Source of the DNA: Acidobacteriota bacterium
GTDB lineage: Bacteria; Acidobacteriota; Thermoanaerobaculia; Multivoradales; Multivoraceae
Assembly (NCBI GenBank): GCA_011523565.1
Contig: WTGL01000027.1
Coordinates: 661 to 52,063, forward strand
Length of the DNA: 51,403 nucleotides
Reading direction: 5' to 3'
The notes below the pieces were generated by a model that ran no database searches, was not told the origin of the DNA, and worked only from the letters and a program-made list of their open reading frames with translations. Of the stretch, positions 1 through 51,403 are shown piece by piece. A program made the translations under genes and the position numbers. Each line of letters starts with the position of its first letter. Within the stretch, counting starts at the first letter, position 1.

Positions 1-1035
1 GCGGAGGTTCGCCAGGATCATCTCGGAGCGCGCCTGCTCGCAGATCGCCTCGCCGTGCCGGACCTTGTTCAGGGTGGCGGTGACCTGACCGAGGGTCGTC
101 CCGTAGCGCTCCTCCGCGGTTCGGAGCCGGGCACGGTACTTCTCGATTCGACGCCGGTGCAGCGCGCCGAGTTCGCTGTCGCGCTCCCGGTCCAGGGCAA
201 TGTGCGCGCGGCGGATATCCCGGTCGTGGCGCGAAATCTCGGCGAAGATCTGCTTCAGGATTTCGACCAGGCGGGCGCGTGTCTGGGCGGTCAACTCGAT
301 CGAGCGGATCTGCTCGGTGATCTTGCCCGCGGTGCGGTCGATCTCGCGCTCGATCTCGAGGAAGCGCTCCCCGCCGCGGCGGCAGCGGTCCCCCTGGCGC
401 CGCAGCCGCCGCACCTTCCGGTCGAGTTCGTCGATCGCCTGGAAGATGGCCAGATTCCTGGCGATCCGGTTGGTGGCGTTGTGGTCCAGGTGGGCGCCGC
501 CGTCGGTCAGCAACTCGCGCATCAAGCGGTGGTCGCGCCGCGCCAGTTCGTTGATCCGCAGGAGTTCCCTGAGCACGACCGGGTTGTCGCACAGGGCTTC
601 GAAGACGATCCACTCCCCGCGTTCGATCCGCTTCGCGATCTCGACCTCGCCTTCTCGGTCGAGCAGTTCGACCCTTCCCATCTCGCGCAGATACACGCGC
701 ACCGGGTCCGTCGTCCGGTCCTGGCTGACGAAGGCGGGCCGCTCCGGTTCCTTCCGCTCGACGCCGGCAAGGAGCGGGGCGGGATCCGGCTCCACCGCGT
801 TCAGGTACACGGAGGGGCGACCGATCAGGTCCACGCCGAGCGCCCCGAGGCGAGCTCTGACCTCGTCCATCTCCCTGGATTCGGCGAGGAGCTCGTCCGG
901 CAACCGATCCTGGAGTTCGTCGTGAAGCAGGTAGCCCTTCTCACGGCCGAGGGCGAAGACGCCTCGAACCGAGCTGTGACGGTGTTCGATCGGCTTGATC
1001 GGACCGGTCTCGACGGCTGCGATGTTCAGGGCCAC
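1..1035 (-). CDS. rpoD: RNA polymerase primary sigma factor (N-terminal part, cut by window edge)
   Basis: Housekeeping sigma-70 factor that directs RNA polymerase to -10/-35 promoters. The 345 codons present begin at a GTG (1033-1035) 9 bases after the dnaG stop and run off the left edge. Visible are a region 1.1-like N-terminus (KGYLLHDELQDRLPDEL around residues 33-48), region 1.2 (DPVRVYLREMGRVELLDREGE, about 110-130), a charged non-conserved stretch, and the start of region 2.1 (SEMILANLR) at the edge. The -10 and -35 recognition regions 2.4 and 4.2 lie outside the window. It is the last visible gene of the rpsU-mutS2-dnaG-rpoD operon, the classic macromolecular-synthesis arrangement, so identity as the primary rather than an alternative sigma is well supported. 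Confidence 0.96.
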   Translation of the reverse strand, partial: MALNIAAVETGPIKPIEHRHSSVRGVFALGREKGYLLHDELQDRLPDELLAESREMDEVRARLGALGVDLIGRPSVYLNAVEPDPAPLLAGVERKEPERPAFVSQDRTTDPVRVYLREMGRVELLDREGEVEIAKRIERGEWIVFEALCDNPVVLRELLRINELARRDHRLMRELLTDGGAHLDHNATNRIARNLAIFQAIDELDRKVRRLRRQGDRCRRGGERFLEIEREIDRTAGKITEQIRSIELTAQTRARLVEILKQIFAEISRHDRDIRRAHIALDRERDSELGALHRRRIEKYRARLRTAEERYGTTLGQVTATLNKVRHGEAICEQARSEMILANLR

Positions 1036-1044
1036 GGCACGCCC

Positions 1045-2841
1045 TCAATCTCTCGGCCGGTACAGGGCACGGCTGAGCTTCTGCTTCTCTTCGATCCTGC
1101 GGTGTAGAGCCTCCGTGTCGCCCTCCCGCTGGGCGCGGTTGATCTCCCGAGCAAGCAGGTGGAGTCGCTGTCTGGCGAAGCGCCGACCCAGCTCGGCGAG
1201 ACTGATTCGGAGTTCCGGTTCAGAGAAGGCAGACGACCGTTGTAACAAAAGGCCGGCGATGCGGTCAACAGGTACATCGGTCCCGTTACCGGCATCGGAG
1301 CGCCGCCCAAGCGCCGCGACCAGAGCTGAAGAGTCGATGGAGTCAATGCCCGCCTCGACTTGCTGCCGGACAGCTCGATAGATGGCGCGCAGAGCCGGAT
1401 CGAAGAAGGCGTCCGTGTCCGGCCAGTCGATGCCGTCCAGCGACGGGGCGGCGATGATCAGCCGCAACACCTGCTCTTCGATCGAAGATGTGGGCGGGAG
1501 CCTCCGAACCGCCGGCGACTCCTCTGCACCGGCATCCCGCGGCCGCTGGGCCGCGACGGCCGACTCACGCAGCAGCACCTCCACCTTGACTCCCAACCGC
1601 TCGGCAGCCTGCTCGAAGTAACCCCGGCGCGCGATGCGGTCCTTGACGTGGTCGATCAGCACCCGGACCCGAGCGGCTTCCCGGGCTCTCAGCCGGGGAT
1701 CGAGTTGGCCCCGGCTCGGCAGATCATCGATCTCCAGCTCCACCGCGTCCCGCGCCTCGTCGACGACGCCGCGGACCGCCTCGGGCCCCTCGTCGAGCCG
1801 CAGCGAGTCCGGATCCTGGCCGGCCGGGAAGCGGGCCCGCCGGACCACCAGACCGGCCTCGAGCATCAGCGACGCCGCCTTGCGCGCAGCCTCGATGCCG
1901 GCCCGGTCGCCGTCGTAGCCCAGGACCACTTCGTCCGTGTAACGGGACAGCAGGCGCACCTGTTGTCCAGTGAGCGCGGTTCCCATGCTCGCCACCGCCC
2001 AGTCGATGCCGGAAAGCACGGCGCCGATCACGTCGAAGTAGCCCTCCACGAGGAGGACACGGCCCTGCTCACGGATGCCGCGGCGGGCCACGTCGAGACC
2101 GTAGAGCAGCGTGCCCTTTCGGAAGTGGTCGGTCTCGTTCGTGTTGACGTACTTCGCCTGGTCGTCGCCCAGGGTGCGGCCGCCGAACGCCAGCAGACGG
2201 CCGGACGGCGACCGGATGGGAAACATCAGCCGGTTCCGGAACCGGTCGTACGGCCGGTCCGGGTTCTTCGGACTGCGCGCGACCAGACCCGCGGCCTCCA
2301 GGTCGGGCATCTTCAGGCGCCGGCCGAGGTCCTGAACCAGCGCCTGCCATCCATCCGGCGCGAAGCCGATACCGAACCGCGCGATCACCTCCGGCGGCAC
2401 CTTCCGCCGGCGCAGGTAGTCCTGCGGCACGGCCTCGGTGCGCAGTTTGCCGCGAAAGAAGGCGTAGGCGGCATCGAGGGCGGCCTGGATGCGCTCGGAC
2501 CGGTCCGCCCGTCCGTCTTCGCCGGGAGCCGGCGCCGCCCGCGGCAACGGGATCCCGTAGCGGTTGGCCAGATGCTCGACCGCGGTGGCGAAGTCGTCTC
2601 CGGTCAGCTCCATGTGCAGACCGAGGGCGTCGCCGCCGGCGCCGCAGCCGAAGCAGTAGTAGAGCTTCCGCTCGGGGTCGAGCGAGAGGGACGGCGTCTT
2701 CTCCTTGTGGAAGGGACAGAGCGCGACGAAGCGCTGGCCCCGGCGCTCGACCTTCGTGTGCTCACTGGCGATGTCGACGATGTCGACCGCCTCGCGCACC
2801 GCGTCCAGCGCCTCGTCGGTAAGCCTCGAACGCCGTGGCAC
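1045..2841 (-). CDS. dnaG: DNA primase
   Basis: Synthesises RNA primers at the replication fork with the DnaB helicase. The 598 residues show the full architecture: N-terminal CHC2 zinc-binding domain with Cys42, His45, Cys63 and Cys66 (CPFHKEKTPS, YYCFGCGAGGD); the RNA polymerase core with FRNRLMFPI at 201-209; a TOPRIM fold with the EGYFD motif at 266-270 and the DGD metal site at 310-312; and a C-terminal helicase-interaction region from about 440. Length is typical of the family. The chosen start is GTG; a nearby ATG at 2849-2851 is out of frame. It lies 41 bases after mutS2 and 9 bases before rpoD on the same strand, so it is co-transcribed with both. Confidence 0.98.
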   Translation of the reverse strand: MPRRSRLTDEALDAVREAVDIVDIASEHTKVERRGQRFVALCPFHKEKTPSLSLDPERKLYYCFGCGAGGDALGLHMELTGDDFATAVEHLANRYGIPLPRAAPAPGEDGRADRSERIQAALDAAYAFFRGKLRTEAVPQDYLRRRKVPPEVIARFGIGFAPDGWQALVQDLGRRLKMPDLEAAGLVARSPKNPDRPYDRFRNRLMFPIRSPSGRLLAFGGRTLGDDQAKYVNTNETDHFRKGTLLYGLDVARRGIREQGRVLLVEGYFDVIGAVLSGIDWAVASMGTALTGQQVRLLSRYTDEVVLGYDGDRAGIEAARKAASLMLEAGLVVRRARFPAGQDPDSLRLDEGPEAVRGVVDEARDAVELEIDDLPSRGQLDPRLRAREAARVRVLIDHVKDRIARRGYFEQAAERLGVKVEVLLRESAVAAQRPRDAGAEESPAVRRLPPTSSIEEQVLRLIIAAPSLDGIDWPDTDAFFDPALRAIYRAVRQQVEAGIDSIDSSALVAALGRRSDAGNGTDVPVDRIAGLLLQRSSAFSEPELRISLAELGRRFARQRLHLLAREINRAQREGDTEALHRRIEEKQKLSRALYRPRD

Positions 2842-2882
2842 GACCGCTCATCCTACAGCGGCGGGCGACGGGACTGGCGGCC

Positions 2883-5366
2883 CTAGCGCAGCACGACTTC
2901 GGTCGCGCCGTCGCCGCCCGCGGACGGCGGCGCGGGATCGAAACCGGCGACGGCCGGATGTCCCCGCAGATGCTCACGGACGGCCCGGCGCAGGCGTCCG
3001 CTGCCGTGGCCGTGCACCACCCGCACGCGTTCGCGGCCCGAGGCCAGGGCCCGATCGAGGTAGACGTCCAGGGAATCGAGCGCGGGTTCGACCATCTGAC
3101 CGATCAGCATCAACTCCGACTCGACTGCCGGCGCGGAAGACGCCTGGACCCGCACCCTCGACGACGTGGCCGGCTCCTCCGTCGCGACGGTCTGAAGCGC
3201 CGAGGCGGCCGTCCGCACCCGTTTGCCCCGCACCAGGACCGTCGCCCGATCGCCGTCGAGATTCTGGAGTACTCCGACCCAACCGAGCGAACCGTGACGC
3301 ACCTGAACGCCTGCCACCAGGGGACCCGGCCGCTCGGGCGGCGCGGCAGGTTCGGGGTCCTCCTCCACAGGGCCGGCAGAGGCGCGGTTCGCCGACGCGG
3401 AGGCATCGCGGTCGAGTTCCCGGTGCAGACGGCCGGCGGCCCGGGCGAAGGCACGCTTGCCCGGGCGGGGCTGCGCCGTCAACTCCGCAAGCGCTTCATC
3501 CAGGCGCCGCCGGTTCGCGCGGCGCAGGCCGTCCACCTCGCGCCCGATCGCCTGGCTCAGCCTCTTCCGGGCCGCCCGCATCGCTGCCTGGCGGACCTCC
3601 AGGCGACTGCGCTCCGCCTCGGTCTCGGCGGTCAACCGGTCCAACTCCGCCTCACGCGCGAGCAGACGTTCCCGGAGGCGCTCGTTGCGCTCCAGCACCC
3701 GTCTCAACTGCTGGTGCTCCGAGCCCAGAAAGTGCTCCGCGCGCTCCAGCCAGGCCGCCGGCAGGCCGAGCCGCCGGGCCAAGACCAGGGCGCGGCTGCC
3801 TCCAGGCGGCCCGATGGCCAGCCGGTAGGTCGGCAGGCCACTCTCCGGGTCGAAGCTCATCGCCGCGCACGAAGCCGCCTGGGACTCGAGGGCGGCGGCG
3901 GCAAGCTGGGTCAGGTGAGTCGTGAGGATCCCCAGCGAGGCGCTCTCGACCAGCCCTTCGAGCAAGGCGATCCCGAGCGCTGCCCCCTCTTCGGGGTTCG
4001 TTCCGGCGCCAACCTCATCGAGCAGGACCAGCGTGCGCGGTCCGGCATGCCGCCACACGTCCCGCAGACGCAGCAGGCGGGCGCTGAACGTCGACTGTTC
4101 GTCCAGGACGCTCTGGTCGTCGCCCACCACCGCGACGAGGTGGTCGAAGATCGGAAACCGGCTGTCGCGCGCGGCCGGCACCGGCAGACCCGCCTGGGTC
4201 ATCAGGCAAAGCAGCCCGACCGTCTTCAGCGCCACCGTCTTGCCCCCGGCATTGGGTCCGGTCAAGACCATCGTCCGGTGATCGTCCAGCGCCAGGTCGA
4301 GCGGCACGACGTCACCGCGGTTACCGGCGGCGCCAAGGGTCTCCTGTCTCAGGTCGGCGAGCCGCGGATCGAGTAGCGGGTGGCGGGCGCCGCGGATTTC
4401 CAGCGCCGCGGCCGCAGCGTTCGGCTCCGCGGGTACTGTGCCGGCCAGCCCGGCGCCGACCACGGCGGCGAAGCGTGCGACCGCCTGCGCCGCGTCGACC
4501 GCGGCAAGGAAGTCGATCCTGGCAATGATCGCCGGGGTCAATGCCAGCACCTGTTGAACGAGCTCCGCAACGATGCGGGCCCGCTCGATCTCCCTGTCGG
4601 CCGCGATCCGCTCCAGCTCGTCGTTGCCCTCCACAATCTCGGAAGGCTCGAAGTAGAAGCTGCGGCCCGAGGCCGAGCGACCTCTCACGAGGCCGGAGAG
4701 ACGACCCCGGCTGCCGGAGGGCAGCAGCACGGAGAACCGGCCGCCGCGCAAGGGCGTCGAGTCGTCGGCCAACTGGTGACCGTGGTCTCGGGCGTAGGCC
4801 TGAATACGCGTCTCGACCTGGGCCTGGGTCCGGCGGCCGTCCCGCACCAGCGCGCTGAGACGGGGCGACGCATCGTCCCGAACCGCGCCGCTACGGTCCA
4901 GGCTGCGGCGCAGGCGCGCCGCCAGGGCGGCGCAACCGATCGACTCCCCGGATCCGGCGGCCTCCGCGGCGCCGGCCTCGAGGGCGCGGAGCGATTCGAC
5001 GTCCGCCGCCAAGCGCGGCGTCTCTTCGTGGTCTCCGAGCCGTTCGAGGACCTCCTCGCAGGCTTCGATCACGGCCGCCAGGCCGAGCAGAGCGGGGCCT
5101 CCCAGCCCGCGACCGTCGCTCCCCAACTGGCGCCGCAGCCCCAGGAGTTCCTGATCGAGCACCGGCACCAGGGCGCCCGCCTCCGCAAGCTCCCGGGCAA
5201 TCTCGGCGTAGCGGACCCGGCGAAGCTCGATCTCAGAGGGGTCGGAGCCCGGAGAAACGGCCCGTACGACCCGCGCGCCCGCATCGGTCACCGCCAGGCC
5301 CGCCACCACGCGGAGCAGCGCCGGAAACTCCAGCGCCTCGGCCGTCGCGCTGTTGCAGCAACTCAA
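2883..5366 (-). CDS. mutS2: Endonuclease MutS2 (recombination suppressor / ribosome-rescue factor family)
   Basis: MutS paralogue lacking the mismatch-reading domain. Family members act on branched DNA or on collided ribosomes. In 827 residues: an N-terminal core with coiled coil, the ABC ATPase with Walker A GPNAGGKT (370-377) and Walker B LVLLDE (446-451) followed by the signature EVGAGTNPEEG, a second coiled coil (about 550-620), and a C-terminal Smr domain with HGHGSG (785-790). The Smr acidic motif that reads LDLR or LDLK in relatives is LMLI here (752-755), so nuclease activity is uncertain. The start is a TTG 42 bases after rpsU, in the rpsU frame; no better start codon lies between. 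Its position inside the rpsU-dnaG-rpoD operon is unusual. Confidence 0.93.
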   Translation of the reverse strand: MSCCNSATAEALEFPALLRVVAGLAVTDAGARVVRAVSPGSDPSEIELRRVRYAEIARELAEAGALVPVLDQELLGLRRQLGSDGRGLGGPALLGLAAVIEACEEVLERLGDHEETPRLAADVESLRALEAGAAEAAGSGESIGCAALAARLRRSLDRSGAVRDDASPRLSALVRDGRRTQAQVETRIQAYARDHGHQLADDSTPLRGGRFSVLLPSGSRGRLSGLVRGRSASGRSFYFEPSEIVEGNDELERIAADREIERARIVAELVQQVLALTPAIIARIDFLAAVDAAQAVARFAAVVGAGLAGTVPAEPNAAAAALEIRGARHPLLDPRLADLRQETLGAAGNRGDVVPLDLALDDHRTMVLTGPNAGGKTVALKTVGLLCLMTQAGLPVPAARDSRFPIFDHLVAVVGDDQSVLDEQSTFSARLLRLRDVWRHAGPRTLVLLDEVGAGTNPEEGAALGIALLEGLVESASLGILTTHLTQLAAAALESQAASCAAMSFDPESGLPTYRLAIGPPGGSRALVLARRLGLPAAWLERAEHFLGSEHQQLRRVLERNERLRERLLAREAELDRLTAETEAERSRLEVRQAAMRAARKRLSQAIGREVDGLRRANRRRLDEALAELTAQPRPGKRAFARAAGRLHRELDRDASASANRASAGPVEEDPEPAAPPERPGPLVAGVQVRHGSLGWVGVLQNLDGDRATVLVRGKRVRTAASALQTVATEEPATSSRVRVQASSAPAVESELMLIGQMVEPALDSLDVYLDRALASGRERVRVVHGHGSGRLRRAVREHLRGHPAVAGFDPAPPSAGGDGATEVVLR

Positions 5367-5408
5367 AACCCCGCCCGGCAGTCGCTCCGCGCCGGTGCGC
5401 GGTGCGGA

Positions 5409-5618
5409 TCAGGCCAGACCGGCGCGGCGCTCCTCGGCCAGCTTGCGCAGCATCTTCTTGCGCGCCTGCATCACCTTGCGCTTGCGCTTGACCGACGGCT
5501 TTTCGAAGTGCTGGCGCTTCTTGAGTTCCGTCAGAATGCCCTCTTTCTCGCACTTCCGCTTGAAGCGGCGAAGCGCATTCTCGAAGCTCTCGTCGTCGCG
5601 TACCTGCACAACCGGCAT
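5409..5618 (-). CDS. rpsU: Small ribosomal subunit protein bS21
   Basis: 30S subunit protein bS21, needed for initiation on leadered mRNAs. The 69-residue product has the family pattern: [22 protein letters not shown] near the N-terminus and a very basic tail ([16 protein letters not shown]). The ATG at 5616-5618 is preceded by an AGGAG ribosome-binding site about 10 bases upstream. The reading frame extends 22 codons farther upstream, but no bS21 has such an extension. First gene of the rpsU-mutS2-dnaG-rpoD operon, with a sigma-70-like promoter about 85 bases upstream. Confidence 0.97.
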
Positions 5619-5703
5619 AGCCAGGAATCTCCTAGGTGAGTCAGGCCCGGCCCGAACTCGATTCAGCCGCGGGCGTCGACGCACGACACCCCGGGAACGG
5701 CGG

Positions 5704-5733
5704 ATTGTGCACCAGCCGACCCTTCGCCGTCAA
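5704..5733 (-). promoter_or_regulatory. Sigma-70-like promoter of the rpsU-mutS2-dnaG-rpoD operon
   Basis: On the minus strand a TTGACG -35 box (5728-5733) and a CACAAT -10 box (5704-5709) are separated by 18 bases. They match the consensus at 5 of 6 and 4 of 6 positions. The site lies in the only non-coding stretch ahead of rpsU and would give a leader of roughly 80 nt. It is a prediction from sequence alone. Confidence 0.45.
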
Positions 5734-5780
5734 GGAGGGGACCGCGCCCAAGCCGTCTCCGGCACGCAGGGAACAGGCCG

Positions 5781-6572
5781 CTACTCTTCTTCGTCGTCGC
5801 CCTCGACCGCGTTGGGATCGGTGCGGTAGACCTTGCGATCGCTCTCGTTGAAGAACACGCCGACGGCAGCTCCGGCTCCGTGCTGCTCGGGGTCCTTGGG
5901 GTAGAACCAGGCGAACACGTTCTCGTCCGAGAAGGTCCGCACGTAGCTGTGGAAGACCTTTCCCAGAACGCCTTCGACCTCGGTCTCGGTCATTCCCCGC
6001 TTGACCTCGGCCAGCCGTTCGGCCGAGACGTAGCGGTCTTCCTGGTACTTGGCGAGCCTCGCCGCCAACTCGGGGTTGTTCGGGTCGTTTCTCTGAGCAC
6101 CCACGAGGATGTCGATGGCCTTGCGGTAGTCACCGCCCTTGACCACGTACTCCTGGGCCAGGTACATCTGCTCGCCGGACATCATCGCGAAGGCCAGGCG
6201 CTGCTCTTCGTTCATCTCCCCGCCGAGTTCCCACCCGGCCTCGTTGATGTAGTTGACCAGCTTCTGCTGCAAGACCTCGCCGTCGCCGCCGACCTCTTCG
6301 TCCAGCGCCTCGACCTGGGCGGCAAGCGCCTCGCCATCTTCCCCTTCGCCGGGCGCCGCGGCCTGTGCGCGCAACTGCTCCAGCTCACCGCGCTTTGCGT
6401 TCAGGGCAGCCTGAGCTTCCTCCAGTTCGGCCCACGCCTCGGCCCTCGCCGTGGTCGTCCGCTCCTCCTCGGAAGGACCGCATGCGGTGAGGGAAGCAAG
6501 TAGAAGGTTGACGGCGATGCAGGCGGCAAAGCCCGCCCAATCCGGCCGCCTGAGCGGAGTGATTCTCGACAT
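5781..6572 (-). CDS. Predicted lipoprotein with BamE/SmpA-like C-terminal domain
   Basis: Exported lipoprotein of 263 residues. The N-terminus has basic residues, a hydrophobic stretch (about 13-30) and a lipobox ending SLTAC, so Cys31 should be lipidated. An acidic, Glu/Ala-rich coiled-coil region (about 40-95) follows, then a helical TPR-like part (EYVVKGGDYRKAIDILVGAQ, about 140-160). The C-terminal ~65 residues (VKRGMTETEVEGVLGK, then FAWFYPKDPEQ, then VGVFFNESDRKVYRTD) resemble the BamE/OmlA fold, in which a GMT..V...LG turn precedes a small beta sheet. BamE itself is much shorter, so a role in outer-membrane assembly is only a suggestion. The ATG has a strong AAGGAGG site 7 bases upstream. 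Confidence 0.8.
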   Translation of the reverse strand: MSRITPLRRPDWAGFAACIAVNLLLASLTACGPSEEERTTTARAEAWAELEEAQAALNAKRGELEQLRAQAAAPGEGEDGEALAAQVEALDEEVGGDGEVLQQKLVNYINEAGWELGGEMNEEQRLAFAMMSGEQMYLAQEYVVKGGDYRKAIDILVGAQRNDPNNPELAARLAKYQEDRYVSAERLAEVKRGMTETEVEGVLGKVFHSYVRTFSDENVFAWFYPKDPEQHGAGAAVGVFFNESDRKVYRTDPNAVEGDDEEE

Positions 6573-6609
6573 CCTGGCGCCTCCTTGGCTCGCGACTTGC
6601 GTACCCGCC

Positions 6610-6681
6610 AGTATACCCCAAGGCGACCTGCCGCAGGGCGGCGCGGCCGGCGAATCACAGGCCGGTGGGTGGGGCTATACT
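6610..6681. promoter_or_regulatory. Two divergent TATACT -10-like hexamers between the lipoprotein gene and the tRNA
   Basis: A TATACT hexamer on the minus strand (6610-6615) sits 38 bases ahead of the lipoprotein ATG. A second one on the plus strand (6676-6681) sits 25 bases ahead of the tRNA. Spacing fits divergent promoters serving the two genes. No convincing -35 box is visible 16-18 bases upstream of either, so confidence is low. Confidence 0.35.
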
Positions 6682-6705
6682 GCGGGACTGCGCTTGGGGT
6701 CCGAG

Positions 6706-6778
6706 GGGTCCATAGCTCAGCGGTTAGAGCATCCGGCTCATAACCGGCAGGTCCCTGGTTCGAATCCAGGTGGACCCA
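6706..6778 (+). tRNA. tRNA-Met (anticodon CAT; tRNA-Ile2 not excluded)
   Basis: Cloverleaf of 73 nt. The acceptor GGGTCCA pairs with TGGACCC (7 bp), the D stem is GCTC/GAGC, the anticodon loop is CTCATAA with CAT at the anticodon, and the T stem CCTGG/CCAGG encloses TTCGAAT. The outermost anticodon-stem pair is a T-C mismatch, leaving a 4-bp stem. CCA is not encoded. It lacks the three G-C pairs and the unpaired first base of an initiator tRNA, so it is either elongator tRNA-Met or the lysidine-modified tRNA-Ile2, which share this anticodon. Confidence 0.95.
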
Positions 6779-6805
6779 TACCGTGCAGCTCCGGAACGAA
6801 TCTGA

Positions 6806-7546
6806 ATGGAAAGAGTCCTTGACACGATCGTAGAACTTCAGGAGGCAAGCGTAGAACTCACGCGCAGCCTCACCCTGCTCGACGGGGTTCCCGAATCGAT
6901 GCAGGAACTTCACGACCAGTACGAGAGCAGTCGTAGCGAGATCGAGGAGCTGGAAGAGGAACAGCGGCAGGCGGAGCTGGAGCGCCGGGCCGCCGAAGCG
7001 GAGACGGCGGCGGGAAAGGACAGCATCGATCGCTACCAGGAGCAGATTTCCCGCGTCACCACGCAGCGCGAGTACGGCGCTCTCCTGAGTGAGATCGACA
7101 CGGTCCGCGCCCAGATGCGGGAAGCGGACGAAAGGGCGCTCCTGGCGCTCGAGCAACAGGATGTGGCGGCCGCGCGGCTCGAAGAACTCCGGGGAGCCTT
7201 CGAGGCCCTGGACCAGCAGTACCAGGAGGCCCTGGCCGCCTGGGAGGAACAGAAGCCCGCGATGCGGCAGCGGGTTCAGGTGCTCGAGGGCAGGATCGAG
7301 GTCTTTCGCGAGCGCCTGCCCCCCGCGGCGCTGAAGCAGTATCAACGTCTGTTCGAGCGCCATGGCGGAACCCCGCTCGCCGTCATCCGCGTCATCGAAA
7401 GCGCCAGGGCCCCGATCCGGCACTGCTCGTTCTGCAACTACCGGATCCGCCCCCAGGTCGTGCTGCAGATCCAGACTCAGGGGGCCATGGTGCCGTGTGA
7501 CTCCTGCCAGCGGATCCTCTACCTCGACGACGGAGAGTCCGACTGA
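6806..7546 (+). CDS. Coiled-coil protein with C-terminal C4 zinc ribbon (DUF164/CT398-like)
   Basis: Protein of 246 residues. Residues 1-180 are almost entirely heptad-like, rich in Glu, Gln, Arg and Ala, predicting a long antiparallel coiled coil. The C-terminus carries a zinc ribbon with two CxxC pairs at 207-210 (CSFC) and 231-234 (CDSC). This is the layout of the widespread DUF164 family, whose cellular function is not settled; a chaperone-like or nucleic-acid role has been suggested for members. It starts 27 bases after the tRNA and ends where the YggS-type gene begins, so the two are translationally coupled. Confidence 0.85.
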   Translation: MERVLDTIVELQEASVELTRSLTLLDGVPESMQELHDQYESSRSEIEELEEEQRQAELERRAAEAETAAGKDSIDRYQEQISRVTTQREYGALLSEIDTVRAQMREADERALLALEQQDVAAARLEELRGAFEALDQQYQEALAAWEEQKPAMRQRVQVLEGRIEVFRERLPPAALKQYQRLFERHGGTPLAVIRVIESARAPIRHCSFCNYRIRPQVVLQIQTQGAMVPCDSCQRILYLDDGESD

Positions 7547-8265
7547 GCAAGCCGCCGCGGAGCACCACGGCAGAACGCTACGCGGAATTGACCGGGCGGG
7601 TGGCGGAGGCCTGCCGGCGCGCCGGCCGCGGCGAGCGTGACGTCAGCCTGGTCGGAGCCTGCAAGCGGCAACCCCTGGAGCGCATCCTCGAAGCCGTCGA
7701 CGCCGGCCTCCGGATCCTCGGTGAGAACCAGGTCCAGGAGGGCGAAGCGCATCGCGCGGCACTGAGCGAGGCCGGCTACGACGACGTGGAGTGGCGCCTG
7801 ATCGGACCCCTGCAGACGAACAAGGCCCCGCGGGCCTGCCGCGTCTTCGACGTCTTCGAGGCGGTCGACCGGGTGAAGGTGGCGCGGCGGCTCGATCGGG
7901 TGCTCCGGGATCGGCAAGGCGGTGTTCGTGCCTGCCTCCTCGAGGTCAACATCGGGCGGGAGCCCAGCAAGCACGGCTTCCTGTCCGAGGACAAAGGCAA
8001 GATGCTCGGGCTCGCGGAACTCGACCACCTGCTGATCCGCGGCCTGATGGCGATTCCTCCGCGTCGGAGCGACCCTGGGGATGCCCGGCGCGACTTCGCG
8101 GCCCTGCGGCGCCTGCGCGACGAACTGGGCCGCGACGGTCTGTTCGGCGAGCTCGAAGGATGGCTGTCGATGGGGATGAGCGCGGACTTCGAGGCGGCGG
8201 TCCTCGAGGGCGCCACCCACGTACGGATCGGATCGGCCCTGTTCGGACCGCGTCTGCCGCGCTAG
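7543..8265 (+). CDS. Pyridoxal-phosphate homeostasis protein, YggS/PROSC family
   Basis: Small PLP-binding TIM-barrel protein of the YggS family, which buffers PLP and affects amino-acid metabolism. The PLP lysine lies in LVGACKRQPLERI (Lys41 from this start). GENQVQEG, WRLIGPLQTNK, LLEVNIGREPSKHGF and LSMGMSADFEAAVLEGATHVRIG are the family signatures. Start choice is debatable. The TTG at 7588 would drop the conserved first helix. A CTG at 7543 overlaps the upstream TGA, has a GGAGAG site 5 bases upstream and restores that helix (STTAERYAELTGRVAEACRRA), so it is preferred here. The acyl-CoA synthetase gene follows after 11 bases. Confidence 0.9.
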   Translation: MSKPPRSTTAERYAELTGRVAEACRRAGRGERDVSLVGACKRQPLERILEAVDAGLRILGENQVQEGEAHRAALSEAGYDDVEWRLIGPLQTNKAPRACRVFDVFEAVDRVKVARRLDRVLRDRQGGVRACLLEVNIGREPSKHGFLSEDKGKMLGLAELDHLLIRGLMAIPPRRSDPGDARRDFAALRRLRDELGRDGLFGELEGWLSMGMSADFEAAVLEGATHVRIGSALFGPRLPR

Positions 8266-8276
8266 CGCGGCGCGGG

Positions 8277-10067
8277 GTGCTAGCGTCTACGTCCTTGGAC
8301 ACCCTCTCCGACCTGCTGCTGCTCGTCGCGGAACGCTACGGCCATCGCGAGGGCCTGCTCTCCATCCGCCGCCACCGCCGGATGGAGTCGCTGTCCGCCG
8401 CGGACTTCACGGACAGCGTCCGCCGGACCGCCCTGGCGCTCGAGTCGCGCGGCGTGGCCAAGGGGGACCGCGTCGCACTGTTCGCGACGAACCGCCCGGA
8501 GTGGCACGTCGTCGACTTCGCGTGCCACCTGCTGGGCGCCGTGCCGGTGCCGATCTACCCGACGCTGACCGCGGCCCAGGTCGCCTACATCCTCCTCGAC
8601 AGCGGCGCCGAGTGGGTCTTCTACGACGACAGGGCGAAGCGGGATCTGCTGGCCGGTCTCGCCCCCGACGGCCGGGGCGAAGGCGGGGCCGAGCGGCAGG
8701 GCCTGCGGCTGGTCGCAATGGACGCCGACGCGGCGGCCGAGGGCGGCACGACTCTCGACGCGCTGATCGCCGATCCGGCGCTGTCCGCGGACACGGACCT
8801 CGAAGCCTTCCGCGGCCGGGTGGAAAGAAGCGACACGGCCAGCATCATCTACACCTCGGGCACCACCGGCGACCCGAAGGGCGTCGTGCTGTCGCACTGG
8901 AACTTCGTCTCGAACCTTCTCGCCTGCGAGAAACTCTTCGAGCTGGGCGAAGAGGACCAGGCCCTCTCCTTCCTGCCGCTTTCGCACGTCTTCGAGCGCA
9001 CCGTCGACTATCTGTTCTTCTACCTCGGGGTGTCGATCCACTACTCCCCGGCGATCGAGCGCGTCGCCGGCCTGATGCCGGTCATTCGGCCGACCGTCCT
9101 GTGCTCGGTGCCCAGGCTCTACGAGAGCGCCTACGTGCGCATCCAGGGCACCTTCGCGAGCCAGCCGCGGCTCCGCCGCCGGCTGATCGACTGGGCGCTA
9201 GGGGTCGGCCGGCGGCGGGCCGAACGCGGCGGCGCCCGACTCCGGGGCCTGGTCGCCGACCGTCTGGTGTTCAGCAAGATCAAGGAACGCTTCGGTGGTC
9301 GGCTGCGGTTCGCCATCTCCGGCGGCGCCGCGATCGCCGACGAAGTCGCCGCGTTCTTCGACGCGATCGGCATCCGCCTCTACCAGGGCTACGGCCTGAC
9401 CGAAACCGCGCCGGTGCTGGCCGTCGAGTACCCCGGCGCCACGCGCCGCGGGTCGGTCGGCAAGGCGGCGCCCGGGATCGAACTCAGGATCGACGACGAC
9501 GGCGAGATCCTGGCCCGCACGGAAGGCCTGATGCAGGGCTACTGGAAGAAACCCGACGCCACGGCGCAGGCGGTCGATACGGACGGGTGGTTCCACACCG
9601 GCGACATCGGCCGTCTCGACGACGACGGCTACCTCTACATCACCGACCGCAAGAAGGACCTGCTGGTGACCAGCGGCGGCAAGAACGTCGCGCCCCAGCC
9701 GATCGAGCAGATGCTGATCACGCATCCCGCGGTGGCGCAGGTGGTCGTGGTCGGCGACGGCTACCCGTACCTGAACGCTCTCGTGGTGCCGAACTACGCC
9801 GAGCCGCCCGCGCCGTTCTCCGGCATGGATCCCGCGGAGCTCCGCGAGGACCCGCGCCTCCAGGAGATCGTCCAGGGCCTGCTCGACCGGGCGAACGCAC
9901 TCCTGCCGGCCCATGAACGGGTGCGCCGCTTCCGGTTGCTGGAGCGCGAGTTGACGATCGAGGAGGGCGAGATCACGCCCACCCTGAAGGTGCGCCGGAA
10001 GATCGTCAGCGAGCGCTACCGCGACGTGATCGCCTCGATGTACCTCAAGAGCCAGCGAGTGGGCTGA
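8277..10067 (+). CDS. AMP-forming long-chain acyl-CoA synthetase
   Basis: Activates fatty acids with ATP and CoA; FadD15/FACL-like group. The 596-residue protein has the P-loop YTSGTTGDPKG (about 192-202), the linker-region motif QGYGLTETAP, GWFHTGDIG, the DRKKDLLVTSGGKNVAP motif and the C-terminal catalytic lysine in TPTLKVRRK. The GTG at 8277 is used; a TTG at 8295 is equally plausible and neither has a strong ribosome-binding site. Substrate chain length cannot be read from sequence. It is the last gene of the plus-strand unit that begins at the tRNA, and converges on the DUF3467 gene 30 bases away. Confidence 0.93.
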   Translation: MLASTSLDTLSDLLLLVAERYGHREGLLSIRRHRRMESLSAADFTDSVRRTALALESRGVAKGDRVALFATNRPEWHVVDFACHLLGAVPVPIYPTLTAAQVAYILLDSGAEWVFYDDRAKRDLLAGLAPDGRGEGGAERQGLRLVAMDADAAAEGGTTLDALIADPALSADTDLEAFRGRVERSDTASIIYTSGTTGDPKGVVLSHWNFVSNLLACEKLFELGEEDQALSFLPLSHVFERTVDYLFFYLGVSIHYSPAIERVAGLMPVIRPTVLCSVPRLYESAYVRIQGTFASQPRLRRRLIDWALGVGRRRAERGGARLRGLVADRLVFSKIKERFGGRLRFAISGGAAIADEVAAFFDAIGIRLYQGYGLTETAPVLAVEYPGATRRGSVGKAAPGIELRIDDDGEILARTEGLMQGYWKKPDATAQAVDTDGWFHTGDIGRLDDDGYLYITDRKKDLLVTSGGKNVAPQPIEQMLITHPAVAQVVVVGDGYPYLNALVVPNYAEPPAPFSGMDPAELREDPRLQEIVQGLLDRANALLPAHERVRRFRLLERELTIEEGEITPTLKVRRKIVSERYRDVIASMYLKSQRVG

Positions 10068-10097
10068 GCCGGTGTCCCCGGTGGACCGAGTGGCCCA

Positions 10098-10412
10098 CTA
10101 ATTGACGCGGCCGGACTGGTCCGTCGGGTCGGGGGCCTCCTCGATCACGCCGTGGACTTCCTCGTAGCGCCGCAGGTTCGTGCCCAGGGCGCGGATGATC
10201 CGCTTGAGATGCCCGGGGCTGGTCACGATGCGGGCGCTGACGATGCCCTGAGGTGGAACCACGTTGATGAAGTCGAGGATGAACTCCTCGCGGGTATGGG
10301 TGATGCGCAGCAGGTTGGAGTACGCCCCCTTGAGTTCGGCGTCGCCGATCTTGACGTTGATCGACGAGGACGAATCCAGGTCGCCCTGTTCTTCCTTGGG
10401 TCGCTCGCTCAT
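10098..10412 (-). CDS. DUF3467 family protein
   Basis: Small soluble protein of 104 residues of the DUF3467 family, with no established function. The conserved core runs from INVKIGDAELKGAYSNLLRI through THTREEFILDFINVVPPQGIVSARIVTSPGHLKRIIRAL. Its ATG overlaps the stop of the upstream wzt gene (shared ATGA) and has a GGAGG site 6 bases upstream, so it is translated with the polysaccharide-export genes. No membrane segment or signal peptide is present. That it works with the exporter is inferred only from this coupling. Confidence 0.82.
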   Translation of the reverse strand: MSERPKEEQGDLDSSSSINVKIGDAELKGAYSNLLRITHTREEFILDFINVVPPQGIVSARIVTSPGHLKRIIRALGTNLRRYEEVHGVIEEAPDPTDQSGRVN

Positions 10413-11794
10413 TCCATCCTCCGTGGGTCCCTGGGTACAAGCCAGTCGATCGCCGCTGGTGGCTTGGCGGCTCCGTCGGCGGAGCCGCCGCGGAGCGCCT
10501 CGACCTGCCACTCGTGGTCGGGCAGGTAGAGACCGATGCTTCTGAGCGCCGAACTCTCGGCCACAGTGAACCTGAGCGCCCGGCGGCGGTAATCGTACGC
10601 TCTGCCGTCGCGCGCGTGAACCGCGAGATCGACCGTGTACTCGCCCGGGGCGAGCCGCAGTTCCGGGCAGACCAGGCGTACCCGCACCGGACCGCGCAGC
10701 AGCCGCGGCTCGTAGCCGGCGAGATCGGTGTTCGTGCCCCAGCAGTCGACACCGCGGGGCGTCTTGACGCCGACCCCGAAGACGAAGTCGTCGAGGTCTT
10801 CCCGCGGCTCCACCTGGAGCTCGAACGCGACCGCCTCTCCGCAGTGCACGTGATAGCGCTCCTCGGACGAGTTCCCGGCCAGCAGGCGCGCGCCGACGAT
10901 CCGCGCCTGGCCGGAGCCCCAGCGCAGGATCTCCTCCTCCGCGGCAGGCGCCGTCACGGCGGCCTCCTCCTCCTCTTCCGGCTGCGATTCCTGCTCCTGT
11001 TGGACGTCGAGCGCCCGGCGACGGTCGTGGGCCTCGCCCTCGCGCTTCGCCACGTCCTCGAGATAGGCGTCGATCACGCGCCGCGGCGCCCCGATCGACC
11101 GGGTACGCCCCTGATCCAGCCAGACCGCCCGGTCGCAGAGTTCCTCGACCAGGCCCATCGAGTGGCTGACGAAGAGCAGCGTGCCGCCCCCGGCAAGGTG
11201 CTCCTCGATCCGCGTGATACAGCGGTGGACGAACTCCTCGTCGCCGACCGCCAGCACTTCGTCGACCAGGAGAATCTCGGGGTCGGTATGGATGGCGACC
11301 GAGAAGCCGAGGCGGACGTACATGCCCGAGGAGTAGTTCTTGATCGGCTCTTCGATGAAGTCGGCAAGGCCCGCGAACTCGACGATGTCGTCGTAGCGCT
11401 CCTCGATCCGGCGCCGGCTCAGCCCGAGCAGCGCACCGTTGATGAAGATGTTCTCCCGACCCGAGATCTCGGGGTGGAAGCCCGCGCCCAGCTCGATCAG
11501 GGCGGCCACGCGGCCGTTCACCGCGAGTTCGCCGGCAGTGGGCCGCAACAGGCCGGCGACCAGCTTGATCAGCGTCGACTTGCCGGAACCGTTGCCGCCG
11601 ATGACGCCGACGGCCTCGCCCGCGGCGACCTCGAAACTGACGTCTTCGAGAGCCTCGACCGCGTCGGCCGCGCCCAGTCCGCTGGTCAGGCTGCCTTCGA
11701 GCAGCGCGCTCTTCAGAGTCCGCAGGCGGTAGCCGCCGGCCTCGCGCCGGTAGCGTTTACCCACGCCGCGGAGGACGACTGCCGGCCCGGGCAA
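10409..11794 (-). CDS. wzt: Polysaccharide ABC exporter ATPase with C-terminal glycan-binding domain (Wzt type)
   Basis: Cytoplasmic ATPase of an ABC-2 exporter for O-antigen, capsule or teichoic-acid-like glycans. It has Walker A GGNGSGKST (66-74), signature YSSGM (154-158) and Walker B ILLVDE followed by VLAVGDEEF (174-187). After the ATPase comes an acidic linker (about 255-288) and a beta-rich C-terminal domain (about 290-430) that matches the Wzt_C module, which in characterised systems binds the modified end of the glycan before export. The start is a TTG one base after the wzm stop. A companion permease gene lies immediately upstream, and a kinase/glycosidase-like fusion 9 bases before that. 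Confidence 0.92.
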   Translation of the reverse strand: MPGPAVVLRGVGKRYRREAGGYRLRTLKSALLEGSLTSGLGAADAVEALEDVSFEVAAGEAVGVIGGNGSGKSTLIKLVAGLLRPTAGELAVNGRVAALIELGAGFHPEISGRENIFINGALLGLSRRRIEERYDDIVEFAGLADFIEEPIKNYSSGMYVRLGFSVAIHTDPEILLVDEVLAVGDEEFVHRCITRIEEHLAGGGTLLFVSHSMGLVEELCDRAVWLDQGRTRSIGAPRRVIDAYLEDVAKREGEAHDRRRALDVQQEQESQPEEEEEAAVTAPAAEEEILRWGSGQARIVGARLLAGNSSEERYHVHCGEAVAFELQVEPREDLDDFVFGVGVKTPRGVDCWGTNTDLAGYEPRLLRGPVRVRLVCPELRLAPGEYTVDLAVHARDGRAYDYRRRALRFTVAESSALRSIGLYLPDHEWQVEALRGGSADGAAKPPAAIDWLVPRDPRRME

Positions 11795-11795
11795 C

Positions 11796-12593
11796 TCAGA
11801 CCGCCTCGGCCAGGGTGTCGCTCAGGCGGGAGAACAGGCCGGCGCCCAAGGCCCACGACGCGGCGGCGATCGCCGCCATGACGAGCCAGTCCCCGGTCAC
11901 CGGCAGGCGCCCGAAGAAGAGGAGATCCTGGATCGCGACCGTGAAGGACGTGAACGGGTTCAACTGCACCACCTGGGCCAACCCGGGAGGGATGTCGCTC
12001 AGCGTGTAGATGATCGGCGCCATGAAGAAGGCCAGCACGAGGACGTTGCCGAGCAGGTCCCGAACGTCCTTGAAGTGGACGTTCACCGCGGACAGCGCGA
12101 AGACGAGGCCCGCCACCATGACCACCTCGATCAGCAGGACGACGGGCAACAGCACGAAGGTCCAGCCGGCGATCGGATAGCCGAGCAGCCGGCTCAGGAT
12201 CAGGGCCACGGCCACGATCGGAAGCGCGAGCAGGAAGTGAACGAGGTTCGCCACCACCGCCACCGCCGGCAGCACCTCGACCGGAAACACCGCCTTGCGG
12301 ATCAGCGCGCTGTTGCCGGTCAGGGACGAGCAGCCCTCGAGCAGGGACGTGGACACCCAGATCCAGGGAAAGAGACCCGTCACCAGGAAGACGCCGTAAG
12401 GCTCCGCCGAGACCACGTCGCGAGGCAGGATCTGGCTGAACACGAACGAGTAGACGGCGAGCAGCAGCAGCGGGTTGATGAGGGACCACAGGAAGCCCAG
12501 CACGCTGCCCCGGTAGCGCGCGCGCAGTTCCCGCAACACCAGCGTCCAGACCAGGCCGCGGTAGCGAACCAGACATCGAGCCACTTCGATCAT
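11796..12593 (-). CDS. wzm: Polysaccharide ABC exporter permease (Wzm type)
   Basis: Inner-membrane subunit of the ABC-2 exporter. The 265 residues contain the typical N-terminal LRELRARYRGSVLGFLW amphipathic segment and six hydrophobic stretches (about 30-53, 64-80, 103-140, 143-172, 178-198, 235-255). LNPFTSFTVAIQDLLFFGRLP matches the re-entrant region near the fifth and sixth helices. It pairs with the Wzt ATPase one base downstream. Substrate identity cannot be deduced, because no glycosyltransferases are next to it. Confidence 0.92.
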   Translation of the reverse strand: MIEVARCLVRYRGLVWTLVLRELRARYRGSVLGFLWSLINPLLLLAVYSFVFSQILPRDVVSAEPYGVFLVTGLFPWIWVSTSLLEGCSSLTGNSALIRKAVFPVEVLPAVAVVANLVHFLLALPIVAVALILSRLLGYPIAGWTFVLLPVVLLIEVVMVAGLVFALSAVNVHFKDVRDLLGNVLVLAFFMAPIIYTLSDIPPGLAQVVQLNPFTSFTVAIQDLLFFGRLPVTGDWLVMAAIAAASWALGAGLFSRLSDTLAEAV

Positions 12594-12602
12594 CGCCCGA
12601 AG

Positions 12603-14780
12603 TCATCTTACGTCCGGCTCTTGGCGGCGCTCGACCTCGAGGTAGACCGGCGCCGGTCCGAGCGGAACGTCGCCGGAACCCGCTTCCAGCCCGTCGCGGT
12701 CCCATGCCCTGCGGACGCGGACGGGGGGCCAAAAGGAGCGGCCGCGGCGGTCGGTCGCCCAGAGCACCTGGATCTCCCGACCGGGCCACAACGCCCGGTA
12801 GCCGCGCACTCCCGGAGGCAGCCTCAGGCGTTCGACGCCGGCGCCGGCAAGCACGTGCCGGAGCTGACGGAGGGCAAGGTAGGCCGGCCGCCGGCGCAGG
12901 CCGCCGCCCCGCGGATCGATCAGCCCGTAGCCGGCCGCCGCCAACTGCCACCAGAAGACACGCTCGGCGAGACCGGTCCCCAGGGCCTCGAGGCAGTAGC
13001 GGACGAGGTAGCTGGCCTGGGTGTCCTCGTCGACGGCGACATCGCGGCCGGCGGGGGCGTGGGGCCCTTCCCGAAGCGGCCAGTTGAACTCGGTGACCCA
13101 GCTTCGATCCGACGCGCAGTCGGGCGCCCTGCGGGCCAGGGCGCGCAGCACCGCCAGCTTGCCGGCGAGGTCGAAACCGAGCTGGCGGTTCTCGGGCGCC
13201 CCCCGCCGGTCGACGTAGAGCTGACTCGCCAGGATGTCGAACCGGTGCTCCGGCAACCCCGAGTGCACGAGTCCGGCTGTCGCGTGCGGCTCGAAGTCGA
13301 TGACCGCGGGCGCGAGAACGCACCCGTCCCGGTCCGCTGCCCCCACGGCTCTCGCGCCGGCAGCCAGGAGATTCCAGTACTCGTCCGGCCGCCACACCCC
13401 CCACTTGCTCCGGTTGGGCGCCTGACCGATGAGGAAGGTCTGCCCGAACGGCAACAGAGTGGAGACAGCCTCCTCCACGCGCCGTCGCCAGAGTCCGCCG
13501 TCCCGCACGAGCGACCGGTCCTGGCTCAACTGGAACACGAGCTCGACCGGCCTCCTTTCCGCCCCGCCGAGGATCTCCGCCAGTTCCAGCAGGTCGCCGT
13601 GGAGATCCCGCCAGAGATGGAACCGCAGCAGCACGTTGTCGACCCCGAGATCGTCGATCGCCTCGACCAGGTCGCCAACCGGCGCCGAGTCCGGACCGAC
13701 CGCCACGCCGAGGCCGCTGAACGGGATCCTCTCCACGAACCGATCCACCCGGCGCCGAACGCGCTTCGCCTCGAGAATCGATGCGAACAGCGGTCCGGCG
13801 GCACGAAGGAGCGGACGAGCATGATGGGCCGCGTCGCGCAGACGGACCCCGAGGCGCTGGCTACGGGTCGCGTGCTGGTGAGGCTGGTCGGTGAGCGGAT
13901 CCCACACCGCCCGTTCCTGAGCCTTCGCGGCCGTGTCCGCGCCCGGGACGTGAGGGTGGGCGCGCCGGCGCGGCAGCAGCAGGTCGGCGAAGCGCCTCAG
14001 TCCCCGCCGGGCGCCGTGCTTGGACCGGATCCTGAGACGGAAACCGTGGTGGTAGAGGTCGAACCAGAGCTGCAGAAACCGGGGCAGTCCGCCGTCGCGG
14101 TAGCCGCGGAGGTACTCGGCGCGGTCCGCCTCGCGCACCACCGGCATCCTGCTGAGATCCCGCAGGCGCTGGCTCATGGACAGCCGTCTCCGGAACCGGA
14201 CGCGGTTCAGATCCACCAGGTACAGCTCGGCATCCGTGGTCGGTCCCGACAGGAGCACGTTGCCGGAGGTCAGATCCCGGAACCAGACGCCGTGGCGGTG
14301 CAGTTGCGCGGCCAGGGCGCCGACCCGCCGCAGCAGGACCGATCCGTCGATTTCGGGGAAACGGGCCGCGCCTTGGCCGGAGTTCAGGGCCCTGAGCACG
14401 TAGCGCAACTCCAGGGCCTCCGGCACCCGCCGGCAGACGAACCAGGCGGGGTCCTCCACGGTCGTCGACTCCGCGTAGAACAGCGGCTCCGGCGTCGGGA
14501 TGCCGAGACCCCGTAGCCGTCGCGCCGCATGAAAGCTCAGGCGCGCCCGACTGCCCCGCCGGCGGCGGCGAAGCCTCGCCCGCAGATCGTCGTGACGGAA
14601 CTGCTTGACCACCACGGCGACATCGTCCCCGTCACGGCGCCGCCACGTTCCTTCATACAGGTAACTCCGGCCCCAGTGCAGACTGCGGCCGGCATTCGCC
14701 GGATCGAGAAGGCGGCGAAGAGCCGCTTCGAAGCCGGCATCCAGGTCGCCCGTGGCCACCGGGTCGACGGCGCCGGTCAC
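12603..14780 (-). CDS. Lipopolysaccharide-kinase-like domain fused to a glycoside-hydrolase-like domain
   Basis: A 725-residue two-domain protein. Residues 30-260 form a protein-kinase-like fold of the WaaP/InaA lipopolysaccharide-kinase group: lysine in VVVKQF (Lys59), catalytic loop RDLTSGNVLL (Asp169) and metal site LYLVDLNRVRF (Asp190). After a basic linker, residues 350-640 look like a TIM-barrel glycosidase: alternating strands such as GLGVAVG, NVLLRFHLW, VELVFQLSQ and FDILASQLYV, with WVTEFNW (Glu564) resembling a nucleophile strand. A beta-rich tail follows. No signal peptide is seen. GTG at 14780 is used; a CTG at 14828 overlaps the rng stop and has a better ribosome-binding site. 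It lies 9 bases before wzm, so a role in modifying an exported glycan or lipid is likely but unproven. Confidence 0.7.
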   Translation of the reverse strand: MTGAVDPVATGDLDAGFEAALRRLLDPANAGRSLHWGRSYLYEGTWRRRDGDDVAVVVKQFRHDDLRARLRRRRRGSRARLSFHAARRLRGLGIPTPEPLFYAESTTVEDPAWFVCRRVPEALELRYVLRALNSGQGAARFPEIDGSVLLRRVGALAAQLHRHGVWFRDLTSGNVLLSGPTTDAELYLVDLNRVRFRRRLSMSQRLRDLSRMPVVREADRAEYLRGYRDGGLPRFLQLWFDLYHHGFRLRIRSKHGARRGLRRFADLLLPRRRAHPHVPGADTAAKAQERAVWDPLTDQPHQHATRSQRLGVRLRDAAHHARPLLRAAGPLFASILEAKRVRRRVDRFVERIPFSGLGVAVGPDSAPVGDLVEAIDDLGVDNVLLRFHLWRDLHGDLLELAEILGGAERRPVELVFQLSQDRSLVRDGGLWRRRVEEAVSTLLPFGQTFLIGQAPNRSKWGVWRPDEYWNLLAAGARAVGAADRDGCVLAPAVIDFEPHATAGLVHSGLPEHRFDILASQLYVDRRGAPENRQLGFDLAGKLAVLRALARRAPDCASDRSWVTEFNWPLREGPHAPAGRDVAVDEDTQASYLVRYCLEALGTGLAERVFWWQLAAAGYGLIDPRGGGLRRRPAYLALRQLRHVLAGAGVERLRLPPGVRGYRALWPGREIQVLWATDRRGRSFWPPVRVRRAWDRDGLEAGSGDVPLGPAPVYLEVERRQEPDVR

Positions 14781-14824
14781 GCCGTCGAACTCGAACCGGA
14801 CTTCCGGCCCGTCGGCCTCGGAGT

Positions 14825-16243
14825 TCAGGCCCGCTCCCCCGCCAGTTCGGCCACGACGAAGCGCTCGCGATGCAACTCCGGGTCCGCCTGGACGATGATC
14901 GGCGCTTCGAAGGCCCCCTGCAGGCCGTCGAGCACCGCCGACTCGGAACCGCGCAGGCCCTCCAGGACCTCGGGGTGGACCCGCACCGCTACTTGACGGA
15001 CTCCGCCCCGGGCCCGGGCCAGACAGGTCCGCCGCAACTCCAGGCAGATCGTGGCAACCGACTTGATGCGGCCCGCCCCCTGACAGTAGGGGCAGTCCGC
15101 GGTCAGTAACTGCTCCAGATTCGCGTGGCTGCGCCGGCGGGTCAACTGGACCAGGCCGAATTCCGAGATGTCGAGCACCCGGTGTCTGGCGCGATCCCTC
15201 TTCAACTCCGTCTCCAGGCGGACGAACACCCGCTCGCGGTGGTCCTCGCGCTCCATGTCGATCAGATCGATCACCAGGATGCCGGAAAGATCGCGCAGCC
15301 GGATCTGGCGCACCGCCTCCACGACCGCCTCCAGGTTCGTCCTGAGAATCGTCTCTTCGAAGTCCGCCGAGCCCACGTCGCGGCCGGTGTTCACATCGAT
15401 CGCGACCAGCGCCTCCGTCTGGTCGATCACGAGAAAGCCGCCGGACGGGAGCGGCGCGCGGTTCCGCAGCGCGGCTTCCACCTGGTCATCTATCCGGTAG
15501 CGCTCGAACAGACCTCTCCGGGTCCGCTCCACCCGGTCGAGGAGTTCCGGCTGCACCCGCTCGATGTACTCCGCGATCCGCCGGTAGGCGTCGGCTCCGT
15601 CGACCAGCAGCGCCCCGAAGTCGGCCGAGAAGAGGTCGCGGATCACACGGTGGTCCAACTCGTCCTCGCGGTGGAGCAGAGCGGGCGCGCGCACGGCCGC
15701 CGCCCGCTCCTCGAGCCGGCGCCAGACCGCCAGCAGCGCCGCGTAGTCCGCCCGGATCTGTTCCTCGGCCGCGCCGGTCGCCGCGGTGCGTACGATGCAT
15801 CCCGGCGCGGGAGAGTCGTCGTCGCATGCGGCCGATGCCAGTTGCTTCAGGCGATCCCGTTCTCCGGCGTCGAGGATGCGCTTCGAGACGCCCACACGGT
15901 CCGCGGTCGGCGTCAGCACCAGGTAGCGGCCCGGCAGCGTGATCTCGGTGGTGATGCGCGCTCCTTTGCCCGCCAGCCCATCCTTGGTGACCTGGACGAT
16001 CAGATCCTGGCCGCGGCGCGGCATCGTGTCCTCGCTCCAGAGGTAGCCGTCACGAGCGAGCCCCAGGTCGACGAAAGCCGCTCTCATGCCGGGTAGTACG
16101 CGGCGCACCCGGCCCTTGTACAGGTTGCCGACCTGGCCGCGGCGGCCGCGGCGTTCGATCAGCAGTTCGGCCAACCGGCCGGACTCGACGACGGCGACCC
16201 GCGTCTGGAGCGGATCGCTCTCCACCAGAAGCTCTGTGTCCAT
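14825..16243 (-). CDS. rng: Ribonuclease G/E family endoribonuclease
   Basis: Single-strand-specific endoribonuclease that matures rRNA and degrades mRNA. From the ATG at 16241-16243 the protein has 472 residues. An S1 domain begins at NLYKGRVRRVLPGMRAAFVDLG, the catalytic metal ligands are in VAIDVNTGR (Asp283) and VIDLIDM (Asp326), and the zinc-link CPYC is at 384-387. RNase E's long C-terminal scaffold is absent, so RNase G is the better match. The frame stays open to a TTG at 16300 inside the end of rodA, but family homologues begin near the ATG. It follows mreBCD-mrdA-rodA, a neighbourhood common for rng in many phyla. Confidence 0.94.
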   Translation of the reverse strand: MDTELLVESDPLQTRVAVVESGRLAELLIERRGRRGQVGNLYKGRVRRVLPGMRAAFVDLGLARDGYLWSEDTMPRRGQDLIVQVTKDGLAGKGARITTEITLPGRYLVLTPTADRVGVSKRILDAGERDRLKQLASAACDDDSPAPGCIVRTAATGAAEEQIRADYAALLAVWRRLEERAAAVRAPALLHREDELDHRVIRDLFSADFGALLVDGADAYRRIAEYIERVQPELLDRVERTRRGLFERYRIDDQVEAALRNRAPLPSGGFLVIDQTEALVAIDVNTGRDVGSADFEETILRTNLEAVVEAVRQIRLRDLSGILVIDLIDMEREDHRERVFVRLETELKRDRARHRVLDISEFGLVQLTRRRSHANLEQLLTADCPYCQGAGRIKSVATICLELRRTCLARARGGVRQVAVRVHPEVLEGLRGSESAVLDGLQGAFEAPIIVQADPELHRERFVVAELAGERA

Positions 16244-16286
16244 ACGACGTGGAAGACCGACTTGTCCGCGCGGGTGCCGGGGCGGA

Positions 16287-17396
16287 TCAGATGTTGACAA
16301 ACCGCCGCAGGTCGAGGCCGATCATCAGCCCCGTGGCCGCGCAGCAGAAGAGCATGAAGGAGCCGCCGTAGCTCAGGAAGGGCAGCGGTATGCCGGTGAT
16401 CGGCAGCAGTCCGACCACCATCGCCGTATTGTAGAGAACGTAGCCGGCGAGAAAGGCCAGCAGCCCGACCACCAGCAGCAGACCGGCCGGATCCCGAGCC
16501 GCCAGCGCGATGCGGACGCCGTTTCCCAGGTAGAGGAGGAACAGCGCCATCACGAGGGTGACGCCGGCGAATCCGTACTCCTCGGCCAGGACCGCGAACA
16601 CGAAGTCCGTGTGCGGCGTCGGCAGGAAGCGCAGCTTCGACTGCGTCCCTTCGCCGTAGCCCTTGCCCAGGGCCTGGCCCGATCCGACCGCGATCCGGCT
16701 CTGACGCACCTGGTAGCCCGATCCCAGCGGATCCGCCTGGGGCTGGAAGTAGCTCAGGACACGCTCCTTCTGGTAGTCCTGCAGAGCGAACACCCACAGT
16801 CCGGCCACGAGCGCCAGAGCCGCCCCAACCGCGACGAGCGCTGAACGCAGACTGACGCCGGTGACCGCCGTCATCGCGGCGAGGGCGGGCACGAACATGA
16901 GGGCGCCGCCCAGGTCCGGCTGGCGGGCGATCAGGAGCACGGGAAGCGCGCAGATGGCTACCGTCACCCACAGGCCGCCGCGCGGTGGAACCGGAGCCTG
17001 GGAATCCGCCAGGCGCCGCGCCAGCAGCAGCACCGTCGCGATCTTGCAGAAATCGGAAGGCTGACCGCCGAGACCGCCGATCCCGATCCAACTGCGGGCA
17101 CCACCTGCCTCGTGGCCGAAGAACGTCACCGCCGCCAGCGCGAGGACGGCCACCACGTAGATCCAGATGGCGTACCGAAGCAGAACGGTGTAGTCGACGA
17201 GGGCCGCGATGAGCATCACCACGACACCCAGGGCGATCCACAGCGACTGGCGCGAGACATAGCCGGCCGTCAGTTCGGCGCTCGAGATCAGCACCAGACC
17301 CACCATCGACAGGGCCAGCGCCGAGCCGGCGAGCTGCCACGAGACGGTCCGCAGCCGCCGCACCTGGGACCAGGGATCAGGTCTGGGGAGAAGCAC
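16287..17396 (-). CDS. rodA: Rod-shape SEDS peptidoglycan glycosyltransferase
   Basis: Integral membrane polymerase of peptidoglycan glycan strands in the elongasome. In 369 residues there are about ten hydrophobic segments, the catalytic-loop motif ARQPDLGGALMFVPAL with the conserved Asp, the large periplasmic loop, and the signature GIPLPFLSYGGSFML near the C-terminus. The GTG start overlaps the end of mrdA by 20 bases, so polymerase and transpeptidase are translationally coupled. The PBP2 partner is immediately upstream, which favours RodA over FtsW. Confidence 0.97.
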   Translation of the reverse strand: MLLPRPDPWSQVRRLRTVSWQLAGSALALSMVGLVLISSAELTAGYVSRQSLWIALGVVVMLIAALVDYTVLLRYAIWIYVVAVLALAAVTFFGHEAGGARSWIGIGGLGGQPSDFCKIATVLLLARRLADSQAPVPPRGGLWVTVAICALPVLLIARQPDLGGALMFVPALAAMTAVTGVSLRSALVAVGAALALVAGLWVFALQDYQKERVLSYFQPQADPLGSGYQVRQSRIAVGSGQALGKGYGEGTQSKLRFLPTPHTDFVFAVLAEEYGFAGVTLVMALFLLYLGNGVRIALAARDPAGLLLVVGLLAFLAGYVLYNTAMVVGLLPITGIPLPFLSYGGSFMLFCCAATGLMIGLDLRRFVNI

Positions 17397-19176
17397 CGAA
17401 ATAGCTCTCGTGCATCCGTCTGGCCAGGGGCGCCGCGACTTCAGAACCCCGGCCGCCGTGTTCGAGGAACACGACGACGACCAGTTCGGGCGCAGCGACC
17501 GGAGCGTAGGACGTGAACCAGGCGTGGTCCGCGTGCTCGGACGGAAGGTCCTCGGATCGCGTCCAGGTCGCCTGCGCGATGACCTGGGCGGTGCCGGTCT
17601 TCCCCGCGACCGTCACCACCGGGTTCCTGGCGCTGCGGCCGGTGCCCGTCTCCACGACATTGGCCAGCGCGTCCGCGACGAAGGCCACGACCCCGGCATC
17701 GAGGCCGATCGGCTCCGGCCGCCGCGCTCCTCCCGCCAGCACGTAGGGGCGCACCAGGAAGCCTCCGTTCGCAACCGCCGCCGTCATCACCGCCACCTGG
17801 AGCGGTGTGGTCAGCAGCGGTCCCTGGCCGATCGCCACCGAAACCGTCTCGCCGGGATACCAGGGCAGCCCCCGGCTCGTGAGGCTCCACTCGGCATCGG
17901 GCACCAGTCCTTCGCGTTCGCTGGGGAACTCGATACCCGTCGGCTCCCCGAGCCCCAACCGGCGAGCGTGGCGGGCGATCGTCTCGATCCCCATCTTCAT
18001 GCCCTGGCGATAGAAGTAGATGTCGCAGGAGTGTTGAAGGGCGCCGCGCAGATTCAGGCGACCGTGACCCCTCGATTGCCAGCAGCGCCAGCGGCGGTCG
18101 TAGATTCGTGTCGCGCCCCCGCACCAGATCCGTTCCTCCGGATGGATCAGGCCTTCCGCCAGACCCGCCACCGCCATGACGATCTTGAACACCGACCCCG
18201 GCGGATAGGTGTTCTGGATGGCCCGGTTCTGAAGAGGTCGGTTCGGCGCGCCGACGATCCGCTCCCAATCCTCCTGGTTGAGCCGGCCGGCGAAGCCGTT
18301 CGGATCGAAGGAAGGCGAGGAGGCCATGGCCCGCACCGCGCCGTCCCTCGGGTCGAGTGCCACGATCGCGCCGACCTTGTCCCCCAGCAGGCTTTGCGCT
18401 TCCTGCTGCAACCGGAGGTCGACCGTCAAGTGGACGGACTCGCCGGGCACGGCGTCGAGCCGGTCGACGTCCTCCTCGGACACCAACCGACCCCGGCTGT
18501 CGACGACCACCGTGCGCTCGCCGGCCGTGCCGCGCAGTGTGCGGTCACGCAAGCGCTCCACGCCGCTGCGGCCGATCATGTCGGCGGCGGCCAGGGTGGG
18601 ATCCCGATCCTGCTCAGCGGCCGTGGGTTCGCTGAGATATCCGAGAAGATGGGCGGTCTGGTCGCTGTGCCGGTAGAGGCGTCGCCTGGAAGCGGAGACC
18701 TCGAACTCAGGGTGCTCCAGGATCGAGACCTCGAAGCGTGCGACCTGGTTCAACTCCAGTTCCTCCGCCAGCAGAACGGGAACGTCCGAACCGACGCCGC
18801 GGTACCGCTCGAGCGAGCGCTCCAGGTCCTTCCTGTCGCTGCCGAGGATGTCGGCCGCGAACGCCAGGCTCTTCTCCAGATCGGCGCTTCGCCCGCGGAC
18901 GATCAGCAGCCGGAAGGTGGGCGTGTTCTCAGCCAGGAGTTGACCGGTGTGGTCGTAGATCAACCCGCGAGGCGCGTCCAGCCGCAGGATCCGCAAGCGG
19001 TTGTTCTCAGCCAGGCGACCGTAGTGCTCCCCGCGAACGACCTGGTAGTACCAGTACGAACCCAGGATGACGGCGAAAACGACCGCGAGGGACCCGACAA
19101 ACCACTTCAGGCGGGTCGCCATCAGCAGCAGCACGCGATCCGCGCTGTGTTCGTGGCCATGGCTCTCCAGGTTCAC
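17377..19176 (-). CDS. mrdA: Penicillin-binding protein 2 (elongasome transpeptidase)
   Basis: Class B PBP that cross-links lateral-wall peptidoglycan. From the GTG at 19174-19176, which has a GGAGG site 5 bases upstream, the protein has 599 residues: one N-terminal membrane anchor (about 25-45), the pedestal domain (LDAPRGLIYDHTGQLLAEN), and a transpeptidase domain with SxxK at PPGSVFK (Ser328, Lys331), SxN-type SCD (Ser383) and KTG at 526-528 (GKTGTAQ). The frame stays open further upstream into mreD, but that extension lacks a start signal and does not fit the family. It overlaps rodA by 20 bases. Confidence 0.96.
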   Translation of the reverse strand: MNLESHGHEHSADRVLLLMATRLKWFVGSLAVVFAVILGSYWYYQVVRGEHYGRLAENNRLRILRLDAPRGLIYDHTGQLLAENTPTFRLLIVRGRSADLEKSLAFAADILGSDRKDLERSLERYRGVGSDVPVLLAEELELNQVARFEVSILEHPEFEVSASRRRLYRHSDQTAHLLGYLSEPTAAEQDRDPTLAAADMIGRSGVERLRDRTLRGTAGERTVVVDSRGRLVSEEDVDRLDAVPGESVHLTVDLRLQQEAQSLLGDKVGAIVALDPRDGAVRAMASSPSFDPNGFAGRLNQEDWERIVGAPNRPLQNRAIQNTYPPGSVFKIVMAVAGLAEGLIHPEERIWCGGATRIYDRRWRCWQSRGHGRLNLRGALQHSCDIYFYRQGMKMGIETIARHARRLGLGEPTGIEFPSEREGLVPDAEWSLTSRGLPWYPGETVSVAIGQGPLLTTPLQVAVMTAAVANGGFLVRPYVLAGGARRPEPIGLDAGVVAFVADALANVVETGTGRSARNPVVTVAGKTGTAQVIAQATWTRSEDLPSEHADHAWFTSYAPVAAPELVVVVFLEHGGRGSEVAAPLARRMHESYFGASPQT

Positions 19177-19190
19177 CGCTGCCTCCGGGG

Positions 19191-19709
19191 CTACTTCGAA
19201 CGAACTCGTCTCGCCGCCAGTGTACGCCGCCTGACGGCCCATTCTCGCAGTCGACCGGCCAGCCACAGGTATGCCAGGCCCGCCGCGCTCGTCAGGAGAG
19301 CCCGTGAGAGGACGACGAGTACGTCCGGGTCGACGTCGGCAATGTCGAGAACGGTGAGCAGGCCGATCACCAGGACCTGATGAACCATTACGCCCACCGC
19401 GATCAGGAGTCCTGCCACCATGCGCTGGTTCGTCAGGATCCGCTGCGACGCTCGCGCGACCGCGTAGCCGACGACACAGCAGGCCAGGCTGTGCAGACCG
19501 AAGAGCGAGGCCGTGAGGGTGTCCTGGACCAGGCCGGCCGCGAGACCGCCGGTCAGACCGTGAAGCGAGTTCCCCCTGAGGCTGGTGAGGATGACCAGCA
19601 GGACGAACAGCTCGACGACGTTCGCCGCCGCGGGCAGCACTTCACCAAGCAGGACCTCGACGAGAGCGACCGCCGCCAGAGCACCGGCGAACCTACCGGC
19701 CGACGCCAT
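19191..19709 (-). CDS. mreD: Rod-shape-determining membrane protein MreD
   Basis: Small polytopic membrane protein of the elongasome. The 172-residue product (ATG at 19707-19709) has about five hydrophobic stretches, among them ALAAVALVEVLLGEVLPA and LVVLSRALLTSAAGLAYLWL. MreD is poorly conserved, so the call rests on length, hydrophobicity, the GLAAGLVQDTL pattern and its position between mreC and mrdA. The start overlaps the 3-prime end of mreC by 17 bases. A GTG two codons earlier (19713-19715) is an alternative. Confidence 0.88.
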   Translation of the reverse strand: MASAGRFAGALAAVALVEVLLGEVLPAAANVVELFVLLVILTSLRGNSLHGLTGGLAAGLVQDTLTASLFGLHSLACCVVGYAVARASQRILTNQRMVAGLLIAVGVMVHQVLVIGLLTVLDIADVDPDVLVVLSRALLTSAAGLAYLWLAGRLREWAVRRRTLAARRVRSK

Positions 19710-20532
19710 CGCCACCGTCCATGTACACCTCGGGCACCGGGTCGCGCCGCCAGATGTACGCATGGCTGAGCGAACCCAGATCGACGCTCGGGACCACCCT
19801 GATGGCGTGGAACAGGTCGCCGCCGGACTCGACCGAAGTGATCGTGCCGATCGGGATGCCGCGCGGAAAGAAACCGTCGATGCCGGCAGTGATCACCCGG
19901 TCTCCGCGTTGCACGTCGACCTGCAGCGGCAGGAACATGAGAGAAAGCGCGGCGGGATCGACGCCGCGGACGATGCCCTGGCGACGCGTACGCTCGACCA
20001 TGGCCCCAACCGAGGAATCGCGGTCGGTGACCAGCAACACCCGGGCATAGCCGGCGCCGGACGAAACGACGCGCCCCAGCAGACCCTCAGCCGTCGTCAC
20101 GGGTCTGCGTGACCAGTCCTCCCGCCTGGCGCCCGCCGGCAGGCGCAGGATCGCGGTACGCCGATTGAGGGAGTGGTGATCGACGTAGACGACATCCGCC
20201 AGCAGCAGATCCGCATCCTCGGGCGGCTCGTAGCGCAGTTGTTTCGAGACCAGGTCGCTCTCCAGGCGGGCGCCCACGCTGGCCGCGTATGCCGCCTCGA
20301 TCTCGCGCAGGCGCCCGCGCAGCTCCACGTTCTCGCGCTCGAGTTCGGCCCGGGCAGCCCGGCCCCGGCGAACGCGGTCGACAGTCTCGCCAACGGCGGC
20401 GACGAACTGCTTGACCGGGCCCTCGACCCATAGCGCCAGATCCCCGGCTCTCTGCGGCTCCTGGACCGTGAGCAACGCCAGCAGAGCGACCACGACGCCA
20501 CCGAACAGGATCGCGACCCGGCGCTCGCTCAT
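19693..20532 (-). CDS. mreC: Rod-shape-determining protein MreC
   Basis: Periplasmic scaffold that links MreB to PBP2. The 279 residues have an N-terminal membrane anchor (about 7-23), a coiled coil (about 45-85, RAELERENVELRGRLREIEAAY) and two beta-barrel domains with the family signatures GLLGRVVSSGAGYARVLLVTD and RGDRVITAGIDGFFPRGIPIGTI. It sits 24 bases after mreB and overlaps mreD. Confidence 0.96.
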   Translation of the reverse strand: MSERRVAILFGGVVVALLALLTVQEPQRAGDLALWVEGPVKQFVAAVGETVDRVRRGRAARAELERENVELRGRLREIEAAYAASVGARLESDLVSKQLRYEPPEDADLLLADVVYVDHHSLNRRTAILRLPAGARREDWSRRPVTTAEGLLGRVVSSGAGYARVLLVTDRDSSVGAMVERTRRQGIVRGVDPAALSLMFLPLQVDVQRGDRVITAGIDGFFPRGIPIGTITSVESGGDLFHAIRVVPSVDLGSLSHAYIWRRDPVPEVYMDGGDGVGR

Positions 20533-20556
20533 CCAAGGAGACCCTAGCTCTCGTCC

Positions 20557-21573
20557 CTAGCGAACGGAGACCCTTCGCAGCAGATCGATGTCCCGCAGTG
20601 CCCGGCCCGCGCCGAGAACGACGGACGCAAGCGGATCCTCGGCGGCGAAGACCGGCAGTCCCGTCTCCTCGCGCAGGCGCTGGTCCAGTGCAAGAAGCAG
20701 CGCACCGCCACCGGACAGCACGACGCCCTTGTCCATCACGTCCGCCGAGAGTTCCGGCGGCATCCGTTCGAGGGCCTGGAGCACCGAGTTGACGATCGCG
20801 GACACCGGCTCGGCCAGCGCTTCACGGATCTCGTCGTCGGAGATCTTCAGACTGCGCGGCACGCCCTTCACGAGGTCCCGCCCCTTGATGTCCATGTGCA
20901 TCGCCTTCTGGAGAGGAAACGCGGAACCGAGTTCTATCTTGATTTCCTCCGCCGTCCGCTCGCCGACCAGCAGATTGTGCTTGCGCTTGAGATGCTGGGC
21001 GATCGCGTCGTCCATCGCGTTTCCCGCCACCCGCAACGACCTGCTGTACACCGTACCGGCAAGCGAGATGACGGCGACATCGGTCGTGCCGCCCCCAATG
21101 TCCACGATCATGTTGCCGGTCGGTTCGGTGATCGGCAGACCGGCGCCGATCGCGGCCATCATGGCCTGCTCGACCAGGAAGACCTCCGAGGCGCCGGCGC
21201 TCATGGCCGACTCCAGCACCGCGCGCTTCTCCACGGGAGTGATCTCGGACGGCACGCCGATCACGATCCGCGGGCGAGCAAAGCGCCGGCCGTGGTGTGC
21301 CTTCCGAATGAAGTACTTGAGCATCTGCTCGGTCATCTCGAAGTCGGCGATCACGCCGTCCTTCATCGGCCGCACCAGCACGAGGATCCCCGGCGTGCGG
21401 CCCAGCATCTGCTTGGCCTCGGCGCCGACCGCCTCGATCCGGTTGCTCTGGTTGTTCACGACCACGACCGACGGCTCGCGCACGACGATGCCGTTCGCCT
21501 GGGTGAACACCAGGGTGTTCGCGGTCCCCAGGTCGATTGCCAGATCGCTGGAGAACCAATGCAGGAATCGCAT
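20557..21573 (-). CDS. mreB: Rod-shape-determining actin homologue MreB
   Basis: Bacterial actin that positions lateral-wall synthesis at the inner membrane. The 338 residues include phosphate 1 motif AIDLGTANTLVF, GVPSEITPVEKRAV, phosphate 2 motif IVDIGGGTTDVAVISL and the adenosine motif VLSGGGALL. Length is typical. First gene of the mreB-mreC-mreD-mrdA-rodA-rng unit. It is divergent from the ppiD-like gene across a 62-base gap that must hold both promoters. Confidence 0.98.
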   Translation of the reverse strand: MRFLHWFSSDLAIDLGTANTLVFTQANGIVVREPSVVVVNNQSNRIEAVGAEAKQMLGRTPGILVLVRPMKDGVIADFEMTEQMLKYFIRKAHHGRRFARPRIVIGVPSEITPVEKRAVLESAMSAGASEVFLVEQAMMAAIGAGLPITEPTGNMIVDIGGGTTDVAVISLAGTVYSRSLRVAGNAMDDAIAQHLKRKHNLLVGERTAEEIKIELGSAFPLQKAMHMDIKGRDLVKGVPRSLKISDDEIREALAEPVSAIVNSVLQALERMPPELSADVMDKGVVLSGGGALLLALDQRLREETGLPVFAAEDPLASVVLGAGRALRDIDLLRRVSVR

Positions 21574-21635
21574 CGCGGCGAACCTTATCCTGTTACCATC
21601 GCGGCCGCCTGCGCTCGCGGCAGGGAGCCACCGCC

Positions 21636-23588
21636 ATGCTGAACGTCATCCGAAAGAACATCAAGAGCTTCTACCCGCTGGCGATCGGACTCGCCGGAGT
21701 GTTCGTGTTGCTGGTCTTCACCGACTTTCAGGCACTCGACGGCACACAGATCAACCAGGTCGCCGCCAAGGTCGGCCGGGAGGACATCACCTTCACTGAG
21801 TTCGAGCGCGCCTACCGCAACACCGAAAGCCGCTACCAGCAGATCTACGGCGACGCGTTCACGGCGGACCTCGCCGATCAACTGCAGTTGCCCGTGCAGG
21901 CGATCGAAGCTCTGATCAATGACCGCCTCCTCACCCGGGAGGCCGAGCGGCTGGGACTGACGGTCAGCGACGACGAGCTGCAGGAGGAGATCCTCTCGAT
22001 ACCCGGCCTGAGGGACGCCGCCGGCAACTTCATCGGCGCCCGCCAGTACCAGGATGCCCTGCGCAGGGCCCGCTACACGGTGGACGAGTTCGAGGCCGAG
22101 CTGCGCACGTCCCTCCTGGTGGGCAAGTTGCAGGCGGCGCTGACCGAGGTCGCCCACGTCTCCGACGCCGAGGTCGAGCAGCGGGCCCGCGACGCCGCCG
22201 AGCGGGCGGCCATCCGCTACATCCAGGTTCCCGCCAGTCGCTACGGCGCGGAGGCGGAGCCTTCGGCCGACGAGGCGGCCGCCTTCTTCGACGAGAACCG
22301 GGACGACTTCCGGCTGCCGGAGCGCAGACGGGTCGGCTACCTGCTGGTCGACACGAACACGGTCCGCGCCGAACTCGAAGTGACCGACGAAGAGGTTCGG
22401 CGGTACTACGAGGACAACGCAGCGCAGTTCGAAGTACCCGAACAGGTGAGGGCCAGCCACATCCTCCTGCTCGAGACCGCGAGTCGCAGCGGCGAACAGG
22501 CCCGCGCGGAGCTGAACGACCTGCGCAGGCGCATCGAGGCAGGCGCGGACTTCGCCGCGCTGGCCGCCGAGTACTCCGACGACGAGGCGAACAGGGAGAA
22601 CGGCGGCGACCTCGGTTACTTCGGCCGCGGCGCGATGACACCCGCCTTCGAGGAAGCGGCCTTCGGCGCCGGCAGCGGCGAGCTGGTCGGTCCGATCGAG
22701 AATCAGCTCGGACCCCGCAACGGGCACCACCTGATCCTCGTTCACGATCGTCGTGAAGGTGGGCGGCAGACACTGGAGGAGGTGAGCAACCTGATCCGCG
22801 TCCAGCTCCTGGCCAGCAAGGCGGAGGAGGAGGGCCGCAGCCGCATCGACGCGCTCGCCGGGAGGCTCGCGGACCAGCCGTTCGAGGGCGAAACCGAAGC
22901 TCGTGAACTGGCCGCCGCCGAGGGCCTCAGTTTCGAGGTCACCGAGCCGTTCGCCGAGGATGACGCCGTTCCGGGCGTCGGCCGCAATTTCAACTTCTCC
23001 TCCGAGGCGTTCGGCCTGGAAAGCGGCGCGTGGTCGTCGCCGGTCCGGATCGCGGCCGGCTGGGCGCTCCTCTCGCTGTTGGAGGCCCTGCCGCCGCGCG
23101 ACGCCGAGCTCGCGGAGGTAGAGACCGACGTACGCGACGTTCTGCGCCGTCAGAAGGAGGAGGAGCTGCTGACCGCCGCGCTCACGGAGGCGAAGCAGCG
23201 GCTGGACGGGGGGCTGAGCCTGGACGACGCGGCGAACGAGTTCGACGCGACGGTGGAGGAGAGCGGCAGCTTCGGCCTGCGGCAGCCGGTCGGAGCCCTG
23301 GGCGCCGCGCCGGACCTCTCCCGGGAGGTCTTCACTCTCTCCGCCGGCCAGTTCGGCGGGCCGGTCGACACGCCGTTCGGCGGCGTGCTGTTCGAGGTCA
23401 CCGAACGGCAGTCCTTCGACCCGCTTCTGTTCGACCCGGAGACGACGCGGAACGAACTCCTGGCCGAACGCACCCTGAGCATGCTGCAATCCGTGCTCGG
23501 GCGCCTGCGCGAAGAGCTCGGCGTCAGCTACACGAAGGACTTCATCGAGAACTTCGGTCTCGGAGAGACCGAGGCGGCAGGCACCTGA
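21636..23588 (+). CDS. PpiD/SurA-like membrane-anchored peptidyl-prolyl isomerase
   Basis: Periplasmic foldase for outer-membrane and exported proteins. The 650 residues begin with one membrane anchor (about 11-30, YPLAIGLAGVFVLLVFTDF), then a SurA_N-like helical chaperone region (TFTEFERAYRNTESRYQQIYG; about 55-215), a parvulin domain at about 266-375 (VRASHILLLETASRSGEQA, YSDDEANRENGGDLGYFGRG), and a second divergent parvulin-like or chaperone region to the end. This matches PpiD more than SurA, which has a cleaved signal. The ATG at 21636 has an AGGGAG site 9 bases upstream. It is 25 bases ahead of ruvA on the same strand. Confidence 0.85.
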   Translation: MLNVIRKNIKSFYPLAIGLAGVFVLLVFTDFQALDGTQINQVAAKVGREDITFTEFERAYRNTESRYQQIYGDAFTADLADQLQLPVQAIEALINDRLLTREAERLGLTVSDDELQEEILSIPGLRDAAGNFIGARQYQDALRRARYTVDEFEAELRTSLLVGKLQAALTEVAHVSDAEVEQRARDAAERAAIRYIQVPASRYGAEAEPSADEAAAFFDENRDDFRLPERRRVGYLLVDTNTVRAELEVTDEEVRRYYEDNAAQFEVPEQVRASHILLLETASRSGEQARAELNDLRRRIEAGADFAALAAEYSDDEANRENGGDLGYFGRGAMTPAFEEAAFGAGSGELVGPIENQLGPRNGHHLILVHDRREGGRQTLEEVSNLIRVQLLASKAEEEGRSRIDALAGRLADQPFEGETEARELAAAEGLSFEVTEPFAEDDAVPGVGRNFNFSSEAFGLESGAWSSPVRIAAGWALLSLLEALPPRDAELAEVETDVRDVLRRQKEEELLTAALTEAKQRLDGGLSLDDAANEFDATVEESGSFGLRQPVGALGAAPDLSREVFTLSAGQFGGPVDTPFGGVLFEVTERQSFDPLLFDPETTRNELLAERTLSMLQSVLGRLREELGVSYTKDFIENFGLGETEAAGT

Positions 23589-23613
23589 CCGCCGCACGGC
23601 GCGCGACTCCCGC

Positions 23614-24231
23614 TTGATCGGCTACCTGCGCGGGCGTCGTCAGGCCCTGGGGCCCGAACTCCTGGTTCTCGACGTGGGCGGCGTCGGGTACTCCGTGCGC
23701 ATCCCGCTCTCGACCTGGTTCGAGCTGGACAAGCTGGAGGCCGGCGCCGAGTTCGGTCTTCACATCCACACCCACGTGCGCGCCGACGCGATCGAACTGT
23801 TCGGCTTCTGGACCGAGGCGGAGCGCACCCTGTTCGAACACTGCCTCGGCGTCAGCGGTGTCGGACCCCGACTGGCCCAGGTCGTTCTCTCCGGCGGTTC
23901 GACCGCCGACCTCCTGACGGCCATCGCCGGCGGCAACGTCGCCGCCCTGACCCGGATCCCGGGGATCGGCCGCAAGACGGCCGAGCGAATGGTTTTGGAG
24001 TTGAAGGAAAAGGCGAAGATGCTGCTGGCCGAGTCCGGCGTCGAACCGCCGCCGGCCGAGGCGGAGCCGGAGCTGGAAGACGACCAGGAGCAGGTCATCA
24101 GCGCCCTGCTCAACCTCGGCTACCGCCCGAACGAGGCCCGGCGCGCGGTGTCCCGCGTCCTCGCCGAGCACCCCGACGTCGAGTTCCAGGAGCTCCTCCG
24201 CCAGAGCCTGCGCCAGCTCTCCCGGCTCTGA
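23614..24231 (+). CDS. ruvA: Holliday junction branch-migration subunit RuvA
   Basis: DNA-binding tetramer that holds the Holliday junction for the RuvB motors. All three domains are present in 205 residues: OB fold (MIGYLRGRR to FGFWTEAER), tandem helix-hairpin-helix motifs (GVSGVGPRLAQ, IPGIGRKTAERMVLELKEK), an acidic flexible linker (about 148-160) and domain III (VISALLNLGYRPNEARRAV) that normally docks on RuvB. The start is TTG. The usual partner ruvB is not downstream on this strand but lies inverted beyond a repeat, and it lacks the hairpin that contacts domain III. Confidence 0.96.
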   Translation: MIGYLRGRRQALGPELLVLDVGGVGYSVRIPLSTWFELDKLEAGAEFGLHIHTHVRADAIELFGFWTEAERTLFEHCLGVSGVGPRLAQVVLSGGSTADLLTAIAGGNVAALTRIPGIGRKTAERMVLELKEKAKMLLAESGVEPPPAEAEPELEDDQEQVISALLNLGYRPNEARRAVSRVLAEHPDVEFQELLRQSLRQLSRL

Positions 24232-24261
24232 ACGCCTCGGACACGCCGCACACACCGGACG

Positions 24262-24464
24262 CACCCGCCCGTCTTGGGTCCGGAGGGGTCAGCTCCCAGG
24301 GTGACGTTCGCGCTTGAGAGGAGATGTGAGGGGATGGCACTCACTCCGCTTCACTCGCTCCGGTTGGGCGTCGGTGATTGCAACGTCGTTGGCCGTCGCT
24401 CGTTCAGAGGCACCTGGGAGCTGACCCCTCCGGACCCGACCGGGCTAGACGTCGTTGCCCTGAG
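24262..24464 (+). repeat. Palindromic repeat, copy R1 (forward)
   Basis: First of four related elements. The core 24277-24436 (160 bp) is bounded by a perfect 24-bp inverted repeat (24277-24300 and 24413-24436) beginning GGTCCGGAGGGG. Homology with the other copies continues outside the core: CACCCGCCCGTCTTGG on the left and the CGACCGGGCT...GTTGCCCTGAG arm on the right, where this copy stops early relative to R2 and R3. It starts 31 bases after the ruvA stop and ends 21 bases from the ruvB stop. No transposase is present. Confidence 0.9.
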
Positions 24465-24484
24465 CTGAGGCCCTGTGCGCCGCG

Positions 24485-25354
24485 TCAGAACAGGGTGCCC
24501 CGGACTGGCAGGTCCAGGTGTTCGTACGCTCGCTTGGTGGCCACGCGGCCGCGGCGGGTGCGCTGGAGGAATCCCTTCTGGACGAGGTACGGCTCGTAGA
24601 AGTCCTCGATGGTGCCCTCGTCTTCGCCGACCGACGCCGCGAGCGCCTTGAGGCCGGCCGGGCCGCCCCCGTACTGCTCGATCAGCAGTTTCATGATCCT
24701 GCGATCGATCTTGTCCAGGCCCTGCTCATCGACTTCCTGCTGAAGGAGAGCCTCGTTTGCGGTGTCGCGGTCGATCCGTCCGTCGGCTTCGATCTGCGCG
24801 TAGTCACGCACCCGGCGCAGCAGCCGGTTCGCAATCCTGGGCGTACCGCGGCTGCGCCGGGCGATCTCGTCGGCGCCACCCAGATCGACGGGCACTTCGA
24901 GCAGCTCGGCCGAGCGCTGGATGATCACGCTGAGCTGGAAGTCCTCGAGCGCCGGGTAGAGGATCTCCTCCACCGTCGGACCGAGACGGTGGATCTCGTC
25001 GATGAAGAGAACATCCCCGGGTTCGAGGTTGGTCAGGATCGCAGCCAGGTCGCCCGCCCGCTCCAGGACCGGACCGGACGTGGACCGCAACGCCGAACCC
25101 ATCTCCCGGGCGATGATGTGCGCCAAGGTCGTCTTCCCCAGCCCGGGGGGACCGAACAGCAGCACATGGTCCAGAGCTTCGCCCCGCCGGCGCGCCGCCT
25201 GCATGTAGATGTCGAGCAGCTCGACGATCTTCTCCTGCCCCAGGTACTCGCTCAGCCGCTGCGGCCGAAGCGACGGTTCGAGACGACGGTCCTCTGCGTC
25301 CCCGACGGCTGAGAGAACGCTCTCCTCACCGTCGGTGCCGCCCGTCCCGGCCAT
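24485..25354 (-). CDS. ruvB: Holliday junction helicase RuvB with a ~53-residue internal deletion
   Basis: AAA+ motor of RuvAB branch migration. The 289 residues carry clear RuvB hallmarks: [11 protein letters not shown], Walker [10 protein letters not shown] (69-77), [20 protein letters not shown], Walker [11 protein letters not shown] (115-124), [20 protein letters not shown], and the winged helix [15 protein letters not shown]. Between FQLSVI (139-144) and IQRSAELL (145-152), however, the family has about 53 more residues, carrying the RuvA-docking presensor-1 hairpin, the GATTR sensor 1 and the arginine finger of SPLRDRFG. Full-length relatives have about 340 residues. The frame is intact through the junction. 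Activity is therefore doubtful unless this is an assembly error. It is convergent with ruvA and flanked by inverted repeats R1 and R2. Confidence 0.92.
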
Positions 25355-25379
25355 GGCCGGATGCTATCGCGGCCCCTAG

Positions 25380-25619
25380 CATGACACCGCCGCGGGCGTT
25401 GCAGGTCGGTGCCTTGCCTCAGGGCAACGACGTCCAGCCCGGTCGGGTCCGGAGGGGTCAGCTCCCAGGTGCCTCTGAACGAGCGACGGCCGACGCCCCC
25501 CACGCAACGGACGACCAACCGGAGCGAGTGAAGCGGAGTGAGCGCCATCTCCTCACATCTCCTCTGACGCGCTCACGTCACCTGGGAGCTGACCCCTCCG
25601 GCCCCAAGACGGGCGGGTG
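25380..25619 (-). repeat. Palindromic repeat, copy R2 (reverse)
   Basis: Reverse-oriented copy of the R1 element with a full right arm. The core 25446-25604 has inverted repeats 25446-25469 and 25581-25604 with one mismatch. The arm 25380-25445 extends to GGTGTCATG on the minus strand, as in R3. It lies 25 bases before the ruvB start and 91 bases before the thrA ATG, so it occupies most of the 356-base gap between these divergent genes. With R1 it forms an inverted pair around ruvB. The remaining 90 bases before thrA show no clear promoter. Confidence 0.9.
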
Positions 25620-25710
25620 AGCGCAGCGCCGTGGCGCCGGCTGGCGTTGGCGTGTACGCTAATGCGCCTTTCGCGCCCTACCGACGACGTGACTCCACCT
25701 CCAACGCACC

Positions 25711-28254
25711 ATGAAGGTCCTCAAGTTCGGCGGCTCCTCCGTGGCCGACGCAGCCCGGCTGCAGTCGGCTGCCCGGATCGTGTGCGGGCAACTGGAGAAC
25801 TCGGCTGCGGACGGGGCGGTGGTGGTGTCCGCCCTCGGAGGGGTCACCGACCGGCTGCTGGGGCTTGCCTCGGCCTGCCTCGAGGAGCGCGATCCGGCTG
25901 AGGCGGCTCGCGAGGTGGAGGCGCTTCGCGTCCATCACCTGGACATCGCGGCCGAGGTGGCGGCCGACGACGAGCAGCCGACGGTCGCGGCCACGGTCGA
26001 GGCCCTGTGCGACGACCTTGCATCGACACTGAGCGAGTGCGCGCCGGACGGCGCTGGCGACGGCCGTTCGAACGAGGCCCTGATCGACCGGATCGTCTGC
26101 CATGGGGAACTCCTGTCCACCCAGCTCCTGGCCGCCGCGCTGCGCGCCGAGGGCCTTCCAGCCGAGGCCTGCGACGCACGCCCCCTGGTCTCCACGGACC
26201 GTTCGTTCCAGGGGGCGACCGTCGATCTGGAACCGACTCTCCGGGCGATCGCCTCGCACTTCGCCGACCTCGGCGCCGGCGCCCCGCTGCAGGTGATCAC
26301 CGGCTTCCTCGGCAGCAGTCCGGAGGGCGAGACGACGACCCTGGGGCGCAGCGGCTCCGACCTCACCGCCGCCCTCGTCGGCGCCGCGCTGGATGCCGAG
26401 CGGATCGAGATCTGGACCGACGTTCCGGGCGTGATGACGGCCGACCCGCGGCGCGTGGAGGACGCCCTGCCGATCCCGCGGCTGAGCTACGAGGAGATGC
26501 TCGAACTCTCCCACTTCGGCGCCAAGGTCGTCTATCCGCCGACCGTGACGCCGGCGCGTCGCCGTGGCATTCCGTTGCTGGTCCGAAGTACCCTCGATCC
26601 CGAGCATCCCGGCACCCTGATCGACGACGACGAACTCGTCCGGGAAAGGGCCCGCGGCACCGCGGTCACCGGCATCTCCTCGATCGACGACGTCCACCTG
26701 ATGCTGCTGGTCGGCGACAACCTGGTCGGCACTCCGGGCGTTGCGGCCCGCCTCTTCGAGGCCCTCGCTGCGAGCGGAGCGAGCGCGATCCTGATCTCCC
26801 AGGCTTCGAGCGAGCACTCGATCTGCTTCGCGGTCGAACCCGGCGTTTCCGAGGCGGCGAGGAAGGCGGTGGACGCCGAGTTCCGGGCGGAGATCGCGGC
26901 CGGTTCGGTGCGACCCCTGAGGGTTGAGCGGGACCAGTCGATCGTTGCCGTGGTCGGCGACGGCATGCGGTACCGGCCGGGTATCGCCGGACGCGTGTTC
27001 GGCATCCTGGGCCGGCGCGGGGTGAACGTGCGGGCAGTGGCCCAGGGCTCGTCCGAACGGAACATCTCCATGGTCGTGGCCCGGGCCGACGAGGGGCGAG
27101 CGGTGCGCTGGATCCACCGGGAGTTCTTCCACGGCGCCGCCTCGGGGCGGCTCGCGGTCTATGTCCTCGGTGTCGGCGGCGTCGGCTCGGCGCTCCTGCG
27201 GCAGCTCGATGCCGAGCGCGAGTCCCTCGCCCGGCAGGGGATCGACCTGCAGTTGCGGGGCCTGGCCAGCTCTCGCTACATGCGCTTCGGAACCCGCCGC
27301 GGCAAGAGCCTGGACGCCGGCGCCGCGAGCGATCCCGACGGTTGGCGGTCCGAACTCGAGCGGAACGGCGAAGGAGCGGACCTGGACCGCCTGCTCGACC
27401 ACCTCGCCGAAACGGCGGCCGGCGGCGGCCGCACGGTGCTCGTCGACGTGACCGCCAGCGGCTCCATGGCCGCCGTCTACCACGGCGCGCTGTCCGCCGG
27501 CGCCGCGGTCGCCAGCGCGAACAAGCTGCCCTTCGCGGGACCGCTCCAGGACTTTCGCGCCTTCCGGCCGAACGGAGCGCAGAACGTCTTCCACGAGGCG
27601 ACCGTCGGTGCGGGCTTGCCCGTGCTCCACACCGCCGACATGCTGCTCGGCGCGGGCGACCGCATCGACACGGTATCCGGCGTGTTCTCGGGCACCCTCG
27701 CCTATCTGACCGGCAAGCTGGGCGCCGGCGCCGTCTGGAGCGAAGCGGTCCGCGAGGCCCACCGCCTGGGCTACACGGAACCGGATCCGCGAGACGATCT
27801 CGGCGGCCTGGACGTCGCTCGCAAGCTGCTCATCCTGGCGCGGATCTGCGGCTGCGAACTCGATCTGGACGACATCGAGGTCGAGCCCATGCTCGACCGG
27901 CCCGACCTGGCCGATCTGCCGCTCGACGGCTGGTGGGAACGGCTGGCCGAAGCCGACGGCGACATGGCGGACCGCTTCGCCGACGCCGCGTCGGCGGGGC
28001 TGGAACTTGCCTACCTGGCCGAACTCGACATGTCCGGCGAGACGGCCGCCGCCCACGTCGGACTGCGAGCCGTACCAGCCGACCACCCGGTCGCGGGCAT
28101 GCCGGCTTCGGACAACATGTTCGTGTTCCGCAGCCAGCGCTACCGGGAACGCCCCCTGGTCGTCCAGGGCCCGGGCGCCGGCACCGACCTGACCGCCGGC
28201 GGTGTCTTCGCTGACATACTTCGGGCTTGGAACGAGAGGGGCTCCGCCCCGTGA
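25711..28254 (+). CDS. thrA: Bifunctional aspartokinase / homoserine dehydrogenase
   Basis: Catalyses the first and third steps from aspartate to threonine. The 847-residue fusion starts with the aspartokinase domain (KFGGSSVAD at 5-13; [32 protein letters not shown]), has two ACT domains (about 325-460: [21 protein letters not shown] and [22 protein letters not shown]) and then the homoserine dehydrogenase domain from about 470 ([45 protein letters not shown]). ACT domains imply allosteric control by threonine. The ATG is used although no strong ribosome-binding site precedes it. First gene of the thrA-asd-thrB-thrC operon. Confidence 0.97.
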
Positions 28255-28297
28255 GCGCTCCCTCCTCCGGCGGCCCGCGGCAACCAGGGAGCCCGTC

Positions 28298-29383
28298 ATG
28301 AGTCCTTTTGGCCTGAACCCGAGTCGACCCCTGCGCGCGGCGGTTCTGGGCGCGACCGGCACGGTGGGCCAGCGGTTCGTCACGTTGCTCGCCGGACACC
28401 CGTGGTTCGAGATCGAGGCGCTGGCGGCTTCCGAGCGCTCGGCCGGGAAGAGCTATCGCGACGCCGCAACCTGGATCCAGACCCGGCCGATCGACGAGAC
28501 GGTCGCGGCGATGCCCGTGCACACGATCGGCGAGCTGCTGGACCGCAACTTCGACCTCGTCTTCTCCGCCCTGGACTCCAGCGTGGCCCGCCAGGTCGAA
28601 CCCGCCTTCGCCAGGCGCTGCCTGGTGGTGACGAACGCGAGCGCCCACCGCATGGACGAGGACGTCCCGCTGCTGGTGCCCGAGGTCAACCCGGATCACC
28701 TGGACCTGCTGGGGCCGCCGTCGGATGGCACCCTGCTCCCGGGCGGCATCGTCGCCAACCCCAACTGCTCGACGATCGGCCTGGTGCTGGCGCTCAAGCC
28801 CCTGCACGACGCCTTCGGCATCGACCGCCTCTCGGTGGTCACCCTGCAGGCCGTCTCGGGCGCGGGACTGCCCGGAATCTCAAGCTACGAGATCATGGAC
28901 AACGTGATTCCATGGATTGCCAGCGAGGAGGAGAAGCTCGAGATCGAGACCGGGAAGATCCTCGGTCGGGTCGACGGAGGCGCGATCGATCCGGCCCGGA
29001 TCGTGGTTTCGGCCCAGTGCAACCGCGTCCCCGTCGTCGACGGCCACACGCTCTGCATCTCGGTGAGCCTGAAGAGCGAGCCCGAACCGGAGGAGGTGCG
29101 GGAGGCCTGGCGCAGCTTCCGCGGCGAGCCGCAGGAACTCGGCCTGCCTTCGGCGCCGGAACTGCCTACGGTCTACCTCGGCGACGACGAGCCGCCCCAA
29201 ACCCGGATTCACCGCGACCTGGGGCAGGGCATGACGGTCCCGATCGGCCGGTTGCGCGAGTGCCCCGTGCTCGATTTCCGGTTCGTCGCCCTGTCGCACA
29301 ACACGCTCCGGGGCGCCGCCGGCGGCGCGGTGCTGGCCGCGGAACTCGCGGTCGCCCGATGCGCCCGGCAAACCGGCGGATGA
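28298..29383 (+). CDS. asd: Aspartate-semialdehyde dehydrogenase (archaeal/fungal-type branch)
   Basis: Reduces aspartyl phosphate to the semialdehyde, the second step of the pathway. The 361 residues (ATG at 28298, AGGGAG site upstream) have the NADP-binding GATGTVGQRF, the active-site cysteine in NPNCSTIG (Cys157), LQAVSGAGLPG and QCNRVPVVDGH with the catalytic His. These motifs, plus EIMDNVIPWI and EEEKLEIET, belong to the branch typical of Archaea and fungi rather than to the enterobacterial Asd, which has FVGGNCTVS. It ends in an ATGA overlap with thrB. Confidence 0.95.
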   Translation: MSPFGLNPSRPLRAAVLGATGTVGQRFVTLLAGHPWFEIEALAASERSAGKSYRDAATWIQTRPIDETVAAMPVHTIGELLDRNFDLVFSALDSSVARQVEPAFARRCLVVTNASAHRMDEDVPLLVPEVNPDHLDLLGPPSDGTLLPGGIVANPNCSTIGLVLALKPLHDAFGIDRLSVVTLQAVSGAGLPGISSYEIMDNVIPWIASEEEKLEIETGKILGRVDGGAIDPARIVVSAQCNRVPVVDGHTLCISVSLKSEPEPEEVREAWRSFRGEPQELGLPSAPELPTVYLGDDEPPQTRIHRDLGQGMTVPIGRLRECPVLDFRFVALSHNTLRGAAGGAVLAAELAVARCARQTGG

Positions 29384-30387
29384 GCCGCTCGGTGAGGGCG
29401 TTCGCCCCGGCGTCGGTTTCCAACATCGCCTGCGGCTTCGACATCCTGGGCTTCGCCCTGCAGTCGGAGGCCGGCGAACCTCCGGCCGGACCGGGTGACG
29501 TGGTCACTGCGGCCGAACGGATCGGCGACCGCCGTGCCGGACCCTGCGGACCGGTCAGGATCACGGCGATCTCCGGCGACGCCGGCCGGCTGCCGCGCCA
29601 GGTCGAGCGCAACACGGCAGCCGTGGCGGCCGCGGCGCTGCTTGAGGCGGAGGCTCCGGATAAGGCCGTCGACCTGGAGATCGAGAAGCGCATGCCGCTC
29701 GAAAGCGGCCTCGGCTCGAGTGCCGCCAGCGCGGTGGCGGCAGTCGTCGCGGTCGATGCCCTGCTGGGGCTCGACCTGCCGCCGGCGACTCTGCTGCGCC
29801 ACGCGCTGGCGGGAGAGATCCTCGCGAGCGGCGGCGCCCACGCCGACAACCTGGCCCCGGCGCTGTTCGGAGGTCTGGTCCTGGTCCGCTCGCTCGATCC
29901 GGAGCCGGATGTCGTCGAGTTGCCGGTGCCCGAGGGTCTCACCTGCGCCCTCGCGCGGCCCCACACCCACGTGAACACCCGGGAATCGCGGTCGACACTC
30001 GACCGCGATCTGCCGCTTCAGCGCGCGGTGACGCAGTGGGGCAACGCCGCGGCTCTGGTGGCGTCGCTTTACCGCAACGACCTGGAACTCCTTTCCCGAT
30101 CCCTGGTCGACGTGGTCGCCGAGCCCGTACGGGGGCCGAACGTACCCGGCTTCTACGACGCCAAGCAGGCGGCTACGGAATCCGGAGCTCTCGGCTGCAG
30201 CCTGTCGGGCAGCGGTCCCGCCGTGTTCGCCCTCTGCGACGGCACAGGCCGCGCCAGGGAGGTCGCAGCGGCGATGGCGGCCGCCCTGGAGCACGCTCTG
30301 GGAGTCGACTGCGACCGGCTCGTGTCGCCGCTCCCGGCCCCGGGCGCGCGCGTGATCGAAACCGGCGACGACGCCGGCGGAGCCTGA
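29380..30387 (+). CDS. thrB: Homoserine kinase
   Basis: GHMP kinase that phosphorylates homoserine. The 335-residue protein begins at an ATG overlapping the asd stop (ATGA). It shows the family start SVRAFAPASVSNIACGFDILGFAL, the ATP-binding PLESGLGSSAASAVAAV (about 105-121) and the C-terminal GCSLSGSGPAVFAL. GEILASGGAHADNLAPALFGG is the conserved homoserine-kinase segment. The thrC start follows 3 bases after its stop. Confidence 0.97.
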   Translation: MSRSVRAFAPASVSNIACGFDILGFALQSEAGEPPAGPGDVVTAAERIGDRRAGPCGPVRITAISGDAGRLPRQVERNTAAVAAAALLEAEAPDKAVDLEIEKRMPLESGLGSSAASAVAAVVAVDALLGLDLPPATLLRHALAGEILASGGAHADNLAPALFGGLVLVRSLDPEPDVVELPVPEGLTCALARPHTHVNTRESRSTLDRDLPLQRAVTQWGNAAALVASLYRNDLELLSRSLVDVVAEPVRGPNVPGFYDAKQAATESGALGCSLSGSGPAVFALCDGTGRAREVAAAMAAALEHALGVDCDRLVSPLPAPGARVIETGDDAGGA

Positions 30388-30389
30388 CC

Positions 30390-31709
30390 TTGCGTTTCGT
30401 CAGCACCGGCGGCAAGACGCCGGCGGCGTCCCTGGGCCACGCCCTGCTCGAGGGTCCGGCTCCGGACGGCGGCCTGTACGTTCCGGAGCGCCTGGAGCCG
30501 CTGACGGCTGAACAGTTGGCCCTGCTGAAACTCATGCCCCTGACCGGCATCGCGAGCATCCTGGGCAGCCGGCTGTTCGGCTCGGAGGTCCCCGAGGAAG
30601 ACCTCGCCTCGCTGGTCGAAGACGCCCTCGACTTCCCCATCCCCCTCTGCCCGATCGAGCCGGGCGTTTTCTGTCTGGAGCTCTTCCACGGACCGACGCT
30701 GGCGTTCAAGGACATCGCGGCACGGGTCATGGCCCGGCTCATGTCGCGCTTCGCCGATGCCGAGGGTCCGGACACCACCGTGATCGTGGCCACCAGCGGG
30801 GACACTGGAAGCGCCGTGGCGCACGCCTTCAGCGGTGTTGCCGGGTTCAGGGTCTGCGTGCTCTACCCCCAGGGTCTGGTGACCGAGGCCCAGCGGCGCC
30901 TGTTCACCACCCTGGGCGGCAACGTGACCGCCGTGGCCGTCGCGGGAACCTTCGACGACTGCCAGCGCATGGCCCGTGCCGCGTTCGCCGACCGCGGACT
31001 GAGACGGCGGCGGCCTCTCGCTTCCGCCAACTCGATCAACGTCGGCCGCCTGCTGCCGCAGGTCTTCTACTACTTCCACGCCTGGGCGCAGTTGCCGCCG
31101 GCGCCTGCTGGCCAGGCAGATGGCCCGCTCATCTTCTCCACGCCGAGCGGCAACTTCGGCAACCTGACCGCCGGCCTGCTCGCCAAGCGCATCGGCCTGC
31201 CCGTCTCCCGCTTCGTCGCGGCCACGAACGTGAACGATGTCGTCCCCGCGTACCTCGTTAGCGGCGAGTACCTGGCGCGCGCCTCGGTAGCCACGATCTC
31301 GAACGCGATGGACGTCGGCGATCCCAGCAACTTCGCCCGCATCCGGCACCTGTACTCCGACCGGATCGACCCCCTCTCCGACCTCCGGAGCGACCTGGCG
31401 GGCCACTCCTTCGACGATCGGGCAACGCGAAGCGCGATGCGCCAGGTGCACGAGAACCGCGGCTACCTGCTGGACCCCCACACGGCGGTCGGCTACCTCG
31501 GCCTGAAGGACGAACTCGAGGCCCGGGGCGGCGGCACCGGCGTGGTGCTGGGGACGGCGCACCCGGCGAAGTTCGCCGACGTGATCCGCGATGCCGTCGG
31601 CATCACGCCGCCGCTACCGGCGGCGCTCGAGCGCTGCGCGAACCTCCCCGAACGGATCATCGAGATACCGGGCGAGGACGCGGCGCTGCGGGAGGTGCTA
31701 CTGGCCTAG
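30390..31709 (+). CDS. thrC: Threonine synthase
   Basis: PLP enzyme that converts phosphohomoserine to threonine. From the TTG at 30390 the product has 439 residues: N-terminal FVSTGGKTPAASLGHALLEGPAPDGGLYVPE, PLP lysine in LAFKDIAARV (Lys107), ATSGDTGSAVAHAF, and SANSINVGRLLPQVFYYFHA. The phosphate loop TPSGNFGNLTAG is intact. This is the long TrpB-fold type found in Proteobacteria and relatives. Last gene of the threonine operon, convergent with the nucleotidyltransferase gene. Confidence 0.96.
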   Translation: MRFVSTGGKTPAASLGHALLEGPAPDGGLYVPERLEPLTAEQLALLKLMPLTGIASILGSRLFGSEVPEEDLASLVEDALDFPIPLCPIEPGVFCLELFHGPTLAFKDIAARVMARLMSRFADAEGPDTTVIVATSGDTGSAVAHAFSGVAGFRVCVLYPQGLVTEAQRRLFTTLGGNVTAVAVAGTFDDCQRMARAAFADRGLRRRRPLASANSINVGRLLPQVFYYFHAWAQLPPAPAGQADGPLIFSTPSGNFGNLTAGLLAKRIGLPVSRFVAATNVNDVVPAYLVSGEYLARASVATISNAMDVGDPSNFARIRHLYSDRIDPLSDLRSDLAGHSFDDRATRSAMRQVHENRGYLLDPHTAVGYLGLKDELEARGGGTGVVLGTAHPAKFADVIRDAVGITPPLPAALERCANLPERIIEIPGEDAALREVLLA

Positions 31710-31710
31710 C

Positions 31711-31760
31711 AGCGTGCGCGGCAGGAGGATCGGCGTGCCCTGTGCTCTTCGGCGCACGCT
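31711..31760. terminator. Inverted repeat between convergent gene ends
   Basis: AGCGTGCGC (31711-31719) and GCGCACGCT (31752-31760) form a perfect 9-bp stem across the gap between thrC and the convergent nucleotidyltransferase gene, with a 32-base loop. There is no T tract on either side, so if it terminates transcription it is not a classical intrinsic terminator. Confidence 0.25.
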
Positions 31761-32806
31761 CATAGGGCCGTGTAGACCAGCCCGTCCCGCTCTTCCGACC
31801 GCCTGTCTCCGGTTCGGCCCCAGTCGGCCGGTGTGACGAGCTGGCCGTGCACCTCGAGCCCGGGCGGCACCTGAACTCCCGGCGCCACGATCGTGCCGTG
31901 GACCAGGGCTCCTTCGCCGATCCGGGCGCCGGGCATCAGCAGACTCCGCTCCGCCAGCGAGCCGGCGCCCAGGCGGCAACCGTTCTCGACGACGCTGTGC
32001 TCAACGGCCGCGCCGCTGCCAACCTTGACGCCCGGGGCAATGAAGCGCCGGCGCCGCCGGCTGCCGCCGGCCGTGCGTCCCCAGTCGAGGGCGCCGTCCA
32101 GATAGCGGCGCGGGGTGCCGAGGTCGTGCCACCGGCGACGGCAGCCGAAGCCGACGATCCGGGAGCCCGCGCGCAGGAGAGGCTGGTAGAGGCCCTCGAC
32201 GATGTCGTTCGAGGTCGCTGGAGACGGAACGGCGTCCAGGACACGGCGCGACAGGACGTGCAGCCCCTGGAAGGTGCGGCTCCGTCCGCGAACCGCACCG
32301 ACGCGCAGGTCGCGGAGCCCCAGGACGAGCCCGCGGTGATCGACCTCCAACCCGCCGCCCAAACCCTCATCAGGAGCCCCGGGGCCAATCTGCAGGGTGA
32401 CGTCGGCTCCGCTCCTGCGGTGCCGGCCAAGCAGCTCGCGAAGCGGCCAGCGGCAGAGCGAGTCGCCATTCACCAGCACGATGTCGTCGCCCCCGGCCAG
32501 GAAGTCCCGGAGGTTGACCACCGCTCCCAGGGTCCCCAGCAGATCCCGCTCGAGGGCGAAGGTCAGGTCGATTCCGCGTGCAACGGCTTCCGACATGAGT
32601 CCCTGCCGCACGGACTCCGAGAGGTGGTGCAGGTTGACCGCGGTTTCGCAGCCGGCGCGGTGGAGGATCTCGATCGTGCGCATCGCCACCGCCCGACCGG
32701 CAACCGGCAGCAGCGGTTTGGCCAGCGCGCCGGTCAGCGGCCGGAGCCGTTCGCCCCGTCCGGCGCAGAACACGAGCGCCCGCACCCGCCGGCTCTCGCG
32801 CCTCAC
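31760..32806 (-). CDS. Sugar-1-phosphate nucleotidyltransferase with C-terminal left-handed beta-helix
   Basis: Makes an NDP-sugar from a sugar-1-phosphate. The 348 residues begin at a GTG that overlaps the CYTH stop (GTGA). The nucleotidyltransferase signature FCAGRGERLRPLTGALAKPLLPVAG lies near the N-terminus. VNLHHL and the metal-binding VNGDSL follow, and hexapeptide repeats (IAPGVKVGSGAAVEHSVVENG, IGEGALVHGTIVAPGVQV) form the C-terminal helix. Closest in style to MurU/mannose-1-phosphate guanylyltransferase-like proteins. Neither the nucleotide nor the sugar can be assigned. Last gene of the unit that begins at the aldolase gene. Confidence 0.85.
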   Translation of the reverse strand: MRRESRRVRALVFCAGRGERLRPLTGALAKPLLPVAGRAVAMRTIEILHRAGCETAVNLHHLSESVRQGLMSEAVARGIDLTFALERDLLGTLGAVVNLRDFLAGGDDIVLVNGDSLCRWPLRELLGRHRRSGADVTLQIGPGAPDEGLGGGLEVDHRGLVLGLRDLRVGAVRGRSRTFQGLHVLSRRVLDAVPSPATSNDIVEGLYQPLLRAGSRIVGFGCRRRWHDLGTPRRYLDGALDWGRTAGGSRRRRRFIAPGVKVGSGAAVEHSVVENGCRLGAGSLAERSLLMPGARIGEGALVHGTIVAPGVQVPPGLEVHGQLVTPADWGRTGDRRSEERDGLVYTAL

Positions 32807-33378
32807 TGTGTGAAGACCATGTCCCGCGGCAGATCCCGCCGGCCCTCGCGGTAGGTCCGGTAGAGCGCCAGGTAGTCCTCCGGCACCGCCCGCCCGGCAT
32901 CGAGCCCGCAGCGCCGGCAGACCTGCTCGATCCGGTCCGGCGGCAAGTCGCCGGCCAACTCCTCCACCTCCACGAAGCCGCCCATGGGGGTGCGGTCGAG
33001 CGCGACCTCGCAACCGAGCAGCCGCCACGTCTCGCGGACCTTCTCGTACCGTGCGGCGACGGCGAATCCCAGGGACTGCAGCACGAGCCGGGCGGCCTCC
33101 GGGTCGTCGACCGCGACCTCATGTTCCAGCCGTTCCTTGACGCCGCCCTCAAAGCGTGGAGCCGACTTGAAGGTCAGCCGGCTGCCGGCGCCGTCGGTGC
33201 GCAGACGAAGCAGCTCGCCGCGGGACCGCAGCCTCCGGTTCACCGGCTGGTCGACTCGATCGAACACCAGGTTCCTTTCCAGCGAAGCCGGGCGGTGAAG
33301 ATCGGCGCCCGCCGCGAGCAGCCGCTCCCGGACGGCGTCCAGGTCGCTCACGGGGATCTTGATCTCGCGCTCGTTCAA
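32803..33378 (-). CDS. CYTH-domain phosphatase/cyclase-like protein
   Basis: Member of the CYTH superfamily, which contains triphosphate-tunnel enzymes: class IV adenylate cyclase and thiamine triphosphatase. In 191 residues the hallmark ExExK is at residues 3-7 (NEREIKI), followed by basic and acidic tunnel strands (RLRSRGELLRLRTDG, RLTFKSAP, RLEHEVAVDD, KVRETW, VALDRTPMGGFVEVEEL). Start is a TTG overlapping the dipeptidase stop (TTGA). The AC-IV-like layout with MGGFVEVE is common in bacterial members of unknown substrate. Coupled on both sides to neighbouring genes. Confidence 0.85.
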   Translation of the reverse strand: MNEREIKIPVSDLDAVRERLLAAGADLHRPASLERNLVFDRVDQPVNRRLRSRGELLRLRTDGAGSRLTFKSAPRFEGGVKERLEHEVAVDDPEAARLVLQSLGFAVAARYEKVRETWRLLGCEVALDRTPMGGFVEVEELAGDLPPDRIEQVCRRCGLDAGRAVPEDYLALYRTYREGRRDLPRDMVFTQ

Positions 33379-34778
33379 GCTCCCGGATCGACGGAACCCA
33401 CCCGGTCGAGTACGCGAACGATCGTGCGAATGCCCTGGTAGAAGTTGACGAGGTCCATCTTCTCGTTCGGCGCGTGCAGCCGGTCGTCGGAGAGGCCGAA
33501 TCCAATCAGCAGGACCGGCGCGGCCAGCACCTCCGACAGCGTCGAGACGATCGGAATCGAACCGCCTTCCCGAACCCGGACCGGAGCACGGCCCCAGGCC
33601 TCCTCCACGCCCACGAGAGCCGCATCGACGAGCGGCCCTTCGAGGTCGACGAGCACGGGCGGGGCTCCGTTCAGGTGATCCACCTCCACCTCGATGCCGG
33701 GGGGAGCCGACGCTCGCAGGTGCTCGGCGAGGGCCCTGAAGATCCGATCCGGTTCCTGGTCGGGAACGAGGCGCATGGAGACCTTGGCGCCAGCGCGGTT
33801 GGCGATCACCGTCTTGGCGCCCGGGCCCTGATAGCCGCCCCAGATCCCGTTGACATCGCACGTCGGCCGGGCCCAGACCCTCTCCAGGGTCGTGTAGCCG
33901 GCCTCGCCCCACAAGGCGGTGGCGCCGATCTCGTCGCCGTACTTCGTCTCGTCGAACGGCAGCGCGGCGAATGCCGAGCGCTCGCCCGCGGCCAGTGGCC
34001 GCACGTCGTCGTAGAAGCCGGGGATCAGAATCCGGCCGTCCTCGGGGTCGCGCAGCCCGGCCAGCATCGTCGCCAGCGCGTTGAGCGGATTCGCCACCGC
34101 ACCGCCGAACGTGCCGGAGTGGAGATCCCGGGCCGCTCCCCGGACCCGGACCTCGGTGTAGAGCAGCCCCTTCAGGCCGTAGAGAACGGACGGCTGGCCC
34201 GGTCCGTACATCGAGGTGTCCGAGACCAGCGCCAGGTCGCAGCCGAGCCGTTCGGCTGCCGGACTTCGGACATAGGCCTCGATCGACTCGCCGCCGCATT
34301 CCTCCTCGCCTTCGATCAGGAACTTCACGTTGACCGGCAGACTGCCGGTCTCCGCCATCAGGGCCTCGACCGCCTTGATGTGGGTGAAGGACTGGCCCTT
34401 GTCGTCCGTGGCGCCCCGGGCCACGATCCGTTCGCCGCGCTCGCCGGTCTCGATGGTCGGCTCGAACGGCTCGTGACGCCACTCGTTAAGGGGGTCCACC
34501 GGCTGCACGTCGTAGTGGCCGTAGAACAGAACGGTGGGACGGCCGGGAGCGCCAAGCCACTCGCCGTAGACCAGCGGATGGCCCGCGGTCTCGACGATCT
34601 CCGTGTCCAGGCCGGCGGCCTTCAGCCGTTCCTCGACGAATCCGGCGCAGCGCCGCACCTCTCCGGTGTAAGCGGGGTCCGTCGAGATGGACGGGATCCG
34701 GAGGTACTCCTTCAACTGCTCGAGGCTGGCCCCGGTTTCCCGGTCCACCCTCTCCAGAACGGCGTCGATGCTCACCAT
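33375..34778 (-). CDS. M20 family metallo-dipeptidase
   Basis: Zinc-dependent peptidase of the M20/M25/M40 group (dipeptidase or acetylornithine-deacetylase-like). The 467-residue protein has the metal-binding set GHYDVQP, GATDDKGQ and EGEEECGG, the dimerisation-domain motif DLHSGTFGGAVANP, and HAPNEKMDL near the C-terminus. No signal peptide is visible, so it acts in the cytoplasm. Motifs match broad-specificity dipeptidases better than carboxypeptidase G or DapE. It begins 18 bases after the aldolase gene. Confidence 0.9.
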   Translation of the reverse strand: MVSIDAVLERVDRETGASLEQLKEYLRIPSISTDPAYTGEVRRCAGFVEERLKAAGLDTEIVETAGHPLVYGEWLGAPGRPTVLFYGHYDVQPVDPLNEWRHEPFEPTIETGERGERIVARGATDDKGQSFTHIKAVEALMAETGSLPVNVKFLIEGEEECGGESIEAYVRSPAAERLGCDLALVSDTSMYGPGQPSVLYGLKGLLYTEVRVRGAARDLHSGTFGGAVANPLNALATMLAGLRDPEDGRILIPGFYDDVRPLAAGERSAFAALPFDETKYGDEIGATALWGEAGYTTLERVWARPTCDVNGIWGGYQGPGAKTVIANRAGAKVSMRLVPDQEPDRIFRALAEHLRASAPPGIEVEVDHLNGAPPVLVDLEGPLVDAALVGVEEAWGRAPVRVREGGSIPIVSTLSEVLAAPVLLIGFGLSDDRLHAPNEKMDLVNFYQGIRTIVRVLDRVGSVDPGA

Positions 34779-34796
34779 GGCCCTATCCCGTTCCGG

Positions 34797-35456
34797 TCAC
34801 TCGTCGTCGAAGCTGCGGCCCGTCTTCTCCCAGTCGGCCAGGAACCGGTTCAGACCGATGTCCGTCAACGGGTGACGGTAGAGCTGACTCAGCGTCTTGA
34901 ACGGCAAGGTGATGACGTCGGCGCCCATCTCCGCCGACAACACCACGTGAACCGGATGGCGGGCGGAAGCCACCAGGACCTCGGTCTCGAAGTCGTAGTG
35001 GGAGTAGATCGCGATCACCTGCCGGATCAGGTCCATGCCGTCCTGGGCGATGTCGTCCAGCCGGCCGACGAAGGGTGAGATGTAGGCGGCTCCCGCCTTG
35101 CCCGCCAACAGAGCCTGGGACGGCGAGAAGCAGAGGGTCACGTTGCAGCGGATGCCCTCGGCGGCCAGACGGCGCACCGCGGTGAGTCCCGGTGGGCCGA
35201 GCGGCACCTTGACCACCACGTTGTCGGCGAGGCCGGCCAGACGGCGGCCCTGCTCGAGCATTCCTTCGAGGTCGGTGGCGAGCACTTCGCCGCTCACCGG
35301 ACCCGGCACGAGTTCCGCGACCTCGCGAACCGTCGGCAGGTACGGCTTGCCCTGCTTGGCGATCAGGCTCGGGTTGGTCGTCACGCCGTCGACCATGCCC
35401 CAGTCGAGGCCGGTCTCGATCTCTCCAATGTCCGCGGTGTCGAGAAAGAACTTCAT
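34797..35456 (-). CDS. Transaldolase / fructose-6-phosphate aldolase family protein
   Basis: Small class I aldolase of the FSA/TalC group, 219 residues. The Schiff-base lysine is in NVVVKVPLG (Lys84), with the TTNPSLIAK signature near residue 30. [32 protein letters not shown] and the C-terminal [11 protein letters not shown] complete the family pattern. Short transaldolases and fructose-6-phosphate aldolases cannot be told apart without testing. ATG at 35456, ribosome-binding site AGGAGA. It follows gyrA after 83 bases that hold a GC-rich hairpin, so it may start a separate unit. Confidence 0.92.
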
Positions 35457-35512
35457 GCGTGAATCTCTCCTGAAGCGGCTTGCATGAGAAAATCCTGCTT
35501 CCTGTGTGTCAG

Positions 35513-35530
35513 CGCGGCGCGGACGCCGCG
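35513..35530 (-). terminator. GC-rich hairpin after gyrA
   Basis: CGCGGCG and CGCCGCG form a 7-bp stem around a 4-base loop in the gyrA-aldolase gap. A short T run (ATTTTC) follows about 20 bases later on the minus strand, too far for a standard intrinsic terminator. It may still slow or end gyrBA transcription. Confidence 0.3.
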
Positions 35531-35539
35531 ACTCGACTC

Positions 35540-38104
35540 CTAGTTGATCGGCTCCGTGTCTTCGGCGCCCTCGGCCCCGGCGGCGCCGTCCTCTTCGTCC
35601 TCCTCGCCGCGATCCGGAATCCGGGCCAGGGCGACGATGCGGTCGCCGTCGTCCAGGTCCATCACCTTGACGCCCTGGGTGGCGCGGCCGATGAGGGACA
35701 CGCTGCCCGCGGTAATGCGGATGATCTTCCCTTCCCGCGTGATCAGCATCAGACCCGTGTCGTCCGCCACCTCCCGGACCCCGACGACCGAGCCGGTCCG
35801 GCCCGAGACCTTGAGGTTGATGAGCCCGAGGCCGCCCCTCGACTGGCGGCGGTACTCGTCGAGCGCCGTCCGCTTGCCGAAGCCGTTCTCGCTGACAGTG
35901 AGCAGCGTCGTCTCCGGTGCCGCAGGCTCCTCAGCCGCCGGCGCCTGGGGGAGCAAGCACTCCATCGAGACAACCCGGTCACCCCGCCGGAGCCTGATCC
36001 CTCGCACACCCCGCGCGACCCGACCCATGGGGCGCAGATCGCGGTCGCGAAAGCGAACCGAGTAACCCTGCCGCGTCGCCAGAACCAGGTCGCTGCCGTC
36101 ATCGGTCACCTTGACCGTCAGCAGCCGGTCGCCTTCGGCGATCCTGAGCGCGATGATCCCGCTGGGGCGGGGGCGCGAGTAGTGCGACAGCGCCGTTCTC
36201 TTCACGACGCCGGCCTCGCTGGCGAAGGTCACGTAGCGATCTTCCGGGAACTCGCGCACGGACACGGTGGCGGCAACCGTTTCGCCGGCGTCGAGACGCA
36301 GCAGGTTGACGATCGCCTTGCCCCGCGCCGCCGGGCCCATCTGGGGAATCTGGTGCACCTTGAGCCAGTAGCAGTGGCCCCGGTCGGTGAACACGAGGAC
36401 ATAGCTGTGGGCCGAGGCGACGTAGAGCTGCTCCACGAAGTCGCCGTCCCGCGTCGCCATGCCGGTGCGGCCCTTGCCGCCGCGATGCTGGGAGCGGTAC
36501 AGGCTGAGCGGGGAGCGCTTGACGTAGCCCAACCGCGTCACCGTGATCACCATGTCCTCGTCGGCGATCATGTCCTCGATCGTGATGTCCGACGAGTAGG
36601 CCATGATCTCGGTGCGGCGCGGGTCGCTGTAGCGCCGTTCGATCGCGTCGAGTTCGCCCCGGATCTCGGCCAGCAGCAGCTCGTCCGACCCCAGGATGGC
36701 GCGCAGGCGGCCGATCTCGGCGAGCAGCTCGCCGTACTCCTCCTGGATCTTCTCGCGCTCGAGCCCCGTCAACCGCTGCAGTCGCATGTCCAGGATCGCC
36801 TGCGCCTGGCGATCGGTCAGCGCGAAGTTCGAGCTCAGGCGCGTCCGCGCCTCCGGCGGGGTGTGGCTGGCCCGAATCGTGGCGATCACCTCGTCCAGAT
36901 GGTCGAGAGCGATGAGCAGACCCTCGAGGATGTGCGCGCGCAGCTCGGCCCGCGCCAACTCGTGGCGGCATCGCCGGATGACGACCGTGCGGCGGTGGTC
37001 CAGGAAGTGGCGCAGCAACTCGCGCAGGGTCAGCACCTGGGGCTGGCTGTCGACGATCGCCAGCATGTTCATGCCGTAGCTGACCTGGAGCTTGCTCATC
37101 TTGTAGAGCGTGTTGAGGATGACTTCGGCGACCTCGCCCCGCTTCAGGTCGATCACGATGCGGATGCCGTCGCGATCGGACTCGTCGCGGAGATCGCGGA
37201 TGCCCTCGAGCTTCTTCTCGCGTACCAGTTCGGCGATCCGTTCGATCAGCCGCGCCTTGTTCACCTGGTAGGGAATCTCGGAGACGATGATCGACTGGCG
37301 GTCCGAACCCCGGTCGACGATGTCGGCACGGGCCCGCACCTGAATCGAGCCGCGGCCGGTCTCGTAGGCGCTGCGAATGCCGTCGCGCCCGTGGATGAAC
37401 CCTCCGGTCGGGAAGTCCGGACCGGGCAGGATCTCCATCAGTTCGTCCAGTGAGGCCTGGGGACGGTCGATCAGCAGTTTGACCGCCGCGATCGCTTCGC
37501 CGAGGTTGTGGGGCGGGATGTTCGTCGCCATGCCGACCGCGATACCGGCGGAACCGTTCACCAGGAGGTTCGGGATGCGGGCCGGCAGGGGCGAGGGCTC
37601 CTGCTCCGAGCCGTCGTAGTTCGGCACCCAGTCGACCGTGTCCTTGTCGATGTCCTCGCGCAGCATCTCCTCGGCGATCCGGGTGAGGCGCACCTCCGTG
37701 TAGCGCATCGCGGCCGGGTTGTCGCCGTCGATCGAACCGAAGTTGCCCTGGCCGTCGACCAGGGGGTAGCGCATGGAGAAGTCCTGCGCGAGACGCACGA
37801 CCGTGTCGTAGATCGGACCGTCGCCGTGGGGGTGGTACTTGCCCATCACGTCGCCGACGATCCGGGCCGACTTCTTGTACGCGCGACCCGCCGTGTTGCC
37901 GGCCTCCCACATGCCGTAGAGAACGCGCCGGTGAACCGGTTTCAGACCGTCCCGCACATCGGGCAGGGCGCGGCCGATGATCACGCTCATCGCGTAGTCG
38001 AGATAGCTCCGGCGCATCTCGCGCTCGAGCTGGACGGGCACGGTCTGGCGGTCCGGGGCCGGCCGCTCCGGGGGCGGCGTGATGGGGGGTTCGTCCTTGC
38101 TCAC
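35540..38104 (-). CDS. gyrA: DNA gyrase subunit A
   Basis: Breakage-reunion subunit of gyrase. The 854 residues contain the winged-helix core with catalytic Tyr135 (AAMRYTE), the quinolone region [10 protein letters not shown] (91-100), the coiled-coil arm and a C-terminal beta-pinwheel with the GyrA box QHRGGKG, which supports gyrase rather than topoisomerase IV. In the quinolone region, the position of E. coli Ser83 is Gly96 and that of Ala84 is Pro97; the Asp87 equivalent (Asp100) is kept. GTG start. It lies 10 bases after gyrB. Confidence 0.97.
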
Positions 38105-38114
38105 GGCCGGCCGA

Positions 38115-40640
<2,526 letters not shown>

Positions 40641-40708
40641 TCAGTGCAATCTGTAAGTGCCTGAAAACAGGCGCTTTATGGCGTCGTGCGGCGAGCCGCT
40701 CCGGGCAG

Positions 40709-41821
40709 CTAGAGCCGCATCGGCATGATCACGCAGAGGTAGCGTGAATCGGCGCCTTCGACGGGGTGTGCGAGGCACTGGCTGTTCTCGTCCTTCAGCG
40801 CGAACTCGACCCGGTCCGTATCCACTGCGCCCAGGAAGTCGCGCACGTAGCCGGGGTTCAGACCGATCTCCAGATTCTCCGCCTCATAGTCGCATTCGAG
40901 CGTCTCTTCGGCCTCGCCAAGGTCCGGATTCGACGACGACACGAGCAGCGACCCTTCATCGAACTTCAGCCTCACCATCGGCGCGCGGTCGCCGGTCAAC
41001 AGCGAAACCCGATGGACGACCCCCGACAGTTCCTGCCGGTCGAAGGACGCCTTCCTGTCGTTGTCCTTCGAGATGACCTTCTCGTAGTCCGGGAAGGTGC
41101 CTTCGAGGATGCGGCAGGTCAACTCGCGACGCCCGATCACGAAGGCGAGGTGATGCTCGCCGCGGCGAAACGTGGCGCTCTCGTCACTGTCGAAGCGCAT
41201 CAACTCCAGCAGCGCCTTGCGCGGAGCCAGCACGCCGTCCGCCTCGGCGACGCCCGGCATCTCCGCCTCGATCAGGGCCAGACGATGGCCGTCCGTGGCC
41301 ACCAATTCGACCGCGCCATCCTTGAGCTTGAGCAACGCGCCGTTCAACTGGAACCGCGACTCTTCGGCGGAAACCGCGAAGATGACCTTGCCGATCATCC
41401 GCTTGAGGTCGCCGAAGGGCGCCTCGAAGGTGGCCGAAGCCGACTCGGGATCGACCGAGGCCAGGGTCGGAAAGTCCTCGGCCGAGAGACCGTTGATGCG
41501 GAATCGCGACGAAGCGGCGGCGATGTGAAGCGAGTTCGACTCGCCCGTCGACAGCTCCACCGCACCGTCGTCGAGAGCGCGGACGATTTCCAGGAGCTTG
41601 CGGGCCTGAACGGCTGTGGCGCCCGGTTCACAGGACCCTTCCTCAGCCGCGCACGAGGACGTGAGCGAAACGTCGAGGTCGGTGGCCGCCAGTTCCAGCC
41701 GGTCGTCGCGGACCCGCAACAGGAGATGGGAAAGGACCGGAATCGTGGACCTGCTCTCGACGATGCCGCGCATCGCAGCGAGTTCGGTCAGCAGTTCTCT
41801 CCGTTCAACCCTGGTCTTCAT
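40709..41821 (-). CDS. dnaN: DNA polymerase III beta sliding clamp
   Basis: Ring-shaped processivity clamp. The 370 residues show the three repeated clamp domains, with STIPVLSHLLLRV in domain I, GLSAEDFPTLASVD, VATDGHRLALIEAEMP, and the C-terminal VEGADSRYLCVIMPMRL, where MPMRL is the conserved clamp tail. The ATG has a GAGGAGA ribosome-binding site. Lies between dnaA and gyrB in the standard origin-region order. Confidence 0.98.
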   Translation of the reverse strand: MKTRVERRELLTELAAMRGIVESRSTIPVLSHLLLRVRDDRLELAATDLDVSLTSSCAAEEGSCEPGATAVQARKLLEIVRALDDGAVELSTGESNSLHIAAASSRFRINGLSAEDFPTLASVDPESASATFEAPFGDLKRMIGKVIFAVSAEESRFQLNGALLKLKDGAVELVATDGHRLALIEAEMPGVAEADGVLAPRKALLELMRFDSDESATFRRGEHHLAFVIGRRELTCRILEGTFPDYEKVISKDNDRKASFDRQELSGVVHRVSLLTGDRAPMVRLKFDEGSLLVSSSNPDLGEAEETLECDYEAENLEIGLNPGYVRDFLGAVDTDRVEFALKDENSQCLAHPVEGADSRYLCVIMPMRL

Positions 41822-42162
41822 CTACGCTCTCCTCAGGAAGTCAATATACACCATCCAAGTTGCCGTAGAAGGCACTGGGAACGGTTGTGTATGTGTCATA
41901 TAAAGCATTGAAAATAAGCAGGTTATGTTTACGTGGTTCTGTCGGTAAGCGGCGGACTCGACAGTGGACTCGCTGTGCATTTCGGGACCGTGCCGTGCTG
42001 GGCCCGGATCCGGCCCGGCCTGGGTCCGCAGAATGGCCGAAGCAGAAGCCCGCGAATCCGCCGCCGCCACGCAACTCGCTCCAGGGCGGATCCGCTGCGG
42101 TTCCGCAGGATGTTCGGTGCCGGCCGGTGCCGGGAACCGTCCCGCCGGGAGAGGGCGTCTCC
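41822..42162. promoter_or_regulatory. dnaA-dnaN intergenic region with AT-rich stretch
   Basis: A 341-base gap without a gene. The part nearest dnaN (about 41840-41945) is clearly richer in A and T than anything else in the window, with runs such as TCATATAAAGC and GAAAATAAGC. It could hold the dnaN promoter and/or the DNA-unwinding element of the origin. Two 9-mers each two mismatches from TTATACACA are present (41844-41852 plus; near 41886-41894 minus). The half nearest dnaA is GC-rich and featureless. No hairpin terminator is seen after dnaA. Confidence 0.45.
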
Positions 42163-43494
42163 TCAACCGAGTTGACGGGTGAAGCGTTCCAGTTGAGCGG
42201 CGAGGCGCTCGTCTTCGGCGCGGCGGCGCTCGATCTGCTCGACCGAGTACATCACCGTGGAGTGGTGCTTGCCGTTGAACAGCCTGCCGATTTCCGGGTA
42301 GGACATCTGGGTCAGCCGCTTGCAGAGGTACATCGCGATCTGTCGGGGATAGGTGATCTGCCGCGAGTTGCTCTTGCTCTTGATCTCGCGAACCTTGAGC
42401 CCGTAGTGATGGGCGACCAGCTTGACGATCTGCGCCGGGGACACCGGACGGTCCTGTTCCGGGAGGACATCGCGGAGGGCCTCCTTCGCGAAGTCCAGGT
42501 CGAGACGCGCGCCGGAGAGCGACGCGAAGGCGGTGACGCGGTTGAGCAGCCCTTCGAGCTCGCGCACGTTGGAGTGCACCTGGCGGGCGATGAACAGGGC
42601 GACGTCGGTATCGAGATCGAGGCTCTGCATTTGTCGGGCCTTGCGCTGGAGAATGGCCACCTTCGTCTCGAGGTCCGGGGCCTGGATGTCCGCAAGCAGA
42701 CCGGAGCCGAAACGACTCCGGAGCCGCTCTTCCATGTCGGCCAGATCCCGCGGCTGCGCGTCGGACGTGACGATGATCTGCTTCTGGCGCGTGTAGAGCA
42801 CGTTGAAGGTGTGGAAGAACTCCTCCTGCGATCGCTCCTTCCTGGCCAGGAACTGAATGTCGTCGACCAGAAGGACATCGATCGTCCGGTAGCGCTCCCG
42901 AAAGGCGGGCATCCGCTCGAACCGGATCGACGTGATCAGATCGTTCACGAAGTCCTCGGCGGCCAGGTAGACGACGCGCGTACCGGGCAGGGTGCGGCGG
43001 AGCCGGTTCCCGATCGCGTGCAGGAGGTGGGTCTTGCCCAGACCTACGCCGCCGTAGAGGAAGAGGGGGTTGTAGGCGATTCCGGGCTTCTCCGCCACCG
43101 CCTGGGACGCGGCGCAGGCGAACCGGTTCGAGTTGCCGATCACGAAGGAGTCGAAGCGGTATTGGGGATTGATGGAACTCCCACTGGCCGCGTCGTCGTC
43201 GGCCGCCGGCGCTTTCGGGGGACGCGGCGCGGGCCGCGCGGTCTCCTTGATGGAGTCGCTGCTCTTGAACAGGACCTCGAAGGTAGGCCCCTTGAGATCG
43301 GCGATCGCCCAGTCGACGATCGGCCGGAAGCCCTCCTCCAGCGCCGCGACGAAGCGGGAGTTCGGTGCTTCGAGGACCAGCCGTTCGGCGTCCTCGGAAG
43401 CGACCCGTAGTGGGTGGAACCAGGTCCGGAACTCCTCCGGCGGCAGGTCCGCGCGCAACTGGCGGCGTAGAGTCGGCCAGACGGAACTAGGCAT
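42163..43494 (-). CDS. dnaA: Chromosomal replication initiator DnaA
   Basis: Origin-binding AAA+ initiator. The 443 residues carry domain I (VWPTLRRQLRADLPPEEFRTWF), an Ala/Pro-rich domain II, the ATPase with Walker A GGVGLGKTH and Walker B LLVDDIQFL, and domain IV with the DnaA-box-reading motif NGKHHSTVMYSVEQI. The second ATG (43492-43494) has a GGAG site 8 bases upstream and is chosen. A first ATG at 43518 would add MALNGVRD. Two DnaA-box-like sites 160 bases upstream suggest autoregulation or origin function. Confidence 0.97.
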   Translation of the reverse strand: MPSSVWPTLRRQLRADLPPEEFRTWFHPLRVASEDAERLVLEAPNSRFVAALEEGFRPIVDWAIADLKGPTFEVLFKSSDSIKETARPAPRPPKAPAADDDAASGSSINPQYRFDSFVIGNSNRFACAASQAVAEKPGIAYNPLFLYGGVGLGKTHLLHAIGNRLRRTLPGTRVVYLAAEDFVNDLITSIRFERMPAFRERYRTIDVLLVDDIQFLARKERSQEEFFHTFNVLYTRQKQIIVTSDAQPRDLADMEERLRSRFGSGLLADIQAPDLETKVAILQRKARQMQSLDLDTDVALFIARQVHSNVRELEGLLNRVTAFASLSGARLDLDFAKEALRDVLPEQDRPVSPAQIVKLVAHHYGLKVREIKSKSNSRQITYPRQIAMYLCKRLTQMSYPEIGRLFNGKHHSTVMYSVEQIERRRAEDERLAAQLERFTRQLG

Positions 43495-43656
43495 GTCCCG
43501 CACTCCGTTCAGCGCCATAGGGCGCCAGCCCCGCTTCGTCCTTCCTGTTCTCCTTCCCGAGACGCACCGATCCCCCCGACTCCAGACGCGCGCTCACCAC
43601 CTCTGTCCTAGACGTTTGCTAGGGACAAGCCGCTCCGTAGAGCTATGTTCCGCAGC

Positions 43657-43677
43657 TTTTCCGCACAGTGTGGAAAA
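43657..43677. promoter_or_regulatory. Pair of inverted DnaA-box-like 9-mers upstream of dnaA
   Basis: TTTTCCGCA (43657-43665, plus) and TTTTCCACA (43669-43677, minus) face each other with 3 bases between them, making a near-palindrome. The second differs at one position from the E. coli consensus TTATCCACA. They lie in the 385-base gap between dnaA and mutY, which otherwise shows only an imperfect dyad, TGTCCTA/TAGGGACA (43602-43625), and a T-rich run near 43815-43830. Candidate part of oriC or of dnaA autoregulation. Confidence 0.5.
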
Positions 43678-43879
43678 ACTCGGGACGACCGGCGCCGAAA
43701 CTGGCGGTTCTCGGCCAAGCAGGCGTCCAGTGGTTTCAGGCCGGGCGGTCTCCGTTGCGCGAGAAGGGCAGGATAGCAGCGGGCCCACGCGGGAACAAGA
43801 GGTTTCGGACCACTTTCTTCATCTTTTCTTGACGGTCGGGCGGTCGTCTGGCGGCCTCGGCCGGCCTAGGCTCTGACCC

Positions 43880-44980
43880 ATGTTGCAGTTAGTCCCTCCG
43901 GAGCGGCTCAGGGACGGGCTCCTGCACTGGTTTGACCGCTGGCGCCGCGACCTGCCGTGGCGTCGATCCGAGGATCCCTATGAGGTTCTGGTTGCGGAAG
44001 TCATGCTCCAGCAGACCCGCAGCGAGGTCGTGGCTTCGCGCTATCCGGGCTTCCTCGAGGGCTTCCCGACGCTCGATGCGATGGCCGAAGCCACGGTCGA
44101 GGAGGTGGAGGCAGCCTGGTCGGGCCTCGGCTACTACCGCCGGGCGCGGAACCTCCATCGTGCGGCCCGCATCCTGGCCCGACGTGCCGAGCTTCCCGGG
44201 AGCGCCGCGGAATGGAGCCAGTTGCCCGGCGTGGGCCCCTACACGTCGGCGCTGCTCGCCAGCCGTCTGCACGGTGAATGCGTGCCGGTGCTCGACGGCA
44301 ACGTGGAGCGCGTGCTGAGCCGGTTCCTGGCTTCCCCGTTGCCGCCCAGGCGGGCCGAGACCCGGCGGATCCTGCTAGCGACCGCGGCGAGGCTCCTGGA
44401 CCCGGAACGTCCCGGCGACTCGAATCAGGCCTTGATGGAGGTGGGATCGCTCGTCTGCCGGCACAGGCGCCCGGACTGCGGCGCCTGTCCGCTTTCTCCT
44501 GGATGTGCGGCCTTCAGCACCGCCGGACTGGATCCCCGGGACTATCCCGGCAGAGCTCGGGGTCGAGCTCGGGAGACCGTTCACTGCTTCACGGCCGTGG
44601 TCAGGAGGGATGGCGGCCTGCTGCTGCACCGCCGTCCCGGTGACGCGGAGTGGCTGGCCGGCCGCTGGCACCTGCCGACGGTCGAACTGGAGAGGGGGGA
44701 CGAGTCCGCGAGCGAGTCGGCGGCGCTGCTCGGCGAGGCGTTCGGGGGCGACTGGGAATGCGAGGATGGCGCCGTCGTTCGTCACGCGGTGACCTACCGG
44801 GACTTCTTCGTTCGGGTGGCTGTCGCCCGGTGGCGGCCTGACCCGGGGTTCGAGGTACCTTGCCCGCGGTCGGCCGCGGGTGAACTCGGGTGGTTCGCTC
44901 CGGAGGAGATCGACGAGCTGCCGACCTCGTCGCTGCTCCGCAAGTCGCTGGCTTCCATCCCAATACACTCCGGGCCATGA
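43880..44980 (+). CDS. mutY: Adenine DNA glycosylase
   Basis: Removes adenine opposite 8-oxoguanine. The 366 residues have the catalytic Glu40 (AEVMLQQTR), helix-hairpin-helix LPGVGPYT with Asp139 (VLDGNVERVLSR), the iron-sulfur cluster cysteines at 193, 200, 203 and 209 with C-X6-C-X2-C-X5-C spacing, and a C-terminal NUDIX-like domain (about 230-360) that recognises 8-oxoguanine. Divergent from dnaA; its stop overlaps the start of the DegT-family gene (ATGA). Confidence 0.96.
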   Translation: MLQLVPPERLRDGLLHWFDRWRRDLPWRRSEDPYEVLVAEVMLQQTRSEVVASRYPGFLEGFPTLDAMAEATVEEVEAAWSGLGYYRRARNLHRAARILARRAELPGSAAEWSQLPGVGPYTSALLASRLHGECVPVLDGNVERVLSRFLASPLPPRRAETRRILLATAARLLDPERPGDSNQALMEVGSLVCRHRRPDCGACPLSPGCAAFSTAGLDPRDYPGRARGRARETVHCFTAVVRRDGGLLLHRRPGDAEWLAGRWHLPTVELERGDESASESAALLGEAFGGDWECEDGAVVRHAVTYRDFFVRVAVARWRPDPGFEVPCPRSAAGELGWFAPEEIDELPTSSLLRKSLASIPIHSGP

Positions 44981-46179
44981 CGACGGTCACCGAGCGACGG
45001 CAGCCGATTCCCTTCATCGACCTGGCCGCTCAGTCGAGGCGGCTGCGGCCGGAGATCGATCGGCGGATCGCGGCCGTCCTCGACCATGGCCGCTACGTCA
45101 TGGGACCCGAGGTCGAGGAGCTGGAGGCTGAGCTCGGCAGGCTCGGCGGGGCGACGGCGGTGGCCGTATCGAGCGGTTCGGACGCCCTGCTGATCGCGCT
45201 GCTTGCACTGGGCGTCGGCCAGACCGAAGGGCGGCGGGACGCGGTGTTCGTTCCGTCCTTCACGTTCACGGCGACGGCGGAAGTCGTCCTGCTTGCAGGC
45301 GCCGTCCCAGTGTTCGTCGACGTCCGGGAGGATGACTTCCTGCTCGACATGGGTTCCCTCGAGCGAGAGTTCGAGACGCTGGAGCGGGCCGGCGGCGCCG
45401 TCCCCCGGGCAGTCATCAGCGTCGACCTGTTCGGCCAGCCGATGCCCCGGCAGCCGCTGGCCGACTGGGCGGCTTCGAGGGGGCTGGAGGTTGTCTCGGA
45501 TGCCGCGCAGAGCTTCGGGGCCCGTCGCGGCGGGCGGCCCGTGGGGTCGCTGGCCGCCGTGACGACGACCAGCTTCTACCCCGCCAAGCCGCTCGGCGCC
45601 TATGGCGACGCCGGGGCGATCTTCTGCACGGAACCGGCCGCCGCCGAGGTCGTGCGTTCGATGCGCGAGCACGGCCAGAGCGCCGACCGCTACGACATCG
45701 TGCGGCTGGGGATGAACGGCAGGCTGGACACCCTGCAGGCCGCCGTTCTGCTGGCGAAACTGACGATCTTCGAGCAGGAACTGGCCGCCCGCCGCGCGGT
45801 CGCCGCCGGCTACACCAGGAGGCTGAGCGCGACGTCCGCGCCGATGGGCACGCCCTGGCGCGTCGCCGTGCCGGTGTGCGAACCCGACGTGGATTCGAGT
45901 TGGGCCCAGTACACGCTGCGGGTCGACGACGCGGACGGAAGGCCGTCCGCGGAGACACGGAACGCCCTGCGCGCCCACCTGGCACGGGCCGGCATTCCGA
46001 CCGCGGTCCACTACCCGCTGCCGATGCACCTGCAGCCAGCCTACGAACCGCATGGCCGTGGTCCGGGATCGCTGCCGGTCAGCGAGAGCCTGGCCGACCG
46101 GGCCGTCAGTCTGCCCATGCACCCCTACCTCGACGAGTCGACGCTCGACCGCATCTGCGAGCGCATCGCGACCGCTTAG
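44977..46179 (+). CDS. DegT/DnrJ/EryC1 family sugar aminotransferase
   Basis: PLP-dependent aminotransferase of the family that adds amino groups to nucleotide-linked keto-sugars for surface glycans. The 400-residue protein begins at an ATG overlapping the mutY stop. IPFIDLAAQSRRLRPEI, VSSGSDALLIALLALGV, the PLP-contacting SDAAQSFGA (Asp175), and the PLP lysine in SFYPAKPLGAYGDAG (Lys204) are typical of WecE/WbpE-like members. The exact sugar substrate is unknown. No other sugar-pathway gene is adjacent, and the coupling to mutY is probably just compact packing. Confidence 0.92.
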   Translation: MTTVTERRQPIPFIDLAAQSRRLRPEIDRRIAAVLDHGRYVMGPEVEELEAELGRLGGATAVAVSSGSDALLIALLALGVGQTEGRRDAVFVPSFTFTATAEVVLLAGAVPVFVDVREDDFLLDMGSLEREFETLERAGGAVPRAVISVDLFGQPMPRQPLADWAASRGLEVVSDAAQSFGARRGGRPVGSLAAVTTTSFYPAKPLGAYGDAGAIFCTEPAAAEVVRSMREHGQSADRYDIVRLGMNGRLDTLQAAVLLAKLTIFEQELAARRAVAAGYTRRLSATSAPMGTPWRVAVPVCEPDVDSSWAQYTLRVDDADGRPSAETRNALRAHLARAGIPTAVHYPLPMHLQPAYEPHGRGPGSLPVSESLADRAVSLPMHPYLDESTLDRICERIATA

Positions 46180-46180
46180 C

Positions 46181-46283
46181 GTCGAGCTGCACCCGCGGGG
46201 GCGTCGGACGCACCCGCGGGGACGTCGGCTGCACCCGCCTGGCGTCGGACGCACCCGCCTGGCGTCGGACGCACCCGCCCGTC
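46181..46283 (+). repeat. Short tandem repeat, five ~20-22 bp units
   Basis: Five consecutive units of the form GTCGGACGCACCCGCCTGGC, 20-22 bp each, run from just after the DegT-family stop into the left edge of repeat R3. The last unit is the conserved CACCCGCCCGTCTTGGG flank of the repeat family. Units differ at 1-4 positions. R1 has one such unit before it and R4 a second GACGGGCGGGTG after it, so this outer flank seems prone to duplicate. Confidence 0.85.
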
Positions 46284-46512
46284 TTGGGTCCGGAGGGGTC
46301 AGCTCCCAGGGTGACGTGAGCGCTTGAGAGGAGATGTGAGGGGATGGCGCTCACTCCGCTTCACTCGCTCCGGCTTGGCGTCGGTGAGTGCAACGTCGCC
46401 GGGCGTCGCTCGTTCAGAGGCACCTGGGAGCTGACCCCTCCGGACCCGACTGGGCTGGACGTCGGTGCCGCGAGGCGAGGCACCGACCTGCAACGCGCGC
46501 GGCGGTGTCATG
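46272..46512 (+). repeat. Palindromic repeat, copy R3 (forward, full length)
   Basis: Full-length 241-bp copy. The core is 46287-46446 (160 bp) with perfect 24-bp inverted repeats at 46287-46310 and 46423-46446, and a nested 8-bp stem GTGAGCGC/GCGCTCAC at 46316-46323 and 46347-46354. The right arm adds a hairpin with stem GTCGGTGCC/GGCACCGAC and ends at GGTGTCATG. The 387-base gap between the two aminotransferase genes is filled by the tandem units and this element; only about 55 bases remain before the next start codon. Confidence 0.9.
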
Positions 46513-46566
46513 TTTGGCGGCTTGGCAAGACCAGGTCCGGGGGAGGGCGCTAGCCTCGGATTTGGC

Positions 46567-47877
46567 ATGGCTGCTTCCCGTTCGCACGGACTCGACAGCG
46601 GCGATCGGCTGCCGTATGTCAGAACGTCGGTTCCGGGGCCGCGTGCGCGGAGGGCGGCCAGGCGGCTCGAAGGAGCTGAGGCGCCGGGGATCAACACCCT
46701 GGTCGCCGGAAGCACCGCGATGCTGTGGGAGGCGGCGCTCGGCAGCAACGTGCTGGATATCGACGGGAATCGCTATCTCGACCTGACGGCTGGATTCGGG
46801 GTTGCCGCAGTGGGCCATCGGCATCCCGCTGTGGTCTCGGCGGTCAAGCGGCAGGCGGACCGCCTTCTTCACGGGTTGGGTGACGTGTTTGCGCATCCTT
46901 ACCGTCTGGAATTGAGCGAGCGTCTGGGTCGCCTGGCGCCGCTCCGCGAGCCGCAGGTCTACTTTGCCGCCTCTGGAGCCGACGCGGTGGAGATCGCGCT
47001 CAAGACAGGGCGCCTCTACAGCGGCCGTCCTGGAATCCTCGCGTTCACGCCGGCCTACCACGGCACCACGTTGGGGGCCCTCCAGGGCACTTCGAGGCCG
47101 GCTTTTCGAAGCCCCTTCATCGAGCCACTCGAGCATCTGGTTCACCGTTTGCCCTACGGCGCGGCAGCTGAAGAGGTGCAGCAACTCCTGGAACAGCAGC
47201 CGGAGATCGGAACCTGCCTGGTCGAACCCGTGATCGGCCGCGAGGCCACCCGATGGCCTCCTCCGGGCTGGTTGGCCGCATTGGCCGCGGCATGCCGTGA
47301 GCACAAGGTGGTTCTGGCAGTCGACGAGATCTTCACCGCGTTCGGCCGCTGCGGGGAGTGGTTCGTCAGCGCGGAGGCGGGTATCGAGCCCGATCTCATC
47401 TGCTGCGGCAAGGCCCTGGGCGGCGGTCTTCCGATCGCCGCCGTGATCGGTGAGAAGGACGTCCTGGCCGCTTGGCAAACGGAGGGCGAGGCTCGCCACA
47501 CGGCGACATTCGTCGCGCACCCACTCGCCTGCGCGGCGGCTCTCGCGACACTCGATGTGATCGAGAGTGAGGGGCTGGTGCAGCGGGCCCAGGAGATGGG
47601 CAGACGTTTGGGCCACCGCCTGGAACCACTCAAGCAGCACCCCGTCATCGTCGATGTCCGAGGAAAAGCCCTCTTGTGGGGCGTGGAACTCGATACACCG
47701 AAACGCGCGCCCGGTCTCTGTCGGCAACTCCTGGAGCGTGGCGTGATCGCCCTGAGCGGGGGTGCAACCGGCACCGTGGTGCAGATCGCGCCACCGCTGG
47801 TGGTCACCGAGCGCCAACTCGACTACGCGGCAGATTCTCTGGTCGAGGCTGCTCTTGGCATGTGTTCCGACTCCTAG
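46567..47877 (+). CDS. Class III PLP-dependent aminotransferase
   Basis: Fold-type I aminotransferase of the acetylornithine/4-aminobutyrate/ornithine class, 436 residues from the ATG at 46567. Signatures: LDIDGNRYLDLTAGFGVAAVGHRHP, FAASGADAVEIALK, AYHGTTLGAL, the PLP-binding AVDEIFTAFGRCG (Asp253), the PLP lysine in CCGKALGGGLPIA (Lys282) and HTATFVAHPLACAAAL. Substrate cannot be assigned; homologues occur in lysine, GABA, diaminobutyrate and secondary-metabolite pathways. In-frame ATGs exist upstream inside repeat R3. Flanked by inverted repeats R3 and R4 with no other gene between them, so it forms a single-gene cassette like that of ruvB. Confidence 0.9.
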   Translation: MAASRSHGLDSGDRLPYVRTSVPGPRARRAARRLEGAEAPGINTLVAGSTAMLWEAALGSNVLDIDGNRYLDLTAGFGVAAVGHRHPAVVSAVKRQADRLLHGLGDVFAHPYRLELSERLGRLAPLREPQVYFAASGADAVEIALKTGRLYSGRPGILAFTPAYHGTTLGALQGTSRPAFRSPFIEPLEHLVHRLPYGAAAEEVQQLLEQQPEIGTCLVEPVIGREATRWPPPGWLAALAAACREHKVVLAVDEIFTAFGRCGEWFVSAEAGIEPDLICCGKALGGGLPIAAVIGEKDVLAAWQTEGEARHTATFVAHPLACAAALATLDVIESEGLVQRAQEMGRRLGHRLEPLKQHPVIVDVRGKALLWGVELDTPKRAPGLCRQLLERGVIALSGGATGTVVQIAPPLVVTERQLDYAADSLVEAALGMCSDS

Positions 47878-47957
47878 CGCTCGCCTACCAGAGAGCGTCC
47901 GTTCAAACCCCTCGTCCAGCCCACCGCCCTCCAGCCCGGCCGGGGTCTGTGGGGAGG

Positions 47958-48157
47958 CTTGGCAACGACCGCCAGCCCAGTCGGGGCCGGAGGGGTCAGC
48001 TCCCAGGTGCCTCTGAACGAGCGACGCCTGACGACATTGCGGTCACCGACGCCCAACCGAAGCGAGTGAAGCGGAGTGAGCGCCATCCCCTCCCATCTCC
48101 TCTCAAGCGCTCACGTCACCTGGGAGCTGACCCCTCCGGCCCCAAGACGGGCGGGTG
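47958..48157 (-). repeat. Palindromic repeat, copy R4 (reverse)
   Basis: Reverse-oriented copy with the best-preserved ends: 27-bp perfect inverted repeats at 47983-48009 and 48117-48143. The short left arm (47958-47982) diverges early from R2 and R3. A second GACGGGCGGGTG lies about 40 bases beyond the right end. It fills most of the 325-base gap between the aminotransferase stop and the recR stop. With R3 it brackets the aminotransferase gene. Confidence 0.9.
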
Positions 48158-48202
48158 CCGCGCAACTTCCTGCCCACAGGCCGCGGACGGGCGGGTGACC
48201 AG

Positions 48203-48790
48203 TCAGAGAGAACGGCGGCCGGCCAGGGACCGCGCCAGGGTGACCTGGTCGGCGTAGTCGATGTCGCCGCCGACGGGGAGGCCGAAGGCGAGGCGGGTGA
48301 CGCGGACGCCGCGGCGGGCGAGGAGGTTGGCCAGGTAGAGGGCCGTGGCTTCGCCTTCGACGTTCGGGTTCATCGCCAGGATCGCTTCTTCGATGCCGTC
48401 GAGGCGGTCCAGGAGGGAGGCGACCGTGAGTTCGTCGGGTCCGACGCCTCGCTGGGGCGAGAGGGAGCCCAGGAGTGCGTGGTAGAGGCCGTGGAACTCA
48501 CCGGTGCGCTCAATCGGTTCGATGTTGAACGGCTCCTCGACGACGCAGAGCTTGGTTCGGTCGCGCTGCGGGTCGTCGCAGATCGAGCAGGGGTCCACCG
48601 CGGTGATCTGGTGACAGGTCGAGCAGTGGATCATGCGGTCCTTGACGTCGATGACCGCCTGGGCGAGCGCTTCGGCCCGGCTCCGGTCGGCGCGGAGCAG
48701 GTGGTGCGCCAGTCGCCGGGCGGTCTTCGGGCCGATGCCCGGCAGGCGCGAGAGCTCCTCGACCAGGCTGGAGAGCGGATCGGCCGGCAT
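48203..48790 (-). CDS. recR: Recombination mediator protein RecR
   Basis: Works with RecF/RecO to load RecA on gapped DNA. The 195 residues have the helix-hairpin-helix LPGIGPKTARRLAHHLL, a zinc finger with Cys56, Cys59, Cys68 and Cys71, and a TOPRIM domain (LCVVEEPFNIEPIERTGEFHGLYHALLG). Its ATG shares one base with the ybaB stop (TGATG). Third gene of dnaX-ybaB-recR. Confidence 0.97.
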   Translation of the reverse strand: MPADPLSSLVEELSRLPGIGPKTARRLAHHLLRADRSRAEALAQAVIDVKDRMIHCSTCHQITAVDPCSICDDPQRDRTKLCVVEEPFNIEPIERTGEFHGLYHALLGSLSPQRGVGPDELTVASLLDRLDGIEEAILAMNPNVEGEATALYLANLLARRGVRVTRLAFGLPVGGDIDYADQVTLARSLAGRRSL

Positions 48791-49083
48791 CAGGTCAGGC
48801 CGGGAATCCCCGCGGCCATGCCGCCGAGACGTTGGCCCACGTACTCGTTCACCTTGCGTCCGGCTTCGTTCACGGCGGCCTGCACCAGGTCCTGGACCAT
48901 GCCCGGATCCTCAGGGTCGAGGACTTCCGGATCGATGTGGACGCCCAGGACCTCCTTTTCACCGTTCATGCGCACCTCGACCATGCCGCCGCCGACGCTG
49001 GCGGTGAACTCGGCTGCCGCCAGATCGCGCTGCATCTGCTGCTGCATTTCCTGGGCTTGCCGCATCAGCTTCTGGATGTTCAT
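48790..49083 (-). CDS. ybaB: YbaB/EbfC nucleoid-associated protein
   Basis: Small DNA-binding dimer of 97 residues. MNIQKLMRQAQEMQQQMQRD is the family start, followed by the strand-rich core GGGMVEVRMNGEKEVLGVHIDPEVL and a C-terminal helix. It lies between dnaX and recR, its standard position in bacteria. Start ATG at 49081-49083, 35 bases after dnaX. Confidence 0.95.
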   Translation of the reverse strand: MNIQKLMRQAQEMQQQMQRDLAAAEFTASVGGGMVEVRMNGEKEVLGVHIDPEVLDPEDPGMVQDLVQAAVNEAGRKVNEYVGQRLGGMAAGIPGLT

Positions 49084-49118
49084 CGTGGACGTTCCTCGTC
49101 GGGGTTGAACTGGGAGGG

Positions 49119-50816
49119 TCAGTGGGTCCGCGGTCTTACGTCGACCACGCGGCCGCCGAAGATATCGAGCACCGCCCGCACGGTCGGGTTCTCCTCGGCG
49201 GTCCGGCGCGCCTCCGGGCTTGGCTGGGGGCTGCTGCGGCCCTCGGATCGCCGGGGTGGGCTGCCCGGCGGCGTTTCCCGCGCCGGCCTTGGAGGGTGGG
49301 TCCGTGCGGCGCGACCGGCCGGGGAGGAGGCGTCTTCCCGCGCCCCGGGCGCGGCGGCGGTCATCTTCCAGTTGGCGTCGGGGCCCAGCACCGAGCGGGC
49401 CGCGTCCTTCAGTTGGGCCGCCTTCGAGGCGTCGCGAAGCGCCTCCTCGAGGGCCGGAACCGCGGTGACGACGAGGGTGTTGCCCTCGACCTTGAACCGG
49501 GCCTTGTGAAAGTCGAGCAGGCCGGCCAGGGAGGGATGGTTGGAAGCCAGGTGACGCTTGATCTCGTCGCCGGCGCCTGCAGCGCCTGCTGGGCCGTCGG
49601 CGCTGGACGCACCCGGCGGACCCTGCTCCGGGGCGCCGGGTGGAGCGGCCGAGTCCGTGGCGCCGGCAAGGGCGCCCGGCAGCGTGGCCCCGAGTTGCTC
49701 GATCCGCACGAGTCTCGGCAACTCGGCAGCGCGGAGCAGAGCGACCTCCAGCGCCAGACCGGGAGCGTCCGCACGCCGGACGACCGTTTCGCTGCTGAGC
49801 AGCAGATGCAGCAGGCGGAGCAGGTTCTCGTATCCTGCGTCTGCGGCCACCCGAGCCAGTTCGCTTGCGGCTTCGCCGGGAAGATCGACCTGTTCGGGGT
49901 CGAGACCCTGCGCCAGATGCAGGGCGCTGCGCAGGAAGCCGAGGAAGTGGGTGAACACCTGCCGCGGATCGCTGCCCCCGTCCTCGATCGAGCGGATCGT
50001 CCGCGACACGTGGGCTCCGTCGCCGCCCAGGATGGCCGCGAGAAGGGTGGAGAGCAGTTCCGTGTCGATTCCGCCGAGCAGCCGGCCGACATCCGCGTCC
50101 GCCAGCTTGCCGCCGCCGAACGTGGCGAGCTGGTCGAGGAGTGCCACCGCGTCGCGCACACTGCCCTCGGAGGCGCGGGCGATCAGGCGCAGGGTCGCCC
50201 GGCTGGCCTCGATCTCCTCCGCGTCGCAGATCCTGGTCAGGTGGGCCACCATCTCCCTGGCCGCTACCCGCCGGAAGTGGAACTCCTGGCAGCGGGAGAG
50301 GACAGTCGCGGGCACCATCTCGATCTCGGTCGTCGCGAAGACGAAGGTGAGATGGGCCGGCGGCTCCTCGACGATCTTGAGGAGGGCGTCGAAGGCCTGC
50401 CGCGAAAGGCGGTGGATCTCGTCGAGGACCACCACCTTGTAGCGATCGCGCGCGGGGCCGTACTTCAGGCTCTCGGTGAGGTCGCGGACCTGTTCGACCT
50501 TGGAGTAGGTGGCGGCGTCGATTTCGAGAACGTCCAGGTCGCCCCCTTGTGTGATCTCGACGCAGACCGGGCATTCGTTGCACGGTTCGGCGGCCGGTGC
50601 GGCCGCGGAACCGTCGGCGCCGACACAGTTCAGCGCCTTGGCGAGCACGCGGGCCGCCGTCGTCTTGCCGACGCCGCGGATGCCCGAGAAGAGGTAGGCC
50701 TGGGCGATCCGCCCTTCGCGCAGCGCGTTCCCGAGCGCGGTCACGATGGCCTCCTGGCCGACCAGTTCCGCGAATCTCTGGGGGCGCCACTTGCGCGCCA
50801 GCGCCTGGTACGTCAC
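49119..50816 (-). CDS. dnaX: DNA polymerase III subunit gamma/tau
   Basis: Clamp-loader ATPase. In 565 residues: YQALARKWRPQRFAELVGQE at the N-terminus, Walker A SGIRGVGKTTAARVLAKALNC, a zinc module (CNECPVC), VLDEIHRLSRQAFDALLK, sensor 1 FATTEIEMVPATVLSRC, domain III, a Pro/Ala-rich linker and a short tau-like tail. No obvious slippery A-run is seen, so separate gamma and tau forms are not predicted. GTG start, 22 bases after the SRP RNA. Confidence 0.96.
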   Translation of the reverse strand: MTYQALARKWRPQRFAELVGQEAIVTALGNALREGRIAQAYLFSGIRGVGKTTAARVLAKALNCVGADGSAAAPAAEPCNECPVCVEITQGGDLDVLEIDAATYSKVEQVRDLTESLKYGPARDRYKVVVLDEIHRLSRQAFDALLKIVEEPPAHLTFVFATTEIEMVPATVLSRCQEFHFRRVAAREMVAHLTRICDAEEIEASRATLRLIARASEGSVRDAVALLDQLATFGGGKLADADVGRLLGGIDTELLSTLLAAILGGDGAHVSRTIRSIEDGGSDPRQVFTHFLGFLRSALHLAQGLDPEQVDLPGEAASELARVAADAGYENLLRLLHLLLSSETVVRRADAPGLALEVALLRAAELPRLVRIEQLGATLPGALAGATDSAAPPGAPEQGPPGASSADGPAGAAGAGDEIKRHLASNHPSLAGLLDFHKARFKVEGNTLVVTAVPALEEALRDASKAAQLKDAARSVLGPDANWKMTAAAPGAREDASSPAGRAARTHPPRPARETPPGSPPRRSEGRSSPQPSPEARRTAEENPTVRAVLDIFGGRVVDVRPRTH

Positions 50817-50838
50817 GGTCGCCGCGGGCTGCTAGAGG

Positions 50839-50966
50839 GAGAGGTCAATGAAGGGTTCCGGCTGTACTGCGCCCTCGAAACGAACACCCTATCGCTGCTC
50901 CCTTCCGGGCCTGACGAGGTTCGGGGCCGCTCGAAACACAGGGCCCGAACCCTTCGGTGACCTCTC
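50839..50966 (-). ncRNA. ffs: Signal recognition particle RNA (small bacterial type)
   Basis: On the minus strand the ~128-nt region folds into one long hairpin. The 5-prime GAGAGGTCAC...GAAGGGTTC pairs with the 3-prime GAACCCTTC...TGACCTCTC. The apical part has the universally conserved SRP loop, GTCAGGCCCGGAAGGGAGCA, read by Ffh. No Alu domain is evident, so this is the 4.5S-like type. Placement directly upstream of dnaX is common in bacteria. The ends are estimated from pairing. The flanking parts of the 284-base dnaX-tadA gap show nothing else clear. Confidence 0.93.
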
Positions 50967-51100
50967 GATCCCGCGTCCGTGGGTAGGGACGGGGATCGGG
51001 CGGCATGGTAGCAGCCCGCGTCGCCTGGCCGACGGTCTCGATGCGGCGCGGGAACGGATGCTGCTACGGTTGCTCGCCGACTGGATGGAGGGGCTCCGAG

Positions 51101-51403
51101 GTGGACAATCGAACTGCCATGGGGTTGGCTCTCGAGGAGGCCCGGCTCGCGGCCGCGGCCGGAGAGGTTCCGGTGGGTGCCGTGGTCGTGCGCGGCGGAG
51201 AGGTGGTCGGTCGCGGGCACAACCGCAGGGAGTCCTGGGGCGACCCGATGGCCCATGCGGAGATGATCGCACTGGCTCAGGCCGCCACCCGCCAGCAGGG
51301 CTGGCGACTGGAGGGCTGCGCCGTGTACGCGACGCTCGAGCCCTGCGCGATGTGCGCCGGGGCGATGGTCAACGCGCGGGTCGACCGCCTCGTGTTCGGG
51401 GCC
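51101..51403 (+). CDS. tadA: tRNA-specific adenosine deaminase (cut by window edge)
   Basis: Converts A34 to inosine in tRNA-Arg. The 101 codons present begin at a GTG with a GGAGG-type site about 9 bases upstream. Family motifs are complete up to the edge: GEVPVGAVVV, the zinc and proton-shuttle HAE in MAHAEMIAL, and TLEPCAMCAGAMVNARVDRLVFGA with the two zinc cysteines. The C-terminal third lies outside the window. Divergent from the SRP RNA/dnaX unit. Confidence 0.95.
   Translation, partial: MDNRTAMGLALEEARLAAAAGEVPVGAVVVRGGEVVGRGHNRRESWGDPMAHAEMIALAQAATRQQGWRLEGCAVYATLEPCAMCAGAMVNARVDRLVFGA

Follow-up and report, generated by a model that had tools for sequence, protein, structure and literature searches.

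A WaaP-type kinase fused to or paired with a GH39-like barrel that lacks the usual acid/base glutamate

Introduction

The outer membrane of many bacteria depends vitally on phosphorylation of the LPS inner core; the kinases that carry it out are treated as stand-alone enzymes. In the window (the whole stretch of 51,403 nucleotides analysed here, from an Acidobacteriota bacterium) a kinase of this type is joined in one frame to a barrel resembling a glycosidase. What can such a barrel do beside an LPS kinase? An earlier reading of the DNA alone, hereafter the sequence-only reading, had proposed that the protein phosphorylates and trims a lipid-linked glycan before export; our analysis partly supports this interpretation. 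The genes concerned are the following.

10409..11794, minus strand: wzt-like ATPase with a Wzt_C domain (Pfam PF00005 and PF14524)
11796..12593, minus strand: wzm-like ABC-2 permease (Pfam PF01061)
12603..14828, minus strand: kinase-barrel fusion gene, start CTG 14828 or GTG 14780 (741 or 725 aa)
14825..16300, minus strand: rng (ribonuclease G), found upstream of the fusion gene in a large part of the order

Results

The fusion gene and its kinase half

The minus-strand ORF gives 725 aa when started at GTG 14780. CTG 14828, which overlaps the rng stop (CTGA), is the likelier start, because the genus relatives have TTG (14/19) or CTG (4) at the same position. Residue numbers are counted throughout from GTG 14780, as were those of the sequence-only reading, whose limits for the gene (12603-14828) fit the CTG start. 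The AlphaFold model of the fusion reached a pLDDT of 87.7 and a pTM of 0.83. The literature searched contained no description of the fusion, and the sequence-only reading had likewise known of none.

13971..14828, minus strand: WaaP/Kdo-type (PF06293) kinase module, residues 1-270 (Pfam and fold match)
14604..14606, minus strand: Lys59, ATP-binding lysine
14274..14276, minus strand: Asp169, catalytic-loop Asp (FRD, equivalent of HRD)
14211..14213, minus strand: Asp190 of the DLN motif (DFG equivalent), metal Asp

PF06293 matched residues 59-213 (E 4e-11) with 43 bits, which passes the curated Pfam cut-off of 21.3, and Foldseek matched the kinase half to WaaP 6dfl_A (E 4.5e-10, TMt 0.64), indicating a WaaP-like kinase fold. 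Both the kinase fold and the three residues pointed out beforehand (Lys59, Asp169 and Asp190) are thus present; these three and Asn174 are each kept in 30/30 aligned fusions, the 31st row (L048) having been left out of this alignment as a frame without kinase. The window's kinase shares with the heptose I kinase WaaP/RfaP (PF06293; 6dfl) the fold, the ATP lysine, the catalytic Asp and the DLN/DLH metal Asp. It differs in having a barrel as its fusion or gene partner, and also in that WaaP itself binds acyl-ACP. By family expectation the kinase half is predicted to phosphorylate Kdo or heptose of the LPS core, and the window's genome encodes one PF06293 kinase, one GT9 and WaaA. WaaP belongs to the cytoplasmic LPS-core pathway (PMC6147952).

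The barrel half: fold and family

12849..13739, minus strand: GH39-like TIM barrel, residues 348-644 (model, structural match, hhalign)
12606..12848, minus strand: C-terminal beta domain, residues 645-725 (the GH39 and PslG alignments reach residue 717)

Searched as a single sequence, the C-terminal half had no Pfam match up to an E of 10, and against Pfam and PDB sequences it gave no family and only weak, chance matches to adenylate kinase. For the barrel, too, no Pfam or NCBIfam family was matched and PDB sequence matches were weak; Glyco_hydro_39 (PF01229) matched neither the C-terminal half nor anything in the window's own genome. Since a single sequence misses the family, profile and structure comparison was needed. 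The AlphaFold model has eight barrel strands at 357-610. Among the chains pre-ranked by Foldseek, to which the VIA comparison was confined, the C-terminal half aligned to GH39 5jvk with Z 30.4 (rmsd 2.8, 340 aligned) and to PslG with Z 27.6-27.9 (27.9 for 9g17); hhalign of the barrel against GH39 gave 84.7% (E 6.6e-6). Residues 348-717 are thus modelled as a TIM barrel followed by a beta domain, with GH39 and PslG as the nearest folds; the sequence-only reading was right about the barrel, which is of the GH39 type.

The barrel half: active-site positions

13623..13625, minus strand: Arg386, end of barrel strand beta-2, presumed nucleophile network
13419..13421, minus strand: Ala454, place of the GH39 acid/base Glu
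13401..13415, minus strand: NRSKW motif (456-460), following beta-4 and kept in every architecture
13290..13298, minus strand: DFE motif (495-497), after beta-5
13080..13094, minus strand: TEFNW motif (563-567) with Glu564, the GH39 nucleophile position

Counts at barrel positions come from an alignment of 137 non-redundant relatives; a true GH39-like row of the earlier sequence set (L174) falls outside it by score threshold. The WVTEFNW segment singled out before is present, and its TEFN aligns to the nucleophile strand of GH39, with Glu564 (beta-7) at the nucleophile. Glu564 is found in 130/130 kinase-barrel and stand-alone rows having the column, and Arg386 and Tyr522 in 132/132 rows of the main clade. 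The second, acid/base Glu that the sequence-only reading had expected does not appear: its beta-4 place holds Ala in 102, Thr in 34 and Ser in 1 of the 137 rows, and Glu in none. Judged from the alignment, the paired carboxylate is absent at this usual place, an outcome which that reading had named as counting against it.

Asn456, Arg457, Trp460, Asp495 and Arg525 occur in 137/137; at position 497 there are 135 Glu and 2 Asp, and position 524 is acidic in 131/137 and Asn in 6. From strand positions and the alignment, Arg457, Lys459, Arg525 and Lys541 would form a cationic mouth.

Five fusions have the reversed order, barrel-kinase. Glu564, Arg386 and Tyr522 are all absent from them, so the barrel can serve some use without the nucleophile; this joint loss in the other clade makes the nucleophile network look like a working unit. 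The reversed fusions keep NRx[KR]W, DFE, Arg525 and Lys541, and Glu497 in 5/5, which indicates that Glu497 is not simply the partner of the nucleophile. Their model, from 5 sequences, is weak (pLDDT 65.9), and its Foldseek list has PslG, GH39 and WaaP first, then a mixture including unrelated amylase folds.

The barrel shares with GH39 (5jvk; 2bfg, a beta-xylosidase) the TIM barrel, the beta domain and the nucleophile strand TExN; unlike GH39 it has lost the beta-4 Glu of WNEPN and is not matched by PF01229. PslG of Pseudomonas aeruginosa (9g17, 4zn2, 5bx9) has the same fold, with 22% identity in the structural alignment, and is a glycosidase in a polysaccharide locus. To our knowledge PslG has no tie to a kinase. 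PslG has both Glu165 and Glu276 (PMC11912335), whereas the barrel is without the first of the two.

Pairing of barrel and kinase across phyla

With few exceptions the barrel is either joined to a WaaP-type kinase in one chain or has such a kinase encoded next to it; this pairing, seen in three phyla, is well supported. Three arrangements occur: kinase-barrel fusions, separate genes and the five reversed fusions. Among 298 Campylobacterota genomes 52 have both, 2 the barrel only, 1 the kinase only and 243 neither; the 47 pairs on a same contig are all at most 8.7 kb apart (47/47). In other Acidobacteriota a kinase gene adjoins the stand-alone barrel, upstream, in 8/8. The retrieved flanks of gammaproteobacterial stand-alone barrels contained a kinase in 0/6 and an LPS-core match in 0/6. 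Kinase-barrel fusions fall in two separate places of the tree, which was made by a quick method, is unrooted and has long branches.

The kinase profile of the neighbour search was built with L125, L126, L127, L129, L130 and L170-L173 among its rows, and these therefore match it by construction. Independent checks were provided by Pfam for L125, L127, L129, L130 and L193 (identical to L172), as well as by a further profile, A5, whose 12 Campylobacterota kinases include 9 from genomes within the 298 searched.

Neighbours were counted by tblastn because the gene caller used misses genes in this DNA of 69% GC. Beyond the window's order the pair lies mostly in LPS-core loci with heptosyltransferases: a GT9 is near it in 18/18 Campylobacterota neighbourhoods, 8/9 of other Acidobacteriota and 2/4 of gammaproteobacterial reversed fusions.

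Proposed role and alternatives

It is quite possible, if short of probable, that the fusion is a kinase with a dedicated partner, together modifying the LPS inner core or another lipid-linked core glycan. At the cytoplasmic face of the inner membrane, presumably in all groups, the WaaP-type half would phosphorylate a sugar of the core, and the barrel, which descends from a GH39-like glycosidase, would bind the same anionic sugar through the invariant cationic mouth (Arg457, Lys459, Arg525, Lys541) together with Asn456, Asp495 and Glu497. Having lost the acid/base Glu and kept, in the main clade, Glu564 and the presumed Arg386/Tyr522 network, it is most likely not an ordinary retaining hydrolase. 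This combination suggests that the barrel would cleave or transfer a glycosyl group bound to a leaving group that can depart unprotonated, e.g. a sugar phosphate. Plant myrosinase (GH1), a retaining clan GH-A enzyme without acid/base Glu, acts on a substrate with a good leaving group; its family, pathway and substrate are different from those of the barrel.

We consider unlikely, as a fully specified version, that the GH39-derived barrel has become an LPS-core biosynthetic enzyme in three phyla, i.e. a retaining transferase or sugar-phosphate lyase with nucleophile and without acid/base, working in concert with a kinase by which its phosphorylated substrate is made or marked. Against the main proposal, the five reversed fusions speak as regards the nucleophile chemistry. 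An LPS-core role is opposed by the window's order, where an LPS-core gene is near the fusion in 0/40 loci of 19 kb or more, and by the gammaproteobacterial stand-alone barrels described above. In three phyla the partner accompanies the kinase, whether fused in either order or encoded as a paired gene, which implies either a further activity that has gone unrecognised or a subunit that presents the substrate. The pairing points to an unrecognised step in building bacterial surfaces, and a natural family that keeps the clan GH-A nucleophile and never the acid/base offers a test bed for acid-free glycosyl transfer.

A barrel without chemistry of its own, i.e. a pseudoenzyme that binds glycan and acts as an adaptor keeping the LPS core in place for the kinase, seems somewhat unlikely. 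CD98hc, a dead amylase fold, is a parallel. The replaced acid/base in 137/137 would fit such an adaptor, as would the reversed fusions, in which the nucleophile network is dropped and the remaining motifs are kept as a binding site would be. But the main clade retains Glu564, Arg386 and Tyr522 in every row that has the column, and the other clade lost the three jointly.

Distinctly unlikely is an active retaining glycosidase or transglycosidase trimming the core glycan, its acid/base moved to Glu497 (after beta-5) or Asp524 (after beta-6). The retention of Glu564 in the main clade and the acidic character of positions 497 and 524 are consistent with it; Glu497 is nevertheless ranked low as a displaced acid, since sequences without the nucleophile retain it, and an acid/base on beta-5 has, as far as we know, no precedent in clan GH-A.

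The original proposal, in which a lipid-linked chain would be phosphorylated and trimmed ahead of export by Wzm/Wzt so that the C-terminal domain of Wzt could read the modified chain end, now appears very unlikely. The Wzt_C domain is present, and wzm starts 9 bases after the fusion stop codon, exactly the gap first reported. In the window's order the fusion sits downstream of rng, and in the genus wzm-wzt is on its other side. The co-occurrence that the sequence-only reading suggested surveying holds there, wzm being at most 200 bp from the fusion in 17/17 genus loci, and breaks down elsewhere (0/55 other loci; within 8 kb in 12/30 of those with at least 8 kb of flank). Thus the wzm-wzt neighbourhood is a genus trait, not a conserved linkage. 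The position of the pair in LPS-core loci of other phyla and the missing beta-4 acid/base also speak against trimming before export.

There is virtually no chance that an assembly or frame artefact joined two genes, a reading refuted by the number of independent assemblies with the fused frame: 75/76 non-redundant barrels of the order (the sole exception is truncated by a contig end), two gammaproteobacterial sequences and one further classmate. Nor is the fusion a chance event, since the C-terminal half is matched in 68/72 genomes of the order, the window's own genome counted. Aligned fusions are 39-91% identical to the window's protein. A link to the Kdo hydrolase of Helicobacter and Francisella was considered early and set aside for want of evidence.

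The two halves are joined by a linker with one conserved motif.

13740..13970, minus strand: linker, residues 271-347
13881-13904, minus strand: WDxxxDQP motif, conserved, inside the linker

In Campylobacterota the linker stretch C-terminal of this motif is hydrophobic.

The fusion gene and its kinase half

Residues of the fusion are counted from the GTG codon at 14780.

12603-14828, minus strand: kinase-barrel fusion gene, 725 aa if started at GTG 14780

From the sequence, CTG 14828, which overlaps the stop of the upstream ribonuclease G gene (rng) as CTGA, is the likelier start, since genus relatives carry TTG (14/19) or CTG (4/19) at the equivalent position. This arrangement at 14825-14828, i.e. 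a rare CTG start on the rng stop with TTG in most sister species, makes translational coupling likely. The kinase half matches PF06293 above the Pfam cut-off (E 4e-11) and is the single PF06293 kinase in the window's genome (88.7% completeness). Lys59, Asp169, Asn174 and Asp190 are conserved in 30/30 aligned fusions, one relative (L048) having been left out of this alignment.

A GH39-like barrel with an altered active site

The C-terminal half has no match in Pfam, even at E 10. The AlphaFold2 model of the fusion (31-sequence alignment) has a pLDDT of 87.7 and a pTM of 0.83. Foldseek matches of this model include GH30 xylanases and WaaP 6dfl, while VIA-align gives the highest rank to GH39 5jvk (Z 30.4, rmsd 2.8, 340 aligned positions), followed by PslG 9g17 (Z 27.9, 22% identity). 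A profile of 24 C-terminal halves searched against PDB sequences found 5jvk at E 0.022 and, as a weak match, the GH39 xylosidase 2bfg (E 0.41). Profile-profile comparison of the barrel family with ten GH39 sequences of Acidobacteriota genomes gave 84.7% probability and E 6.6e-6.

In both alignments (PDB profile search and profile-profile) the family FxIGQAxN is aligned on GH39 FEVWN[E/A]PN, so that Ala454 occupies the place of the GH39 acid/base Glu, and the family TEFN is aligned on the GH39 TExN nucleophile strand, which puts Glu564 at the nucleophile position. The 2bfg chain, which we take to be an acid/base mutant, reads FEVWNAPN at the acid/base strand.

Conservation was assessed on 137 non-redundant barrels (78 kinase-barrel, 54 stand-alone and 5 reversed, i.e. 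barrel-kinase). Position 454 is Ala in 102, Thr in 34 and Ser in one, and none of the 138 rows (window included) has an acidic residue at 451-459. Asn456, Arg457, Trp460, Asp495 and Arg525 are each present in 137/137 barrels and Lys541 in 136/136 (one gap); position 459 is Lys in 133 and Arg in 4, position 497 Glu in 135 and Asp in 2. Among kinase-barrel and stand-alone rows, Arg386 and Tyr522 are found in 132/132 and Glu564 in 130/130 filled columns; all three are missing in 5/5 barrel-kinase rows. Neighbours of the nucleophile in clan GH-A include an Arg from strand beta-2 and a Tyr from beta-6. Arg386 lies at the end of strand beta-2 in the fusion model; a forced global alignment, which carries low confidence, puts it in one column with the GH39 RFH arginine. 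We read Glu564, Arg386 and Tyr522 as a putative nucleophile network, kept or lost as one unit, above a common anion-binding core.

Distribution and architectures

The C-terminal half is matched in 68/72 genomes of the window's order, its own included, and in 2/26 genomes of the other orders of the class. The best 80 of 404 relatives in a named-genome scan are Acidobacteriota, mostly Thermoanaerobaculia, and also Gammaproteobacteria and Campylobacterota. At a threshold of E 1e-3 the barrel profile matched 54/298 Campylobacterota, 13/369 gammaproteobacterial-class and 30/297 Acidobacteriota genomes sampled, the weakest matches (e.g. L174) resembling ordinary GH39-like proteins.

Kinase-barrel fusions make up 75/76 non-redundant barrels of the order, with two more in gammaproteobacteria and one in a classmate. 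Stand-alone barrels occur in Campylobacterota, other Acidobacteriota and some gammaproteobacteria. The five reversed fusions (four gammaproteobacteria, one Acidobacteriota) form one group in a quick tree (SH-aLRT 100), which also places a gammaproteobacterial kinase-barrel row with Campylobacterota, apart from the window's order. PslG, GH39 and WaaP are the top three Foldseek rows for the one, weak, reversed-fusion model.

Pairing of barrel and kinase

Among 298 Campylobacterota genomes, 52 have the barrel and its partner kinase (counted at E below 1e-80), two the barrel only, one the kinase only and 243 neither (Fisher p 1.5e-54, a statistic that ignores shared ancestry); two weaker kinase matches (E 7e-7 and 4e-4) in further genomes were left out of the count. 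Same-contig pairs lie within 8.7 kb in 47/47 cases, and five pairs are split over different contigs. In other Acidobacteriota the kinase gene is directly upstream of the stand-alone barrel in 8/8. Two observations nevertheless count against pairing: the fetched flanks of gammaproteobacterial stand-alone barrels contain no kinase in 6/6, and in the classmate genome G083 a similar kinase is on another contig.

One Campylobacterota locus (L184, 8787-10433, minus strand) has a 549-aa frame that joins a YrbL-type kinase domain (PF10707), a second kinase family, to the barrel; a frame of the same length occurs in a second genome of the sample. Most of the gammaproteobacterial stand-alone barrels L185-L190 are ~360 aa long and lack the C-terminal beta domain; no kinase or LPS-core gene is nearby, and they may have another role.

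Genomic context and function

GT9 heptosyltransferases are present in 18/18 Campylobacterota neighbourhoods, with hldD in 11, hldE in 10 and gmhA in 7; Pfam identified in one of them GT9, a PfkB/CTP-transferase, an O-antigen ligase and a sulfatase-type transferase. GT9 is also found in 8/9 neighbourhoods of other Acidobacteriota, one of which has, by Pfam, an O-antigen ligase, a methyltransferase and a PfkB kinase. At L236-L243, in other Acidobacteriota, a row of GT4 transferase, kinase, barrel and class I methyltransferase genes lies near a second row of GT9, O-antigen ligase, PHP-domain and HldE-like genes (Pfam applied to L239 only). The reversed fusion L244 adjoins GT9, an ABC exporter and a lipid A acyltransferase, and the gammaproteobacterial reversed fusions have an LPS-core context (GT9) in 2/4. 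L193 (13851-16085, plus strand) encodes, in an LPS-core locus shared with a reversed fusion, a protein of 745 aa in which two kinase stretches occur (PF06293; Pkinase/WaaY-like).

Around the fusion, no LPS-core gene was found in any of 40 Thermoanaerobaculia loci at least 19 kb long. In this class rng lies <=500 bp upstream in 17/17 genus and 38/51 other loci, and the exporter gene wzm <=200 bp downstream in 17/17 genus and 0/55 other loci. The window's genome has a Kdo transferase and one GT9; GT9 is also present in 12/12 relatives.

Of the functional reading, the firm elements are that barrel and kinase go together and that they lie in an LPS setting. Acid-free transfer or cleavage by the barrel is suggested by its anion-binding mouth, its nucleophile lacking an acid/base and its kinase partner; the target would be a core sugar that is phosphorylated or carries another negative charge. 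A role as an adaptor that only binds has almost the same likelihood. No description of the kinase-barrel fusion was found in the literature searched, which covered few subscription journals and included the WaaP passages of a review of bifunctional kinases (PMC9138534).

Membrane and compartment

Campylobacterota rows have a strongly hydrophobic stretch after the WDxxSDQP motif: the median of the best 19-residue Kyte-Doolittle mean is 2.21 in 25 rows, versus 0.68 in 78 acidobacterial rows. In the rows shown, its flanks are mostly more basic than acidic on both sides. We infer that it anchors the protein in the inner membrane, perhaps as a re-entrant hairpin; alternatively, it may span the membrane once, which would place the barrel in the periplasm. 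The window's fusion has no hydrophobic stretch of this kind, so both of its halves are expected to be cytoplasmic. P. aeruginosa WaaP works in this compartment (PMC6147952).

Follow-up and report, generated by a model that had tools for sequence, protein, structure and literature searches.

The window analysed in this study is a stretch of 51,403 nucleotides from an Acidobacteriota bacterium (hereafter, the source genome). It carries four copies, R1 to R4, of a palindromic repeat that I call element E. The genes and features are arranged as follows.

23614..24231, plus strand: ruvA (Pfam RuvA_N, RuvA_C), outer neighbour of the ruvB pair and reference for orientation
24262..24451, plus strand: R1, element E adjoining ruvA, with the outer end CACCCGCC at 24262 (covariance model 197.8 bits; DNA fold z = -7.1)
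24485..25354, minus strand: ruvB (Pfam RuvB_N, AAA_lid_4, RuvB_C), enclosed by R1 and R2 and inverted relative to ruvA in the source genome
25380..25430, minus strand: right-hand tail of R2, of the same sequence family as the R3 tail
25431..25619, minus strand: R2, element E adjoining thrA and inverted partner of R1 (covariance model 189.4 bits; DNA fold z = -5.9)
25711..28254, plus strand: aspartate kinase-homoserine dehydrogenase gene (thrA-like; Pfam AA_kinase, Homoserine_dh), outer neighbour of the ruvB pair
44977..46179, plus strand: DegT/DnrJ/EryC1-family aminotransferase gene (Pfam DegT_DnrJ_EryC1), outer neighbour of the R3/R4 pair, syntenic in five species
46184..46271, plus strand: tandem CACCCGCC..GCGTCGGACG units left of R3, putative scars of collapsed E (left end plus right end), with similar scars in relatives
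46272..46461, plus strand: R3, element E in the spacer between the DegT-family gene and the aminotransferase gene (covariance model 202.7 bits; DNA fold of 46266-46512 z = -6.9)
46462..46512, plus strand: right-hand tail of R3, a GGTGCC..GGCACC hairpin ending GGTGTCATG, common to R2 and to copies in the genomes G007, G013, and G015
46567..47877, plus strand: class-III aminotransferase gene (Pfam Aminotran_3), enclosed by R3 and R4
47969..48157, minus strand: R4, element E in the spacer between the aminotransferase gene and recR, inverted partner of R3 (covariance model 200.5 bits; DNA fold z = -6.8)
48203..48790, minus strand: recR (Pfam RecR_HhH, Toprim_4, RecR_C), outer neighbour of the R3/R4 pair

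All four copies were found where a sequence-only reading of the window had placed them. Their terminal inverted repeats are perfect or carry one mismatch, as that reading described (25/25 in R1 and R3, 27/27 in R4, 26/27 in R2). The nested GTGAGCGC/GCGCTCAC stem that it noted in R3 is also present in R2 and R4 and is lost from R1, and the final GGTGTCATG common to R2 and R3 closes a further shared stretch of about 50 bp. As single-stranded DNA, R1 to R4 fold with z = -5.9 to -7.1, and none of 200 shuffles was equally stable. What had been missed is the orientation: R1 and R3 lie on the plus strand, and R2 and R4 are reverse-oriented. Thus, the four copies form two inverted pairs, R1(+)/R2(-) around ruvB and R3(+)/R4(-) around the aminotransferase gene. 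This gene-enclosing inverted pairing, overlooked before, is the main finding of this study.

E proper extends from CACCCGCC to GGCTGGACG and includes a short conserved right end (KCGTYGG); it is about 190-200 bp in length, with arms of about 38 bp. The conserved flanks that had been taken as a sign of a larger unit hold up on the right-hand side, where some copies have a common tail. On the left-hand side there are short units resembling the scars of collapsed copies, and much of the left flank is of this E-derived kind. The tandem units left of R3 are best read, from their left-plus-right make-up, as collapsed E copies. Two other observations were made on the window. The RuvB encoded at 24485-25354 is 289 aa in length; compared with its 343-aa counterparts in relatives, 54 aa are missing in frame, through either a real deletion or an assembly error. 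A tRNA-Pro called by ARAGORN at 48653-48726 on the plus strand, within recR and without Rfam support, is probably a false call.

How widespread is element E? A covariance model was built from 13 copies. In the 3.7-Mb source genome, about 35 high-scoring copies were found with this model, and each of 20 congeners has from 7 to over 40 copies. Outside the genus, E is nearly absent, with a few weak matches in 39 genomes of other genera. The sequence-only reading named, as grounds for its own refutation, a total of just four copies without structure-preserving changes; these numbers and the massive covariation described below clearly show otherwise. In a collection of named genomes, the conserved internal pattern of E matched 44 stretches, all of them in Acidobacteriota MAGs by title (Acidobacteria, Holophagales, Vicinamibacteraceae, Thermoanaerobaculia, and "Candidatus Multivorans thiocomprendens"). 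From the record titles and general knowledge, I take the E-bearing Acidobacteriota to be sponge symbionts. E is non-coding, short, dispersed, and intergenic, and it has inverted terminal arms, features that it shares with MITEs. I read it as a genus-specific, MITE/REP-like palindromic element. Some copies have peculiarities of their own. Two of them (L011:1501-1755 and L023:742-1000) have the same insert of about 70 bp in the left part, composed of two perfect hairpins (CCGTGCGCCCG.. and GGGTGGCGCG..), and a similar double hairpin is found to the right of E in L055. The flanks of an E copy at G013:C69:48566-49199 are 100% identical to those in the source genome, far above the usual divergence of the two genomes, which possibly indicates a recent transfer or contamination.

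The inverted pairing is common in the genus. In seven genomes, 17 of the 19 pairs of E copies lying no more than 2 kb apart are in the +- arrangement (same ends outward), and there is no -+ pair. The same genes are found enclosed in one species after another (ruvB, a gene of the ApbE family, one with TPR repeats, and the aminotransferase gene), so that the 17 pairs are not independent and represent about seven separate loci. Same-orientation copies with a constant spacing of about 3.5 kb also exist (G008:C8 75109/78799, G010:C1 2225064/2228754, and G005:C12 203655/207371).

Are the enclosed genes found in both orientations? With one genome per species, the variation seen here is between species only. 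ruvB is inverted relative to ruvA in eight of the 21 species (G000, G001, G003, G006, G010, G013, G015, and G019) and co-directional in 13. On a RuvA+ThrA tree of the 21 species, at least seven changes of ruvB orientation are required, at least five of which are forced by well-supported branches. The orientation label is no more clustered on the tree than shuffled labels are, and the orientation is not the same in G007 and G015, which are sister species. The G007 assembly has the ruvA-ruvB locus on two contigs (G007:C30 and G007:C167), both co-directional, reflecting either a strain mixture or a duplication. The aminotransferase gene is inverted in G016 and G009. It is absent from its place in G015, in which a hybrid E with two outer-type ends stands where E-gene-E would be. 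Import of a gene cassette was considered and rejected for ruvB and for the aminotransferase gene, both of which are in syntenic places.

As a control, 39 window genes were checked for order and orientation against the regions of synteny in G015, G020, G016, G007, and G010. All are collinear, and orientation changes were found only for ruvB (in G020, G016, and G007) and for the aminotransferase gene (in G016), with none for the 37 others. These two are precisely the genes inside E pairs among the 39. It could be argued that assemblers are unable to orient a segment of about 1 kb between near-identical inverted repeats of about 190 bp, and that the inversions are assembly artefacts. The repeats are indeed longer than short reads, and the contigs of G009 break at E in the aminotransferase region. 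However, ruvB is inverted in G001, G003, and G013 even though E has collapsed into a short scar at one or both ends of the gene, and the inverted aminotransferase gene of G016 keeps only a 23-bp remnant of E. Moreover, the G020 assembly consists of one contig of 4.63 Mb, those of G016 and G010 contain very large contigs, and both orientations are represented among the three. Thus, an artefact is unlikely as a general explanation, and I give it very little credence, although single genomes could still be wrong.

If the two copies of a pair recombine, they should resemble each other. At ruvB, the left and right copies within a genome are 92.3% identical on average (range 81.8-96.8), compared with 87.3% for same-side copies between genomes, and between genomes the same-side identity equals the opposite-side identity. 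The averages hide the spread of these values; ruvB is co-directional in all three genomes with the most divergent pairs (81.8-89.8%). In contrast, the within-genome identity of the ApbE and TPR-gene pairs is 79.9%, versus 88.9% and 84.7% for same-side copies between genomes. These pairs have kept their orientation in five and four genomes, respectively, so that an E pair is not sufficient for inversion. The two E copies at ruvB are thus homogenised, as expected if recombining, and those of the unflipped ApbE and TPR-gene pairs are not. In this comparison, exchange between copies goes with flipping; either a gene can flip because its two copies are alike, or the flips keep them alike. In G007, G015, and the source genome, the outer ends of E stay with the ruvA/thrA flank and the tails stay with ruvB, which places the breakpoints inside E. 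From this strong comparative evidence, E pairs are likely sites of repeated single-gene inversions. I consider it probable that E is a genus-specific palindromic element and that recombination between the two members of an inverted pair is what turns single genes round.

The absence of -+ pairs is not predicted by homologous recombination alone and counts against this explanation. The fixed orientation of the pairs would suit a dedicated recombinase that reads the folded or double-stranded E and inverts the segment between two copies, as in phase-variable invertons. The repeated switching of ruvB, the conserved secondary structure, and the conserved internal sequence in the second branch of E (CTCGCTCCGG..GTCGCT) are also in line with such a site. 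On the other hand, no recombinase gene lies beside E in the loci read, and the pairs of diverged copies are unflipped, which fits homology-dependent exchange better. I consider a dedicated recombinase unlikely. Equally speculative is the bolder idea that E pairs are a dedicated gene-flipping system, possibly with a genus-specific recombinase, which keeps single genes, ruvB above all, switching within populations. If this were true, Holliday-junction processing would be phase-variable.

Where did E come from? Many congeners have a spacer of about 19 bp without E between the DegT-family gene and the aminotransferase gene, and the junction is clean there in G013. Thus, E probably entered this spacer in the source lineage. 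The empty-site query took in nine of 14 prepared loci, and the other "empty" sites are scars, such as CACCCGCCGGGC|CGGGACG, or are occupied by another repeat family. At the one clean empty site (G013), no target-site duplication was found. A transposase with E ends was not found among the Y1 transposases and IS1182-like elements of the genus. Of the 21 genomes, 12 have a RAYT-like Y1 transposase gene (L179-L191), and E is not nearby: there were no E matches around 13 RAYT-like genes in the 12 genomes, and the source genome has none of these genes. Several genomes with many E copies have no RAYT-like gene at all. In most of these loci, the gene lies amid numerous copies of another small repeat (TGGGTGCG plus hairpins), on which ground a RAYT origin of E was rejected. 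The RAYT-like gene and the TGGGTGCG repeat probably constitute a REPtron. An IS1182-type MITE was also rejected, as the IS1182-like elements of the genus end in TAGTGTCTGCCAGAAAAC, which is unrelated to E. Identity to a known IS-derived MITE, raised in the sequence-only reading as a point against its own proposal, was likewise not found.

These data bear on another view, in which the pairs and inversions arise directly from intramolecular replicative transposition of E, as a MITE or repeated transposon end (an adjacent inversion with duplication of the element), and not from later recombination between resident copies. A single step would then explain why neighbouring copies are inverted and have the same ends facing inward, and the probable entry of E into the DegT-aminotransferase spacer agrees with mobility. 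However, each event would create a new pair, while the same ruvB pair persists across the genus through at least seven flips of the gene. The homogenised ruvB copies also speak against this view, as do the results of the searches for a transposase and a target-site duplication. I regard it as unlikely, and recombination between E copies is preferred as the origin of the inversions.

E folds into a branched hairpin, a long stem with two branches. In an alignment of 82 copies to the model, 93.7% of the cells pair, and 41 of the 59 base pairs show double compensatory changes. Double changes were found in 672 cells, compared with a mean of 213 after shuffling (none of 500 shuffles was equally good), and every slid control collapsed; these covariation counts lean toward the structure to which the alignment was fitted, and the cells of related copies are not independent events. 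Independently of the model alignment, the arms are visibly different from copy to copy, yet complementary within single copies. Stem 8, the tip of the second branch, is weakly supported, has many G.T columns, and is not counted as established.

Is the fold that of an RNA or that of DNA? The sequence-only reading left room for a structured RNA. E might be a transcribed element, such as a terminator or an mRNA-stabilising 3′ element, that is kept for its RNA fold, with the gene inversions being incidental. Its position agrees with this: 63 of 85 copies follow the stop codon of a gene in the same orientation, with the left end of E at a median distance of about 28 nt, by codon-usage gene calls (a simple open-frame test is not discriminating in a GC-rich genome). 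The plus-strand RNA fold is also the more stable one in nearly all copies. However, a fold conserved at the transcript level would be expected to enrich the good stems for wobble pairs on one of the strands, and they show no such enrichment. In stems 1-7, G.T occurs 26 times and A.C 41 times among about 3,600 cells, with the exclusion of two polymorphic columns that hold many G.T. The corresponding counts for the outer arms, taken over 88 copies, are 31 G.T and 49 A.C. E has no match to any Rfam family at gathering score, and orientation changes are limited to E-flanked genes. Thus, an RNA element is highly improbable, and the well-supported stems point to DNA. The other proposal of the sequence-only reading, a protein-binding or structured DNA element, fits these results. 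Arm-to-arm correction or selection on DNA hairpins would explain the complementarity of the arms, and the data agree with both.

The mechanism may be pictured as follows. E, when single-stranded or extruded, would fold into the long stem carrying two branches. Inversion would then occur by recombination between two E copies, either as homologous recombination of the RecA type over about 190 bp, mostly 90-97% identical, or as a switch of strand or template where the hairpins are extruded. Deletion between the palindrome arms would collapse E into scars and could remove the enclosed gene, as may have happened in G015. The arms would be kept complementary by correction or selection at the DNA level.

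Palindromic repeats of this kind and inversion between inverted repeats are already known. The nearest described kind is the TIRtron repeats, TIRs that flank RAYT-like tyrosine transposase genes and have also been described from Acidobacteria (Di Nocera et al. 2013, PMC3733652). Like E, they are dispersed, partly self-complementary, and also found without a transposase, and the R-type arm of E contains GGGGTCAG, which fits the TIRtron GGGGWSAS motif. The defining link to a tyrosine transposase was sought for E and not found: no E was found in the flanking sequences analysed for the RAYT-like genes of the genus, where the other repeat family resides. Unlike TIRtron repeats, E pairs enclose host genes, and E is about 190 bp in length with a branched fold. 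CGTC-tagged REPs (PMC3733652) are also intergenic palindromes, mostly downstream of genes and without a dedicated transposase. They are hairpins of 20-40 bp with stems of 8-9 bp, in contrast to the outer arms of about 38 bp and the two branches of E, and the resemblance of the E end GGACGKCGTC to the CGTC tag is weak. IS1272 (IS1182 family), with its inverted-repeat-replacing insertion (PMC5678879), makes no target-site duplication, and none was found at the one clean empty site of E; it resembles E in sites just downstream of genes and in a left-end tandem duplication, but differs in the ends of the IS1182-like elements noted above.

Bacterial MITEs (ERIC, NEMIS/Correia, RUP, and Nezha) are, like E, non-coding, about 100-300 bp in length, dispersed between genes, and bounded by inverted terminal arms. 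E differs from them in that its arms vary between copies yet stay complementary, and in that the searches of Y1 and IS1182-like elements and of insertion sites gave neither a parent transposon nor a target-site duplication. As in invertons, a segment bounded by inverted repeats is found in both orientations, here for ruvB and the aminotransferase gene and between species. Unlike in invertons, E pairs enclose a whole housekeeping gene, and their repeats are long dispersed palindromes common to several loci. In a further contrast to invertons, I know of no recombinase for E pairs. As far as the open-access literature was searched, the E family has no published description and is a new one, and the combination seen in E pairs and its focus on ruvB are undescribed.

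It is rare that a cause can be assigned to the inversion of a single gene. In the present chromosomes, collinear in all other respects, only the genes enclosed by E pairs flip, so that micro-inversion driven by repeats becomes countable and testable for a repair gene of wide distribution. The E family is also a natural data set of palindromes that stay complementary amid sequence change and that collapse into scars. It bears, in addition, on the question of whether the orientation of a gene relative to its operon matters.
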